In this document: in pieces, positions 1 through 39,047 of the stretch | Layout of the letters: each line of letters opens with the position of its first letter | Position numbering within the stretch: position 1 is the first letter of the stretch | Origin: a virus | DNA length: 39,047 nt | IMG/VR virus record: IMGVR_UViG_3300011445_000601 | Span: 1 to 39,047 of that record | Strand: one strand, 5' to 3' | The notes under the pieces: model-generated | What the model saw: the letters and a program-made list of their open reading frames with translations, nothing else | Databases searched by the model: none | Told to the model about the DNA's origin: nothing | Translations under genes and position numbers: made by a program

Positions 1-340
1 GACCGGCGCCGCGACCGGCGCCGCGACCCACGCCGCGACCGACGACGCGACCGACGACGCGACCGACGACGCGACCGACGCCGCGACCGGCGCCGCGACC
101 CACGCCGCGACCGACGACGCGACCGACGACGCGACCGACGCCGCGACCTACGCCGCGTCCGGCGCCGCGACCTACGCCGCGACCTACGCCGCGACCCGCG
201 CCGCGACCTACACCGCGACCGGCGCCGCGACCCGCGACGCGACCGGCGCCGCGACCCACGCCGCGACCGACGCCGCGACCCACGCCGCGACCCGCGACGC
301 GACCTACACCGCGACCGACGCCGCGACCTACACCGCGATC
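1..340 (+). repeat. 12-bp tandem repeat tract (left half)
   Basis: About 28 units of 12 bp, each ending in the near-invariant GCGACC and starting with a variable codon (GAC, TAC, CAC, GGC or CGC) plus GCC, GAC or ACC. In the coding frame each unit gives X-(A/D)-A-T with X = D, Y, H, G or R. Almost all variation falls in the first five bases of the unit. The tract continues at 38799-39047, so the true length is unknown and the window ends are probably an assembly break. Confidence 0.95.
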
Positions 341-1009
341 ACGCGGGTTGTGTTCTTCCTGGTTCGCTCGTGCGCCAACGTGTATCGCGGCTACCAGGGG
401 GGTAACCAGTGGTCCGCCTACGACGGGTTTCTGTCGTTCTTCAGGCATGTCGCCAAGCTCGATATCGACTATTCGAGCTGGAAGCACTGGGAGACGTTGT
501 CGGAGCATTCCGGCCCGCGGTACGTGTTTGCCGACTTCTGCATTATCTCCGACCGGCCGGAAACGCTGCTCATTGATGAGCAGAACCGACCGCACTGCGA
601 AAGCGGCCCGTCGCACAAGTGGCGCGACGGATGGGAGCTTTTCTATTGGCACGGTCTTCGGGTACCGGCGAAGTGGATCACAGATAAGGACAACGTGCGG
701 CCAGAAGAGGTGCTGCAATGGGGCAACATCGAGCAGCGCCGCGCCGGCTGCGAGAGCATCGGCTGGAAGCGCATTCTTGCTGAGCTCAACGCGACCGTTG
801 TGCAGGAGGACCCGAATCCGCAGTTTGGCACTCTGATCAAAGTGGATCTGCCCGATGCGGCGGGGAGCCTGTTTCTCAAGGCCCGCTGCGCGACGGGGCG
901 AGACTTCGCGCTGCCCATGCCCGCTCACATCAAGACAGCGTGCGAGGGCGGCGCGTGGTCGTACGGGCTGACGGAGGACGAATACAGGAAGCTCGAGGTG
1001 CGCACGTGA
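2..1009 (+). CDS. DUF6745-like protein with tetrapeptide repeats, C-terminal part (continues from window end)
   Basis: This is the 3' part of a gene whose 5' part starts at 38403. The frame is open from base 2, so the first ATG or GTG near 350 is not the true start. Codons 1 to about 112 encode tetrapeptides of the form A-(A/D)-T-X. A globular domain of about 220 residues follows, with the run DGWELFYWHGLRVPAKWI, preceded by the FADFCIISDRPETLLID region and followed by ILAELNATV. From memory this pattern (SERPxEIxxDExxRxHxxxGPxxxWxDGxxxYxWHGxxVPxW) is that of DUF6745 proteins, which often carry short tetrapeptide repeats before the domain. Function is unknown. The gene is early, between the Cro-like gene and replication, and its stop overlaps the next GTG (GTGA). 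Confidence 0.75.
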   Translation, partial: TGAATGAATHAATDDATDDATDDATDAATGAATHAATDDATDDATDAATYAASGAATYAATYAATRAATYTATGAATRDATGAATHAATDAATHAATRDATYTATDAATYTAITRVVFFLVRSCANVYRGYQGGNQWSAYDGFLSFFRHVAKLDIDYSSWKHWETLSEHSGPRYVFADFCIISDRPETLLIDEQNRPHCESGPSHKWRDGWELFYWHGLRVPAKWITDKDNVRPEEVLQWGNIEQRRAGCESIGWKRILAELNATVVQEDPNPQFGTLIKVDLPDAAGSLFLKARCATGRDFALPMPAHIKTACEGGAWSYGLTEDEYRKLEVRT

Positions 1010-1134
1010 ACGCCCACGACCCCTACTCGCTACAGTGCACGATCTGTGGCGTGAGTGAGGTCGCGATCGAGGCTCGTCGATACGAAGGCGGCATTCTCTG
1101 CGTCCCTGACCTTGTCCTCACGGTGAAGCCATGA
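1006..1134 (+). CDS. small protein with one CxxC pair
   Basis: A 42-residue reading frame starts with GTG overlapping the upstream TGA (GTGA) and ends in an ATGA overlap with the next frame. It has a CTICG knuckle near residue 11 and one further Cys near residue 30, so it could be half of a zinc ribbon. Support comes from translational-coupling spacing and composition only. It sits at the front of the replication gene cluster. Confidence 0.5.
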   Translation: MNAHDPYSLQCTICGVSEVAIEARRYEGGILCVPDLVLTVKP

Positions 1135-1208
1135 GGGCGCAGGAGGTGGCGCGGCTCGAGCAGGAGGTGGCGTGGCGACAGGCGCAGATCGAGGGGCGAC
1201 TGCGATGA
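1131..1208 (+). CDS. 25-residue helical mini-protein
   Basis: A very short frame coupled on both sides by ATGA overlaps. It encodes a charged amphipathic helix containing two AQEVA/EQEVA-like segments. It may be a genuine coupler peptide or only a translational bridge to the replication gene. The evidence is its position alone. Confidence 0.35.
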   Translation: MRAQEVARLEQEVAWRQAQIEGRLR

Positions 1209-2125
1209 CCTGGTTCAAGGTTGACGACAAGCTTTCGTTCCACGCGAAGGTCGTTCGGGCCGGCAACCCAGCCATGGGGGCATGGGTCCGGATAGGGGCA
1301 TGGTGCGCCGAACGCGAGTCGGACGGGATCATCCCCATCGAGGTGGCTGGCCTCATGGCCAGCATCGAGGAGCTCGCACGCCTGACCGAGGTGGGCTTTC
1401 TCTCCAAGCATCCGGGTGGATACGAGCTTCACGACTTTCTCAAGTACAACCCCTCCCATGCTGAGCTCGAAGCCAAGCGGACGCAGTGGGTTGAGAAGCG
1501 TCACAACAGAGCGTCTCGGGGAGCGTCTCCCATAGCGTCTCCGGGGGCGTCTACTGGAGACGCTCGAGAGCGTCCGGGATCGGGCACGGGATCTGGATCT
1601 TCTGATCCAGAGACAGAATCTCCAGAACGTGACTGTCACCGCGCGAGCTCGGCGCGGCTGAAGTCCGTCCCCCCCCCGCCGCCAGAGTCGGTCGAGCCCG
1701 AGGAGCCAGCCAAGCCTGAGTCCGGCTACGACCTGGCGAAGCGCGTGTTCGCGGAGGAATGGCAGGCGAAGTACCGCGAGCCGTACAATTTCGATTTCGT
1801 TGACGCCGGCCCGGAAAGCGAGAACCGCGTGCTCCAGGGGCTCGGCGGCAAGGCGAAAGAGCGCGGCGAAGAAGCCGAACGGTGGTTGCGCCACGTGGTC
1901 AAGACGTACCTGCGGGACCACGGCCACAGGGACTTTCTCGTCGGCGCGCGACATGCGGCGAAGTACATCCGGAAGAGCTGGCAGAGCTACGGCAACCCGC
2001 CGACGGCCAAGCCCCGAGTAGCGCCTGTCCGACCTGCCGAGCCGGTGGCGCCGGCACTCTCCGCGGCGGAGCTCGCAGCAAAACTTGGGTCGATGGGCAT
2101 TGGCAAGATTGGAGCCGTCCGATGA
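1205..2125 (+). CDS. phage replication organiser / helicase-loader-like protein
   Basis: 306 residues. The N-terminus (TWFKVDDKLSFHAKV, then AMGAWVRIGAW and DGIIPIEVA) matches the winged-helix-like N-terminal region seen in phage replisome organisers (WFKVDDxxxxHPKVxxAGNxAxGLWVR). A low-complexity Ser/Arg/Pro linker at about residues 95-170 separates it from a C-terminal helical region of about 80 residues, whose form resembles DnaB-loader domains. It would recruit helicase to the origin; this is inferred from family resemblance and from the DnaA-like gene coupled just downstream (ATGA). The ATG at 1205 is chosen because it overlaps the upstream stop. No polymerase or primase was seen, so host replication enzymes are probably used. 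Confidence 0.65.
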   Translation: MTWFKVDDKLSFHAKVVRAGNPAMGAWVRIGAWCAERESDGIIPIEVAGLMASIEELARLTEVGFLSKHPGGYELHDFLKYNPSHAELEAKRTQWVEKRHNRASRGASPIASPGASTGDARERPGSGTGSGSSDPETESPERDCHRASSARLKSVPPPPPESVEPEEPAKPESGYDLAKRVFAEEWQAKYREPYNFDFVDAGPESENRVLQGLGGKAKERGEEAERWLRHVVKTYLRDHGHRDFLVGARHAAKYIRKSWQSYGNPPTAKPRVAPVRPAEPVAPALSAAELAAKLGSMGIGKIGAVR

Positions 2126-2472
2126 CCGGTCAGCAAGTCATGGCGAGAATCCGCGAGCGCGATGACGGGGAGATCCTCTCCCTCATCAAACGCCTCGCTA
2201 AGGCCCACCACGTGACCGTAGACGAGCTTTTGGGGGGCGACCGCAGGAGAGGGCCAATGGACGCCCGCGCGGCCCTCTGGGAGGCGATGGAGGCCACGGG
2301 GCATTGGTCGTCAGAACGACTCGGCGAACTCTTCGGCAGGCCAGGGTCAAGCGTACGGTGGGCCACCAAGCGCCGACGAAAGCGACTCGCCAATCAACAA
2401 GTTGTTGGTAAAGCGTGGCAAAGCTGTGTCCAACCGATAGAGCAGCCTTTGCCGACGAAGGAGGTCGCTTGA
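2122..2472 (+). CDS. free-standing DnaA domain IV-like DNA-binding protein
   Basis: 116 residues. The order of motifs follows DnaA domain IV: an HHVTVDELLGGDRRR segment (residues 29-43), then ARAALWEAMEATGHWSSERLGELFGRPGSSVRWATKR-type helices (residues 49-84). In DnaA the second part reads GxxFGxRDHTTVLHA; here the recognition DHTTV is replaced by GSSVR, so the site read may differ from a standard DnaA box. There is no AAA+ domain. Coupled by ATGA to the organiser gene upstream, it is probably part of origin recognition, or a regulator that imitates DnaA. Strong family resemblance, inferred role. Confidence 0.65.
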   Translation: MTGQQVMARIRERDDGEILSLIKRLAKAHHVTVDELLGGDRRRGPMDARAALWEAMEATGHWSSERLGELFGRPGSSVRWATKRRRKRLANQQVVGKAWQSCVQPIEQPLPTKEVA

Positions 2473-2684
2473 GCCCCTCCGACGTAGCCGCGCACAGAAT
2501 CCGCGACGTGATAGTCGAGCTGGATCTGGGGGTAAACGACGCTTGGCTGGCCGTTGTGCAGTGCTGCGCTAGCGTTGCTGTTGGCTGTGGCATGACGCTA
2601 GAGGAAACGCTGCATCGGGTAGCGAAAGCGTACGCGTTCATGGAGAAAGAATACGCCAAGGCCGAAGCCGAGGGGGAGTCGTGA
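2469..2684 (+). CDS. small helical hypothetical protein
   Basis: 71 residues from a TTG start that overlaps the upstream TGA (TTGA) and is preceded by a strong AAGGAGG Shine-Dalgarno. An ATG at 2415 in the same frame is possible but would overlap the previous gene by 58 bp. It is acidic and helix-rich, ending in a charged helix. No family was recognised. It is followed by a GTGA overlap with the scrambled nuclease gene. Confidence 0.6.
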   Translation: MSPSDVAAHRIRDVIVELDLGVNDAWLAVVQCCASVAVGCGMTLEETLHRVAKAYAFMEKEYAKAEAEGES

Positions 2685-3082
2685 GCGAAACCAAGCTCGT
2701 CTCCGCCATCCTCGACGCTGTTGCCCCAGCGCTGTTGCTCGTCGCTCTGAACGCCCTTCGCGTCTTTCACCTCGAGCGCCAAGAAGCGACCGTCGACGCA
2801 CGCGATGATGGATGCGCTCGCCGCAGAGCCTGGCGTCGTCGCGTGGCGCAACAGCGTCGGCGCTCGCGGGCATCGCCGCTTCGGTCTTGGCGTCGGGTCA
2901 GCCGACTCCACGGCGGTCACTACGTCATCGTGCGGTCGGTCGCTGCTGCGAGAAAGGCCGTGGCGTGGGCTCGACAGCGTGTGGAATGGACACGACAGCC
3001 ACCGCGCGATCCAGCCGCCAATTCTGCTACGTTGTCAAGGTCATCCGAGGTCAAATCGCGTATGGTCACGCGAAGGAGGTAG
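2681..3082 (+). pseudogene. scrambled VRR-NUC nuclease gene with inverted core
   Basis: The reading frame is open (133 residues, GTG start coupled to the upstream stop), but its middle does not look like protein. Four blocks of a VRR-NUC domain are present in the wrong arrangement. Block 1 (2681-2701, plus) starts MSETKLV. Block 2 (about 2799-2909, plus, but in another frame) encodes ALAAEPGVVAWRNSVG...FGLGVGSAD. Block 3 (about 2702-2808) lies on the MINUS strand and encodes the catalytic core with GRFLALEVKDAKG and QSDEQQRW. Block 4 (2912-3082, back in the starting frame) encodes GGHYVIVRSVAAARKA. Placed in order 1-2-3-4 the pieces join in frame as one VRR-NUC protein of about 134 residues. 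As it stands the gene cannot make the nuclease. Confidence 0.75.
2702..2808 (-). pseudogene. inverted catalytic core segment of the VRR-NUC gene
   Basis: Read on the minus strand, this segment gives IIACVDGRFLALEVKDAKG followed by VQSDEQQRWGNSVEDGG. It contains the D...ExK and Q residues expected of a PD-(D/E)XK VRR-NUC active site. The start of the segment and the start of block 2 share the same bases around 2799-2811, read in opposite directions (TCCATCATCGCGTG against CACGCGATGATGGA). A short inverted repeat may therefore have mediated the rearrangement. An assembly chimera is the main alternative. Confidence 0.7.
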
Positions 3083-3084
3083 GG

Positions 3085-3405
3085 ATGTTCAAGTATTGCA
3101 TCGGAACTCCTGTGAGGGTTGGCGGCAGCGATGCCATCGCTGAGGTTGCCGAACAGCACACATTCGACCACTCCGCGCATTACCTCGTCAGAATGCCAAG
3201 CGGTTCAGCCTGCATCTACCGCGAGAGCGAGCTGTCACTACCACCCAAGGGATTGTGGCCGGTGTCGTTCCCATGGCAAGAGAAGCGGGCAGACTCTCCG
3301 GGGGCCCCAGCCCACACCTCCCCCCGTGCGAGCACAGAGCCGTCCTGCGAGCACGGCCTGGTAGCGTCGCAGCTCAAGCGCGAGCTGGAGAACCTGAAGC
3401 GCTAG
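3085..3405 (+). CDS. small hypothetical protein, beta-barrel-like N-terminus
   Basis: 106 residues from an ATG 2 nt past the VRR-NUC stop, with AAGGAGG at 3073-3079. The first 55 residues (YCIGTPVRVGGSDAIAEV, AHYLVRM, CIYRESEL) look like an SH3/KOW-type barrel found in small phage proteins. The middle is Pro/Ser rich and the end is a charged helix (SQLKRELENLKR). No specific function was recognised. Confidence 0.7.
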   Translation: MFKYCIGTPVRVGGSDAIAEVAEQHTFDHSAHYLVRMPSGSACIYRESELSLPPKGLWPVSFPWQEKRADSPGAPAHTSPRASTEPSCEHGLVASQLKRELENLKR

Positions 3406-3466
3406 AAGACTTCAAGGCTAGCGTGTTTCGCGTTCAATCGTGGCAGTGGTTTCGTGGGGCTACCTC

Positions 3467-3853
3467 ATGACCCCCGCCGAGCGCACCGACCACAAGGAGC
3501 GTTCGCCTCACCACGCGCGCGCGATGGGACTGAGCGTGCGCCAGCCGTGGGCGTCGCTGATTGCGAGCGGGCGGAAGACGGTGGAGCTGCGCTCGTGGCA
3601 GACCGTGCACCGCGGCACGCTTGTAATCTGCTCGTCGCTCGCAATGTGGCCTGGCACTGACTTTGAGATTGGACCTCGTGGAGTCACGGTCTGCACGGTG
3701 GAATTGGTGGACGTGCGTGCAGTGCGAGACGAAGACGCAACGGCGGCTTGCTGCTCATGTGATGGGTTTCGCTTTGCGTGGGTGCTTCGTGCTGCGACTC
3801 CGACGGAGCATCTGCCTGTGCGCGGGAGGCTTGGGTTGTGGCCATGGAGCTGA
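3467..3853 (+). CDS. ASCH-domain protein
   Basis: 128 residues. Residues 20-60 read GLSVRQPWASLIASGRKTVE then LRSW, with the ASCH signature GxKxxExR at residues 35-42. ASCH domains bind RNA or modified nucleosides, and the small YqfB type hydrolyses N4-acetylcytidine; which activity applies here cannot be seen. The ATG at 3467 is preferred over a GTG at 3440. The stop overlaps the start of the GNAT-TerS gene, so the two are probably made together. A functional link between an acetyltransferase and an ASCH protein is possible but only inferred. Confidence 0.75.
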   Translation: MTPAERTDHKERSPHHARAMGLSVRQPWASLIASGRKTVELRSWQTVHRGTLVICSSLAMWPGTDFEIGPRGVTVCTVELVDVRAVRDEDATAACCSCDGFRFAWVLRAATPTEHLPVRGRLGLWPWS

Positions 3854-4737
3854 CGTTCGAATTGCTCGGGGCCGGGGATTACGAGCGAGCCAAGAAGGTT
3901 CTGGATCGAGCCAAACATCCCGGGTTCGTTGGCAGGGAGCTGTTTTTTCGGTGTGCAACCAATGGTGGTTGCATCGTGGCGGTGCGCGCGGGGCAGGATG
4001 TGGGTGTGGCGCTGGTGACAAAGGGAAAGTTACAAGCGCTATCGGTTGTGCAAGATGCACAGGGCGGAGGTGTGGGTAGGGCGCTGATGGGCCGGACTCG
4101 GCCGAAGTTCGTGAATGCGATCGGCGAGAAGATCGGCTGGTTTGAAAAACTCGGTTACAAATGCGTCGGCGCTCCACGCGTCGGCGCAAACGGCAAACAT
4201 TCGACGCAGCTGCTGGAACTTGTGGAGCCGGAGAAACTTTCCGGCTCGCCGCCAGCGGCAAAAGATACGCCGACAGAGCCTGCAAAGCCGCCGAATAGAC
4301 TGACCGCGGACGAGCAGGTCGACCATATCGTCAAGCTGATGGTGACGCGCGAGTGGCGGGCCGGGGCGTCGCACAAGGAATTGGCAAGCGCATGGGGATG
4401 CCACCCACGGACCGTGGGTGATCGAGCCATCATCGCGAGCGGCATTCTTGCTCGCACCGGTGGCCCATTGGAGCAGTGGGTGGAATCGAAGATGCGCGCA
4501 CTCGACGAGCTAGAAACGCAAGCGGCCAGCGATGGCAATGTCATTGCCGCAATCAAGGCGATCCAGCTGCAGATGGATATCCGCGGCGTAACATCGACAC
4601 GCAGGCAGAAGGACGACAAGCCGGCAGAACACGACGACGAATATGCCAAGCTGTCGAAAGAGGAACGCATCGTTCGTCTAAAGGCGGCGCTGGCCGAGGA
4701 GATGGCGGTAGAGGACGGCAGCAATGGGATGCACTGA
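3844..4737 (+). CDS. GNAT acetyltransferase fused to small-terminase-like domain
   Basis: 297 residues. Residues 1 to about 125 are a GNAT fold: acetyl-CoA motif A QDAQGGGVGRAL at 70-81 and the typical WFEKLGY at 99-105. After a Pro-rich linker (about 128-145), residues 148-297 contain a helix-turn-helix (SHKELASAWGCHPRTVGDRA) followed by long helices, as in small terminase subunits that bind the packaging site. It lies 1.3 kb upstream of the large terminase and no other TerS was seen, which supports the C-terminal call. The substrate of the GNAT half is unknown. The ATG at 3844 overlaps the ASCH gene by 10 bp; an earlier in-frame ATG at 3778 lies deep in that gene. Confidence 0.7.
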   Translation: MELTFELLGAGDYERAKKVLDRAKHPGFVGRELFFRCATNGGCIVAVRAGQDVGVALVTKGKLQALSVVQDAQGGGVGRALMGRTRPKFVNAIGEKIGWFEKLGYKCVGAPRVGANGKHSTQLLELVEPEKLSGSPPAAKDTPTEPAKPPNRLTADEQVDHIVKLMVTREWRAGASHKELASAWGCHPRTVGDRAIIASGILARTGGPLEQWVESKMRALDELETQAASDGNVIAAIKAIQLQMDIRGVTSTRRQKDDKPAEHDDEYAKLSKEERIVRLKAALAEEMAVEDGSNGMH

Positions 4738-4844
4738 TTGGCGCCGACTGCGGTTGCTTAGACTACATACACAAGGCTGGCCACAGATGCGCCGACGGAC
4801 CGCCGTTCAGGTTCACCAAGCTGGCGCGGGGGAAGGAGAAAACC

Positions 4845-5180
4845 ATGATGATCAAAATTGCAGCGGTAACGGTAGACGATAAGCCAGGGTTCAACGCCAG
4901 CGCGCTCGACGACATGAGCGACATCCTCGGCCTGTCCGAGAGTGAGCCCGACAACGAGCCGCGCACGTTCGAGAAGTTGCTCAGACGTGTAGGCAAGCGC
5001 ATCGACGACGCGCGGGCCGCGAACGTGAAGGGGATAGCGGATGATGACGCAAGGAGAAGCAACCATGAAAAAGCGCAAACCCAAAAAGCCTTGCTAGGCG
5101 GCGGGAAGTACACCGTCGAGGAGGTGTGGGCGCTCGCTGGCTCGGTGCTCGGCCAGGACGAGACCAGGGGGAAACGCTGA
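4845..5180 (+). CDS. small acidic hypothetical protein
   Basis: 111 residues, with GGAAGGAG ahead of a double ATG. The sequence is charged and helix-rich with no recognised motif. The 107 bp before it (4738-4844) hold no convincing gene. Its TGA overlaps the next ATG by one base. Confidence 0.6.
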   Translation: MMIKIAAVTVDDKPGFNASALDDMSDILGLSESEPDNEPRTFEKLLRRVGKRIDDARAANVKGIADDDARRSNHEKAQTQKALLGGGKYTVEEVWALAGSVLGQDETRGKR

Positions 5181-5290
5181 TGGGCTATCGACTCAGGTTC
5201 TTCGCCGCGGCCGTGCTAGCGTCGCTGGCACGTAAGATCAACCGCGATGCGCTCAAGGCCGTGGCCGATGACGATTGGTGGTACTCATGA
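5180..5290 (+). CDS. 36-residue basic membrane-like peptide
   Basis: A short frame coupled on both sides (TGATG at the start, ATGA at the end). It has a hydrophobic FFAAAVLASLA stretch after a basic start, so it may sit in the membrane. It may also be only a spacer; the call rests on position and coupling. Confidence 0.4.
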   Translation: MGYRLRFFAAAVLASLARKINRDALKAVADDDWWYS

Positions 5291-5589
5291 AACTCTCGCG
5301 CGTCTGGCTCGACTTCGACTTCACGCACCCTCTGCTCGACGGCTCTCGCTCCCAGCTGTCAGAGGACGACTGCGCAGAGATGGGTGCGGCCGGCATGCGC
5401 TACGACCCAGCGACGCATAGCCTCATAATCGGAGAGAACCTCCACGGCATCGCGTGGAGCCGGGTGATACAATGGGAGGCGCTGGACATCCAACTTGTGT
5501 GCGGCGATTGCTCGAAGACGTTCAAAACAGCCCAGGCCCTCGGCTCCCACAGGCAATTCTGCAAGGGCAAGAAAGAGACGGCAGCGTAA
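5287..5589 (+). CDS. C2H2/C2HC-type zinc-finger protein
   Basis: 100 residues. The C-terminus carries CGDCSKTFKTAQALGSHRQF followed by C: C-x2-C, 12 residues, H-x3-C, a classical single zinc finger. The TAQALGSH core resembles the QALGGH finger known from plant proteins. The N-terminal 65 residues are a beta-rich region without a recognised family. It probably binds nucleic acid or a partner protein. The ATG at 5287 overlaps the preceding stop. Confidence 0.65.
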   Translation: MKLSRVWLDFDFTHPLLDGSRSQLSEDDCAEMGAAGMRYDPATHSLIIGENLHGIAWSRVIQWEALDIQLVCGDCSKTFKTAQALGSHRQFCKGKKETAA

Positions 5590-6044
5590 TGCTGAAAGTT
5601 GGAGACGAATACGTTGCGTGTTTCGTTACCGGCGACAGCTTCTCCAATCCTGGGCGCCTAGTTCTGACAGCAACGGTGGCCGTCGAGGCGCTTGATGCTG
5701 GTGGCGCCTTGCTTAGGCTGAGGGACGAGGCCAACGCGCTATCGCTACGTGAGGCTGCCTACGAGGTGCGGATACCGGGCACATTCATCGCTGGTCAGAT
5801 GACGGCGAAGTTGACCGGCAGCGTGCGTATCGAATGGTTTGTGCATCCGAAGGCGTGTGGAAACTGCGGCAGAGACGGCGGCGAGCTTATGGTCAATGGT
5901 CAAGGCGGCGACAGTTTCTACGCATGCGCTGTATGCCAGGCGTGCGAAACCTGCGGCGGCGCCGGCTGGTACTACGACGACTGCGGACGCTGCTCGGTCG
6001 GCTGTGAGGAGTGCGCCGAACGACAGCGTCATCAGCGGCTTTGA
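5589..6044 (+). CDS. Cys-rich zinc-ribbon protein upstream of terminase
   Basis: 151 residues. Residues 1-95 are a beta-rich domain. Residues 97-145 contain CGNCGRDGG, CAVCQACETCGGAGW and CGRCSVGCEEC, that is, several CxxC pairs like the DnaJ zinc-binding region. It starts one base into the previous stop (TAATG) and ends directly before the terminase ATG. It is probably a metal-binding accessory protein; exact role unknown. Confidence 0.65.
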   Translation: MLKVGDEYVACFVTGDSFSNPGRLVLTATVAVEALDAGGALLRLRDEANALSLREAAYEVRIPGTFIAGQMTAKLTGSVRIEWFVHPKACGNCGRDGGELMVNGQGGDSFYACAVCQACETCGGAGWYYDDCGRCSVGCEECAERQRHQRL

Positions 6045-7472
6045 ATGTCGACCGCAGCGCTGCTCAGGGCTCACGATCGCATGCGGCCACGGCGGCGCTG
6101 GCTCGATGGCCTCTTCCCGAAGCAACGTGAGTTTGTAGACGACCCCGCGAAGGAAAAGGCGGCGTTAAAGGGTCGGCGCGGAGGGGGGACGTGGGCGGGC
6201 GCCGTGGGGCTCTACGACAAGGCGCGCGAGGTGCGTTGCCAATGCCCCTACATCGCCCTGTCCGCGGTGCAGGCGAGGCGAATCATGTGGCCGGTCGTGA
6301 AGGAGGTAAACGACCGATATCGGCTCGGGATGAAGATGAACGACCACGAGCTGATCGCCGAGGTCCCAGAGACGGGCAGTCAGATCTTCCTCGTTGGGGG
6401 CGACGACATGCGCAAGGTCGAGGCGCTCCGCGGGGGCAAGTACGGCCGCGTGGTCATCGACGAGCCCGGCAGCTTCCCGAAGACGCTGCTTCGGTACATG
6501 TCCGACGACGTACTCGACGCGGCACTGCTCGACCTCGACGGGGACAAATGGCTCATCGGCTCCCCCAACGCGGCGTGCGTGGGGCACTTTCACGACCTTA
6601 CCACCGGGAAAAACCCTGAGGTCCAGAAGATACCCACGTACCACTGGACGGTGCTGGATAACCCCTTCATCCCCCACGCCGCCGAGTGGCTGAAGCGCAA
6701 GCGGGAATCGAAGAAGTGGGCGGCCGATAACCCCGTCTACCTGCGCGAATACATGGCGCAGTGGATTCGGGACGTCTCGTCGCTGGTATTCCGGTTCGAC
6801 CGGGCCCGCCACATGGTCAACGCCGTGCCTCAGGGGCTCGCTGGCGTCGTCGGCGTCGACTTGGGCAGCTCGGCCAAGGTTGAGTCGATGGCCTTCTCCA
6901 CGCTCTTCTGGGAGCGGTACAGCAAGGTCGTTACCATCGCCCGGGCCACCAAGCACAAGGACATGGCGCCGAGCGATGGGGCCGATCACCTTCGCGCCCT
7001 GTTCGCTGAGTTCCCCGCGCTCCGCTACGCCGTCGTCGACGAAGGGGGGCTCGGCAAGGGCTACACGTCCGAGTGGAGGCGCCGACACAGCCTCGCCGTG
7101 GTCGCTGCGCAGAAGACAGAGCGAAACGCCTACATCGAGAACATGAACGACGCCTTTGACGACGATCTGATTAAACTCTACGAGCCGGACACCAGACCGC
7201 TCGTCGACGAGCTCGAGCTGGCCCAGTGGGACGAAGACCGCAAGGACATCGACGACCGGTTTCTCTGCCACAGCATCGATGCGAGTCTGTACGGCTGGCG
7301 CGATTGCCACGCCTGGGGGGAGCCGACCGCGCCGGCAGACAAGCCGCAGAAGGGTACGCCGGAGTACGACGACATGATCCGGCTGAAGGAGCGCGAGGAG
7401 TCGATGGCCCGCGTTCGCAAGGCCCGCGAGCAGAGGCTGCGGGCGTCAATGCACGGACGCTGGGCTCGGTGA
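6045..7472 (+). CDS. terL: terminase large subunit (ATPase-nuclease)
   Basis: 475 residues, the motor that packages DNA into procapsids and cuts it. The ATPase half has a Walker A-like GRRGGGTW at residues 43-50 and a clear Walker B RVVIDEPGSF at 135-144 (D139, E140). The nuclease half starts near residue 262 with GVVGVDLGSSAKVES and later YAVVDEGGLGKGY, matching the RNase H-like acidic residues. The Walker A lacks the lysine in its usual place before the T/S (GGGT instead of GKT/S); K42 lies just before the loop. The gene is immediately downstream of the Cys-rich gene, and the portal follows after one small gene. Confidence 0.85.
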   Translation: MSTAALLRAHDRMRPRRRWLDGLFPKQREFVDDPAKEKAALKGRRGGGTWAGAVGLYDKAREVRCQCPYIALSAVQARRIMWPVVKEVNDRYRLGMKMNDHELIAEVPETGSQIFLVGGDDMRKVEALRGGKYGRVVIDEPGSFPKTLLRYMSDDVLDAALLDLDGDKWLIGSPNAACVGHFHDLTTGKNPEVQKIPTYHWTVLDNPFIPHAAEWLKRKRESKKWAADNPVYLREYMAQWIRDVSSLVFRFDRARHMVNAVPQGLAGVVGVDLGSSAKVESMAFSTLFWERYSKVVTIARATKHKDMAPSDGADHLRALFAEFPALRYAVVDEGGLGKGYTSEWRRRHSLAVVAAQKTERNAYIENMNDAFDDDLIKLYEPDTRPLVDELELAQWDEDRKDIDDRFLCHSIDASLYGWRDCHAWGEPTAPADKPQKGTPEYDDMIRLKEREESMARVRKAREQRLRASMHGRWAR

Positions 7473-7494
7473 GCAAGAAAGGACAGACACGAGA

Positions 7495-7749
7495 ATGAAC
7501 CCGGTACCACAGAACGAATGCGCGCGGTGCGGCAAACCCGCCCCCGGTGAGCTCGGCGGACGCGTCGCCATCATGTCACCAAAGCAGCAATTTACGTACA
7601 AGTTCACGTTCTGCGAGCCGTGCATGGACGTGCTGCACGCGAAGCTGGGAGAGCTCATCGGCAAGTTCTGCAATGAGGTGCAGCTACCGAAGCCAGCGCA
7701 ACTTGCGCCGCCGACACCGCTCGCAGCGCCAGGCCGTCCTCACGGCTAA
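7495..7749 (+). CDS. small zinc-ribbon protein
   Basis: 84 residues with CARCGKP at residues 9-15 and FCEPCMD near residue 40: two CxxC pairs forming a probable zinc ribbon. A Pro/Ala-rich tail follows. AAAGGA lies upstream of the ATG. It sits between terminase and portal. The following 150 bp (7750-7899) contain no gene I can support. Confidence 0.65.
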   Translation: MNPVPQNECARCGKPAPGELGGRVAIMSPKQQFTYKFTFCEPCMDVLHAKLGELIGKFCNEVQLPKPAQLAPPTPLAAPGRPHG

Positions 7750-7899
7750 GACACGTTCAAACCAGCGGCGCCGAACGCGCGCCATGTGACCACCGCATAG
7801 GCAATGCATCGGGCGGCAGCATAGCCGACCCGTCGACGCTCGACACCCTCGTAGACCCTTAGCTCCTAGCCGCTCGTAGCGCCACGTAGTGTATGGCTC

Positions 7900-9840
7900 G
7901 TGGCACGCCGAATCGAGCCCAGCCTCTGGCACGAGCTCCGGGACGATAAGTGCGCCTCTGCTGTCACCGCGACGTGCCAGAGCCTCGACAAGACGCAGAG
8001 CCCTCGGCGCCTGCGCGTTGTCCGCAACCATTCGCTTTACGAAGGGCGCCCGCTAGCTGGGCTAGATCCCGCGGCGTACTTCACGCGTGACGAGCTCATT
8101 CACGAGGACTTCGAATCGCTACGGGTGAACCTCGCCCGGATGCTGGTCAACGCGGCGCACGCGAAGATCGCAGGCAAGCAGAAGCCAAAGACCCAATTCG
8201 TGGTCAATGACGGCGATTGGTCCACGAAGCGCAAGGCAAAGAAGATCGAGCGCATCAACGAGGGCATCATGCTCGCGCGCCAGGGCCCCTCCAGCGACGC
8301 GTGGGAGGAGTGCCTCAAGGCGCAGCTCTTCGCCATGGTCGGCGACTTGGGGGCCGTGAAGACCACCGCGAATGTGGCCGAGAAGCGGATCGACATCCGC
8401 GCCATTCCAGGCTGGCAGCTGCTCGTTGACCCCGTCGACGCCATGGGAGGGCAGCCGCTCTCTCTGTTCCACGTCTACCCCGCCGACAAGTTCAAGCTGG
8501 CCGACGAGTCGCCATCGAAGTTCAGGGACGGCATCATCGATTCGGCCGACCTATCCGATGAGCCCGGCTGGGCTGCCGTGTTTGGCCGCACGAGCGACGT
8601 ATCGCGCGTGTGCCTCGTGCGTGAGGCTTGGCGGCTTCAGATCTCAGAACGCACCAAGGGACGGCACGCCATCATCGTCGGCAAAGAGGATCTCGCAGAC
8701 GGGGAAGCCTACGAACGCGACTTCTTCCCCTTCGAGTTCTACGTGTGGGAGCAGTGGCTTCAAGGCATCTACGGCACCTCGATTGTCGATAACGTCTACC
8801 AGCTGACGATGGAGGCAAACGCCTCGATCGAGCGCATGAGCAACGCCGAGCGCGTCGGCTCCAATCAGATGGTCTTTATCGAGGAGGACACCGTCAAGAA
8901 AGAGGGCCTCGAAAGCAACATCGCGAAGACCATTGTGGAGTACCAGAAGGGCGCTCAGCCGCCGGTATTCAACACGCCGAACGCCATCAGCGCATCCACC
9001 GTCCAATGGTGGCAGCTGCTCATCAGCACGGGGCACGACGTTTCTGGCGTATCCGAGATGGCCGCAACGGGCGAAAAGCAGCCCGGGGTCAACTCCGGGA
9101 CCGCAATGCGCACGCTTTCGCTCCTCGGCACCGAACGGTTTGCGGTCCAGTGGCAGGCCTACGAGCGCCGCACGGCAGTCGGTCAGGCGCGGCAGAACAT
9201 GGCGTGTCTGCGCGAACTCATCGCCGAAGTGCCCGACTACAAGGTCAAGCTCCACGGCGGTGACATGCCGGAAGCGCTGAAGGCGTCCGACCTCATGCTC
9301 GACGAAGACATGTACGTTATCCAGCCATATCCGGTGAGCGGCGTAGTCAATACGCCTGCCGACCGGCAATCGCTTGGAGACGAACTCTATTCGCAGCAGA
9401 TCATCGGCCCCACGGCGCGAGCGGAGATCTACAGGTCGAAGGACCCCGAAAGCGCCATCTCCGCCACGAACAAGTGGGAACAGCTCATCAGCAAATATAT
9501 CGAGAGCTGGCTCGACGCGACGAAGGAATCCGAGCAGCGCGGGGCCGAGGGCGATCCGAAGGCGTTCAGGTACCGGCCCCCCATCAAGTGGATGCCGCTC
9601 GCCGACGTGATCGTGCAGGTCGCTCGAGCTTGGGCCGATGCCGAGATGGAGAACTGCCCCGACTATAACCAGCAATTCTTCGTCCGGTTCATGGGCGATT
9701 GCGATCGCTACATCGAAGACATGGCGGCAAAGCAGGCCGCGCAGCAAGCGGCAATGGCTCCGCCGCCGCAGGCAATGGGCGTGATGCCGCCAATGGCCCC
9801 GGCGCCGATGGGCGCGCCCGCGGGCGAGGTCCTACAATGA
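7900..9840 (+). CDS. portal protein
   Basis: 646 residues from a GTG; no better in-frame start was seen. Called portal by size and place, directly between terminase and scaffold/coat, and by internal segments typical of podovirus-like portals: an N-terminal helical clip region, central beta-rich wing, and a long helical stem (residues about 250-420 including VYQLTMEANASIERMSNAE). The C-terminal tail is rich in Ala, Gln, Met and Pro. The dodecameric ring would form the DNA channel and bind the adaptor at 13604. No sharp sequence motif proves it. Confidence 0.75.
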   Translation: MARRIEPSLWHELRDDKCASAVTATCQSLDKTQSPRRLRVVRNHSLYEGRPLAGLDPAAYFTRDELIHEDFESLRVNLARMLVNAAHAKIAGKQKPKTQFVVNDGDWSTKRKAKKIERINEGIMLARQGPSSDAWEECLKAQLFAMVGDLGAVKTTANVAEKRIDIRAIPGWQLLVDPVDAMGGQPLSLFHVYPADKFKLADESPSKFRDGIIDSADLSDEPGWAAVFGRTSDVSRVCLVREAWRLQISERTKGRHAIIVGKEDLADGEAYERDFFPFEFYVWEQWLQGIYGTSIVDNVYQLTMEANASIERMSNAERVGSNQMVFIEEDTVKKEGLESNIAKTIVEYQKGAQPPVFNTPNAISASTVQWWQLLISTGHDVSGVSEMAATGEKQPGVNSGTAMRTLSLLGTERFAVQWQAYERRTAVGQARQNMACLRELIAEVPDYKVKLHGGDMPEALKASDLMLDEDMYVIQPYPVSGVVNTPADRQSLGDELYSQQIIGPTARAEIYRSKDPESAISATNKWEQLISKYIESWLDATKESEQRGAEGDPKAFRYRPPIKWMPLADVIVQVARAWADAEMENCPDYNQQFFVRFMGDCDRYIEDMAAKQAAQQAAMAPPPQAMGVMPPMAPAPMGAPAGEVLQ

Positions 9841-9950
9841 GGTACCGCCCCTACATGTTTCTGCTCTCGTTTCACCGGGCCGACTTCGACTTGGCCATGG
9901 CCGGCATCTGTCGCCGTTGGGGGCTCATCGGGAGATTGCACTATGGCTGA
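9837..9950 (+). CDS. 37-residue hypothetical peptide
   Basis: Short frame coupled by ATGA to the portal and overlapping the scaffold start by 8 bp. It is aromatic and basic. It may serve only translational coupling; no family was recognised. Confidence 0.4.
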   Translation: MRYRPYMFLLSFHRADFDLAMAGICRRWGLIGRLHYG

Positions 9951-11304
9951 AGAGACGACCCAAGCGACTACGGCCGCGCCTGGAGCAGACACGGCAGCCG
10001 TTGCGGCGAAAGCTCAGGCCGCGAAGGACAAGGCGTCCGCCGAGAAGTGGGGCGCCGTCGCAGCCAAGTCGCTCGGCGTCGACACGGGCGCGGACACCGA
10101 GGCCGTCGAGGCGCCCGCGTCGGGCGAGAAGCCGCGCGGCAAGAATGGCCAGTTTCTGCCCGAGAAGGGCAAAGCGAAGGAGAAGACCGATGGCAAAAAG
10201 ACCGAAGCCAAAGCCGCGCCCGAAGCCGCGGCCGCCGTATCAAAGCTAGGGGGCAAAGATGCCAAAGAGCCTGGGGGGAATGAAGCTGAAGGAGTGGGCG
10301 GAAAAGACCTACCAGGCGGCAAAGAAGGAGAGAGCGGAGAAGCTACTGCGGCCGGTGTCCCCGAGTTCTCTGGAGGACTCGGTAAAGCCAAGCGACTCGC
10401 CCGAGAAGGCGACATCGCCGGCGCGCTGAAGCTCATCGACCTGGATCTCGACAAGATTCCGGGCGGGGTGTGGGCGTCGCTGCGCAAGTTTCACCACGAA
10501 GAGAAGGCCAAGGTCCACAAGCGCGAGTCGGACGTTATCGCCGCGCACCAAAAGGTCCAGAGCGAGGCCCGCGAGCTCGTGGCGCAGCTGCGCCCGTTCG
10601 CAGAGGCAGACGCCGCGCTCAAGGCTGGCGACGAAGACCGCGTCTTCGAGATCATCTTCGGCAAGTCCGTCGACGAATGGCAGCGCGGGCGGCTGGCCAA
10701 GATGCACCGTGGCGACCTATCGAAGGACCCTGCCGTCTCCGACCTGACACGCCGCCTCGATGCTGAGCGCCTGGAGCGCCAGAAGCTCGAGAAGCGCCTC
10801 GAGGAGCGCGACCAGGCCGCCGCAGAGCGTGACCGCAAGGCCGCTGCCGACGCCGCCGGCGCCAAGTACCGCGATGACCTTACCGAGCGCATGGCTGGCA
10901 GCGGCGACGAGCGATTGGCCGCCGCCGCCGAGCACCCGTGGTTCATCAAGATGGTCCACGACGAGCGGCTGAAGCATTACCGCTACGACGAAACAACCGA
11001 CACCGAGGATTGCATCTCCGAAGAGGAGGCGATCGAGGCGGTGTACGATCCCGAGCGGCTCACCGCTGCTCAGTGGAAACAACTCACCGGCGGGCTTGAC
11101 CCGACCGTGGAACGTGACCCCAGCACGATAACTCGGGTGGCAACCGACCGTCGCGTGAACGACGTGAAGCGGGTCGCGAAAGCGCCCACCTCTCTCTCTC
11201 GTTCTGCGACTGTGGAGGCTGCGCCCGAACGCAGGCGGTCCGATAAGGAGTCGCTGGCCCATTGGTCAGGGATTGCCCAGAAGCTCGCCCAGCAAGGGAA
11301 GTAA
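9943..11304 (+). CDS. capsid scaffolding protein
   Basis: 453 residues. The first 150 are a disordered Ala/Lys/Glu/Gly-rich region (GKNGQFLPEKGKAKEK type). A short helical domain follows (LGKAKRLAREGDIAGALKLI), then a long coiled coil at about residues 265-310 (RRLDAERLERQKLEKRLEER), and a basic C-terminal helix. This composition and the place just before the coat gene are those of scaffolding proteins that guide procapsid assembly and bind coat through a basic C-terminus. Confidence 0.75.
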   Translation: MAEETTQATTAAPGADTAAVAAKAQAAKDKASAEKWGAVAAKSLGVDTGADTEAVEAPASGEKPRGKNGQFLPEKGKAKEKTDGKKTEAKAAPEAAAAVSKLGGKDAKEPGGNEAEGVGGKDLPGGKEGESGEATAAGVPEFSGGLGKAKRLAREGDIAGALKLIDLDLDKIPGGVWASLRKFHHEEKAKVHKRESDVIAAHQKVQSEARELVAQLRPFAEADAALKAGDEDRVFEIIFGKSVDEWQRGRLAKMHRGDLSKDPAVSDLTRRLDAERLERQKLEKRLEERDQAAAERDRKAAADAAGAKYRDDLTERMAGSGDERLAAAAEHPWFIKMVHDERLKHYRYDETTDTEDCISEEEAIEAVYDPERLTAAQWKQLTGGLDPTVERDPSTITRVATDRRVNDVKRVAKAPTSLSRSATVEAAPERRRSDKESLAHWSGIAQKLAQQGK

Positions 11305-11336
11305 TCGCATAGCCGACACGGTCATTGGAGTTCCCA

Positions 11337-12650
11337 ATGGTCGGATCAACGGTGGAAGCCCTCGCGGCTTTCTATAAAGAACGCTACATCGACGACAACG
11401 GGAAGGTGCCCGAGCTCCTTCTCAAAGACAACGTATTCCTCGACATCATCGGCACGTCTGAAGAGGGCGACGGTACCGGCAAGTACCTCGTGGCTCCCTT
11501 CGTCGACCAGCGCCCGCAAGGACACGCGGCAACTCGCGCGGCTGCTCAGGCTGGAGCTGCAACGGCCAATGGTGGCAATCTCAACGGCGACGCGTGGATC
11601 ATCCCCTGGGGTGACTACAAGTCGAGCGTCTACATCGGCCACAAGGCGATGGTCCTGTCGAAGAACCGCATGGGCGCGTTCTTTCAAGACAGAGCCAAGG
11701 AAACCGACCTGCTCATCGAAGGCGTTGGCACGTACTTCGAGTCGCTGCTTCTCGGTGACGAGGGTCACTCGGTGTCACCCGGCGGATTCACCATCTCGAC
11801 CGGCGTGTGCACGATGGTCAATAAGCAAGACATCGTCCACATCGAGAAGGGCATGCTACTTCAGGCGTCAGCCAACAACGGCACGCTCACGACGGATGCA
11901 CTGCTAGGCTCGGGGTCGATCGGGTACGTCTTCGCGGTCAATCGCAACGCGGGAACGTTCACGGTGGCGACGTCCGATGCCCTCGCCGTGGCTCTCACGG
12001 CCGGCACGCCTTCGGGCTGGACGGGCACCATGTTCGCATTCCGCAATGCCGACTTCGGCGGAACGACCACGCCGAACTTCATCGTCAACACGCTAGGCGA
12101 ATACGTTCCCCTGCTCGACCCGACGGACACGCTCAACGGCGTGGATCGCTCTCTCGACCCGATGATGCGCGGCGGCGTGCGTCTGACGGCCGCAGAGGTG
12201 GCGGGGCTCGGCACGAGGGACCGTATCGTCAAACTGGTCACGCGGATGAAGTCTCGCGCCGGCTCGAAGCCGACGAAGATTCTCATTCACGATGAGCAGT
12301 GGGCGGGGCTCGCCAACGAGCTCGAGGCGCGCGGCATCAGAAACCTCGGGGAGCCGGCGAAGGCCGGAATCTTCTCCTTCCCGGCGCTCAAGATGTCGAC
12401 CACCGCGGGGATGATCGAGGTGTTCTCCTCGAACAAGGTGCGGCCGGATACGTGCTGGGCCTTCAAGCCCGACGCGATCCACTTCCGCACGGCGAGCGGA
12501 TTCCCCGAGACGATGGCGGGCGATGGCAACACCATCCTGCGCAAGTCGGAGGAGGACACGTACGAGCTGCGGCTTGTCGTGATCCCGGCCTTCTACGTCT
12601 ACAACCCGAAGGAAGTGGGACGTTGCCCGCTTCTGATGACGGGGCTTTAA
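11337..12650 (+). CDS. major capsid protein
   Basis: 437 residues. The sequence starts with a helical arm, then a beta-rich E-loop-like region (SEEGDGTGKYLVAPF), and a long spine helix region around residues 105-140 (AFFQDRAKETDLLIEGVGTY). A Thr/Gly-rich insertion of about 90 residues (about 150-240) precedes the second half of the coat fold. This is consistent with an HK97-fold coat of the P22/podovirus type that carries an insertion domain. The ATG at 11337 is chosen over TTG 11325 because the TTGGAG there serves as ribosome binding site. Position after scaffold supports the call. Confidence 0.8.
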   Translation: MVGSTVEALAAFYKERYIDDNGKVPELLLKDNVFLDIIGTSEEGDGTGKYLVAPFVDQRPQGHAATRAAAQAGAATANGGNLNGDAWIIPWGDYKSSVYIGHKAMVLSKNRMGAFFQDRAKETDLLIEGVGTYFESLLLGDEGHSVSPGGFTISTGVCTMVNKQDIVHIEKGMLLQASANNGTLTTDALLGSGSIGYVFAVNRNAGTFTVATSDALAVALTAGTPSGWTGTMFAFRNADFGGTTTPNFIVNTLGEYVPLLDPTDTLNGVDRSLDPMMRGGVRLTAAEVAGLGTRDRIVKLVTRMKSRAGSKPTKILIHDEQWAGLANELEARGIRNLGEPAKAGIFSFPALKMSTTAGMIEVFSSNKVRPDTCWAFKPDAIHFRTASGFPETMAGDGNTILRKSEEDTYELRLVVIPAFYVYNPKEVGRCPLLMTGL

Positions 12651-12651
12651 C

Positions 12652-13026
12652 ATGAGCCTCGCGGGAATGGTCAACGGGAAGGACCTTGGCCGCATCGGCA
12701 CCACCGATACGGTCAAGTGGACCTGCGAGGTGCCCATCGGGGCATCAGGGGCCACGGGTACGCTCGTGTTCGGCCCCAACGGGATCGTCATCGCCAAGAC
12801 GGGCACTGGCATCTACGGCATCACCGTGGCGCCTGTATGCCCTGCCGGGCGGGGACGGTGGCGCTTCGGAGTCTATTCGCCGCTGCTCACTGTCGACAAC
12901 GCAGTGGTGACGGCGCAAGACAACGCGGCCGGCACGGCGACGATAACGACCGTCAAGGGCGGCGCAGCTGCGGAGCCAGCATCCGGAGACAAGATCTGGA
13001 TCTACTTCGAAGGGGAGCCGCGCTGA
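12652..13026 (+). CDS. small beta-rich head protein (candidate decoration/cement)
   Basis: 124 residues, beta-rich and Gly/Thr-rich (immunoglobulin-like strands around VKWTCEVPIG and GTLVFGPNGIVIAKTG). It lies immediately after the coat gene, where decoration or head-stabilising proteins are often encoded. No signature motif, so the role is from position only. Confidence 0.6.
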   Translation: MSLAGMVNGKDLGRIGTTDTVKWTCEVPIGASGATGTLVFGPNGIVIAKTGTGIYGITVAPVCPAGRGRWRFGVYSPLLTVDNAVVTAQDNAAGTATITTVKGGAAAEPASGDKIWIYFEGEPR

Positions 13027-13298
13027 TGGGCCCCATGGGCAAGGCGCTGGGCATGGGCTCGAAACCCATGCTCGGCTCCGACGAAGAGGAAGGCGATTCC
13101 TACGAGTCGCCGATGGCGGAGGAAGAGGAGACGGCCAGCACGTTGCCTGCAGGCTTCGAAGCCGCCTTCGACGAATACACCGAGGCCCCATCGGCGCAGG
13201 GCCTCTACGACCTGATCGAGCTGTGCAAGTCCGGCGGCGACGACGAGAAGCCAGGCGGCCTTGCGCTGATTCTTGGCGGAAAGGGAAAGAAACCATGA
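13026..13298 (+). CDS. acidic small protein in head module
   Basis: 90 residues; the ATG overlaps the previous TGA by one base. It is Met/Gly-rich at the start, then strongly acidic (DEEEGDSYES, AEEEET), then a short helical region and a KGKKP tail. It may be a head assembly helper. It is coupled by ATGA to the frameshifted gene downstream. Confidence 0.55.
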   Translation: MGPMGKALGMGSKPMLGSDEEEGDSYESPMAEEEETASTLPAGFEAAFDEYTEAPSAQGLYDLIELCKSGGDDEKPGGLALILGGKGKKP

Positions 13299-13598
13299 GC
13301 CCTCGAGACATGGCGAGACGGGCGGACTATGTCCACCGGGTCGCCGTAGCGGCAATGACGACAGAGGAGCGAGGCGCACGAGGCAGAGCACCGCGCCGAT
13401 GTCGCCAAGCAGAAGCGTTTCGCCGACGTGAGAGCCGGCGGGACCATCGGCAAGGCGCACGCTGCCAGCGAGGCACCGCCAGAAGTGCCGGCGGGCAACC
13501 CCTTCGTTGGGGCTCGGCGCGTGATCGAGGAGCACGAGGGTCCTGGCTTGGCGGTGGCTGTGCCGGCGAAGCGTAGTCATCACCGAAAGGACGAGTAG
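13295..13598 (+). pseudogene. small head-module gene with apparent +1 frameshift
   Basis: The frame starting at 13295 (ATGA overlap) gives about 25 sensible residues (MSPRDMARRADYVHRVAVAA), then turns into an Arg-rich stretch and stops at 13576. The +1 frame, open from 13359, gives a good continuation: EAHEAEHRADVAKQKRFADV, later PAGNPFVGARRVIEEHEG, and stop at 13598, six bases before the next gene. Skipping one base near 13360-13375 would make one protein of about 100 residues. It could be a sequencing error, a mutation, or programmed frameshifting; no obvious slippery heptamer was seen. Confidence 0.6.
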
Positions 13599-13603
13599 GG
13601 GCG

Positions 13604-14347
13604 ATGGCGCGCGCGCGGACCTTGCTGCAGCTGCGGACCCGAATACGGGCCCTTGCAGACTGCGAGCCGGAGACGAACGCGCGCCATCCTACGTCGCAGC
13701 TCAACACGTGGATCAACGAGAGCTGGCAGGCGCTCCGCGCCATGGTCACCGACAAGGGAGATCTTCTCTACGTCAAGAACGTCTCGACGTCGACCGGCGT
13801 TGGCCCGGACACGGGCAAGTCCTACGGCCTCTTGGCGCTTCCGGTTACGGCGGTGCGGATTCACGCGATCGACATCACCGTCGCACCGAACGACGTGCGC
13901 GAGCTCACGCCGACGACGTTCAACGCACGCAACGAATATTCGGTCTACGGCGTCATTGCCGACGTGCCCATCCACTTCGCCGTCTTCAACATCGGCGAGG
14001 AGAGCGGCGCGACTGTTGGCAATGGATGGATCGCGCTCATGCCAGCGCCGGACAGGCCCTTCCCTGTGACAATCTATTACCTACCCGCGTGGACGGATGT
14101 CACCAACGATGCGTTCGTGTTCGACGGCTTCGAGGGGTGGGACGACTGGGTAGCGCACGACGTTGTCATGAAGTGCGCAGAGCGCGACAACGACATGCAA
14201 AACGTGGCGCAGATCGCCATGCAGATGAAGGCGGAATCCGAGAAGCGTGTGCTTTCGGCGTGCTCATCGATGCAGCGCGTAGCGCCGTCGTACGGGCGTG
14301 ACACGGCGCGCTCGCAGCGCCGTGGCCGCTGGCGGGGGGAGTGGTAA
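13604..14347 (+). CDS. head-tail adaptor (connector) protein
   Basis: 247 residues. Helical N-terminus (LLQLRTRIRALADCEPETN, then LNTWINESWQALRAMV), beta-rich middle (YLPAWTDVTNDAF), and helical C-terminus with a basic end. This fold order and its place right before the tail hub match podovirus adaptors such as those that sit under the portal and close the DNA-filled head. Assigned from context and general pattern. Confidence 0.65.
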   Translation: MARARTLLQLRTRIRALADCEPETNARHPTSQLNTWINESWQALRAMVTDKGDLLYVKNVSTSTGVGPDTGKSYGLLALPVTAVRIHAIDITVAPNDVRELTPTTFNARNEYSVYGVIADVPIHFAVFNIGEESGATVGNGWIALMPAPDRPFPVTIYYLPAWTDVTNDAFVFDGFEGWDDWVAHDVVMKCAERDNDMQNVAQIAMQMKAESEKRVLSACSSMQRVAPSYGRDTARSQRRGRWRGEW

Positions 14348-14826
14348 TGCCGTCCACCGACCCTAACAGACTTTCTGCCAAACTTGTCGAGCTCGGCGAG
14401 TACGGGAAGAGCACGGGGCGGGAGATCCGCGCGCTAGAGCGCAACGTGGCCGACGCAGTAAAGCGCATCACTGACTATTGCAACGACGTGCTGACCGCTG
14501 CGCTTGCGGTCGTAGGTGGGCGGTCGCCGCTGCTCGTCCTTGCGGCCAAGTCGGGCACGTTCGCGCTCCTCGGCGGTAGCAGCGTCATTCCCATCAACCT
14601 GGTCGACACTTCAGCCATCGCGAGCACGGTCACCCTGCCGCCTCTCGCCGCTGGGAGGAACGTCATCGTCAAAGACGCCACATTCAATGCTGCCGTCAAC
14701 AGTGTCACCATCTCGCCTCCCGAGGCGCTGGCGAACATCGACGGGCAGCTTGTGCCGTACGTGCTCGCAACGAACAACGGCTCCGTATGGCTCACGTGCG
14801 ACGGCACGGGATGGTGGTCGGTATAG
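14347..14826 (+). CDS. virion-associated protein with helical N-terminus and beta domain
   Basis: 159 residues from an ATG sharing one base with the previous stop. An N-terminal helix of about 50 residues (LSAKLVELGEYGKSTGREIR) leads into a beta-sandwich-like part (TFALLGGSSVIPINLVD). A similar strand pattern recurs in the 24260 protein. Possibly a head or tail appendage; not assignable further. Confidence 0.6.
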   Translation: MPSTDPNRLSAKLVELGEYGKSTGREIRALERNVADAVKRITDYCNDVLTAALAVVGGRSPLLVLAAKSGTFALLGGSSVIPINLVDTSAIASTVTLPPLAAGRNVIVKDATFNAAVNSVTISPPEALANIDGQLVPYVLATNNGSVWLTCDGTGWWSV

Positions 14827-14828
14827 CC

Positions 14829-17800
14829 ATGCCCGAGGTCCACGTTCCGCTGGTCGCTGGGCTCCACGAGGAGACGGATGCGAAGCTTTTGCCGCAGGGT
14901 CGGCTCATCCGCGCCGAGAACGTGCGTTTCCAAAAAGAGGGACGCATCGTCCAGCGTAATGGTTTTGTCTTCCAGAATGAAGCGGCCGACATCGCGCTGG
15001 AAGCCGAAAACGTCATCGCGAGCGCGAACTACGAAGCGGACCGAACGCTGCACTTCGTTGCCCGCGACGTGGCGCTAGCCCCGGCCAAGTGGACGCAGCG
15101 AAAGCCGGGCGGCACGTACACGGAGCCTTCAGTAGCGAGCTGCCTATCTAGCCTCGAAGCGCCGCTGCGTACGGTGGCGACGCCAACGATTCGGTTCAGC
15201 GCCATCGCGTCGGACATGGCAATCAACAACGGCCACCTGTTCGTGGTGCACAACGACTACGACGCTATCAACAATACGGACGGCGCGCTCATGTTCTCCG
15301 TGTTCGCTCGAGCGACTATGCAGCTCGTGGCGTCGGGCGTGATCGTGCCATTCGGCGAGTCGGCGTCGTCGTACTTCAATCCGAAGTGCATCGCGCTAGG
15401 TACCGATGTGCTCGTCTTCTACCTGCAAGACGACGAGATCAAGCTCTGGGTGTTCGACACGCTCACGTTGACCGGCGCCGACGTGGCCTTCAGCACCCCG
15501 ATCACGACGGTGGACCCTATCCCAGGGCACCACGCCTCCTTCGACATCTGCCCATACGATTCTACGCAGGTCGCGCTGTGTTTTGAGGGCATTGTCGGAG
15601 GCATATCGGTCGGCGTGTTCGCGCAGCGCGTCGCGGCCGACGGGACCAACGCCACGTTCTTGAGCTCGGTGGCCTTTGGCGTAGAACCGAAGCAGGTTGG
15701 GATCTGCCAGTTCGCTCCGGCCAATACGTCGTTTGGCATCGGCGTCATCACGGACGGAACCGTACTTTACGCCACGTATACCAATGGCGGCGCGATCGTT
15801 GGCTCCGTGCAGACCATCGACGCGTCGGGTGACGCTGCCGGGGCGCCGCTCATGGGCTCCACGAATGAGCTTAGCGTGATGATGACGTGGGCGCGCGAGG
15901 GAACACCAGCGGGGCAGCTCGGCGCATGGGCGTTCAACGGCTGGGCCGGCGGTCCGGCGGTCTACGTGCCGTCGCTGTGGCCAATATCCAAGCCGTTCGT
16001 TTCGCCCGAGGGCGGCGTGCTTTGCTGGGCCGTCGATGAGACGCACACCCTCACGTCCGAGGGCTATTCAGCGCGCGTCCCGCCGGGGGACTACGGCACC
16101 TATCGGCTCATCGACTTGGCGACGCTGCACGCGCAGGACATCGGCTCCGGAAAAGCCATCAGCGAAGCTGTGGTAGCGCAGGAACAGGCGCTCGCCGGTA
16201 ACTGGTACGTCAACGAGCCCTATGAGCAGCGCCGGCACACGGTGCTCGACACGGCCGTTACCGATACCGGATACACCGCCGACATCTTCATCACCGCGCT
16301 TCCCACGCTGGTCGGGGCGGCCACGACGGCGGGCAAGGTCGAATTCGTCGAGATCCGATCTGGCGATTATGTCGACAGGTTGATGGGGGCGAAGATCAAC
16401 GGGCAGCTTTTCCTGTCCGGCGCGCGCATGCGCGAATTCGACGGCTCGCAGCTATACGAGAGTGGACTGTTCCAGGGGCCGAAAGAGTTCACGGTCGAGA
16501 CCGTGTCCGGCGCTGCTGATTTCGTGGGCGAGCGGCACTATTGCGCGATCTGGAAGTGGATCGACGCGGGCGGGCGAGTCCACCGATCGCAGGTGAGCGA
16601 GGCCATTCTCTACGAGGGCATCGGCGAAAACACTGCCGCGCTTATCACCATTGCGCAGCCGCCATTCAGTGACCGCTCGGCCAACGACACCGTCACCATC
16701 TTTTGCGAAGTCTACCGCACCGTCCGCGACGGCTCGGTTTTCTTCCTGCTCAATCCGAATGAGCGGATCGTCATCACGCCTGACCTGTCGACTCGGCTCA
16801 CATTCACCGACGAGCAGACGGACGACGACATCTCGGACAACGAGACGATCTACATCGGCGACGGCACCATTCTCGACAACGGCGAGCCGCCGCCGTGCAA
16901 GTACATCTGGGCCGGCGAAGACAGAATCATTTGCGGTGGGCTCGAGGAGCCTTCGCAATACGCGTTTTCGAAGAAGATCCGACCCGGAGACGCCCTTGCG
17001 TTTCCGCTGAAGGAAGAGACGGCGTTCCGAGGCAGCATCGAGGGCGACGTAACCGGCGTGGCGCAACTCGACGGCGTCTGGTTCGTCGGCTCGCGCGAGG
17101 CGATATGGGCGGTCACCGGCGACGGCCCGAACAACGAAGGGCTTGGCGAATTCACGCGGCCGCGCAAGCTGCCTTCCGATACGGGATTCTTGAACCAGCG
17201 CGCGATCTGCGAGGTGCCGCAAGGGCTCCTCTTCCAGGGTCGCTCGGACAAGATGTTCCTACTTCCGCGCGGCGGCGGGGCGCCGACGTGGGTCGGTCGC
17301 ACCATCCAAGACACGCTCGCGGCGTTTCCGTTCATCGCGTGTTGCCGAGCTCTTCCGGAAGAGCACATCGCCGTCTTCCAGTGCTGGCGCTTTACCGACG
17401 GCGACGTCGATGGCGACGGCCGACTGCTCGTGTTCGATACCGATACCGGCGAATGGTCGACCGATGAGCTTTTTATCACCGAGGACGGCGCGGACCGCGA
17501 ATTCAAGAGCGTCTCATCTTGGAGCGGGAAGCTGCTCTTTGATGGCCTCATCGGCGAAACAGCCGAGTGGACCGACGACGTCGACGGCTCTTCGCCGACG
17601 TGGATCACCTACGCGATCGAGACGGGAGATGTTCGGTTCTTTGGCGCCGCCGGGACGGGGCGCGTGCGGCGCGTGCATCTGCTCGGCGAGGCGCTGGTGC
17701 CCAACGTCAACATGCTTCTCGACGTCTCGCGCGACTCGGGGGCCACTTACGACACCCCGGCGGCGACGTGGGACAGCGGCAACCCGTTCGCCGACGACCG

Positions 17801-17975
17801 TCAATACGACCTGCCCTACGTGCGCGGCGGGAGCTTCCGGTTTCGCCTCCAGGCGACCACGTCGGACGACGAAGGAGCGCTACAGCCGGGGCAGGGCATC
17901 GCCTTGAACGCTCTCTCTTTCGAGGTTTTCCCCGAGCGCGGCCTCAAGCGGCTGCAAGCGAGCAAGAGGGCCTAA
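14829..17975 (+). CDS. tail hub/nozzle protein of short-tailed phage
   Basis: 1048 residues. The N-terminus (HVPLVAGLHEETDAKLLPQG, ENVRFQKEGRIVQRNGF) is the pattern of podovirus tail nozzle proteins (GxNTExxPxxxPxGxxxxxxNxxxxxxGxxxRRxG). The rest is beta-rich with repeated blade-like strands, as in a beta-propeller: GERHYCAIWKWIDAGGRVHR, CKYIWAGEDRIICGG and ALPEEHIAVFQCWRF. The protein would form the tube below the adaptor. The ATG at 14829 is 2 nt past the previous stop. This gene is the main reason to call the tail short; no tape measure was found. Confidence 0.7.
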   Translation: MPEVHVPLVAGLHEETDAKLLPQGRLIRAENVRFQKEGRIVQRNGFVFQNEAADIALEAENVIASANYEADRTLHFVARDVALAPAKWTQRKPGGTYTEPSVASCLSSLEAPLRTVATPTIRFSAIASDMAINNGHLFVVHNDYDAINNTDGALMFSVFARATMQLVASGVIVPFGESASSYFNPKCIALGTDVLVFYLQDDEIKLWVFDTLTLTGADVAFSTPITTVDPIPGHHASFDICPYDSTQVALCFEGIVGGISVGVFAQRVAADGTNATFLSSVAFGVEPKQVGICQFAPANTSFGIGVITDGTVLYATYTNGGAIVGSVQTIDASGDAAGAPLMGSTNELSVMMTWAREGTPAGQLGAWAFNGWAGGPAVYVPSLWPISKPFVSPEGGVLCWAVDETHTLTSEGYSARVPPGDYGTYRLIDLATLHAQDIGSGKAISEAVVAQEQALAGNWYVNEPYEQRRHTVLDTAVTDTGYTADIFITALPTLVGAATTAGKVEFVEIRSGDYVDRLMGAKINGQLFLSGARMREFDGSQLYESGLFQGPKEFTVETVSGAADFVGERHYCAIWKWIDAGGRVHRSQVSEAILYEGIGENTAALITIAQPPFSDRSANDTVTIFCEVYRTVRDGSVFFLLNPNERIVITPDLSTRLTFTDEQTDDDISDNETIYIGDGTILDNGEPPPCKYIWAGEDRIICGGLEEPSQYAFSKKIRPGDALAFPLKEETAFRGSIEGDVTGVAQLDGVWFVGSREAIWAVTGDGPNNEGLGEFTRPRKLPSDTGFLNQRAICEVPQGLLFQGRSDKMFLLPRGGGAPTWVGRTIQDTLAAFPFIACCRALPEEHIAVFQCWRFTDGDVDGDGRLLVFDTDTGEWSTDELFITEDGADREFKSVSSWSGKLLFDGLIGETAEWTDDVDGSSPTWITYAIETGDVRFFGAAGTGRVRRVHLLGEALVPNVNMLLDVSRDSGATYDTPAATWDSGNPFADDRQYDLPYVRGGSFRFRLQATTSDDEGALQPGQGIALNALSFEVFPERGLKRLQASKRA

Positions 17976-19564
17976 TGGGCGTCGGCAGAACGATTGGCAT
18001 GATAGGCGGCGGCGTGGGGGGCTTTTTCCTCGGCGGTCCGGCCGGGGCCGCACTTGGCGCAGCCGGCGGAGGGCTCCTCGGCGACCAGTTTGACGAAGAT
18101 CCCGCAACGAAGTACCAGCCATCGGGGCGGATTGCCCGCGATGCGCCGCGGTATGGGGGCCTAGGTCTCAACGCTGAGGCGGACCGCGCGAGTCGGCTTG
18201 GCGCAGAGGGCGCGGCGGGCACGCGGTTTCTGGGGCGCCAGCTCGGGGCCGATGCGGCGTCGGGGCAGTACAACGCCTATCTTGGCCAACGCGGCGCGAA
18301 CGACCGCGCCGCCGGCCTCTACGGCGATGCGGCGGGCGCCTACGGCCGGGCCGAGGGAAACGCTTCGGATGCGGCGGCAGCGCGCGGCGATTCCATGGCG
18401 GCCATTGGCCGGCTGCGGTCGTTCTACGAGCAGGGCCCTGGGCCGAGCGCCGCAGAGGCGCAGCTGCGCATGGGCCAAGACGCCAACGCCCGCAACGCGC
18501 TTTCGATTGCGCGCACCGGCGGTGGCTCCCCTTCGGCCGTCCGGGCCGCGCTCCGCTCGAGTGCCGTTGGCGGTGCGCAGACCAACCAGCAGGCCGGCGT
18601 TATTCGAGCCCAGGAGGCCGCCAATTGGCAGAACACGCGGCTTAACGCCATGGGCGCCGAGCAGAACGCGCTTTCGGGCGTGCGCGCGGGCGACGTTGGC
18701 ATCATGGGCCAGCGGTTCGGCGCGGGCGGCACGATGCTCGGCGCGGCCGGCGGCGCTGCGAATACGGGGCTCGGCTACGGCAATCTAGGGGCTGCGTACG
18801 GCGCGCAGGGTATCCAGGGCCAGCTCGGCGCCGAGGGTATGGCGATCGGGCAGACGCAGGCCGGCGAGGCCGCGCGGCAGGGCATTCTGGGCAACCAGCT
18901 CGGTGCCGACACGAGCCGATACGGTGCCGACCGAGGCGTTTCCGTGGGCATGGCGAACATTGCCCAGCGCGACCGCGCGGCGGACATGAACATGTACGGC
19001 TCGCTCATCGGCTCCGGCGTCAACATGCTCTCCGACGTTCGCGCGAAGGAGAACATTCGCCCGGTCAGTGCTGCCAGCATCGTTGAGCGGCTGGACGCGC
19101 TGGAAGGTGGCGCGAGGCCGGCATGGCTAGATGAGCCGGAGCCTGGCCAGATCCACGAGAGGGTCGACCGTCTCCAAACGCTCAACGGTGAGCCTGGCCA
19201 GGGCATGGCCGGCGCGACCAATGACGGCATCAGCGATGCAATTCGCAGGATACCGCCAATGCGTAGGTCGACCGACCTGCGTCCGGCTGGGTCCTACGCG
19301 TGGGACTACAAGGACCCGCGCAACGGGCCTGACAACCAGGTCACGCCGATGGCTCAGGAGCTCGAGCAGACCGCGGCGGCTGGCGCCGTGAGCACCGGGC
19401 CGGACGGCATGAAACGGGTCGATCCGGCCAGGCTGACCATGACGAACACGGCGGCCATCGGCGAGCAGCAACGCCGATTGGACGAGCTGGAGGCGCTGGT
19501 GGCGAGGGCCGGGGCTGCGCCCGCCGCGTCGCGCCCGCGGCTCATCAGGGGGGAGCGATACTGA
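17975..19564 (+). CDS. internal virion/ejection protein with C-terminal S74 chaperone domain
   Basis: 529 residues. It starts with a Gly-zipper membrane-type segment (GGGVGGFFLGGPAGAALGAA), then an Ala/Gly-rich helical region. Residues from about 350 match the peptidase S74 intramolecular chaperone: LSDVRAKENIRPV with the conserved S353 and K358, then GSYAWDYKDP, VTPMAQELEQTA, GPDGMKRVDPARLTMTNTAA and a terminal helix. In tail fibres this domain folds a trimer and then cuts itself off at the Ser. Here it caps a protein encoded among the ejection proteins. The ATG shares one base with the previous TAA. Confidence 0.75.
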   Translation: MGVGRTIGMIGGGVGGFFLGGPAGAALGAAGGGLLGDQFDEDPATKYQPSGRIARDAPRYGGLGLNAEADRASRLGAEGAAGTRFLGRQLGADAASGQYNAYLGQRGANDRAAGLYGDAAGAYGRAEGNASDAAAARGDSMAAIGRLRSFYEQGPGPSAAEAQLRMGQDANARNALSIARTGGGSPSAVRAALRSSAVGGAQTNQQAGVIRAQEAANWQNTRLNAMGAEQNALSGVRAGDVGIMGQRFGAGGTMLGAAGGAANTGLGYGNLGAAYGAQGIQGQLGAEGMAIGQTQAGEAARQGILGNQLGADTSRYGADRGVSVGMANIAQRDRAADMNMYGSLIGSGVNMLSDVRAKENIRPVSAASIVERLDALEGGARPAWLDEPEPGQIHERVDRLQTLNGEPGQGMAGATNDGISDAIRRIPPMRRSTDLRPAGSYAWDYKDPRNGPDNQVTPMAQELEQTAAAGAVSTGPDGMKRVDPARLTMTNTAAIGEQQRRLDELEALVARAGAAPAASRPRLIRGERY

Positions 19565-21385
19565 ATGGCCCTCGTTCGCTTCGACCAGGACCCCGAGCTT
19601 CAGCCTGGCGCCGGCATCTTCCACGCCGACGACGGAAGCTCGTTCCCTGCGTACGACCCTGACATGGCGGCGCAGTTGTCGCCAGAGCTTCAGGCCGCGG
19701 CAGCGCCGCCGCCGGACATGCGCACGGCCGACGTGGCCGATATCAACGCAATCGCCCGCGAGCTCGGCGGTGGCCAGCAGATGCCCATGCCGCCGCGCAC
19801 GGCAACGGATGCGGCACCTGCAGGGTCAGACGCTGGCAAGATCCAGCAAGCGCTATTCCGCCAGGAGGCCGCACAGCCGCCGGCGCAGGCCGCACCGGCG
19901 GAGCCTGCGAGCCCCGCGCTTGCTCAGGCGTCGGAGCTGCAAAACAACATCGACGCGTACGCCAACCGGCCCGTCTACGAGGCCCCACGCCGCGGCGGTG
20001 TTCTGCCGACGACCCAGCAAGAGACGCGCGAAACGTCGGGCATGCCGTACGACCCAAACGGGCCCGAGGCGCAGGCTCGCGCCGAAGCCAGCATCAACGT
20101 CAACATGGCAGGCTCGGCCAAGGCGCAAGCCGAAGCGGCGCGAGCGATGGGCGAAGCGGCGGCCTACCAGGCGGCGCTACCTCAGGTTGAAGAGCAAGCG
20201 CGCGTGGCGCAGATGCGCCGCGACATGCAGGAGCGGCAGTACCGGCGGGACCGAGACGACTTGGAGCGGCTCACCGAAGAGTCGGACCGCACCGCGAAGT
20301 CCTTCGATGCTAACCGCTGGTTCTCGGACCGCGGGGCCATCGGTCAGATCGGGGCCGCGATCGCGCAGGCGTTTGGAGCCGGAGCGGCGGCGCTCACCGG
20401 CGGGCCGAACGTCGTGCTTAACCAGATCAATAGCTACATCGACCGCGACATCGCTACCCAGCGAGCGCAGATCGAGGCCGGCAAAGAGGCCGCTGGCAAC
20501 CAGCTCGCGGTGCTCAATCGCCAATTCGGCAACCTCGACCAAGCCGAAGCGGCTCTGAAGATTGCCCAGCAAAAGAAGGTCGAGACGATGGCAGCGAGCT
20601 ACGCCGCGTCGACCAAGAGCGAAGACATCAAGACGGCGCTCGACGTGTGGCTGGCCGAGGGCGAGCAGCGGCGGGTTGCGGCCGAGCAGCAATTCCAGAA
20701 CGCGGCTTACGGCAAGACGAGTCTGACCACGGCGGCGAAGGTCGTCCCGAGCTCGCGCGGCGGCATGCGCGATCCCACGGAGGCAGAGGTCTCCAAGCGA
20801 TACGACACGCTCAGCAAGCGCGGCGGTGTCGTCGGCGGGACGTACGAAAACGAGCTGAAGCGCCAGAAGGCCGAGGGGATGGACCCCGAGAAGGCCGACA
20901 AGACGCGCGAGCTCGTCATCGAGGACCTGCAAGGCAATCAAGTCGTCGCGCGGTCGGCGCCTGAAGCGACGAAGATCCGCGAATACAAGGGCCTTCACGC
21001 GGACGCGGTGGGCTCGATCAATGCCCTCGGCTCGCTCGCTAAGAGCGGCACGTCGCTCAGCCCGAACGACCTGCGCTCTGTCGATATCCACCTAGAAAAC
21101 GTTCTCAACACCGGCAACACGATGGGCGGCCAGGGCGTCGTTCGTAGCGAAGACATCGTGCGCTGGAAGGCCGCCCTGATGAACAAGGTCGGCGCCATGC
21201 CGGCAGAGCAGGCCGTGAAAGAGATGAAGGACGTTCTTGACCGCAAGTACCAGGCGCGCGTCGACGCGCAGCGCGGCTCATCGGTCAAAGAGACGCAAAC
21301 GGCCAAGGGCTCGCAGGTTCAATACACCGGCAAGTCGGCGAAGACGCCAACCGCAGCGGTCGGGTTTAAGCAGGTGGGGCGATGA
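19565..21385 (+). CDS. internal virion (ejection) protein, coiled coil
   Basis: 606 residues. Pro/Ala/Gln-rich disordered start (about 1-190), then long helices and coiled coil (residues about 210-370, with ARVAQMRRDMQERQYRRDRD and an Ala-rich hydrophobic IGAAIAQAFGAGAAAL segment), then a helical C-terminal half. It follows directly on the S74 gene. The series of three large Ala-rich proteins after the tail hub is typical of podovirus proteins ejected into the cell envelope to extend the DNA channel. Role by context. Confidence 0.65.
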   Translation: MALVRFDQDPELQPGAGIFHADDGSSFPAYDPDMAAQLSPELQAAAAPPPDMRTADVADINAIARELGGGQQMPMPPRTATDAAPAGSDAGKIQQALFRQEAAQPPAQAAPAEPASPALAQASELQNNIDAYANRPVYEAPRRGGVLPTTQQETRETSGMPYDPNGPEAQARAEASINVNMAGSAKAQAEAARAMGEAAAYQAALPQVEEQARVAQMRRDMQERQYRRDRDDLERLTEESDRTAKSFDANRWFSDRGAIGQIGAAIAQAFGAGAAALTGGPNVVLNQINSYIDRDIATQRAQIEAGKEAAGNQLAVLNRQFGNLDQAEAALKIAQQKKVETMAASYAASTKSEDIKTALDVWLAEGEQRRVAAEQQFQNAAYGKTSLTTAAKVVPSSRGGMRDPTEAEVSKRYDTLSKRGGVVGGTYENELKRQKAEGMDPEKADKTRELVIEDLQGNQVVARSAPEATKIREYKGLHADAVGSINALGSLAKSGTSLSPNDLRSVDIHLENVLNTGNTMGGQGVVRSEDIVRWKAALMNKVGAMPAEQAVKEMKDVLDRKYQARVDAQRGSSVKETQTAKGSQVQYTGKSAKTPTAAVGFKQVGR

Positions 21386-24258
21386 CGCAGCCGCTATTCT
21401 TCCGCGACGAAGCCGGCAAGGTGTTCGAAGTCCCGCGCGAGCAGGTCGAGACGGCCAACCGCGCCGGGCTCGTCCCAGCGTCGCAGAAGGACATTGACGC
21501 GGCCCTTAAGCGCGAGGCGGCGGGCTCCGCTGGCGGCCAAGCGAAGGCGTTCGCCGAAGGCTTCGCGACCGGCACCATCGACGCGGCGACCGCGATCCCA
21601 CGGGCGGCGACGGCCATCGGCGCGCAGATCGGCGGCGGAGCCGACCCCCTCGAGGACATGACCGGGCGCGGCGCGCTCGAAACCGGCGCTGCGGCGCTCG
21701 GAGGGGGCGCTGGGACGCTGGAAGGCGCCAGGTCGTCTCAACGGTACGCAGAGGGCGCGCGGCTCAGGGCCGAAGAAAACACCGTCTCGTCGACGCTCGG
21801 AACGATTGGCGGCCAGGTTCTCGGGGCCGAGCTAGGCGGCCTTGGAGCGCTAGCCCGCGGGGTCGGCGGCGCGGTGTCAAGGGCCGCCGGCGGTGCCGCT
21901 AGGACGACACTCACCGGTCCCGGTGGGCGCGCTCTCACCGCACTCGAGCGACTTGGAGCGCACGAAACTGGCATCGCAGGTGTAGGCGAGAAGCTGGCCG
22001 GGCAGGCGTTTGCCGGTGGCTCCAGGCTTGCGCGCGTGGGCGCCGCTGGCGTGGCCGGCGCCATCGAGGGTGCGCCGCTGGCCGTAGTGGCAGCGCAAGA
22101 TCAGGCATACATAGAGAACCGTAGGCTTACAGGCGAGATGGCCGTATCGGCTGGCCTGCACGGGCTGCTCATCGGCGGCGGTTTCGGCATTGCCGCCAAG
22201 GGGCTCGGCGAGGCCATCGGGGCCGGCAAGGACCGCATTGCAAGCAGGTTCGCCAAGCCGGCGACCGGCGACGACGCGGTCAAGGTTGCCGAGCAGCAGT
22301 TTGGCGAGTCGGCGCCGGGGCTACGAGACGCCTACGCGCGCGCGTCGGGCGCGGTCAGCGGGAAGGACCCTGAGGCCATTCGAGCGCTCACAGCGGGCGG
22401 TGCGGCCGGCAAAGAGGCCCGCCGGATTGCCGTGTTCGAGGGCGACACCATCCGCGAGGCGGCCAAGCGCGACGTGGTCAAGCACGTCGACGAGATGGCG
22501 GCGGCCACGGAGAACCTGACCGAGGAGTGGCGGGGGTCGCTCAAGGCCTCGAACGTCGGCAAGGTCATCAGCCGCGGCGAGTCGTCGGCGGCGCAGATTG
22601 CGCAAGCGGACGGGCAGATCGCGGCGATCCGCGGGCGCCTGGACGAGATGCTCAACGACCCCGTCGCTTACGGCCAGCAGGCGAGGCTCAAAAAGCTGGA
22701 CCGGTACGTCACCTTGGCAGAGCGCGAGCTCGGCACGGCCGTGGAGACGGGCAGCAACGAGGGCCTCTTCGTCGCGGTCGACAACCTGAAGAAGCGCGTC
22801 GGCACGCTGACCGACCCGAAGCGGCGCCTGTCGATTGCCTCTGACGCGGAAGTCGCATCGGAGATGCGTGGCATTTACGCCGGCCTTCAGCAGGGCTTGC
22901 AGGATGAGGCCGTGTGGGGCGGCGCAGCGGCGATGCAGCGCGAGGTCAACGAGCCGTTCACGCGCTGGATAGCCAGCAAGAGCGTGTTCGATGAGCGCTT
23001 CATGACGAAGACCGGCGACGTGGCGACGAGCCCCTTTGGGCCAGTGGCAAGGGGCGCCAACCCGAAGGCGGCGCATTCGTACGTCGAAGGGCTCACCTCG
23101 GCCAACAATGACCTCGATCACAAGCTCATCCGCAAGCACATCGCCAATACCAAAGACCTCGCCGCGTCGCTCTCCAAGGCCGGGGAGCTCACCCCCGAGA
23201 AAGCCGCCGAGCTCGCGAGGGTGGTCAAGGCGGCCGAGGGCTTCGAAGCGACCGTAGCGAAGGCCGAAAAGTCGCTCGTTCTGTCGAACCAGCTCCGCGC
23301 GCTCGAGCGGCTGGAGAGCGGCTCCGTGGGCGAGCTCACCGGTGCGGCCGTGGGGGGGATGGTCGGCGGGCCCATCGGCGCGGCCATCGGCGCGGTGGGC
23401 GCCTCGCTGAAAAACCCCGGACTGATGGTCCGCAGGATGGCGATGATCGAGCGCTACGCCGAGAAAGCCGGCGTCTCTATCGACGGATCGCTGGGCAAGC
23501 TTTTCGCGGGCATCGAGGGCGCAGGCGCCAAGGTCAAGGCGGTCGCTTCGGCCGCTAAGGGGGCCCCAACCCCCACCGCGCTCGAGCTCTTCCAGGGCAA
23601 GCACGCGACCCCCGAGCTCGCCTACAAAGAGCGCGCGAGAGAGGTGCTTGCGGCCAACGAGAATTCGGGCCAGCGCATCCGAGACAACGCTGGGAGCGTC
23701 TTCGGCAGCTCGTTCGACGCCGACCCCCACGCCGTCGGCGCCGCGGTCATCGCGACGACGAAGGCCGTCCAGCTGCTCGCCGCGAAGCTGCCCGGCGGTC
23801 TCGTCCAGCACGAGAGCATGACCCCGCTATCGTCAAAGACTTACCCGAGCCGGGCGGACATTCAGCAGTACGCGCAGCTGCACACCGCGGTGACCCAACC
23901 GCTCGCCGTCATCGCCGACATCCCCAAGGGGTCGGTCACCCGCGATCAGATCGACGCCATCGCCTACGTGCACCCGGCGCTTATCCAGCACGTGCGCCTG
24001 AAGACGCTCGAGAAGCTACGCAAGCTCGATCAGCGCGGTATCGAAGTTCCGATCCGGCAGCGGCTCATTCTCGATTCGCTGCTCGACATTGACGGCGCCG
24101 GAGAGCGCACGTTCTCCACGGCATTCGCCATCAAGTACCAGGCGGCAATGAGCGACACGGCGGCAACCCAAAGTCAGGGCGAGCGCCCGCCGCCACGCGT
24201 CACCCAAACGAGCGCGCGAATGGCGACAGACACGGAAACGATGATTGGAGGAGAGTAG
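21382..24258 (+). CDS. large internal virion (ejection) protein
   Basis: 958 residues, coupled by ATGA. The N-terminus (PLFFRDEAGKVFEVPREQVE) resembles the short conserved start of several phage internal proteins. Many Ala/Gly-rich hydrophobic segments follow, including a glycine zipper near residue 650 (GAAVGGMVGGPIGAAIGAVG), and coiled-coil stretches. The C-terminal 150 residues contain a compact helical region (DIQQYAQLHTAVTQPLAVIA). Probably inserts into the host envelope during DNA entry. No lytic transglycosylase motif was seen in it. Confidence 0.65.
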   Translation: MTQPLFFRDEAGKVFEVPREQVETANRAGLVPASQKDIDAALKREAAGSAGGQAKAFAEGFATGTIDAATAIPRAATAIGAQIGGGADPLEDMTGRGALETGAAALGGGAGTLEGARSSQRYAEGARLRAEENTVSSTLGTIGGQVLGAELGGLGALARGVGGAVSRAAGGAARTTLTGPGGRALTALERLGAHETGIAGVGEKLAGQAFAGGSRLARVGAAGVAGAIEGAPLAVVAAQDQAYIENRRLTGEMAVSAGLHGLLIGGGFGIAAKGLGEAIGAGKDRIASRFAKPATGDDAVKVAEQQFGESAPGLRDAYARASGAVSGKDPEAIRALTAGGAAGKEARRIAVFEGDTIREAAKRDVVKHVDEMAAATENLTEEWRGSLKASNVGKVISRGESSAAQIAQADGQIAAIRGRLDEMLNDPVAYGQQARLKKLDRYVTLAERELGTAVETGSNEGLFVAVDNLKKRVGTLTDPKRRLSIASDAEVASEMRGIYAGLQQGLQDEAVWGGAAAMQREVNEPFTRWIASKSVFDERFMTKTGDVATSPFGPVARGANPKAAHSYVEGLTSANNDLDHKLIRKHIANTKDLAASLSKAGELTPEKAAELARVVKAAEGFEATVAKAEKSLVLSNQLRALERLESGSVGELTGAAVGGMVGGPIGAAIGAVGASLKNPGLMVRRMAMIERYAEKAGVSIDGSLGKLFAGIEGAGAKVKAVASAAKGAPTPTALELFQGKHATPELAYKERAREVLAANENSGQRIRDNAGSVFGSSFDADPHAVGAAVIATTKAVQLLAAKLPGGLVQHESMTPLSSKTYPSRADIQQYAQLHTAVTQPLAVIADIPKGSVTRDQIDAIAYVHPALIQHVRLKTLEKLRKLDQRGIEVPIRQRLILDSLLDIDGAGERTFSTAFAIKYQAAMSDTAATQSQGERPPPRVTQTSARMATDTETMIGGE

Positions 24259-24259
24259 G

Positions 24260-24685
24260 ATGCTGCCCACAATAGTAGAAGAGCTGTTCGTTCCCGTCGG
24301 TCCGGTTACCGGGATGTGCTACGCCGTGCCAGTCACGTCGGGGAGCGTGCACATCGACTTGACCGCGGCAAACTACGCCGAACTCCGCGCCGCCATCAAC
24401 GGCGGCTGCATCGTCGAGCTCACGTGCGACGATGACGTATTTTGGCGGTGGTCGATCGCGACGAGCGGTGAGACGGTCGACCAAACCATCACCGGCGCGT
24501 CGGGGACGCAGGCGAATATCACGCCGCGCCTCTTCGCGGGCGAGCGCAAGGTTGAGCGCCCGGGGCTCATCAACGCCAACCAGGAGGTCAACGGCATCGT
24601 AGTCAAGAGCGTCGTCTCCGCGACCATTCTCCGGATCACCATCTGCTCGCGCAGCGCAGCGCAAAGAATGGCCCTCAACGGATGA
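24260..24685 (+). CDS. small beta-rich virion protein
   Basis: 141 residues from the ATG at 24260, with GGAGGAG in the end of the preceding gene as ribosome binding site. Beta-rich, with several Cys (GGCIVELTCDDDVFWRW). Strand pattern recalls the 14347 protein. Placed between ejection proteins and appendages, so probably part of the tail tip. Coupled by ATGA to the next gene. Confidence 0.6.
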   Translation: MLPTIVEELFVPVGPVTGMCYAVPVTSGSVHIDLTAANYAELRAAINGGCIVELTCDDDVFWRWSIATSGETVDQTITGASGTQANITPRLFAGERKVERPGLINANQEVNGIVVKSVVSATILRITICSRSAAQRMALNG

Positions 24686-25674
24686 ACCGCCGGTTCCCAC
24701 CGCTCAACCCGGGCGTGCCGTTGGCCGTACGGCGGCTCCGCGCCGGGAATCCGCTCGCGCTTGCGGCGCAATACGGGCTACCGATATGGCTCCGCGCCGA
24801 CATGGGAGTAACGCTCGGGTCAACGCTTTTGGCGGAGGGCACGTCGCCGCCTGTCTGGACGATATCCGGAACGCCTACGCGGCAGGTTGGGCTGCATCTC
24901 GAGATCGACTCGGTCGCCGGAGGAACTGGCCTCGGGCAAGCGACGTACAAGTGGAGCGAGAACAACGGAGCGACCTACGTCGCGACGGGCGTTGTCACCG
25001 CGGCCGGCCCCACTGCACTAGGCACGACTGGGTTATCGGTGTCGCAAGCGGCTGGGCCTTACAATATCAACAACAAATGGGATGCGACGGTGTTGGCGTG
25101 GGCAGACCAGAGCGGCAACGGGCGGAATGTCGCGCAGGGCACACCCGCTAGGCAGCCAAAGTTTATTCTGTCGGACACGACCGGCAGGCCGTCTATATCT
25201 GGCGATGGCGTAGACGACTTTATGAACACAGCGTCATTTGCCACCGCTCAGCCGAGTACCGTCTTTCTCGTCATGAAGATGGTTACGGTCCAATCTCCTG
25301 GCTCCAATCATGACACGGTCTGGTCTCGCGGCGGCACACCGTTCATGCTCATCGATTCCACGCCTCGCACCATTCTCAGTGCCGGTGCGAATATTACTTA
25401 CGCCGGAGCTGTGGCGAACGGCGCGCACGCCATCATAGAGATGGTTCTAAACGGCGCCAGCGGCGAACTCGTTGAAAACGGCGTCGTGAGAGCGTCCGGC
25501 GATGTCGGGACAGACCCGGGAGGGCTCCTGACGCTGTTCTCTCTCAACGTCGGCATCGCCCACAGCGTGACGGCGAACATATCCGAGCTGATCGAGTTTT
25601 CTTCTGTTCTTCCGGCGGCGGTCAGAGCCTCGGTGCGCACGAGACTTAGCAACATTTACGGGGTGGCGCTCTAA
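24682..25674 (+). CDS. lectin-like (concanavalin-A/LamG fold) tail appendage protein
   Basis: 330 residues. The central part has the landmarks of LamG/ConA-like receptor-binding domains: WADQSGNGRNVAQGTPARQP, then GRPSISGDGVDDFM, the STVFLVMKM strand, and the C-terminal ISELIEFSSVLPAAVRASVR. Such domains bind sugars. With the tailspike next door it probably takes part in adsorption to a surface polysaccharide. Its stop shares one base with the tailspike ATG. Confidence 0.7.
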   Translation: MNRRFPPLNPGVPLAVRRLRAGNPLALAAQYGLPIWLRADMGVTLGSTLLAEGTSPPVWTISGTPTRQVGLHLEIDSVAGGTGLGQATYKWSENNGATYVATGVVTAAGPTALGTTGLSVSQAAGPYNINNKWDATVLAWADQSGNGRNVAQGTPARQPKFILSDTTGRPSISGDGVDDFMNTASFATAQPSTVFLVMKMVTVQSPGSNHDTVWSRGGTPFMLIDSTPRTILSAGANITYAGAVANGAHAIIEMVLNGASGELVENGVVRASGDVGTDPGGLLTLFSLNVGIAHSVTANISELIEFSSVLPAAVRASVRTRLSNIYGVAL

Positions 25675-28421
25675 TGGGAGGCATCCAACTGTTCCAGCCT
25701 GGCGGCGCGGGCGTGCTCAACGCCGCCGGCGCACAGCACCCATCTCCGGTGAATGTCGAGGTGGCGCTCCTGTGCCAGCTATCGCCCGTCGGTATCACTT
25801 CGGCAACGTGGCGATGGTTTCTTACGAAGCCAGCCGGATCGGCCTCTGTGCTGTCTTCGACGACAAGCGGCGGGCCGTCGTTCATGCCCGACATCGAAGG
25901 CGGCTCCTATAGCCTCTCGCTTTTCGACATCGACGAGAATGAGTACATTCTAGACATCGTCACCCCGACTACGGGCGGCGGTGGCGGTGGGGGCGGTGGC
26001 ACGGTCGTTACGACCGTTGACGATTACGACTCCGTAAGAAGCGCGGCAACGTTTACCGGCGTACCTCCGGCGGTGATCATCGTCCAGTCCAGAGAGACGG
26101 TTGATGATGGCGGCGGCGGGCTGTTCGCCTTCGACTCGGGCGACACGTCCACGGCCGACAATGACGGCACGGTGCTTGTTGGGGCGGCTGGGTACAGGTT
26201 CAAGCGCATCTTTTCGGGGGCCATCGACGTCCGCTGGTTTGGCGCTAGCGATGCCGCCGTGGACAACACGGCTGCCATTCAAGCGGCGCTCACTTTCGGC
26301 GGGCACATCTACATTCCGGAAGGAACGTACAACTTCGCCTCGCGGCTCGTCGTATCGACGGGGACGCATATCGAAGGCGCCGGCAAATATTCGATTCTCA
26401 ATTACGAAGGGGCTGGCACGGCGATACGCCACGAGAATCCGACCGGCACCACAACCGCTCAGATGGTGTGGGCCAACTTCGCGCTACATGGCGGAGCTTC
26501 GGCGAAGATTGGCATCGAGCTCGTCAATGCCTATGCAGTCACGCTATCGAATATCGATATAGATGGCGGCGGTACAGGCTTCGACGATGCTGGCATCCGT
26601 GTCACGTGTGAGTTCGGCGCGTTCAATTCTGCGTTGATCAACATCTGCGACGGCACGAACGTGCATGAGTGCGCTGGCGACGGCATCCAAGTCTATTACC
26701 CGCCCGCAAAGACGATGACTCTCGACGCCGGCCTCAACATCGTCAATTGCACTGCCCACGGCAAGCTAGAAGGCGATCTGGCTCTTTTTGCGACGGACGG
26801 CTCGCTAGCCGGAACGGGCATTACAGACGGAGTGCAGGACTTCTACTACGTCCGCAATCCAACGACGAACAACTTCCAGATCTCGCTCACACCGACGGGC
26901 GCGCTCGTCGACATCACCGGCACCGGCACCGGCCCCCATCGCCTCGTAGGCCCGGGAGCTCCCGTCTCCGGCCTTAACGTGCTCGGGTGCCTAATATCGC
27001 AATGTCTGAACGGCATCAATTGCGACGCCGGCACGGTTGGCACGGCAGGGCAGGTCGCGATTACGGACACGATTCTTCAGTCGAATAGCCGTTGCCAGAT
27101 CACGGGCTCGTTCCTCCGTGGCGAGATCTCGAATTGCCACATGGAGCAGGGCGGACCGGCGCTCACAGCTGGCGCGCACATCGTACTAGGCACAGATCAG
27201 CAGATCTACTCCCTTCGAATCGAGGGGAACCTAATCAGCGGCGGCGTCGCTGGTCAGGACTACTCGATCGACATCTCTCCTACGGGTGCCGTCTGCCGCA
27301 ACCTGACTATCGTCAGCAACTTCATGAACCGGGCCTCGCAGTACAACATTCGCGTATCCACTGTGCAAGGAGTGGATATCGGCGTAAATTACTACGGTAA
27401 TTACCAGGTCGGCCCCGTCATATTCGCCGACTGCACGTGTGTTCGCTTTCAAGACGCCGATTTATGCATGGACACCATGTCCACGCGCCGGGTCATAACT
27501 GACAACTACACGGCAGGGCTGCTTGACGAACTCATCCAGGTGAATGCCCTAGCAAAGACGGTTACGCTGCCAAGCGGCAATGCGTTCTCTTTGTACGGAG
27601 GCAAGCGGTACACCATTTACAATCTTCTTGATACGACGACAACAATCGACTTTACGAGCACAGATGCCGCGCAGGGCTCCGGTGGCTATTCCCTGGTTGG
27701 CCAGTATTCCGCCATCACGTTCGTCGCCGTCACGCCGGATGATGGCGCTACATTTCAATGGGTGGTCCAATCATCGTCGTCGCTTTTTTCGCGCACGCTC
27801 CACGGTTCCGGAACGCCAGAGGGCGCAGTCACGGCCCCGGTGGGAATGCGCTTCGTCCGCACGGACGGCGGAAGCAGCACCCTACTGTATCTCAAGGTAA
27901 GCGGCACCGGCGACACCGGCTGGGAGGCCGTCGTAACCGAAGTCCACGAGCTCGCGATGACGCGCATTTCGCGAGGTCATCCAGCGTTCGGAACTCCGAC
28001 CCTTTGGTCGATCGACCAATACGGCCGCGCCGTTTGCGGGACGACGGCCGGGGACTTCGCTTATTACGCGCTTGAGCTGCCCGACGGAGCCCAATTGACG
28101 GACGTCGAGCTCACGGTCATCGGTGGCGGCAATGTCAACCTACCAGGCGTCATGCCGCGGTTTCGAGTGCGCCGCGTGTCGATGGCGGATAACTCCGTCT
28201 CTGCGTCCAGCGACGCGGTCGACGGCTCCGCGAGCGTTGGCGTGTACAACGCGCTGCACACGATCACGCTGTCCAGCCTGTCCTACTCGGTGAACCAGTC
28301 ATTCAAGTTCATCGTGGAATTCGATTCCGAGAGTGGAGCCAATGCCGTTGTCGGCTTCACGATCATCGGGGTCAAGGCGACATTCACAGTATTCGGTCCA
28401 GGCGATAGAGGCGCTGGATAA
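25674..28421 (+). CDS. tailspike with pectate-lyase-type beta-helix
   Basis: 915 residues. Residues 1-100 form the virion-binding part (LFQPGGAGVLNAAGAQHPSP). A poly-Gly hinge of nine residues near 101-109 follows. The next part (AIDVRWFGASDAAVDNTAAI, then GGHIYIPEGTYNF) is the classic start of the pectate_lyase_3 right-handed beta-helix of phage spikes. The helix runs to about residue 600; the C-terminal 300 residues are beta-rich and may include the trimerisation and a second carbohydrate-binding part. It would bind and perhaps cleave capsule or O-antigen. The active site cannot be placed by eye. Confidence 0.85.
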   Translation: MGGIQLFQPGGAGVLNAAGAQHPSPVNVEVALLCQLSPVGITSATWRWFLTKPAGSASVLSSTTSGGPSFMPDIEGGSYSLSLFDIDENEYILDIVTPTTGGGGGGGGGTVVTTVDDYDSVRSAATFTGVPPAVIIVQSRETVDDGGGGLFAFDSGDTSTADNDGTVLVGAAGYRFKRIFSGAIDVRWFGASDAAVDNTAAIQAALTFGGHIYIPEGTYNFASRLVVSTGTHIEGAGKYSILNYEGAGTAIRHENPTGTTTAQMVWANFALHGGASAKIGIELVNAYAVTLSNIDIDGGGTGFDDAGIRVTCEFGAFNSALINICDGTNVHECAGDGIQVYYPPAKTMTLDAGLNIVNCTAHGKLEGDLALFATDGSLAGTGITDGVQDFYYVRNPTTNNFQISLTPTGALVDITGTGTGPHRLVGPGAPVSGLNVLGCLISQCLNGINCDAGTVGTAGQVAITDTILQSNSRCQITGSFLRGEISNCHMEQGGPALTAGAHIVLGTDQQIYSLRIEGNLISGGVAGQDYSIDISPTGAVCRNLTIVSNFMNRASQYNIRVSTVQGVDIGVNYYGNYQVGPVIFADCTCVRFQDADLCMDTMSTRRVITDNYTAGLLDELIQVNALAKTVTLPSGNAFSLYGGKRYTIYNLLDTTTTIDFTSTDAAQGSGGYSLVGQYSAITFVAVTPDDGATFQWVVQSSSSLFSRTLHGSGTPEGAVTAPVGMRFVRTDGGSSTLLYLKVSGTGDTGWEAVVTEVHELAMTRISRGHPAFGTPTLWSIDQYGRAVCGTTAGDFAYYALELPDGAQLTDVELTVIGGGNVNLPGVMPRFRVRRVSMADNSVSASSDAVDGSASVGVYNALHTITLSSLSYSVNQSFKFIVEFDSESGANAVVGFTIIGVKATFTVFGPGDRGAG

Positions 28422-28431
28422 GGAGACGAAG

Positions 28432-28713
28432 ATGGCAACAGAGGGAACGACTTCGCAGACGTTGTTGGTGCAGCTGAAGACAGCCGCAGCGGACCAGGTG
28501 CCGTCGCCAGGCGACGGGCCGATCCTGTTCGGCGACGCGGCCAACGGCGGCCAGCTCACTGTCAAGCTGACCGACGGCACGACGCACGTGGTGACCTTTC
28601 TGCCGGGCGGGGCACCGCCGGAAGTCGAAGGCGATGCCGCTGACAATGAGGCACTGATGAACCTTCTGACCGCTCTCGCTGGGATCGGGCTCATCGTGGA
28701 CAGTACGACGTAA
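28432..28713 (+). CDS. small hypothetical protein after tailspike
   Basis: 93 residues from the ATG at 28432, with AGGAG at 28421-28425 overlapping the tailspike stop. A beta-hairpin-like core (PILFGDAANGGQLTVKLTDG) leads to a helical end. May be a spike cap or assembly factor; unassigned. Confidence 0.6.
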   Translation: MATEGTTSQTLLVQLKTAAADQVPSPGDGPILFGDAANGGQLTVKLTDGTTHVVTFLPGGAPPEVEGDAADNEALMNLLTALAGIGLIVDSTT

Positions 28714-28721
28714 AGGGAAGC

Positions 28722-29045
28722 ATGGGCGATGTGAGCGACATAGGGGACCTGCTCGCGAAGGCGCTGCGCGAAAAGCGATTGCGCGTCGTGTGGGCGCTGT
28801 GCACTGCCGCGGCCACGGTGGTCTGCACTACGGCCACCGTCTCTTGGCAGGTGCGCGGGTACGTCGCCGCGATCGAGCACAAGGCGGACGAGCTGCGCTC
28901 GGACCTGCGCGTGTACGCAAAGGACATTGAGCAACTTCAGGAGCAGCAGAGAGAGGACAAGAAAGAACTCGCACACATCAGGGAGCGGGCTGACAGCGCC
29001 TTGCTCATTGCGCAACTTGCAAAGAGCGGGGTTGTAAAGCCATGA
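28722..29045 (+). CDS. membrane protein with coiled coil (holin or inner spanin candidate)
   Basis: 107 residues. One hydrophobic segment at about residues 22-43 (VVWALCTAAATVVCTTATV) after a charged start, followed by a long charged coiled coil (DIEQLQEQQREDKKELAHIR). This layout (short inner part, one membrane pass, helical outside part) fits an inner spanin; a holin is the alternative. It opens the lysis cassette. AAAGGGA precedes the ATG. Confidence 0.6.
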   Translation: MGDVSDIGDLLAKALREKRLRVVWALCTAAATVVCTTATVSWQVRGYVAAIEHKADELRSDLRVYAKDIEQLQEQQREDKKELAHIRERADSALLIAQLAKSGVVKP

Positions 29046-29218
29046 ATTCCGAATTCGAAACACGGTTGAAGGTTATCGAGACACAGCAGGTGATGATTAT
29101 CGACTTGCTGAAAGACATCTGCGCAATCCTTGGCATCAGAGAGAAGGCCATCGATAAGGCGAAGCGTCTCGAGATAATGAACGGTGAGACGTTCGAGCAG
29201 AATGAGGTAACAAAATGA
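29042..29218 (+). CDS. 58-residue helical protein in lysis cassette
   Basis: Starts in an ATGA overlap with the preceding gene and ends in an ATGA overlap with the next. A helical, charged peptide (RLKVIETQQVMIIDLLKDI) with no membrane segment. Its base composition is visibly less GC-rich than its neighbours. Function unknown; the tight coupling on both sides argues it is real. Confidence 0.6.
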   Translation: MNSEFETRLKVIETQQVMIIDLLKDICAILGIREKAIDKAKRLEIMNGETFEQNEVTK

Positions 29219-29421
29219 CGGCTGAACAAGTTGTGGAATTGCTGGCGGCCATTACGGCGCTTACCGTCGCTCTGCATACGCTCGGCGCCGCGGCCAATCC
29301 GTGGGTGAGGGCGTTGCTCTCTATTCTCCCGCTCGACGTCATCGGCGCGATTCGGCGGGCAAAGGGGAAGGCTGGCGCGGCCACTGCCCCGAACATCTGG
29401 GGCGACCGGGGGCCTGAGTGA
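29215..29421 (+). CDS. small membrane protein, holin candidate
   Basis: 68 residues with a hydrophobic N-terminal half (VVELLAAITALTVALHTLGA), a second moderately hydrophobic stretch (VRALLSILPLDVIGAI) and a basic tail (RRAKGKAG). One or two membrane passes plus a charged C-terminus and the place between spanin-like genes suggest a holin. Not provable from sequence. Confidence 0.55.
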   Translation: MTAEQVVELLAAITALTVALHTLGAAANPWVRALLSILPLDVIGAIRRAKGKAGAATAPNIWGDRGPE

Positions 29422-29630
29422 AGCGCCTCAAGCTGGTCATCGCCGTGGCGCTCTGGATCGCCTTCGGCGCCTCGTGCAGCGGCGGCCGGCCATCGCCGGA
29501 GACGGCCATCCGGGCGGCGCTCGACGTCATCGAGATTCTATGCCCGCCCGAGACCACCATGGGCGATTGCACCAATCGGATACGGGCGTGGCTACCGTCG
29601 AAGCGCATCGCCGACGCGGGGGCTGATTGA
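29418..29630 (+). CDS. small lipoprotein, outer spanin candidate
   Basis: 70 residues from a GTG (GTGA overlap). Basic start, hydrophobic core and a cysteine (MKRLKLVIAVALWIAFGASC) give a lipoprotein-type signal, although position -3 (Gly) is not ideal for a lipobox. A short mature part with two further Cys follows. In a lysis cassette beside a coiled-coil membrane protein it fits an outer-membrane spanin, which also implies a Gram-negative host. Confidence 0.6.
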   Translation: MKRLKLVIAVALWIAFGASCSGGRPSPETAIRAALDVIEILCPPETTMGDCTNRIRAWLPSKRIADAGAD

Positions 29631-30373
29631 TGCGCTCGATCCTCAAGGTGCGCGGCATCTCAAGGCTCACGTCCGAAGAGCTCCACTCGTTCTTTGCGTG
29701 CGCCGACACCATCGGTATAGATCCGGACTGGCTTGCGTGCGTCGTCTCGTTCGAGACGGGGGGCTCGTTCTCCCCGTCTCAGCGTAACCACTGGGCAGAA
29801 GCCGACGCCAAGCGCCGCGGCGTGCCGTACAGCGGGGCGATGGGATTGATCCAGTTCATGCCGCAGACGGCGCGGTCCCTCGGGACATCGACAGAGGGCC
29901 TAGAGGCGATGTCGTTCGTCATGCAGCTCGGATACGTGCGGCGCTACTTCTCCACGTACGCCGACCGAATCGACAACCTCGAGGATTGCTACCTCGCCGT
30001 CTTCTTCCCCGCGGCCATCGGGAGAGCCGACAGCTACGTCGTTGGGCGGCGAGACGACCCTGGATTCTCCGGGCGCGTGTTCGAGCAGAACGCGTGGTTT
30101 GACGGCAGGGGCGGGCCGAAAGACGGGGAGATCACGCGGGCGGAGATCTGCTCTGCGATCCGCGCCGTGCGCGCCGCGGCCGACGGACAACGCATCAACT
30201 TCGGCACGGACGACACCGGCGAGGAGCCCATGGAGTTTCCGAAGGTGGCGCCGCTGCTCGACATGACCCAACTCGCCCGCGACGCCGACGATGCGGCGCG
30301 GGACGAGACGCACGTCGAAGAGGGGCACACGATCGCGCTCGCGCCCGACGAGGAGAAGGACGAAAAGACATGA
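29630..30373 (+). CDS. endolysin: SLT/lysozyme-like muramidase
   Basis: 247 residues. Residues 35-90 contain LACVVSFETGGSFSPSQRNH and GAMGLIQFMPQTARSLG, the lysozyme-fold pattern with catalytic Glu (E42) and the GAxGLxQFxPxTA segment. The following helices (LGYVRRYFSTYADR) complete the fold. The C-terminal 70 residues are acidic and probably disordered. No signal peptide, so it would need the holin. The ATG shares one base with the preceding TGA. It cleaves peptidoglycan at lysis. Confidence 0.8.
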   Translation: MRSILKVRGISRLTSEELHSFFACADTIGIDPDWLACVVSFETGGSFSPSQRNHWAEADAKRRGVPYSGAMGLIQFMPQTARSLGTSTEGLEAMSFVMQLGYVRRYFSTYADRIDNLEDCYLAVFFPAAIGRADSYVVGRRDDPGFSGRVFEQNAWFDGRGGPKDGEITRAEICSAIRAVRAAADGQRINFGTDDTGEEPMEFPKVAPLLDMTQLARDADDAARDETHVEEGHTIALAPDEEKDEKT

Positions 30374-30816
30374 CCATCAGCAACACGTACGAAGCTGCGA
30401 TCCTGGCGCACATCTACCAAAATATCGCCATCCCTGGCCTGGGCGACGCCGCGGGCGTTCTGCCGTCGGCGGCGGCTGGCACCATCAAGGTCGCGCTGCA
30501 TTCTTCCGACCCGGGGGACGCGGGCTCGCAGACAACCAACGAGATTGCTTACACTAGCTATGCGCGCGCAACGGTCATTCGCGGGTCCGGCGCTGGCGCA
30601 ATCACGCTGTCAGGCACATCTCCGACGCAGATCTCGAACACGTCGGCCCTGTCGTGGCCAATGTGCACGGGGGGCACCGATACGGCGACGCACTTCAGCT
30701 TCGGCGACGACGACGGCGACATCATCCACTCCGGCGCCCTGAACGCACCGCTATTGATAACGAACCTCATCACCCCAACCGCGGCGGCGGGCGCGCTCGT
30801 CGCCACACTTGACTGA
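30370..30816 (+). CDS. small tail-fibre/appendage-type protein
   Basis: 148 residues. The run IKVALHSSDPGDAGSQTTNE followed by IAYTSYARATVIRG and SWPMCTGGTDTATHFSFGD resembles a widespread family of small phage structural proteins (LHTADPGxxGTQTxEIxYxGYARxxV...CTGGTxTATHxxIG) usually annotated as tail-fibre proteins. Coupled by ATGA to the endolysin. Confidence 0.6.
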   Translation: MTISNTYEAAILAHIYQNIAIPGLGDAAGVLPSAAAGTIKVALHSSDPGDAGSQTTNEIAYTSYARATVIRGSGAGAITLSGTSPTQISNTSALSWPMCTGGTDTATHFSFGDDDGDIIHSGALNAPLLITNLITPTAAAGALVATLD

Positions 30817-31613
30817 TGACCGACATCCTATCGCTCGACAACTACCTCGCCGCGGCGAGGCAGCGAATCAATTGGACCAAGACGGCGTCGAGGACGACGA
30901 TCGCCGCGCAGTGGTTCTCTGTGTTCGATCTCGCCGGCAACCCAGGCGCGGGCGTGCTCGCCGGCACCAGCACGACGGCCGGCGTCGTCCCCACCGACGC
31001 GACCGCGGGTACGCCGATCATCAATGCGTTCGGCGGCTCTGCCACGGGGCGGCTTTCCAAGGTCGAGTTTGGCTCGACAGTGGCTTGCCGGATTCAACTG
31101 TTTGACCTGCTTTTCAAGGCGGGGGCGTACGCATTCAACGCCAACACCGCCCTCTCCGCGCAGCCGTCCTATGCCGCTCGGCTCCCTGGAACCAACTACT
31201 CCCTCACGGAGATATGGGTAGAGCAGGTGACGGCGGCCACCGGAAACCAGGCCGTCAACGTCACCTACACCGACCAGTCTGGCAACACCGGCAACACGAC
31301 CGGGGCGACGGGCGTAGGCGCGGCTCCCACGGTGGGGCGGTGCTGGCAGCTCCCATTCGCGGCCGGAGACTCCGGGGTCCAGGTCGTCACCAACGTGCAG
31401 GGAAGCGTGGCGACAGCTGGAACATTCAATGTTCTAGTCCTACGCCCGCTCTGGTCCGGCCGCGTGCGGCTGGTCAACGATGGTGACGTCCACGATCTAC
31501 TGCGCACCGGCATGCCTCAGGTATTCGACACCAGCGCCTTTTATTGCATGATCGCCGCCGACTCCACAGCGAGCGGGATTCCAGATCTCGCCATCGAAGT
31601 AGCGAACGGCTAG
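30816..31613 (+). CDS. hypothetical structural protein
   Basis: 265 residues, with an N-terminal helix (YLAAARQRINWTKTASRTTI) then Gly/Thr/Ala-rich beta strands (VNVTYTDQSGNTGNTTGATG). Its look is that of a head or tail surface protein. It shares one base with the preceding TGA. No family recognised. Confidence 0.55.
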   Translation: MTDILSLDNYLAAARQRINWTKTASRTTIAAQWFSVFDLAGNPGAGVLAGTSTTAGVVPTDATAGTPIINAFGGSATGRLSKVEFGSTVACRIQLFDLLFKAGAYAFNANTALSAQPSYAARLPGTNYSLTEIWVEQVTAATGNQAVNVTYTDQSGNTGNTTGATGVGAAPTVGRCWQLPFAAGDSGVQVVTNVQGSVATAGTFNVLVLRPLWSGRVRLVNDGDVHDLLRTGMPQVFDTSAFYCMIAADSTASGIPDLAIEVANG

Positions 31614-31616
31614 GCC

Positions 31617-32006
31617 ATGGCGAACGTTTGGCGGCGGCAACCGTCGAGCCGCCTTCGGTCGTCCGATCTCGTCGCCGGGATAGACGAGTCGGCGGCCGCC
31701 GCCGTCGCAAACACCTTTTGGGAGGACGCGCCGGGGGGCGGCCCTGGCGTCGTCGATGGCACTGCAACCGGCACCGGCACCGCGTTCGGCGAGATCTACG
31801 GCGTCGGCGACGTCAACGCGCTCCTCGGGTCGAGCCACGGCACGGGGACAGCCTTCGGCTTCGTCACCAGTTTGGGGGACACGTCGGGCATTGCCCACGG
31901 CTTCGGGACGGCGTACGGCGACGTCACAGGCGTGCCACCTCCGCCGCCCCCGCCGCAGCTCGTCAGGCGCCGCGCGTGGGCGCCGCAGGGGATGGGCAGG
32001 GCCTAG
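31617..32006 (+). CDS. Gly-rich repeat protein, last late gene
   Basis: 129 residues. The middle has three imperfect repeats of about 21 residues starting GTGTAFG, GTGTAFG and GFGTAYG, then a PPPPPPP run and a basic end. Glycine-rich repeats suggest a tail-tip or fibre part. The TAG overlaps the stop of the converging leftward gene in a shared CTAG. Confidence 0.55.
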   Translation: MANVWRRQPSSRLRSSDLVAGIDESAAAAVANTFWEDAPGGGPGVVDGTATGTGTAFGEIYGVGDVNALLGSSHGTGTAFGFVTSLGDTSGIAHGFGTAYGDVTGVPPPPPPPQLVRRRAWAPQGMGRA

Positions 32007-32215
32007 GGCAGGCCGCGCCAGAGCGCGTCGACGCCGCGCCGCACCACTTCTGATCGCGAGACGTCCCACTTGGTCGCCAGCACGCCGATCAACGTCACGA
32101 GGTGCGGGTGCAACGAAAACGACGCGACGACCGTCTTGCCCTCCTCGCGTCGTTTCTCTTGCGACCACGTCTCGCCGTGGCCTGTCGATTTTGTTTTTCT
32201 CGGCCGACGTCTCAT
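32003..32215 (-). CDS. ribbon-helix-helix (CopG/Arc-type) DNA-binding protein
   Basis: 70 residues. After a basic, probably flexible first 27 residues comes TVVASFSLHPHLVTLIGVLA (residues 28-47), then DVSRSEVVRRGVDALW, matching the strand-helix-helix layout of RHH repressors. It would bind DNA as a dimer and may regulate one of the phage operons. It is the last leftward gene, coupled by ATGA to the gene upstream. Confidence 0.65.
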   Translation of the reverse strand: MRRRPRKTKSTGHGETWSQEKRREEGKTVVASFSLHPHLVTLIGVLATKWDVSRSEVVRRGVDALWRGLP

Positions 32216-32409
32216 TTGTTGAGCCTAGCGATCTCGGCGACGAGCGTAGAGCGATACAGCTCCCAATCGGCGCCAGTAGTTGCCTGGTTGGCGCTGTCGA
32301 TTGCCCACGCCTCCGAGTCCCAATCGCCAGACACCGTCTCGCCAGGGAATTCGTCGACGAAAACCGCCGCTGCCTTGCTTGCCAGTTGAATCACTGTATC
32401 TTTTTTCAT
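32212..32409 (-). CDS. small acidic hypothetical protein
   Basis: 65 residues with GGAGG ahead of the ATG. Helical start (VIQLASKAAAVFVDEF), then a Trp/Asp-rich part (DWDSEAWAID). Preceded by the 32441-32469 hairpin, which separates it from the gene upstream and suggests its own control. Unassigned. Confidence 0.6.
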   Translation of the reverse strand: MKKDTVIQLASKAAAVFVDEFPGETVSGDWDSEAWAIDSANQATTGADWELYRSTLVAEIARLNK

Positions 32410-32440
32410 TGGTCGATCCTCCTATCAGGTTTGGCCCACG

Positions 32441-32469
32441 GCCCCCGGCGGTGTCTGCCGCGCGGGGGC
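32441..32469 (-). promoter_or_regulatory. GC-rich hairpin with GGCGGTGTCTGCCGC core, copy 1
   Basis: Inverted repeat GCCCCC...GGGGGC (32441-32446 and 32464-32469) surrounding GGCGGTGTCTGCCGC (32447-32461), whose own arms pair CGG with CCG around TGTCTG. It lies between two leftward genes, about 25 nt before the Shine-Dalgarno of the 32409 gene. There is no U-run, so it may be an operator, attenuator or mRNA-stability element rather than a simple terminator. Confidence 0.6.
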
Positions 32470-32487
32470 CACTTCGTTGGCGGGCGG

Positions 32488-32706
32488 TCAGTGCGACTCG
32501 CGGCACCGGTGTTGCGCGCAGCCGTGTGTCGCGCACTGCGCGTCGGGGTCGAGGCTAAGCAGGGACGCGGACTGGATGGTGCGGGTACCGTTGCTCCAGG
32601 CGACCTCGACCTGGTCGCCGTCCACGGCGACCACGCGGCCGGTGTCGTAATCCTCTGTACCAGGCGTGCCGGCATGAACCTTGTCGCGCACGGCGAGGCG
32701 GCTCAC
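32488..32706 (-). CDS. small SH3/Tudor-like protein with Cys/His tail
   Basis: 72 residues. Core VHAGTPGTEDYDTGRVVAVD then GDQVEVAWSNGTR is the pattern of small KOW/SH3-like barrels. The tail has CATHGCAQHRCRESH, a possible metal-binding cluster. Coupled by overlap with the 32960 gene. Function unknown. Confidence 0.6.
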   Translation of the reverse strand: MSRLAVRDKVHAGTPGTEDYDTGRVVAVDGDQVEVAWSNGTRTIQSASLLSLDPDAQCATHGCAQHRCRESH

Positions 32707-32960
32707 TGTGCACCTTTACGCGCGGCTACGCGCGTCGCGTGTAGTGCAGCTTCGCCCTTTGCCAAGCGCTCGTCGGCGGCCTTGATAACCGCAAGTTCCG
32801 CAGCCTCAGCCTCGCTCGCAGTGACGCCGAGCTCTTCGCGCAGTGCAACCTCGAACGCGTATTCGTGCTTCTTAATCCCACGCGCCGCGACGCGATCCAG
32901 GGCGGCCTGGTACTCAACCGAAACGAAGTTCTCTTTGGCGCGCTCTTCGATGGTTTTCAT
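32703..32960 (-). CDS. helical hypothetical protein
   Basis: 85 residues, charged and helical throughout (ERAKENFVSVEYQAALDRVA). AAGGAGAG precedes the ATG, with a hairpin (32979-32998) just upstream. It starts a small sub-cluster after a 120-bp gap in an otherwise overlapping operon. Unassigned. Confidence 0.6.
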   Translation of the reverse strand: MKTIEERAKENFVSVEYQAALDRVAARGIKKHEYAFEVALREELGVTASEAEAAELAVIKAADERLAKGEAALHATRVAARKGAQ

Positions 32961-32978
32961 TCTGCCTATCTCTCCTTG

Positions 32979-32998
32979 GAGGCGGTGTCTGCCGCCTC
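32979..32998 (-). promoter_or_regulatory. hairpin with GGCGGTGTCTGCC core, copy 2
   Basis: Perfect 7-bp inverted repeat GAGGCGG / CCGCCTC around TGTCTG. The same GGCGGTGTCTGCCGC core occurs at 32447-32461. On the minus strand it ends just before the Shine-Dalgarno (AAGGAGAG) of the 32960 gene, so it could control translation or bind a regulator. Confidence 0.65.
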
Positions 32999-33014
32999 AC
33001 ACCAATCAATCTAG

Positions 33015-33031
33015 CACCGCTATTAGCGGTG
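33015..33031 (-). terminator. short perfect hairpin in gap of leftward operon
   Basis: CACCGCT-ATT-AGCGGTG, a 7-bp stem with a 3-nt loop, in the gap between the AP2-like gene (ends 33081) and the 32960 gene. Directly after it on the plus strand comes GTCT, so AGCGGTGTCT repeats part of the GGCGGTGTCT core of the two neighbouring hairpins. It could end the long leftward transcript or be a third regulator site. Confidence 0.45.
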
Positions 33032-33080
33032 TCTATAGTAAATCGGCGCAGTAGTGCAGATTGTTGGCAAGTACGCGAAT

Positions 33081-33269
33081 TCACGCGACCTTGGCCCTTT
33101 CCATGAACTCCGCGATTGCCTTCTCTGCGGCCCTGTAGTTGTCGAAGTGACCAAGCTTCACGCCGCGCGTGTTCTTGAGCCCGGGTGCGTAGGCGATCCA
33201 GCCCGGTTTCCACCGCGAGCGCTCGATTCGCCCCGTCTTGGCGGCCCGCATCTCGTTGCCAGCTGCCAT
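33081..33269 (-). CDS. AP2-like small protein, copy B
   Basis: 62 residues from the ATG at 33269 (a GTG one codon earlier is possible). GRIERSRWKPGWIAYAPGLK and VKLGHFDNYRAAEKAIAEFM form the three-strand-plus-helix outline of AP2/integrase-type DNA-binding mini-domains (W/Y...LGxFDxxxxAxxA). It is a clear paralogue of the gene just upstream, sharing GHFDxY, AExAI and the C-terminal ERAKVA. Probably DNA binding. Confidence 0.65.
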   Translation of the reverse strand: MAAGNEMRAAKTGRIERSRWKPGWIAYAPGLKNTRGVKLGHFDNYRAAEKAIAEFMERAKVA

Positions 33270-33463
33270 CACGCCACCTTTGCCCGTTCGAGAAAGAACG
33301 TGATCGCACGCTCCGCCTGGCCGTACGTATCGAAGTGCCCCAAGTACGGCCCCTTCTTTCCGCCCTTCTGCGGCCCGAAAGCCTGCCAGCCGGCCCTGTT
33401 CTTCGATGCGCGGCGGATGACGCCAGTGCCGTGCGAGCGTGTGTGGCCGTACGTGGCGGGCAT
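33269..33463 (-). CDS. AP2-like small protein, copy A
   Basis: 64 residues. TGVIRRASKNRAGWQAFGPQ, then PYLGHFDTYGQAERAITFFL and ERAKVA. Same layout as copy B, with which it overlaps by one base (TGATG), so the pair arose by tandem duplication and diverged. Its own start overlaps the stop of the nuclease gene. Confidence 0.65.
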   Translation of the reverse strand: MPATYGHTRSHGTGVIRRASKNRAGWQAFGPQKGGKKGPYLGHFDTYGQAERAITFFLERAKVA

Positions 33464-34122
33464 CAGGCCACCTTCTTCAGCACGGCGTCGAGCTCGTAGA
33501 GTTTGCGCATGCCGCGAAACGCCTCGAGGCCCACGTCGAGAATGGCCGGCGGGAAGAAGTGGTAGTGAAAGTCGCCGAACTCCTTTCCGACCCGAAGGAG
33601 GTGGGCGCCGTCGAGCTCTTGGCCGGTGCACTCGCGCACAATCTCGCGGTAAGCGGCGAGCTGGATCACGTACTCCGGATAGATGCGCCCCGACGTTTTC
33701 CAATCGATGAGCGACGCCTTGCCGTGCACGAGACCGATGGCGTCGTAGGTCCCGCCGACGCGCATCGCCTCCGAGACGTGCGGCGTCTCGGTGGAGAGGA
33801 TCTCGAGGCTCACCTGCGCGCGCCACGTGCGGAACGCGTCGAGGCCGTTCGCGGCGGCGGCCAAGTCCTCTGGCGTGGCGTCGCGGAATTCGGTGAGCGG
33901 CCGCCCGTGCACCTCGTCGTCGATCCATCCGTGGCAAATCTTGCCGATGCCGCCGGCTTGGTCGCGAACGGCGTTGATATCGCCGCCCTCGAGGCCGATC
34001 TTCCAGGCCCAGTTGATGAGCCCGCCGGAGTCTTTGAACCGGCCAACAACGGTCGTCACGCCGGGCACGCGCTTCCCGTCCTTCGTCTTGTAGGCCGCGG
34101 GGCGGCCGCCACCGCTACGCAT
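33463..34122 (-). CDS. PD-(D/E)XK nuclease of RecB/Cas4 type
   Basis: 219 residues. The core MRVGGTYDAIGLVHGKASLI then DWKTSG shows D127, D140 and K142 (GxxD...D-W-K), followed by QLAAY near 154-158, the RecB-family Q motif. The start GVTTVVGRFKDSGGLINWAW is usual for phage exonucleases of this class. AGGAGG lies just before the ATG. It is coupled (8-bp overlap) to the candidate annealing protein, giving the common exonuclease-annealase recombination pair. Confidence 0.8.
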   Translation of the reverse strand: MRSGGGRPAAYKTKDGKRVPGVTTVVGRFKDSGGLINWAWKIGLEGGDINAVRDQAGGIGKICHGWIDDEVHGRPLTEFRDATPEDLAAAANGLDAFRTWRAQVSLEILSTETPHVSEAMRVGGTYDAIGLVHGKASLIDWKTSGRIYPEYVIQLAAYREIVRECTGQELDGAHLLRVGKEFGDFHYHFFPPAILDVGLEAFRGMRKLYELDAVLKKVA

Positions 34123-34984
34123 GGGGCACCTCCTCCTGTGCGCCTTCAATGGCGACCTTGCGCTGCGTCCCAGCGTCGATGAGCTCGACCAGCGCCTTTT
34201 CTGGCAGACTCCTGTCGTTGCGCGCGCGAACGATGCGCTGCTTTGCGCGCCCAAGGTCGTCGAGCGTGTCGGCTTTCATGATCTCGCCGAGAATGGCCGT
34301 AAAGAGCATGGCCGATTGCTGGTCGTTCGGCGGCGGAGGCGACGACGGAGCCGCGCGTCCGCCCGTGAAGGCCTCCTCGGGCAAGTCTTCGACGTCTTGC
34401 GTGAAGAGCCCCGACGAGCGCGTTGCGCCGATGACGGCCATGACAAGCGCTCGCTTGCACGCCATCTTTTTGATGGTGTTGACGAGCGAGAAGATGTCGT
34501 CGTTCGGGATGAAGAATTGCGTGTAGGGCCGCCCGTTCTTCTTGCTCTTGCCCTCGCGGCGTTTCAGCGTGGCTTTCGCGAGACCCGGCGGAATCTCGTT
34601 ATCGAATGCCCATCGGCCGGCGTAGCGCTTCTCTTTTGAGTTGCACGAGCCGATGCCGTCGCCAATGAAGCCGCCGTCGCTGCGCGACGTGAGAACGCAC
34701 CTAACCTCGTAATGGAAAAGCGGCTTGTCCCAATCCTCGACTGCGCGCACGTCCTGGAACGACTGCGAGAAGCCGTAGATCTCGCAGAGTTTCTGCGCGC
34801 CCGGCTGGAGCAGCGTCGGCTTGTCGGTCCCGGGGATTACCCCGAAGTCGATGTCCTCCTTCATGACCTCTTGCACGAACGCCTGTAGCTGCTGAAGGCG
34901 ACGCATCGCCTCGGCCGGCGACGTGGCCATGGTCAGGCCGCCGTAGTCCCCCCCCGTTGTCGCGAGCGCGTTGCCGTTATCCAT
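34115..34984 (-). CDS. candidate single-strand annealing/recombination protein
   Basis: 289 residues from the ATG at 34984. Residues 30-71 carry the signature KEDIDFGVIPGTDKPTLLQP followed by GAQKLCEIYG, known from a widespread group of phage proteins found next to RecB-like nucleases. The middle (EIPPGLAKATLKRREGKSKK, TIKKMACKRALVMAVIGATR) also fits that group. The C-terminal 90 residues are a flexible Pro linker and a helical end. The role as annealase or its partner is inferred from the nuclease next to it. Confidence 0.6.
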   Translation of the reverse strand: MDNGNALATTGGDYGGLTMATSPAEAMRRLQQLQAFVQEVMKEDIDFGVIPGTDKPTLLQPGAQKLCEIYGFSQSFQDVRAVEDWDKPLFHYEVRCVLTSRSDGGFIGDGIGSCNSKEKRYAGRWAFDNEIPPGLAKATLKRREGKSKKNGRPYTQFFIPNDDIFSLVNTIKKMACKRALVMAVIGATRSSGLFTQDVEDLPEEAFTGGRAAPSSPPPPNDQQSAMLFTAILGEIMKADTLDDLGRAKQRIVRARNDRSLPEKALVELIDAGTQRKVAIEGAQEEVPHA

Positions 34985-35249
34985 TGGCGGCCTCCGGCAA
35001 AGGGTCAACGCCTACCAGCACCACGCGCTCCGCCCGATGCTCGTCGAGCTTGGAGCGCAGCTCATTGAGCACGCGCTCCGGTGTCGTGTCCTCGTTCAAG
35101 CCGATCCAGCCAACATGCTCCTCGTACACCGCAAAGCGCACCGTTGGCAGGCAGCCGTTGTGGTGCGCGATGTCGATCTGCACGTGGACGTAAGCCTTCT
35201 CGCCAGCTATCTCCAAAGCTCTTCGGTCGAATTCTGCTGCTGTAATCAT
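34977..35249 (-). CDS. small hypothetical protein in recombination operon
   Basis: 90 residues from the ATG at 35249; the longer upstream frame is a shadow of the next gene. Alternating strands and helices (YVHVQIDIAHHNGCLPTVRF, VLNELRSKLDEHRAERVVLV). Coupled by overlaps on both sides. Unassigned. Confidence 0.6.
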   Translation of the reverse strand: MITAAEFDRRALEIAGEKAYVHVQIDIAHHNGCLPTVRFAVYEEHVGWIGLNEDTTPERVLNELRSKLDEHRAERVVLVGVDPLPEAANG

Positions 35250-35548
35250 TGGCGTGTCTCCTTGTTTGATGAACTTTGGCGGCACGAGGCGAAGTGCGGC
35301 GCGTAGCGGCGCTGTCCCTCGTGAGCCGGACCGAAGGTCACGGCGTTGCCGGCGACGATGACCCAGTCGCCTTGGGGATTCGGGTCGAACGGCATGCGCT
35401 TTCCCGTGGCCGTCGTTGACCACACGATCACCGCGTGGCAATCGCGGCACACGCCGTTGCTCGATTGCTCGACGGGCACTTGCTTCGCCCGCTGCACGGG
35501 CGTCCCGAGAAACCGCAGCAGCTTGCGCCCACGCTCGTAGTTGCTCAT
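35246..35548 (-). CDS. zinc-finger-like small protein
   Basis: 100 residues. CRDCHAVIVWSTTATGKRMP then FDPNP, and at the end APHFASC: a C-x2-C...H-x3-C arrangement seen in a common family of small phage proteins (CxxCxxxIxWxxTxxGKRMPFD...HFxxC). Probably structural zinc; function unknown. Confidence 0.65.
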   Translation of the reverse strand: MSNYERGRKLLRFLGTPVQRAKQVPVEQSSNGVCRDCHAVIVWSTTATGKRMPFDPNPQGDWVIVAGNAVTFGPAHEGQRRYAPHFASCRQSSSNKETRQ

Positions 35549-35715
35549 CGGATGTCGGCCTTGTCGTCACAGGGGTCGTGCTCGTCGCGCGGCGTCGGGC
35601 ATGCCGGGCACACGCCGTGCTCCAGCGGGGCGCCGCATTCGAGGCAGGCGAGAACGACTCGCCGCGGCGACGTGTTCGCCAGCCCTGGAATCTTGTGAGG
35701 CCGGGGCGCTTTCAC
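35545..35715 (-). CDS. 56-residue zinc ribbon
   Basis: GTG start in a GTGA overlap and ATGA overlap at the end. CLECGAPLEHGVCPACP gives two CxxC pairs within 17 residues, a compact zinc ribbon. The longer frame on the same strand upstream is antisense-like noise. Confidence 0.6.
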   Translation of the reverse strand: MKAPRPHKIPGLANTSPRRVVLACLECGAPLEHGVCPACPTPRDEHDPCDDKADIR

Positions 35716-36053
35716 AGCTGCACCATACCGACGCACGCCGGCCAGCCTCGCGACAGCCGCTCGCACGACATCGCGCGCGCTTTCGCAACGCACTCGTCGG
35801 CCTGGTCCGCGTCCATGACCACGATGCCGAGCGCGCCGCCCTCGCACTGTGCGTAAACCTTGCGCAGCTGCTCGTGGTACCAGGCGTCGGGCGACAGCTC
35901 GCACTCGGTGAGCCGCACCTCGAGCGCGCGCACGTACTCGGTGCACGTCGCATCGCCGACGCGGACCGCGCAGCTGCTGCACGTCGCAACGAGCGCCGCG
36001 ATTGCGTAGACGCCAACGACGACGGAGGCAGTGAACAGAGCGCCTAGTTTCAT
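35712..36053 (-). CDS. Cys-rich exported or membrane-anchored protein
   Basis: 113 residues with a hydrophobic N-terminal segment (LGALFTASVVVGVYAIAALVATC) and nine Cys in all, most after the membrane segment. It probably sits in the inner membrane facing the periplasm, or is secreted. GAGGT precedes the ATG. Its place in an early operon suggests a host-takeover or exclusion role, which is only a guess. Confidence 0.6.
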   Translation of the reverse strand: MKLGALFTASVVVGVYAIAALVATCSSCAVRVGDATCTEYVRALEVRLTECELSPDAWYHEQLRKVYAQCEGGALGIVVMDADQADECVAKARAMSCERLSRGWPACVGMVQL

Positions 36054-36063
36054 GGTTGACCTC

Positions 36064-36258
36064 TCAATTCCACGGTGAAACCCTCCAAGGGTGGGACGAC
36101 AACTCGCGCTCCATTGCCCGCGTGATCTCCGCCCGCATCGCGCGCATGGCCTTCATGGCCTGCGTACGCTCGCACTTGTGGCCGTGCAGGTGACCGGCCC
36201 AGAACGCGATTACGCAGAGCAGAATCCCCGAGGAGAGAGCGATTACGACTTCGATCAC
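36064..36258 (-). CDS. small single-pass membrane protein
   Basis: 64 residues: hydrophobic residues 3-24 (EVVIALSSGILLCVIAFWAG), then a His/Lys-rich and helical charged tail. Coupled by ATGA to the secreted lysozyme-like gene. The larger overlapping frame at 36050-36289 is Arg-rich noise. Possible partner of the lysozyme-like protein or an early membrane effector. Confidence 0.6.
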   Translation of the reverse strand: MIEVVIALSSGILLCVIAFWAGHLHGHKCERTQAMKAMRAMRAEITRAMERELSSHPWRVSPWN

Positions 36259-36737
36259 GATTCCACCAACGCCTTTCTCGCGTTCGCATATAGACGGTCG
36301 TAGTTCTTCGGCCTGTCCTTCACGCGGCGGTCCGTCGCCGGCAGTCTGCCAACGTGACGGCGAATCGCCTTGCGCATGCTGCCGCCAACCATCGCGCGGT
36401 GAATGCGCAGCTCGCGCCCCGCTAGGTCAGTGGAAAGAGTGTTCGACGCGCATATCTCGTCCGGCGAGTGCCCATCCCACCAATAGAATTGCAGCTGGAA
36501 TAGGCCGTACGCCCGCGGTTTGCCGTTCTTGTCAGGGTCGCACTCCCACCGTTTGCAGGCACACCTCTCGATGGTCTCGCGAAAGTCAGACTCAGCCGCC
36601 GCCGTGACGACGAGAGCGACGGCGATCTCCAAGTCGTCACCGGCGGCCAGGGCGATGTCGGCCGCGTACCGCTCCGCAGTGGCCGCGGGGAGCGCCGGGG
36701 CGAGCGTGAGGATTGCTGCGAGGACGAGCGCGGTCAT
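36255..36737 (-). CDS. secreted lysozyme/transglycosylase-like protein
   Basis: 160 residues. N-terminal signal peptide (MTALVLAAILTLAPALPAAT, likely cleaved after ATA). Then VVTAAAESDFRETIERCACK with a candidate catalytic Glu (E49), and AYGLFQLQFYWWDGHSPDEI, the GLFQ segment of the lysozyme fold; Cys pairs may form disulphides. Unlike the endolysin at 29630 it has its own export signal and lies in the early operon, so it may act in the periplasm on entry or exclusion, or be a signal-exported lysin. Confidence 0.65.
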   Translation of the reverse strand: MTALVLAAILTLAPALPAATAERYAADIALAAGDDLEIAVALVVTAAAESDFRETIERCACKRWECDPDKNGKPRAYGLFQLQFYWWDGHSPDEICASNTLSTDLAGRELRIHRAMVGGSMRKAIRRHVGRLPATDRRVKDRPKNYDRLYANARKALVES

Positions 36738-36886
36738 TGCTTCTCCGTGATCCGCACAGGATGCAGGTCGTCGTACGCCACAAGCGACTTGGTCGAGCGC
36801 GAGGCGTCGTTGATCAGAAAAAGGACGATCCCAGGCACCGACATCACGCCGCAGAACGTCCAGCGCTGGCGAGAGAGGGGGCTCAC
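36734..36886 (-). CDS. 50-residue single-pass membrane peptide
   Basis: GTG start in a GTGA overlap; ATGA overlap with the next gene. Basic start, hydrophobic stretch (FCGVMSVPGIVLFLI), then a polar outer part. The couplings on both sides make it likely despite its size. Early membrane peptide of unknown role. Confidence 0.55.
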   Translation of the reverse strand: MSPLSRQRWTFCGVMSVPGIVLFLINDASRSTKSLVAYDDLHPVRITEKQ

Positions 36887-37047
36887 GACTGCCCCCTTTC
36901 AGCGCGGATGCGCCGGCAGAGCTCCTCGTAGCGGTCCAGCACCGTGGTCAGCGCCGGCAGCGGGCGCTCCACCTCGCGCTGGAGCCTGTCAAGGCGGATT
37001 GAAAGCTCGGCCGTGGCTACTGCGAGGGCGGGGGAATTGGTTTGCAT
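36883..37047 (-). CDS. first gene of leftward operon, small helical protein
   Basis: 54 residues from the ATG at 37047, forming a charged coiled-coil-like helix (LSIRLDRLQREVERPLPALT). The ATG lies 7 nt past the promoter -10 box, so the message is probably leaderless; the GGAGG seen there ends 1 nt before the ATG and is too close to act as a normal ribosome binding site. The extended frame from 37083 would start inside the promoter. Confidence 0.6.
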   Translation of the reverse strand: MQTNSPALAVATAELSIRLDRLQREVERPLPALTTVLDRYEELCRRIRAERGQS

Positions 37048-37054
37048 GCCTCCG

Positions 37055-37083
37055 ACGATAATGGCACTCGACAACAATGTCAA
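37055..37083 (-). promoter_or_regulatory. leftward early promoter (PL-like)
   Basis: On the minus strand: TTGACA (37083-37078), 17-bp spacer, TATCGT (37060-37055), then 7 nt to the ATG at 37047. The spacer contains a GACA-TTGT-TGTC inverted repeat with the -35 and ends in TGCCAT. Most positions are the same as in the rightward promoter at 37430, so the two are probably controlled by the same repressor. Confidence 0.75.
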
Positions 37084-37137
37084 GCGCCATGATTGTCGAT
37101 TCTACCCGACGTGACGGCCGGCCATGCGCAGGCTCTC

Positions 37138-37406
37138 CTACCTGGCTCGTGGGCGGCTACTTGGGCGCTCTTGGCTGCTCGGCGCCTCCACCGCGGCATT
37201 CTCGCCCGCCACTAACCTTTCCACCGTCGTCCCGAGCGCAGCGGCGAGCCTGGCCACGGCGGCAACCGACTGGATGACCTGTTTTCGCTTTCCAGACTTG
37301 AGCCCATGGTTCTGTCCTCGTTGCCAGCGGTCGCAGGACCGGCCCCCTTCAGATCAAAGCCGGCGGCGGCGATGGCTTGCCGTAGCTCTTGCTCAAAGGT
37401 TCGCAT
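37138..37406 (-). pseudogene. CI-like XRE repressor gene with apparent frameshift
   Basis: The ATG at 37406 opens MRTFEQELRQAIAAAGFDLK and would run to a stop at 37212, but the second part of that frame is not protein-like. Another minus-strand frame, closed upstream by a TGA at 37354-37356 and ending at 37138, gives LKSGKRKQVIQSVAAVARLA then AALGTTVERLVAG, a textbook helix-turn-helix XRE end. One extra G in the G5 run (plus-strand C5 at 37343-37347) would join them into 89 residues. Placed between two promoters facing away from it, this is the expected repressor gene. The break may be real or a homopolymer error. Confidence 0.65.
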
Positions 37407-37416
37407 GGCAAGCGCC

Positions 37417-37442
37417 GCAACGATGGCTGTTGACATCGTTGC
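37417..37442. promoter_or_regulatory. operator-like inverted repeat over the rightward -35
   Basis: Perfect 9-bp arms GCAACGATG (37417-37425) and CATCGTTGC (37434-37442), 8 bp apart, overlapping the TTGACA box and beginning 11 bp from the repressor ATG. A second, weaker inverted repeat GATGC-N9-GCATC (37445-37463) covers the -10. Both suit a dimeric helix-turn-helix regulator controlling both divergent genes. Confidence 0.7.
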
Positions 37443-37458
37443 CAGATGCCATTATCGT
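37430..37458 (+). promoter_or_regulatory. rightward early promoter (PR-like)
   Basis: TTGACA (37430-37435), 17-bp spacer, TATCGT (37453-37458), then 7 nt to the ATG at 37466 and no Shine-Dalgarno, so the Cro-like message is probably leaderless. Same boxes, same spacer length and the same TGCCAT spacer end as the leftward promoter. Confidence 0.75.
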
Positions 37459-37465
37459 GCATCTC

Positions 37466-37738
37466 ATGTCAGGACGACCCTATCGGACGAATCTTGGAAA
37501 ACGACGCAGTGAGGGGGTCCGGCTCCTCTGGGAGGCGATGCGCCTTCGTGGCCACGACCAGGCCACCGCGACGAAGGTGCTCGGCTGCGGCACCGGCGTT
37601 GTCTCGCGGTGGCTCTATTGCGAGTCGAGCCCGACGGCGCCGTGGCCGACGAAGATCGAGGAGAAGTATGGCGTACCGGCTGGCGCTTGGGGCAAGAGCC
37701 CTTCGAAGCGAATCCGATTACCTGGCGAGGCGGCGTGA
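37466..37738 (+). CDS. Cro-like helix-turn-helix protein
   Basis: 90 residues. LLWEAMRLRGHDQATATKVL then GCGTGVVSRWLYCESSPTAP has the helix-turn-helix with VxRWL recognition segment, and IEEKYGVPAGAW closes it, as in Cro/YdaS-type proteins. First gene after the rightward promoter and divergent from the repressor frame, so it probably plays the Cro part. Start chosen by promoter spacing; the longer frame from 37124 runs antisense to the repressor. Confidence 0.7.
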   Translation: MSGRPYRTNLGKRRSEGVRLLWEAMRLRGHDQATATKVLGCGTGVVSRWLYCESSPTAPWPTKIEEKYGVPAGAWGKSPSKRIRLPGEAA

Positions 37739-37761
37739 TGCGTTACTGCGTTTCTCCGCCC

Positions 37762-37959
37762 CTAATTCGTCGGCTCCCCTCCGAGGGAATCCATGCACCG
37801 AATGACCATGACGGTGGTGGTCGGCACGGCGTAGGCGACGCTCCCGAGCGACTGCGCTACCGCGCCCGTCGCACGCCATCGGCCATCAGGGGCGACGGTG
37901 ACCTTGCTCGATGCGCCGCAACCGACGGCGAGCAGCAGGCAGGCGAGCAGAAGGCGCAT
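37762..37959 (-). CDS. small lipoprotein opposite to early genes (moron candidate)
   Basis: 65 residues. MRLLLACLLLAVGCGASSKV is a text-book lipoprotein signal (lipobox LAVGC). The short mature part is beta-rich (VTVAPDGRWRATGAVAQSLG). Third codon positions are mostly G or C, as in the sure genes. It faces the Cro-like gene tail to tail, 23 bp apart, against the direction of the early rightward operon, so it could be expressed in the lysogen and change the host surface. A plus-strand frame (37738-38037) overlaps it and cannot be fully excluded. Confidence 0.55.
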   Translation of the reverse strand: MRLLLACLLLAVGCGASSKVTVAPDGRWRATGAVAQSLGSVAYAVPTTTVMVIRCMDSLGGEPTN

Positions 37960-38033
37960 AGCCCGAGCCTGACCGGCAACGGCGCGCAGATCAAGACGGC
38001 GCAGAGGTTCAGTCAAGAAAGGACGGTAGAGCG

Positions 38034-38381
38034 ATGAAAGAAGTGACGAACATGGCATGCCAGGGCGACGTGCTTTTCCGCAAGGTGGCGGCCATCCCGC
38101 CGGGATTCGAGGCGCAGCCGGACGCGGCGCGGACGGTGGTGAGCCATTCGCAGTACGGGCACGACCACTCGGTGGACGCGCCGGGCGTGCGCCACTTCGT
38201 GGGCAAAGATCCGCTCGTCTCTTACTTGCAGCTGGCGTCGGTGCCGCACGCGGACGTGGTGCATCACCGCGCGCACGACACCCACGAGACGATTCGCCTC
38301 ACCGGCGGTGAGGGCAGTGTTTTCGAGGTGCGTCGCCAGCGCGAGGCGACGGTCGACTCTTGGCAACGCGTGGACGACTAG
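38034..38381 (+). CDS. 'GDVL' family small phage protein
   Basis: 115 residues. MACQGDVLFRKVAAIPPGFE, then RTVVSHSQYGHDHSVDAPGV and HDTHETIRLTGGEGSVFEVR. This QGDVLxxxVxxIP...VxxHSxTGHxH pattern is, from memory, found in many phages and bacteria directly before DUF6745-type genes, as here. His-rich; might bind metal. Function unknown. Confidence 0.7.
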   Translation: MKEVTNMACQGDVLFRKVAAIPPGFEAQPDAARTVVSHSQYGHDHSVDAPGVRHFVGKDPLVSYLQLASVPHADVVHHRAHDTHETIRLTGGEGSVFEVRRQREATVDSWQRVDD

Positions 38382-38402
38382 ACCGAAGGAACGGTGACGA
38401 CA

Positions 38403-39047
38403 ATGGCCAAAAATAAGCTCTACACGTTGACCGACGAGCACCGCGCGCAGCTGAAGCCGTGGGCCGACAAGTGGACATCGAACGCGATGAGCACCGCGCC
38501 GATGACCGCGGACGATAAGCAAATCTGCGCCGATGCCGTGCGCGGCATGTACGCAAGTGCCAAGTTGGAGCCACCGAAGGCAATTGTCTTTTGCGCAAGT
38601 CCGCTGACTGCTGCGCTCGCGAGCGGCATTGCCTGCGGTGTCTGGTACCTGCGAAAGCATCCTGAGCTCCACCAGCGTCTTTTTGGCCAGAGCATAGCGG
38701 AGCGTGAATTGATGTCCGCGATCGGGCCGGCGTGCGCAATTGCGGTCGCATCAGCAAGGCGGAGGTTGGCGACTTTGGTCGTCCAGCCTCCGCCGCCAGC
38801 GACCTACGCCGCGGCGACCGACGACGCGACCTACGCCGCGACCGACGCCGCGACCCGCGACGCGACCGACGCCGCGACCTACGCCGCGACCGGCGCCGCG
38901 ACCGGCGCCGCGACCCACGCCGCGACCCGCGACGCGACCGGCGCCGCGACCGGCGCCGCGACCTACGCCGCGACCGACGACGCGACCGACGACGCGACCG
39001 ACGCCGCGACCCACGCCGCGACCGACGACGCGACCGACGACGCGACC
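38403..39047 (+). CDS. DUF6745-like protein with tetrapeptide repeats, N-terminal part (continues at base 2)
   Basis: 215 codons from the ATG at 38403 to the window end, which falls exactly on a codon boundary. Residues 1-130 form a helical domain (LKPWADKWTSNAMSTAPMTA; AIVFCASPLTAALASGIACG), followed by PPPP and then the A-(A/D)-T-X tetrapeptides. The frame joins the C-terminal part at base 2 if the ends overlap by the 4 bases GACC. With the C-terminal part this gives a protein of at least about 550 residues, its repeat number uncertain. The N-terminal motif order is that of DUF6745-type proteins. Confidence 0.75.
   Translation, partial: MAKNKLYTLTDEHRAQLKPWADKWTSNAMSTAPMTADDKQICADAVRGMYASAKLEPPKAIVFCASPLTAALASGIACGVWYLRKHPELHQRLFGQSIAERELMSAIGPACAIAVASARRRLATLVVQPPPPATYAAATDDATYAATDAATRDATDAATYAATGAATGAATHAATRDATGAATGAATYAATDDATDDATDAATHAATDDATDDAT
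38799..39047 (+). repeat. 12-bp tandem repeat tract (right half)
   Basis: About 20 units of the same 12-bp repeat as at 1-340, in the same coding phase relative to the gene (A-T-X-A). The last 45 bases repeat sequence also found inside the first 65 bases of the window, but no long exact end overlap exists. This supports a break inside one tract rather than a terminal duplication. Confidence 0.95.

Follow-up and report, generated by a model that had tools for sequence, protein, structure and literature searches.

A GNAT domain fused to a putative small terminase subunit upstream of terL in a phage contig

Introduction

Small terminase subunits (TerS) bind DNA, form rings and recruit the large terminase subunit (TerL) by their C-terminal tail, and are usually DNA-recognition adaptors without an enzyme of their own. 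The regulation of the packaging start is a poorly understood step. Known TerS proteins comprise a helix-turn-helix (HTH), a central helical hairpin and a flexible C-terminal part with a helix, and strong divergence is typical of them (PMC9611059). Acetyltransferases of the GNAT superfamily are also encoded by phages: Rac, a GNAT of phiKMV-like phages, acts on host RNA polymerase alpha (PMC7552054), and Mom of phage Mu and relatives is a base modifier, which in jumbo phages is typically fused to endonuclease domains (PMC7824862).

The stretch of DNA analysed here, referred to as the window, comprises a complete IMG/VR record (39,047 bases), in which a gene upstream of terL encodes a GNAT domain followed by a TerS-like half. 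Like phage TerS proteins (PMC9611059), this half, a domain of approximately 16 kDa, is predicted to consist of an HTH, a hairpin and a flexible part with a helix, and its gene lies upstream of terL; unlike them, the protein carries an extra N-terminal GNAT domain of approximately 130 aa, and no match to them was detectable in sequence or fold. Rac (PMC7552054) is likewise a phage-encoded GNAT, but only the GNAT of the window is fused to a TerS-like protein. With Mom (PMC7824862) it shares the GNAT superfamily, the encoding by a phage and the vicinity of DNA-handling parts, whereas a match to a Mom profile is lacking. No published description of a GNAT–TerS fusion was found in the open-access literature. 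As a new feature, sequence comparison showed that in two further phages, L024 and L027, the same GNAT is fused N-terminally to a small protein whose gene immediately precedes terL. If the reading given below is true, neither a small terminase with an enzyme of its own nor a connection of acetyl-CoA to genome packaging has a precedent in the published literature searched.

Results and discussion

The fusion gene (positions 3844–4737, + strand) is a single stop-free frame of 297 aa. Its ATG at 3844 agrees with the start sites of both relatives, L024 and L027; an alternative in-frame GTG start at 3778 would give a protein of 319 aa. The fusion was also present, at 100% protein identity, in L001, a separate assembly with a handful of nearby base differences to the window, and an assembly chimera as source of the fusion was ruled out on this ground.

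The GNAT domain (3844–4236, + strand) covers residues 1–131 and is supported by a Pfam match, pLDDT, fold matches and the related domains of L024 and L027. Over residues 41–106, the isolated domain was matched by Pfam Acetyltransf_7 with an E-value of 1.9e-5 and 25.3 bits, just under the curated cut-off of 27, and a match to the NCBIfam YjaB model was obtained as well (E 2.8e-5). In the AF2 model of the whole protein, which was built from an eight-sequence alignment, pLDDT was approximately 90 over most of residues 1–120. Fold comparison of residues 1–130 (VIA) returned RimI, Naa50, Ard1 and many other GNATs with Z 14–16 and, in most rows, an rmsd of 2.1–2.5. The top fold matches were protein acetyltransferases; many GNATs tie within Z 1–2, so that the fold rank does not reveal the substrate. 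A BFVD search also matched GNATs, and no TerS fusion was recognised in it. The acetyl-CoA binding motif Q-x-x-G-x-G (4060–4077, + strand; residues 73–78), which corresponds to the Q/R-x-x-G-x-G/A motif of the GNAT superfamily, is kept in all three GNATs as QGGGVG in the window and as QGRGVG and QGMGIG in the others. A GNAT fold with intact acetyl-CoA motif, as proposed in the preliminary description of this DNA, was thereby confirmed.

Compared with YjaB/RimI-type GNATs, of which E. coli YjaB gave the best PDB sequence match (E 1.7e-5) and RimI and Naa50 the best fold matches, the window protein differs by a shorter helix3–strand5 region, by the fusion and by one catalytic position. Tyrosine is the general acid in many GNATs; at its usual position (YjaB reference: FYKKVGF) Phe is found in all three phage GNATs, so that acetyltransferase activity is not assured, and no canonical Glu base was recognised in the three. 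Residues 12–41, within a region that helps to shape the acceptor site in GNATs, were the most conserved part, with 23 of 30 positions invariant among the three domains, compared with 44 of 96 outside this stretch (Fisher p 0.003). In the comparison of the GNAT genes, divergence at third codon positions is roughly double that at first and second ones (0.61–0.64 vs. 0.23–0.32), a pattern that fits purifying selection on the protein. The GNAT gene of L027 shows an 18-base tandem duplication (7157–7192), which repeats GFVGR within the most conserved stretch.

The GNAT domain is followed by a Pro-rich linker (4237–4296, + strand; about residues 132–151), which ends exactly at the start of the stand-alone relatives described below; pLDDT in the linker region was below 50 (residues 131–142) in the AF2 model. 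The small-terminase-like domain (4297–4734, + strand; residues 152–297) has stand-alone syntenic homologues in L002, L003, L004, L010, L013 and L014, referred to as sister phages. Its predicted HTH (4306–4458, + strand; domain helices 4–16, 23–33 and 37–54; pLDDT 84–92) was matched weakly, below cut-off, by Pfam HTH_23 (E 0.016). It is followed by a helical hairpin (4465–4584, + strand; domain helices 57–79 and 82–96; pLDDT 61–71) as putative oligomerisation core and, after a flexible linker, by a C-terminal helix (4657–4719, + strand; domain helix 121–141), a putative TerL-binding tail and the most conserved part among the relatives. Hairpin and flexible C-terminal moiety together were predicted at pLDDT 41–73. 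HTH and helices appeared in both models, that of the whole protein (HTH pLDDT approximately 84) and that of the C-terminal domain. The whole-protein model had lower confidence outside the GNAT and the HTH. Structure prediction of the two halves, which had been suggested beforehand, thus yielded a GNAT fold and an HTH with helices, and the earlier reading of a Pro-rich linker followed by an HTH and further helices holds.

No match of the C-terminal half to any known TerS sequence family was obtained, and no TerS was among the matches of the C-terminal domain in Foldseek and VIA; HTH regulators, of the YlxM type and others, were among the weak structural matches. Among the genes tested, no second TerS candidate was recognised elsewhere in the window, in agreement with the earlier statement that no other TerS is visible. 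For an internal start that would produce the TerS-like domain alone, only a CTG at 4300 is rightly placed, and no clear ribosome-binding site was seen. The idea that the 3' end region of the gene conceals a packaging site was rejected, since synonymous codons there are no more conserved than in other genes.

The large terminase gene terL (6045–7472, + strand) was identified by the PHROG terminase large subunit profile (E 8.3e-32), and TerL of L002 and of L003 is identical to that of the window. At the same place upstream of terL, both phages encode a stand-alone protein 56–62% identical to the C-terminal half of the fusion, with the last 50 residues nearly the same. Further stand-alone homologues, with identity down to 35%, are present in L004, L010, L013 and L014, and the start Met of the L004 protein aligns with the first residues after the window linker (CTG at 4300). 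The GNAT and the ASCH gene are absent from the records of all six sister phages, several of which are fragments. In the window and in the six sister contigs, the TerS-like gene is separated from terL by several small genes. One small protein encoded there (5275–5589), also found in sister phages, has a zinc-finger-like C2H2-type end (Pfam zf-C2H2_6, E 6.5e-4, below cut-off).

Among the sister phages, the TerS-like gene is paired with different TerL cores, and the conservation of its tail tracks the TerL tail, not the TerL core. Between L004 and the window, identity is 30% in the TerL core and 69% in the last 60 residues of TerL (window 7287–7472, L004 5691–5876), and the TerS-like tails share 45 of 51 residues; between L014 and the window it is 82% in the TerL core, 43% in the TerL tail and 35% in the TerS-like protein. 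In this small sample, the covariation fits a tail-to-tail contact of TerS and TerL. Judged by where its gene lies, by the predicted layout and by covariation with the tail of TerL, the C-terminal half is probably a small terminase. The preliminary assignment to TerS is upheld in these three respects, whereas neither a TerS family nor a solved TerS fold was matched.

In blastn, colinearity of the window with L002 and L003 ends at 3276 and restarts at 4548. The ASCH gene, the GNAT domain, the linker and the beginning of the TerS-like domain lie in between (3277–4547) and arrived together as one swapped segment. At 2681–3082, a nuclease-like gene that is intact in L002 (7114–7518) is broken by a small inversion: positions 2714–2810 match the reversed L002 positions 7338–7242 and are followed by a forward copy of 7147–7242. 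The broken gene reflects either a rearrangement or a local assembly error.

Relatives of the GNAT were searched for in 2.9 million viral contigs. L024 was found by a degenerate-motif scan and L027 by a two-sequence profile, and a broader final motif scan returned only L024, L027 and L001. All GNAT members found in these contigs are fusions to proteins at the TerS position, and no stand-alone copy was found among them. In L024, the gene order is ASCH (41-base overlap), GNAT with linker and a helical-looking half, adjoining terL, and portal; in L027 it is DNA methyltransferase, GNAT with linker and an HTH-looking half, and terL, which overlaps the 3' end of the fusion. The GNATs of the window, L024 and L027 are 59–65% identical (shuffle z 63–78), and the TerL proteins and C-terminal halves of the three phages were not clearly above shuffles (z <3). 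For the C-terminal halves of L024 and L027 no relatives were found in phages, and no convincing match was obtained either in profile comparisons or with the genes that precede terL in phages whose TerL is related; a match of A2 to the L027 half around a shared R-T-G-x-P stretch (E 0.017, single comparison) is suggestive only. GenBank phages gave no relatives, plasmids only a distant acetyltransferase in Sphingobium, and bacterial genomes none in two scans of limited sensitivity.

As the same domain sits on different packaging proteins in two phages unrelated to that of the window, chance is an unlikely source of the pairing, and by these comparisons the GNAT is a rare, mobile module that unrelated phages keep on proteins at the TerS position. 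Only three lineages with the fusion are known; they may go back either to a single origin, after which the C-terminal half was exchanged, or to several origins.

The neighbouring ASCH-domain gene (3524–3853, + strand; ATG at 3524, 109 aa; Pfam ASCH, E 5.1e-11) overlaps the GNAT start by 10 bases, an overlap that had been noted before. The ASCH protein of L024 is 47% identical, and its gene likewise overlaps the GNAT gene; in L027 an ASCH gene is absent. Since the genes overlap in two of the three phages, a functional partnership of ASCH and GNAT may exist. A connection to N4-acetylcytidine hydrolase, which the preliminary description had put forward for this class, was not supported by comparison: the window ASCH matches the ASC-1/TTHA0113 type (E 2e-7 to 3e-6) and is set apart from the YqfB amidohydrolase branch. 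That branch requires Lys21, Thr24, Arg26 and Glu74 (PMC6972931, PMC9599836), with Lys21-x-x-Thr24-x-Arg26 as the YqfB triad (PMC6972931). The octapeptides of the two phage ASCH proteins contain K-T-V-E-L-R and K-T-L-E-V-R, in which Lys and Arg are kept and Glu occupies the position of the nucleophile Thr24; with this replacement in both proteins, N4-acetylcytidine hydrolase activity is not supported.

Taken together, sequences and models argue, by a modest degree, for a gene that encodes a TerS with an N-terminal GNAT module, i.e. a predicted acetyltransferase tethered to the packaging-initiation complex. The C-terminal half would bind phage DNA via its HTH, form a ring and recruit TerL through the C-terminal tail, whereby each subunit would contribute one GNAT domain on a flexible linker and these domains would surround the packaging complex and move acetyl groups from acetyl-CoA onto a target near it. 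Candidate targets comprise the terminase, the portal and proteins of the procapsid, as well as DNA-binding proteins of the host that sit on the concatemer; their acetylation would permit or adjust packaging, or free the DNA of bound proteins. Our leading guess is a protein amine as the target: a protein is favoured because the best fold matches are protein acetyltransferases and Rac acts on a host protein (PMC7552054), and a DNA base is less probable, as an enzyme held on TerS would have few sites within reach and no profile of base-modifying enzymes was matched. It is a further, tentative and somewhat doubtful proposal that the TerS ring acetylates a component of the packaging machinery, a nucleoid protein of the host or the DNA end, and thereby determines the timing of packaging or the choice of the DNA that is packaged. 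A conserved enzyme-like domain on TerS in three unrelated phages suggests that some phages may run a reaction at the packaging start. The GNAT module is small and separable, and L002, with an identical TerL and TerS alone, offers a natural control.

A different reading of the C-terminal half, as a transcription regulator or other HTH protein, would agree with the missing TerS family match and with the YlxM-type and other HTH regulators among the weak structural matches. It is made unlikely by the syntenic position of the corresponding gene ahead of terL in all sister phages, by the TerS-like layout, by the co-conservation with the TerL tail, and by L024 and L027, in which the gene of the fused protein directly borders terL or overlaps it. 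On the side of the GNAT, a passenger was considered: a mobile gene that was inserted in front of TerS and became fused to it by loss of the stop codon. Its product would have a host protein or a small molecule as its target, and the fusion would serve co-expression only, with no role in packaging. GNAT and ASCH did arrive by a segment swap, as morons do, the sister phages are devoid of the GNAT, and phage GNATs acting on the host are known (PMC7552054, PMC7824862). Against this, the fusion is kept in the same order beside terL in three phages that are unrelated in terL and in the C-terminal half, and no copy was found on its own, though a passenger would be expected to occur separately at least sometimes; on the whole we regard a passenger as unlikely.

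If the GNAT does belong to a TerS, it could still be no enzyme, binding CoA or a partner as a sensor, docking or oligomerisation part. The Phe in place of the catalytic Tyr in all three domains and the lack of a recognised canonical Glu base speak for this, but all three retain the acetyl-CoA motif, and conservation peaks in the segment on the acceptor side, as would be expected if a substrate has been kept, which leaves a non-enzymatic role improbable. Mom-like acylation of DNA bases at or near the packaging site, by which the DNA end would be marked or protected and the mark read or removed by the ASCH protein, appears very improbable. The fusion to a DNA-binding domain, the ASCH overlap in two of three phages, the DNA methyltransferase as the upstream gene in L027 instead, and the modification of adenine by Mom-type GNATs (PMC7824862) are in line with it. 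However, no Mom profile in PHROGs, Pfam or NCBIfam and no other base-modifying profile was matched, the ASCH protein is without the YqfB nucleophile Thr (PMC6972931), and the few sites within reach of a TerS-tethered enzyme would be poor for genome-wide protection. The TerS with a GNAT module of predicted acetyltransferase activity is retained as the preferred reading.

Two further features were observed in addition. Approximately 270 bases of L001 (2497–2770), located at window position 5856, are absent from the window, and a similar stretch occurs in L003. At 38394–39047, an ORF with many short Ala/Thr/Asp-rich repeats runs off the end of the window.

Follow-up and report, generated by a model that had tools for sequence, protein, structure and literature searches.

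The window analysed here is the complete virus record IMGVR_UViG_3300011445_000601, taken at its full length of 39047 bases. A leftward operon extends from 37047 to 32003 and is made up of tightly packed small early-type genes, as called by codon usage. Only two of its intergenic gaps exceed 10 nt, at 32410–32487 (78 nt) and 32961–33080 (120 nt); both carry a repeated element, and a shared 15-mer is found in exactly these two gaps. The gap sizes depend on the codon-usage gene calls and the open reading frame listing, since the genes were defined that way; the calls were made with a custom script trained on long open reading frames, at least one of which (31756–33054 on the plus strand, overlying the locus described here) is probably spurious. 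The two gaps and four small genes on the minus strand form an accessory cassette (32007–33080). Its first gene (32703–32960, 85 aa) encodes a predicted helical protein (mean pLDDT of 75.7 for a model from one sequence) and is followed by a 72-aa gene (32488–32706) with a weak match to phrog_10954 (E 0.0086). The 78-nt gap precedes a 65-aa gene (32212–32409), which overlaps by 4 nt the last gene of the cassette (32003–32215), encoding a 70-aa ribbon-helix-helix-like (RHH) protein that matches the transcriptional regulator family phrog_3887 (E 8e-4). The cassette thus consists of two parallel units, each a hairpin followed by a gene pair: 85 aa plus 72 aa, and 65 aa plus RHH.

The initial annotation had placed one 15-base core within hairpins in the leaders of two leftward genes, and we confirmed this: GGCGGTGTCTGCCGC occurs exactly at 32447–32461 and 32981–32995, each time inside the leader hairpin, and the record contains no further copy even when one mismatch is allowed. 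Both hairpins lie on the coding (minus) strand, where GCGG/CCGC closes a CAGACA loop. The stem of hairpin 1 (32440–32470) comprises 12 bp and a single bulge, and the hairpin lies 30 nt upstream of the ATG of the 65-aa gene; hairpin 2 (32979–32998) has a 7-bp stem and lies 18 nt upstream of the ATG of the 85-aa gene. Loop and inner stem are the same in both, while the outer stems differ and that of hairpin 1 is longer. The leaders are dissimilar outside the core, yet the core is exact and outer pairing persists. The Shine-Dalgarno sequence AAGGAGA of the 85-aa gene (32971–32977, minus strand) is situated directly below hairpin 2 at a distance of 1 nt and is predicted to be unpaired with probabilities of 0.84–0.98. 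The AGGAGG of the 65-aa gene (32418–32423, minus strand) lies 16 nt from hairpin 1 and yields values of 0.41–0.52, being partly paired in a short local stem that is separate from the core hairpin. Burial of the Shine-Dalgarno sequences by the core hairpins is thus not supported by the unpaired probabilities, both sites lying outside these hairpins. Neither hairpin is followed by a U tract, and no terminator-like site was found on the minus strand between 31900 and 37600.

Across the whole window outside the array at its ends, repeated 15-mers are not rare: by our own count there are 27, compared to a mean of 12 (range 6–24) in 30 Markov simulations. The excluded array, of 12-nt tandem units, is located at both record ends (1–330 and 38766–39047), which raises the possibility of genome closure by way of the array; two tRNA calls within it are probably artefacts of the array. 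For the two gaps themselves the longest common word is 15 nt, and none of 4000 shuffles gave 14 or more. Only 1 of 3954 random pairs of window segments of the same sizes shared 15 nt, and among all 105 gap pairs the next best after the two element gaps shares 11. Both the position in the two gaps and the shuffle statistics therefore back the shared leader element proposed in the initial annotation. The fold-energy z-score is −2.98 for the hairpin 1 region and −6.17 for the region comprising hairpin 2 and a third predicted hairpin upstream of it. For hairpin 2 alone it is −1.90, with 8 of 200 shuffles equally stable. No other 40-nt window on the minus strand of the record is as stable as that of hairpin 1; the windows of hairpins 2 and 3 do not stand out, as 15% and 25% of windows, respectively, are as stable. 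Of 53 further copies of the core in viral sequences, one extends pairing as far as hairpin 1 and five extend it as far as hairpin 2, so hairpin 2 adds little beyond the core itself. The element is real, ordered and beyond chance, but of a known kind and present in two copies.

The closest relative found, locus L003, is 99.6% identical over 28575–31868 and about 92% identical over 33467–34142. It matches the window up to the left border of the cassette and again from the exonuclease gene onward, and lacks 32007–33080; the hairpins therefore belong to an accessory stretch. Between the exonuclease gene and the convergent gene L003 carries one 63-aa gene, and at that position the window holds two related small genes followed by the four-gene stretch. 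The two related genes adjoin each other (33081–33463), and the single L003 copy is about 42% identical. On the tail side of the cassette, the gene at 31617–32006 encodes 129 aa, and its L003 counterpart (4842–5609) is longer (255 aa) owing to extra glycine-threonine-rich repeats. On the comparison with this one relative, the stretch may have been gained here rather than lost in L003.

Searches for homologues of the cassette gave negative results at several levels. The four genes have no relative among 225 fetched loci, where the single match was spurious, and the 85-, 65- and 72-aa genes and the RHH gene have none in GenBank phages. Plasmids contained no relative of the 85-aa gene, and IMG/VR no genuine relative of the 85-, 65- and 72-aa queries in a search that detects close relatives only. 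This spurious match, that of the 72-aa query in L147, was rejected: its 20 residues are not in the frame of the 626-aa reading frame that contains them. The core was absent, up to 1 mismatch, from all 13 related records, i.e. the record of L003 plus 12 of 48 further loci (a 49th, L083, is again the record of L003); a match with 2 mismatches was found in the record of L003 (locus L077). In viral contigs 73 stretches contain GGCGGCAGACACCGCC, and in 17 viral stretches the core has a Shine-Dalgarno sequence and an ATG behind it. In 16 of the 17 the core sits in a long, coding-looking open frame; that of L073 is possibly part of a leader, but a T tract there resembles a terminator. A genome scan with the protein encoded at 34115–34984 retained 80 loci (out of 212 relatives), whose hosts were highly diverse. 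GenBank phages searched with window positions 15000–39000 contained no close DNA match, and the two papers found on repeated leader hairpins did not, to judge by title and abstract, concern this element.

Upstream of hairpin 2 lies a third site with a different organization. A 17-nt palindrome, CACCGCTAATAGCGGTG (33015–33031), occurs once in the window at up to 3 mismatches. The shortened form of the core, GCGGTGTCT, had been annotated as following a third hairpin here; it is located at 33026–33034 and overlaps the palindrome. The fold of this site differs from hairpins 1 and 2 because CACCGC pairs downstream instead of upstream. The palindrome fills the spacer of a promoter-like site on the minus strand (33008–33035, TAGACA-16-TAGATT with TG before the −10), which shows 9 of 12 matches plus the TG when scored by sigma-70 rules, which may not apply in the host. 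Six sites in the window satisfy the same rule, and only this one is TG-extended; of the other five, those at 37083 and 37430 diverge from one another. A 41-nt inverted repeat (37055–37095 and 37418–37458) holds these two divergent TTGACA-17-TATCGT promoters, and the region is probably a phage switch region. No promoter-like site was found before hairpin 1. Judged by its sequence, 33035–33008 (TAGACA-16-TGC-TAGATT) may be an extended −10 promoter belonging to the cassette itself. Transcription would then start near 33000, 7 nt below the −10, which would put hairpin 2 at the very 5′ end of the transcript.

The palindrome within the promoter spacer is a plausible operator candidate, and the RHH protein may repress the cassette promoter through it. 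A one-sequence model of this protein shows two helices at low confidence (mean pLDDT of 66.5), and its structural matches include weak CopG hits, none of them significant. The initial annotation had suggested that a regulator, perhaps the RHH protein, acts through the shared core. Such regulation would fit the palindrome, but hardly one shared core: the half-sites of the palindrome point inward, those of hairpins 1 and 2 outward. With this difference in geometry, RHH binding to a single core is weakly supported.

We compared the locus with several classes of known elements. A terminator of its own is a feature of a moron, though not every usage of the term demands one; none was found for the cassette on the minus strand within 31900–37600, so we call it moron-like rather than a moron. 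The cassette is inserted between genes that adjoin in L003, the one relative compared. It resembles phage morons such as P22 pid in carrying small orphan genes where a relative has none and in its apparent own control; pid is called a moron, related phages having no insert or another one there (PMC3573128). It differs in lying on the strand of the preceding operon, in the terminator not found and in comprising four genes in two pairs. The repeats also recall the start-associated sequences (SAS) and extended SAS (ESAS) of cluster K mycobacteriophages, which are short, partly inverted repeats immediately upstream of the starts of small non-structural genes. The SAS, GGGATAGGAGCCC, is described as lying 3–7 bp before starts in 11–19 copies, and RNA pairing of the ESAS as thought unlikely (PMC3203893). 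In contrast, the element studied here has another sequence, two copies instead of 11–19 and exact pairing. The SAS consensus gave 10 matches in the record at up to 3 mismatches compared to 12.15 expected, with none in the two leaders. Stabilizing 5′ or intercistronic mRNA stem-loops are similar in position, as our hairpins are found near a predicted 5′ end and between genes, but here there are two copies with an identical loop, and a stabilizing effect is putative. CopG-like RHH repressors with palindromic operators likewise combine an RHH-like gene and a promoter-spacer palindrome as in this cassette, but the operator here is a candidate and the palindrome is not common to the two hairpins. 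No Rfam family matched at the gathering score: the two microRNA matches obtained were at chance level and scored far under it. Integron attC sites carry RYYYAAC and then GTTRRRY around a hairpin; no such pair surrounds either hairpin.

Tentatively, we take the repeats to control a moron-like cassette (32007–33080) that was added at the end of the leftward early operon. With a start near 33000, a transcript from the putative cassette promoter would carry hairpin 2 almost at its 5′ end, above the Shine-Dalgarno sequence of the first gene, and the RHH protein may repress at the candidate operator in the promoter spacer. Hairpin 1 would lie between the first gene pair (85 aa and 72 aa) and the second (65 aa and RHH). 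As RNA, hairpin 2 would most likely protect the 5′ end, and hairpin 1 would most likely shield both parts of the message or keep them apart. With U tract and terminator absent and the Shine-Dalgarno sequences not buried, mRNA protection or punctuation, RNA recognition and DNA binding are the roles left. We rank the first of these highest because stem-loops are listed among the features that protect mRNA (PMC7509114); the hairpins probably protect or punctuate mRNA, a function that is a reasoned guess. The same source notes that a stem near a Shine-Dalgarno sequence can lower stability, as in Bacillus subtilis ermC (PMC7509114), which counts against this explanation.

A rather unlikely alternative, with still some weight, is that the 9-mer AGACACCGC serves a regulator (RHH or other) as a half-site on DNA, with hairpins arising incidentally where such sites are paired. 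The 9-mer has four exact copies, every one on the minus strand, compared with 0.44 expected (0 of 100 shuffles), one of them overlaps the −35 of the promoter-like site, and an RHH-like gene sits in the same cassette. However, the inward orientation at the palindrome and outward orientation at hairpins 1 and 2 do not fit a single arrangement, the 8-bp outer stem of hairpin 1 would have no role, and the fourth copy (38635–38643) lies within an open reading frame and has no visible paired arm. It is unlikely that a specific binding protein or nuclease reads the loop CAGACA as an RNA site in translational control or processing. The identity of loop and inner stem despite differing outer stems would suit such recognition, for which the T4 gene 43 operator hairpin offers a phage precedent, its top 10 bases being common to RB69 (PMC3014915); two copies only, the unequal Shine-Dalgarno distances (1 and 16 nt) and the lack of a candidate protein speak against it. 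We consider it improbable that the CAGACA hairpins form a class that marks separate cassette gene pairs, with a dedicated RNA-binding factor setting the expression of each pair. The two leaders might also be the remnant of a duplication, or of two small cassettes that were joined, leaving a core without function, in line with the parallel layout of the two units; this, too, has little probability, as the leaders are unlike outside the core although the core is exact and outer pairing persists. That the hairpins act as intrinsic terminators or attenuators, the latter having been offered in the initial annotation, is very improbable: a strong GC hairpin does stand between genes, but the combination of GC stem and U tract that defines an intrinsic terminator is present in neither hairpin 1 nor 2, and attenuation by this route is unsupported in the absence of minus-strand terminator-like sites from 31900 to 37600. 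Chance likeness of two GC-rich hairpins is hardly credible given the shuffles of the two gaps, even with 15-mer repeats not being rare across the window.

Read as control elements of a moron-like cassette, the repeats suggest that an uncultured phage lineage carries a compact accessory cassette equipped with control parts of its own. If the hairpins do act on mRNA, they would be small punctuation marks that enable such cassettes wherever they are inserted.

Follow-up and report, generated by a model that had tools for sequence, protein, structure and literature searches.

Genes and features of the locus

The window, by which we mean the whole stretch of 39,047 nucleotides that was analysed, is an IMG/VR virus record (IMGVR_UViG_3300011445_000601) with a GC content of 65%. 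At both of its ends the record runs into an array of 12-bp repeats belonging to a single gene, and it is therefore probably a circular genome that was cut inside this array. The protein in question is conserved and its array is built of four-residue repeats, the unit of which varies by phage (ATDA/ATYA-type, VGDQ or LGSQ). The region of interest contains a repressor-like gene between two outward-pointing promoters, with a gene for a Cro-like protein on the right and an operon on the left (Table 1).

Table 1. Features of the putative switch region and its surroundings; positions are those of the window unless another contig is named.
Feature	Position	Strand	Remarks
Four-residue repeat array	Window 38810-39047 and 1-338; L017 9770-9850; L022 6620-6880		12-bp tandem repeat in the window
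Left operon after its first gene	35712-36886	-	From ORFs and hydrophobicity
Lipoprotein-like protein	35712-36053	-	
Small membrane protein	36064-36258	-	
160-aa protein	36255-36737	-	Signal-like start; AESDF...GLFQ stretch like lytic transglycosylase
Small membrane protein	36734-36886	-	
First gene of left operon, 54 aa	36883-37047	-	ATG 7 nt after -10
Left start codon	ATG 37047-37045	-	7 nt (CGGAGGC) after -10
Left outward promoter, TTGACA-N17-TATCGT	37055-37083	-	Exact pattern match
Left promoter boxes	TTGACA 37083-37078; TATCGT 37060-37055	-	17-nt spacer with TGCCAT at its end
Left operator, ACAATCATG-N8-CATTGTTGT	37071-37096	-	Over left -35; pattern search
Repressor-like gene, broken	37138-37436	-	N-terminal part in frame 37212-37436; C-terminal part in frame 37138-37353
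Right operator, GCAACGATG-N8-CATCGTTGC	37417-37442	+	Over right -35
Right outward promoter, TTGACA-N17-TATCGT	37430-37458	+	Exact pattern match
Right promoter boxes	TTGACA 37430-37435; TATCGT 37453-37458	+	17-nt spacer with TGCCAT at its end
Right start codon	ATG 37466-37468	+	7 nt (GCATCTC) after -10
Cro-like protein, 90 aa	37466-37738	+	ATG 7 nt after -10; predicted XRE/lambda-repressor-type helix-turn-helix
Conserved 115-aa protein	38034-38378	+	Flanks cassette in relatives too

A first-pass annotation of the window had described promoters with identical boxes, the same spacer end and the same 7-nt distance to an ATG, flanking the repressor-like gene and pointing away from it. The coordinates bear this out, the left promoter lying on the minus strand and the right one on the plus strand, and the twin-promoter pattern was absent from all 100 dinucleotide-preserving shuffles of the sequence. 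The looser pattern TTGACA-N16-18-TANNNT has exactly two sites in the window, which are these promoters, against 0.05 sites expected from a Markov simulation. The two make up an inverted repeat of 41 nt with 78% complementarity between the copies, which stand 322 nt apart. The twin promoters are thus confirmed as a real feature of the locus.

A putative operator was found over each -35 box. The right one has the perfect 9-bp arms that had been described before, while the left one has 12-nt arms that are 83% complementary, and the palindrome common to both is RCAAYSATG-N8-CATYGTTGY. Exact matches to this pattern in the window were limited to the two operators of Table 1, with two further operator-like matches, each with three mismatches, occurring at about the level of chance. 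Sets of three operators (OR1-3, OL1-3) were not found in the window, there being one operator per promoter. A search of IMG/VR for the exact operator-promoter gave no match, as would be expected if every cassette has its own operator.

The proteins of the left operon gave no match of note to Pfam or PHROG, and the fold model of the 160-aa protein was too poor for use. From the small membrane proteins, the lipoprotein-like protein and the transglycosylase-like stretch, the operon is probably a lysis cassette under direct repressor control and does not look like a counterpart of the N-type arm of lambda.

Related phages and possible exchange of the cassette

The closest relative, a sister phage (G001, IMGVR_UViG_3300011441_000005), is 92–100% identical to the window over most of the aligned length and 97% identical over the 1 kb leading up to window position 37048. 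Here, one base before the left ATG, the identity ends (L017 position 7963), and it resumes at 37935. Between these points G001 carries a different repressor, a different Cro-like gene and different operators, which suggests that the immunity cassette has been exchanged, or has diverged, right up to the left gene. Counted from its first codon, that gene shows 89% identity to the one in G001, and the left start codon can for this reason be regarded as secure.

Two further relatives were reached through the conserved neighbouring 115-aa protein, namely G009 (IMGVR_UViG_3300006028_000020) and G007 (IMGVR_UViG_3300033475_000075). Each of the three relatives, like the window, has just two TTGACA-N16-18-TANNNT sites, which are in every case the twin promoters, and a repressor gene lies between outward promoters with shared operators. 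The left promoter of G001 reads TTGACA-N17-TACCAT-N7-ATG and the right one TTGACA-N17-TACCGT-N7-GTG. G009 has a perfect inverted repeat of 36 bp, with N7-ATG on the left and N11-ATG on the right, and the same arrangement is repeated in a second contig (L072). The repeat of G007 is 33 bp long, again perfect, and the layout is a mirror image, with N7-ATG before the Cro-like gene and, on the opposite side, a long leader without a near start and with GGAG before the TTG start codon.

Scans of additional records with the 115-aa gene, several of them fragments, and of bacterial loci that contain it yielded no further consensus twin promoters. Nor was a recognisable homologous switch found in a more distant phage (G005), where a weak TTGATA-17-TAGTCT-6-ATG arrangement (L012, 15694-15731) precedes an early operon and could be another leaderless start. 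No close prophage was detected by a terminase scan of genome contigs or among 379 scanned genomes from the phylum to which an uncultured Myxococcales genome belongs.

The genes between the promoters and the Cro-like genes of the relatives match XRE/Cro-CI helix-turn-helix families in Pfam and PHROG, although the match is weak for the repressor of G001 and for the Cro-like protein of G007, and in all three genomes family matches place a helix-turn-helix repressor next to a Cro-like gene. In the window the Cro-like protein has this fold in its predicted structure, and the repressor gene is broken and without a family match. The window Cro-like protein itself gave no family match in Pfam or PHROG, and neither similar DNA nor this protein was found in an annotated phage collection. 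Searching with the protein alone returned no relatives and, with the G007 protein aligned to it, only G007; compared directly, the two prove homologous, with 33% identity (E 2e-9, for a single comparison). Its AlphaFold model has a helical core with pLDDT values mostly of 83–91, for which Foldseek returned C.BclI, ImmR, P22 c2 and lambda repressor at probabilities of 0.98–1.0 (E values of at least 0.01). The frame of this gene is open from an in-frame ATG at 37124 (37124-37738, 204 aa), so that translation might begin there and the right promoter have nothing to do with the start. We consider this most improbable, as the additional upstream part would be antisense to the repressor gene and the related Cro-like genes of G001, G009 and G007 all begin right after the promoter.

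Spacing of promoters and start codons

At sigma-70 promoters transcription usually starts 7–8 nt after the -10 box, with a purine preferred, which would put the +1 position of the twin promoters on the start codon or one base before it. Counted over the four phages, six of the eight outward promoters have exactly 7 nt between the -10 box and a start codon, where a random point would have a start codon at precisely this distance with a probability of about 0.012 (some 1.2% each); the loci behind this count are not fully independent, the window and G001 sharing their left gene. A pyrimidine-purine step falls at the start codon in five of these six N7 genes, with G-A in G007.

Of the six N7 genes, five lack a usable Shine-Dalgarno sequence. 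It was sought without success at both genes of the window, both of G001 and both of G009, and the Cro-like gene of G007 has a Shine-Dalgarno-like stretch (-6.3 kcal/mol). GGAGG or GGGGG abuts two of the left ATGs, too close to them for normal use. Comparison of Shine-Dalgarno strength over all genes is weak, given uncertain start codons. One of the N7 starts, on the right of G001, is GTG; in some bacteria GUG can open a leaderless message, which it does poorly in E. coli (PMC9031893).

The proposal that both first messages of the window are leaderless is thus upheld as far as the start codons are concerned, both of which lie close enough to the -10 box for a leaderless message, and the leaderless state itself is predicted from this spacing. 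It is not a universal feature of both sides, as judged from the right promoter of G009, where 11 nt would give a leader of about 4–5 nt, and from the other side of G007. The G009 spacing would also suit a different explanation, in which these are repressor-controlled promoters whose transcripts start 1–6 nt upstream of the start codon or slip, short leaders without a Shine-Dalgarno sequence give messages that are translated much like leaderless ones, and the 7 nt reflect compaction and not selection. The -10 boxes are weak, agreeing with the consensus at no more than three to four of six positions, so the register could shift. However, the recurrence of exactly 7 nt in six of the eight promoters, which come from four phages whose operators differ, together with the pyrimidine-purine step in five of six N7 genes, makes this explanation unlikely, and starts at or next to the first codon are preferred.

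State of the repressor gene in the window

The first-pass annotation had placed a repressor frame between the promoters. The position fits, but the gene is split over two reading frames. Neither piece gave a match in a Pfam search, and we call it a repressor gene on account of its position, the intact XRE genes with an open frame at the same place in G001, G009 and G007, and a weak BLAST match to the XRE gene of one relative. The PF00589 integrase domain was matched in G001, G007, G009 and G005 and not in the window record, in which a search with the G001 integrase itself was also negative. At window positions 1009-1017 the sequence is contiguous and skips a 2.7-kb segment of G001 (L017, 10464-13156) that contains the integrase and an excisionase-like gene. 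This junction suggests a deletion in a lytic derivative.

Neither the intact repressor nor the integrase of a working lysogeny was therefore found in the window record. Because the repressor is split and the integrase missing, the window phage probably derives from a temperate one and is now lytic, unless assembly errors account for both the frame break and the absence of the integrase, and its repressor is probably inactive. That the switch works in this phage is doubtful for the same reasons. Given the broken repressor and the loss of an integrase that the sister phage retains, there is close to an even chance, slightly on the lower side, that the operators of the window are relics and that its promoters now act as constitutive early promoters. 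On the other hand, both operators are still near-perfect and paired, they might continue to serve the Cro-like gene, which is intact, and the break in the frame may have arisen in assembly. The relic explanation for the window is compatible with the one that we favour for its relatives. Reading the locus as a switch holds in that its geometry is kept, fully or partly, in three other phages with different operators, and falls short in the window itself, where the repressor is broken.

Comparison with known switches

Phage lambda has three operators on each side, and its PL and PR messages carry leaders. The present locus resembles it in that the repressor gene is flanked by a pair of outward lytic promoters, each overlapped by operator sequence, and differs in having one operator per promoter, start codons 7 nt after the -10 box and a left operon that is probably composed of lysis genes and not of an N/recombination arm. 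The description as lambda-like consequently applies to the twin outward promoters and the operators over both -35 boxes, and does not extend to a tripartite OR/OL set. The cI message of lambda PRM is leaderless (cited in PMC8630535).

In phage PY54 the cI and cro messages were both found by RACE to begin at AUG (PMC4488713), so leaderless messages on the lytic side are not in themselves novel. The immB region (cI/cro) of PY54 is likewise a divergent repressor/Cro switch with a cro mRNA that begins at AUG. There, the leaderless cI and cro share one intergenic region, whereas here the putative leaderless genes head the two operons that lead outwards from the repressor, and each operon has a separate copy of one operator-promoter. 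The paaR2 message of a cryptic E. coli O157 prophage is also leaderless (PMC8630535), and the paaR2/ydaS switch is again a divergent switch of the lambda type with a leaderless regulator message, in that case the message shown to be leaderless being that of paaR2, on the repressor side. The open-licence literature searched contained no example of a repressor flanked on both sides by leaderless outward operons that are kept across cassettes with different operators. We regard the arrangement as a conserved variation on an established type of phage switch.

Proposed mechanism and implications

Given the sites, their spacing, the pairing of the operators and their conservation, all of which are read from the sequences, we favour, with a probability of roughly 0.7, a compact immunity cassette in which an XRE repressor lies between near-identical outward operator-promoters whose messages are leaderless. 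Where transcription starts, what binds and represses, and in which order this happens, we infer as follows. The repressor, bound at both operators over the -35 boxes, would silence both outward operons, that is, the Cro-like gene and the genes downstream of it on one side and, on the opposite side, what is probably a lysis cassette. Once repression is lost, both promoters would fire, and RNA polymerase may be expected to start at the first codon or within a nucleotide of it, since the -10 box ends 7 nt before the start codon, mostly with a pyrimidine just before it. Translation of the resulting leaderless messages would depend on ribosomes able to recognise an AUG or GUG at the very 5' end. 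These operators are probably also bound by the Cro-like protein, which would damp the promoters later.

Paired outward TTGACA-N17-TANNNT-N7-start arrangements around an XRE gene provide a signature with which such switches may be sought in high-GC environmental phages. The conservation of this geometry on outward operons with unrelated operators also opens to testing the question whether selection has made leaderless translation part of the decision between lysis and lysogeny or whether it is an accident. A more far-reaching possibility, which we put forward tentatively and think somewhat doubtful, is that these are exchangeable immunity cassettes designed so that neither outward operon has a leader, with regulatory DNA that ends at the left start codon and with both lytic arms using the leaderless route. 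If this were true, a new repressor could be swapped in together with its matching operators without touching the gene behind them, and with leaderless lytic arms the decision for lysis would possibly depend on what state the ribosome pool is in.
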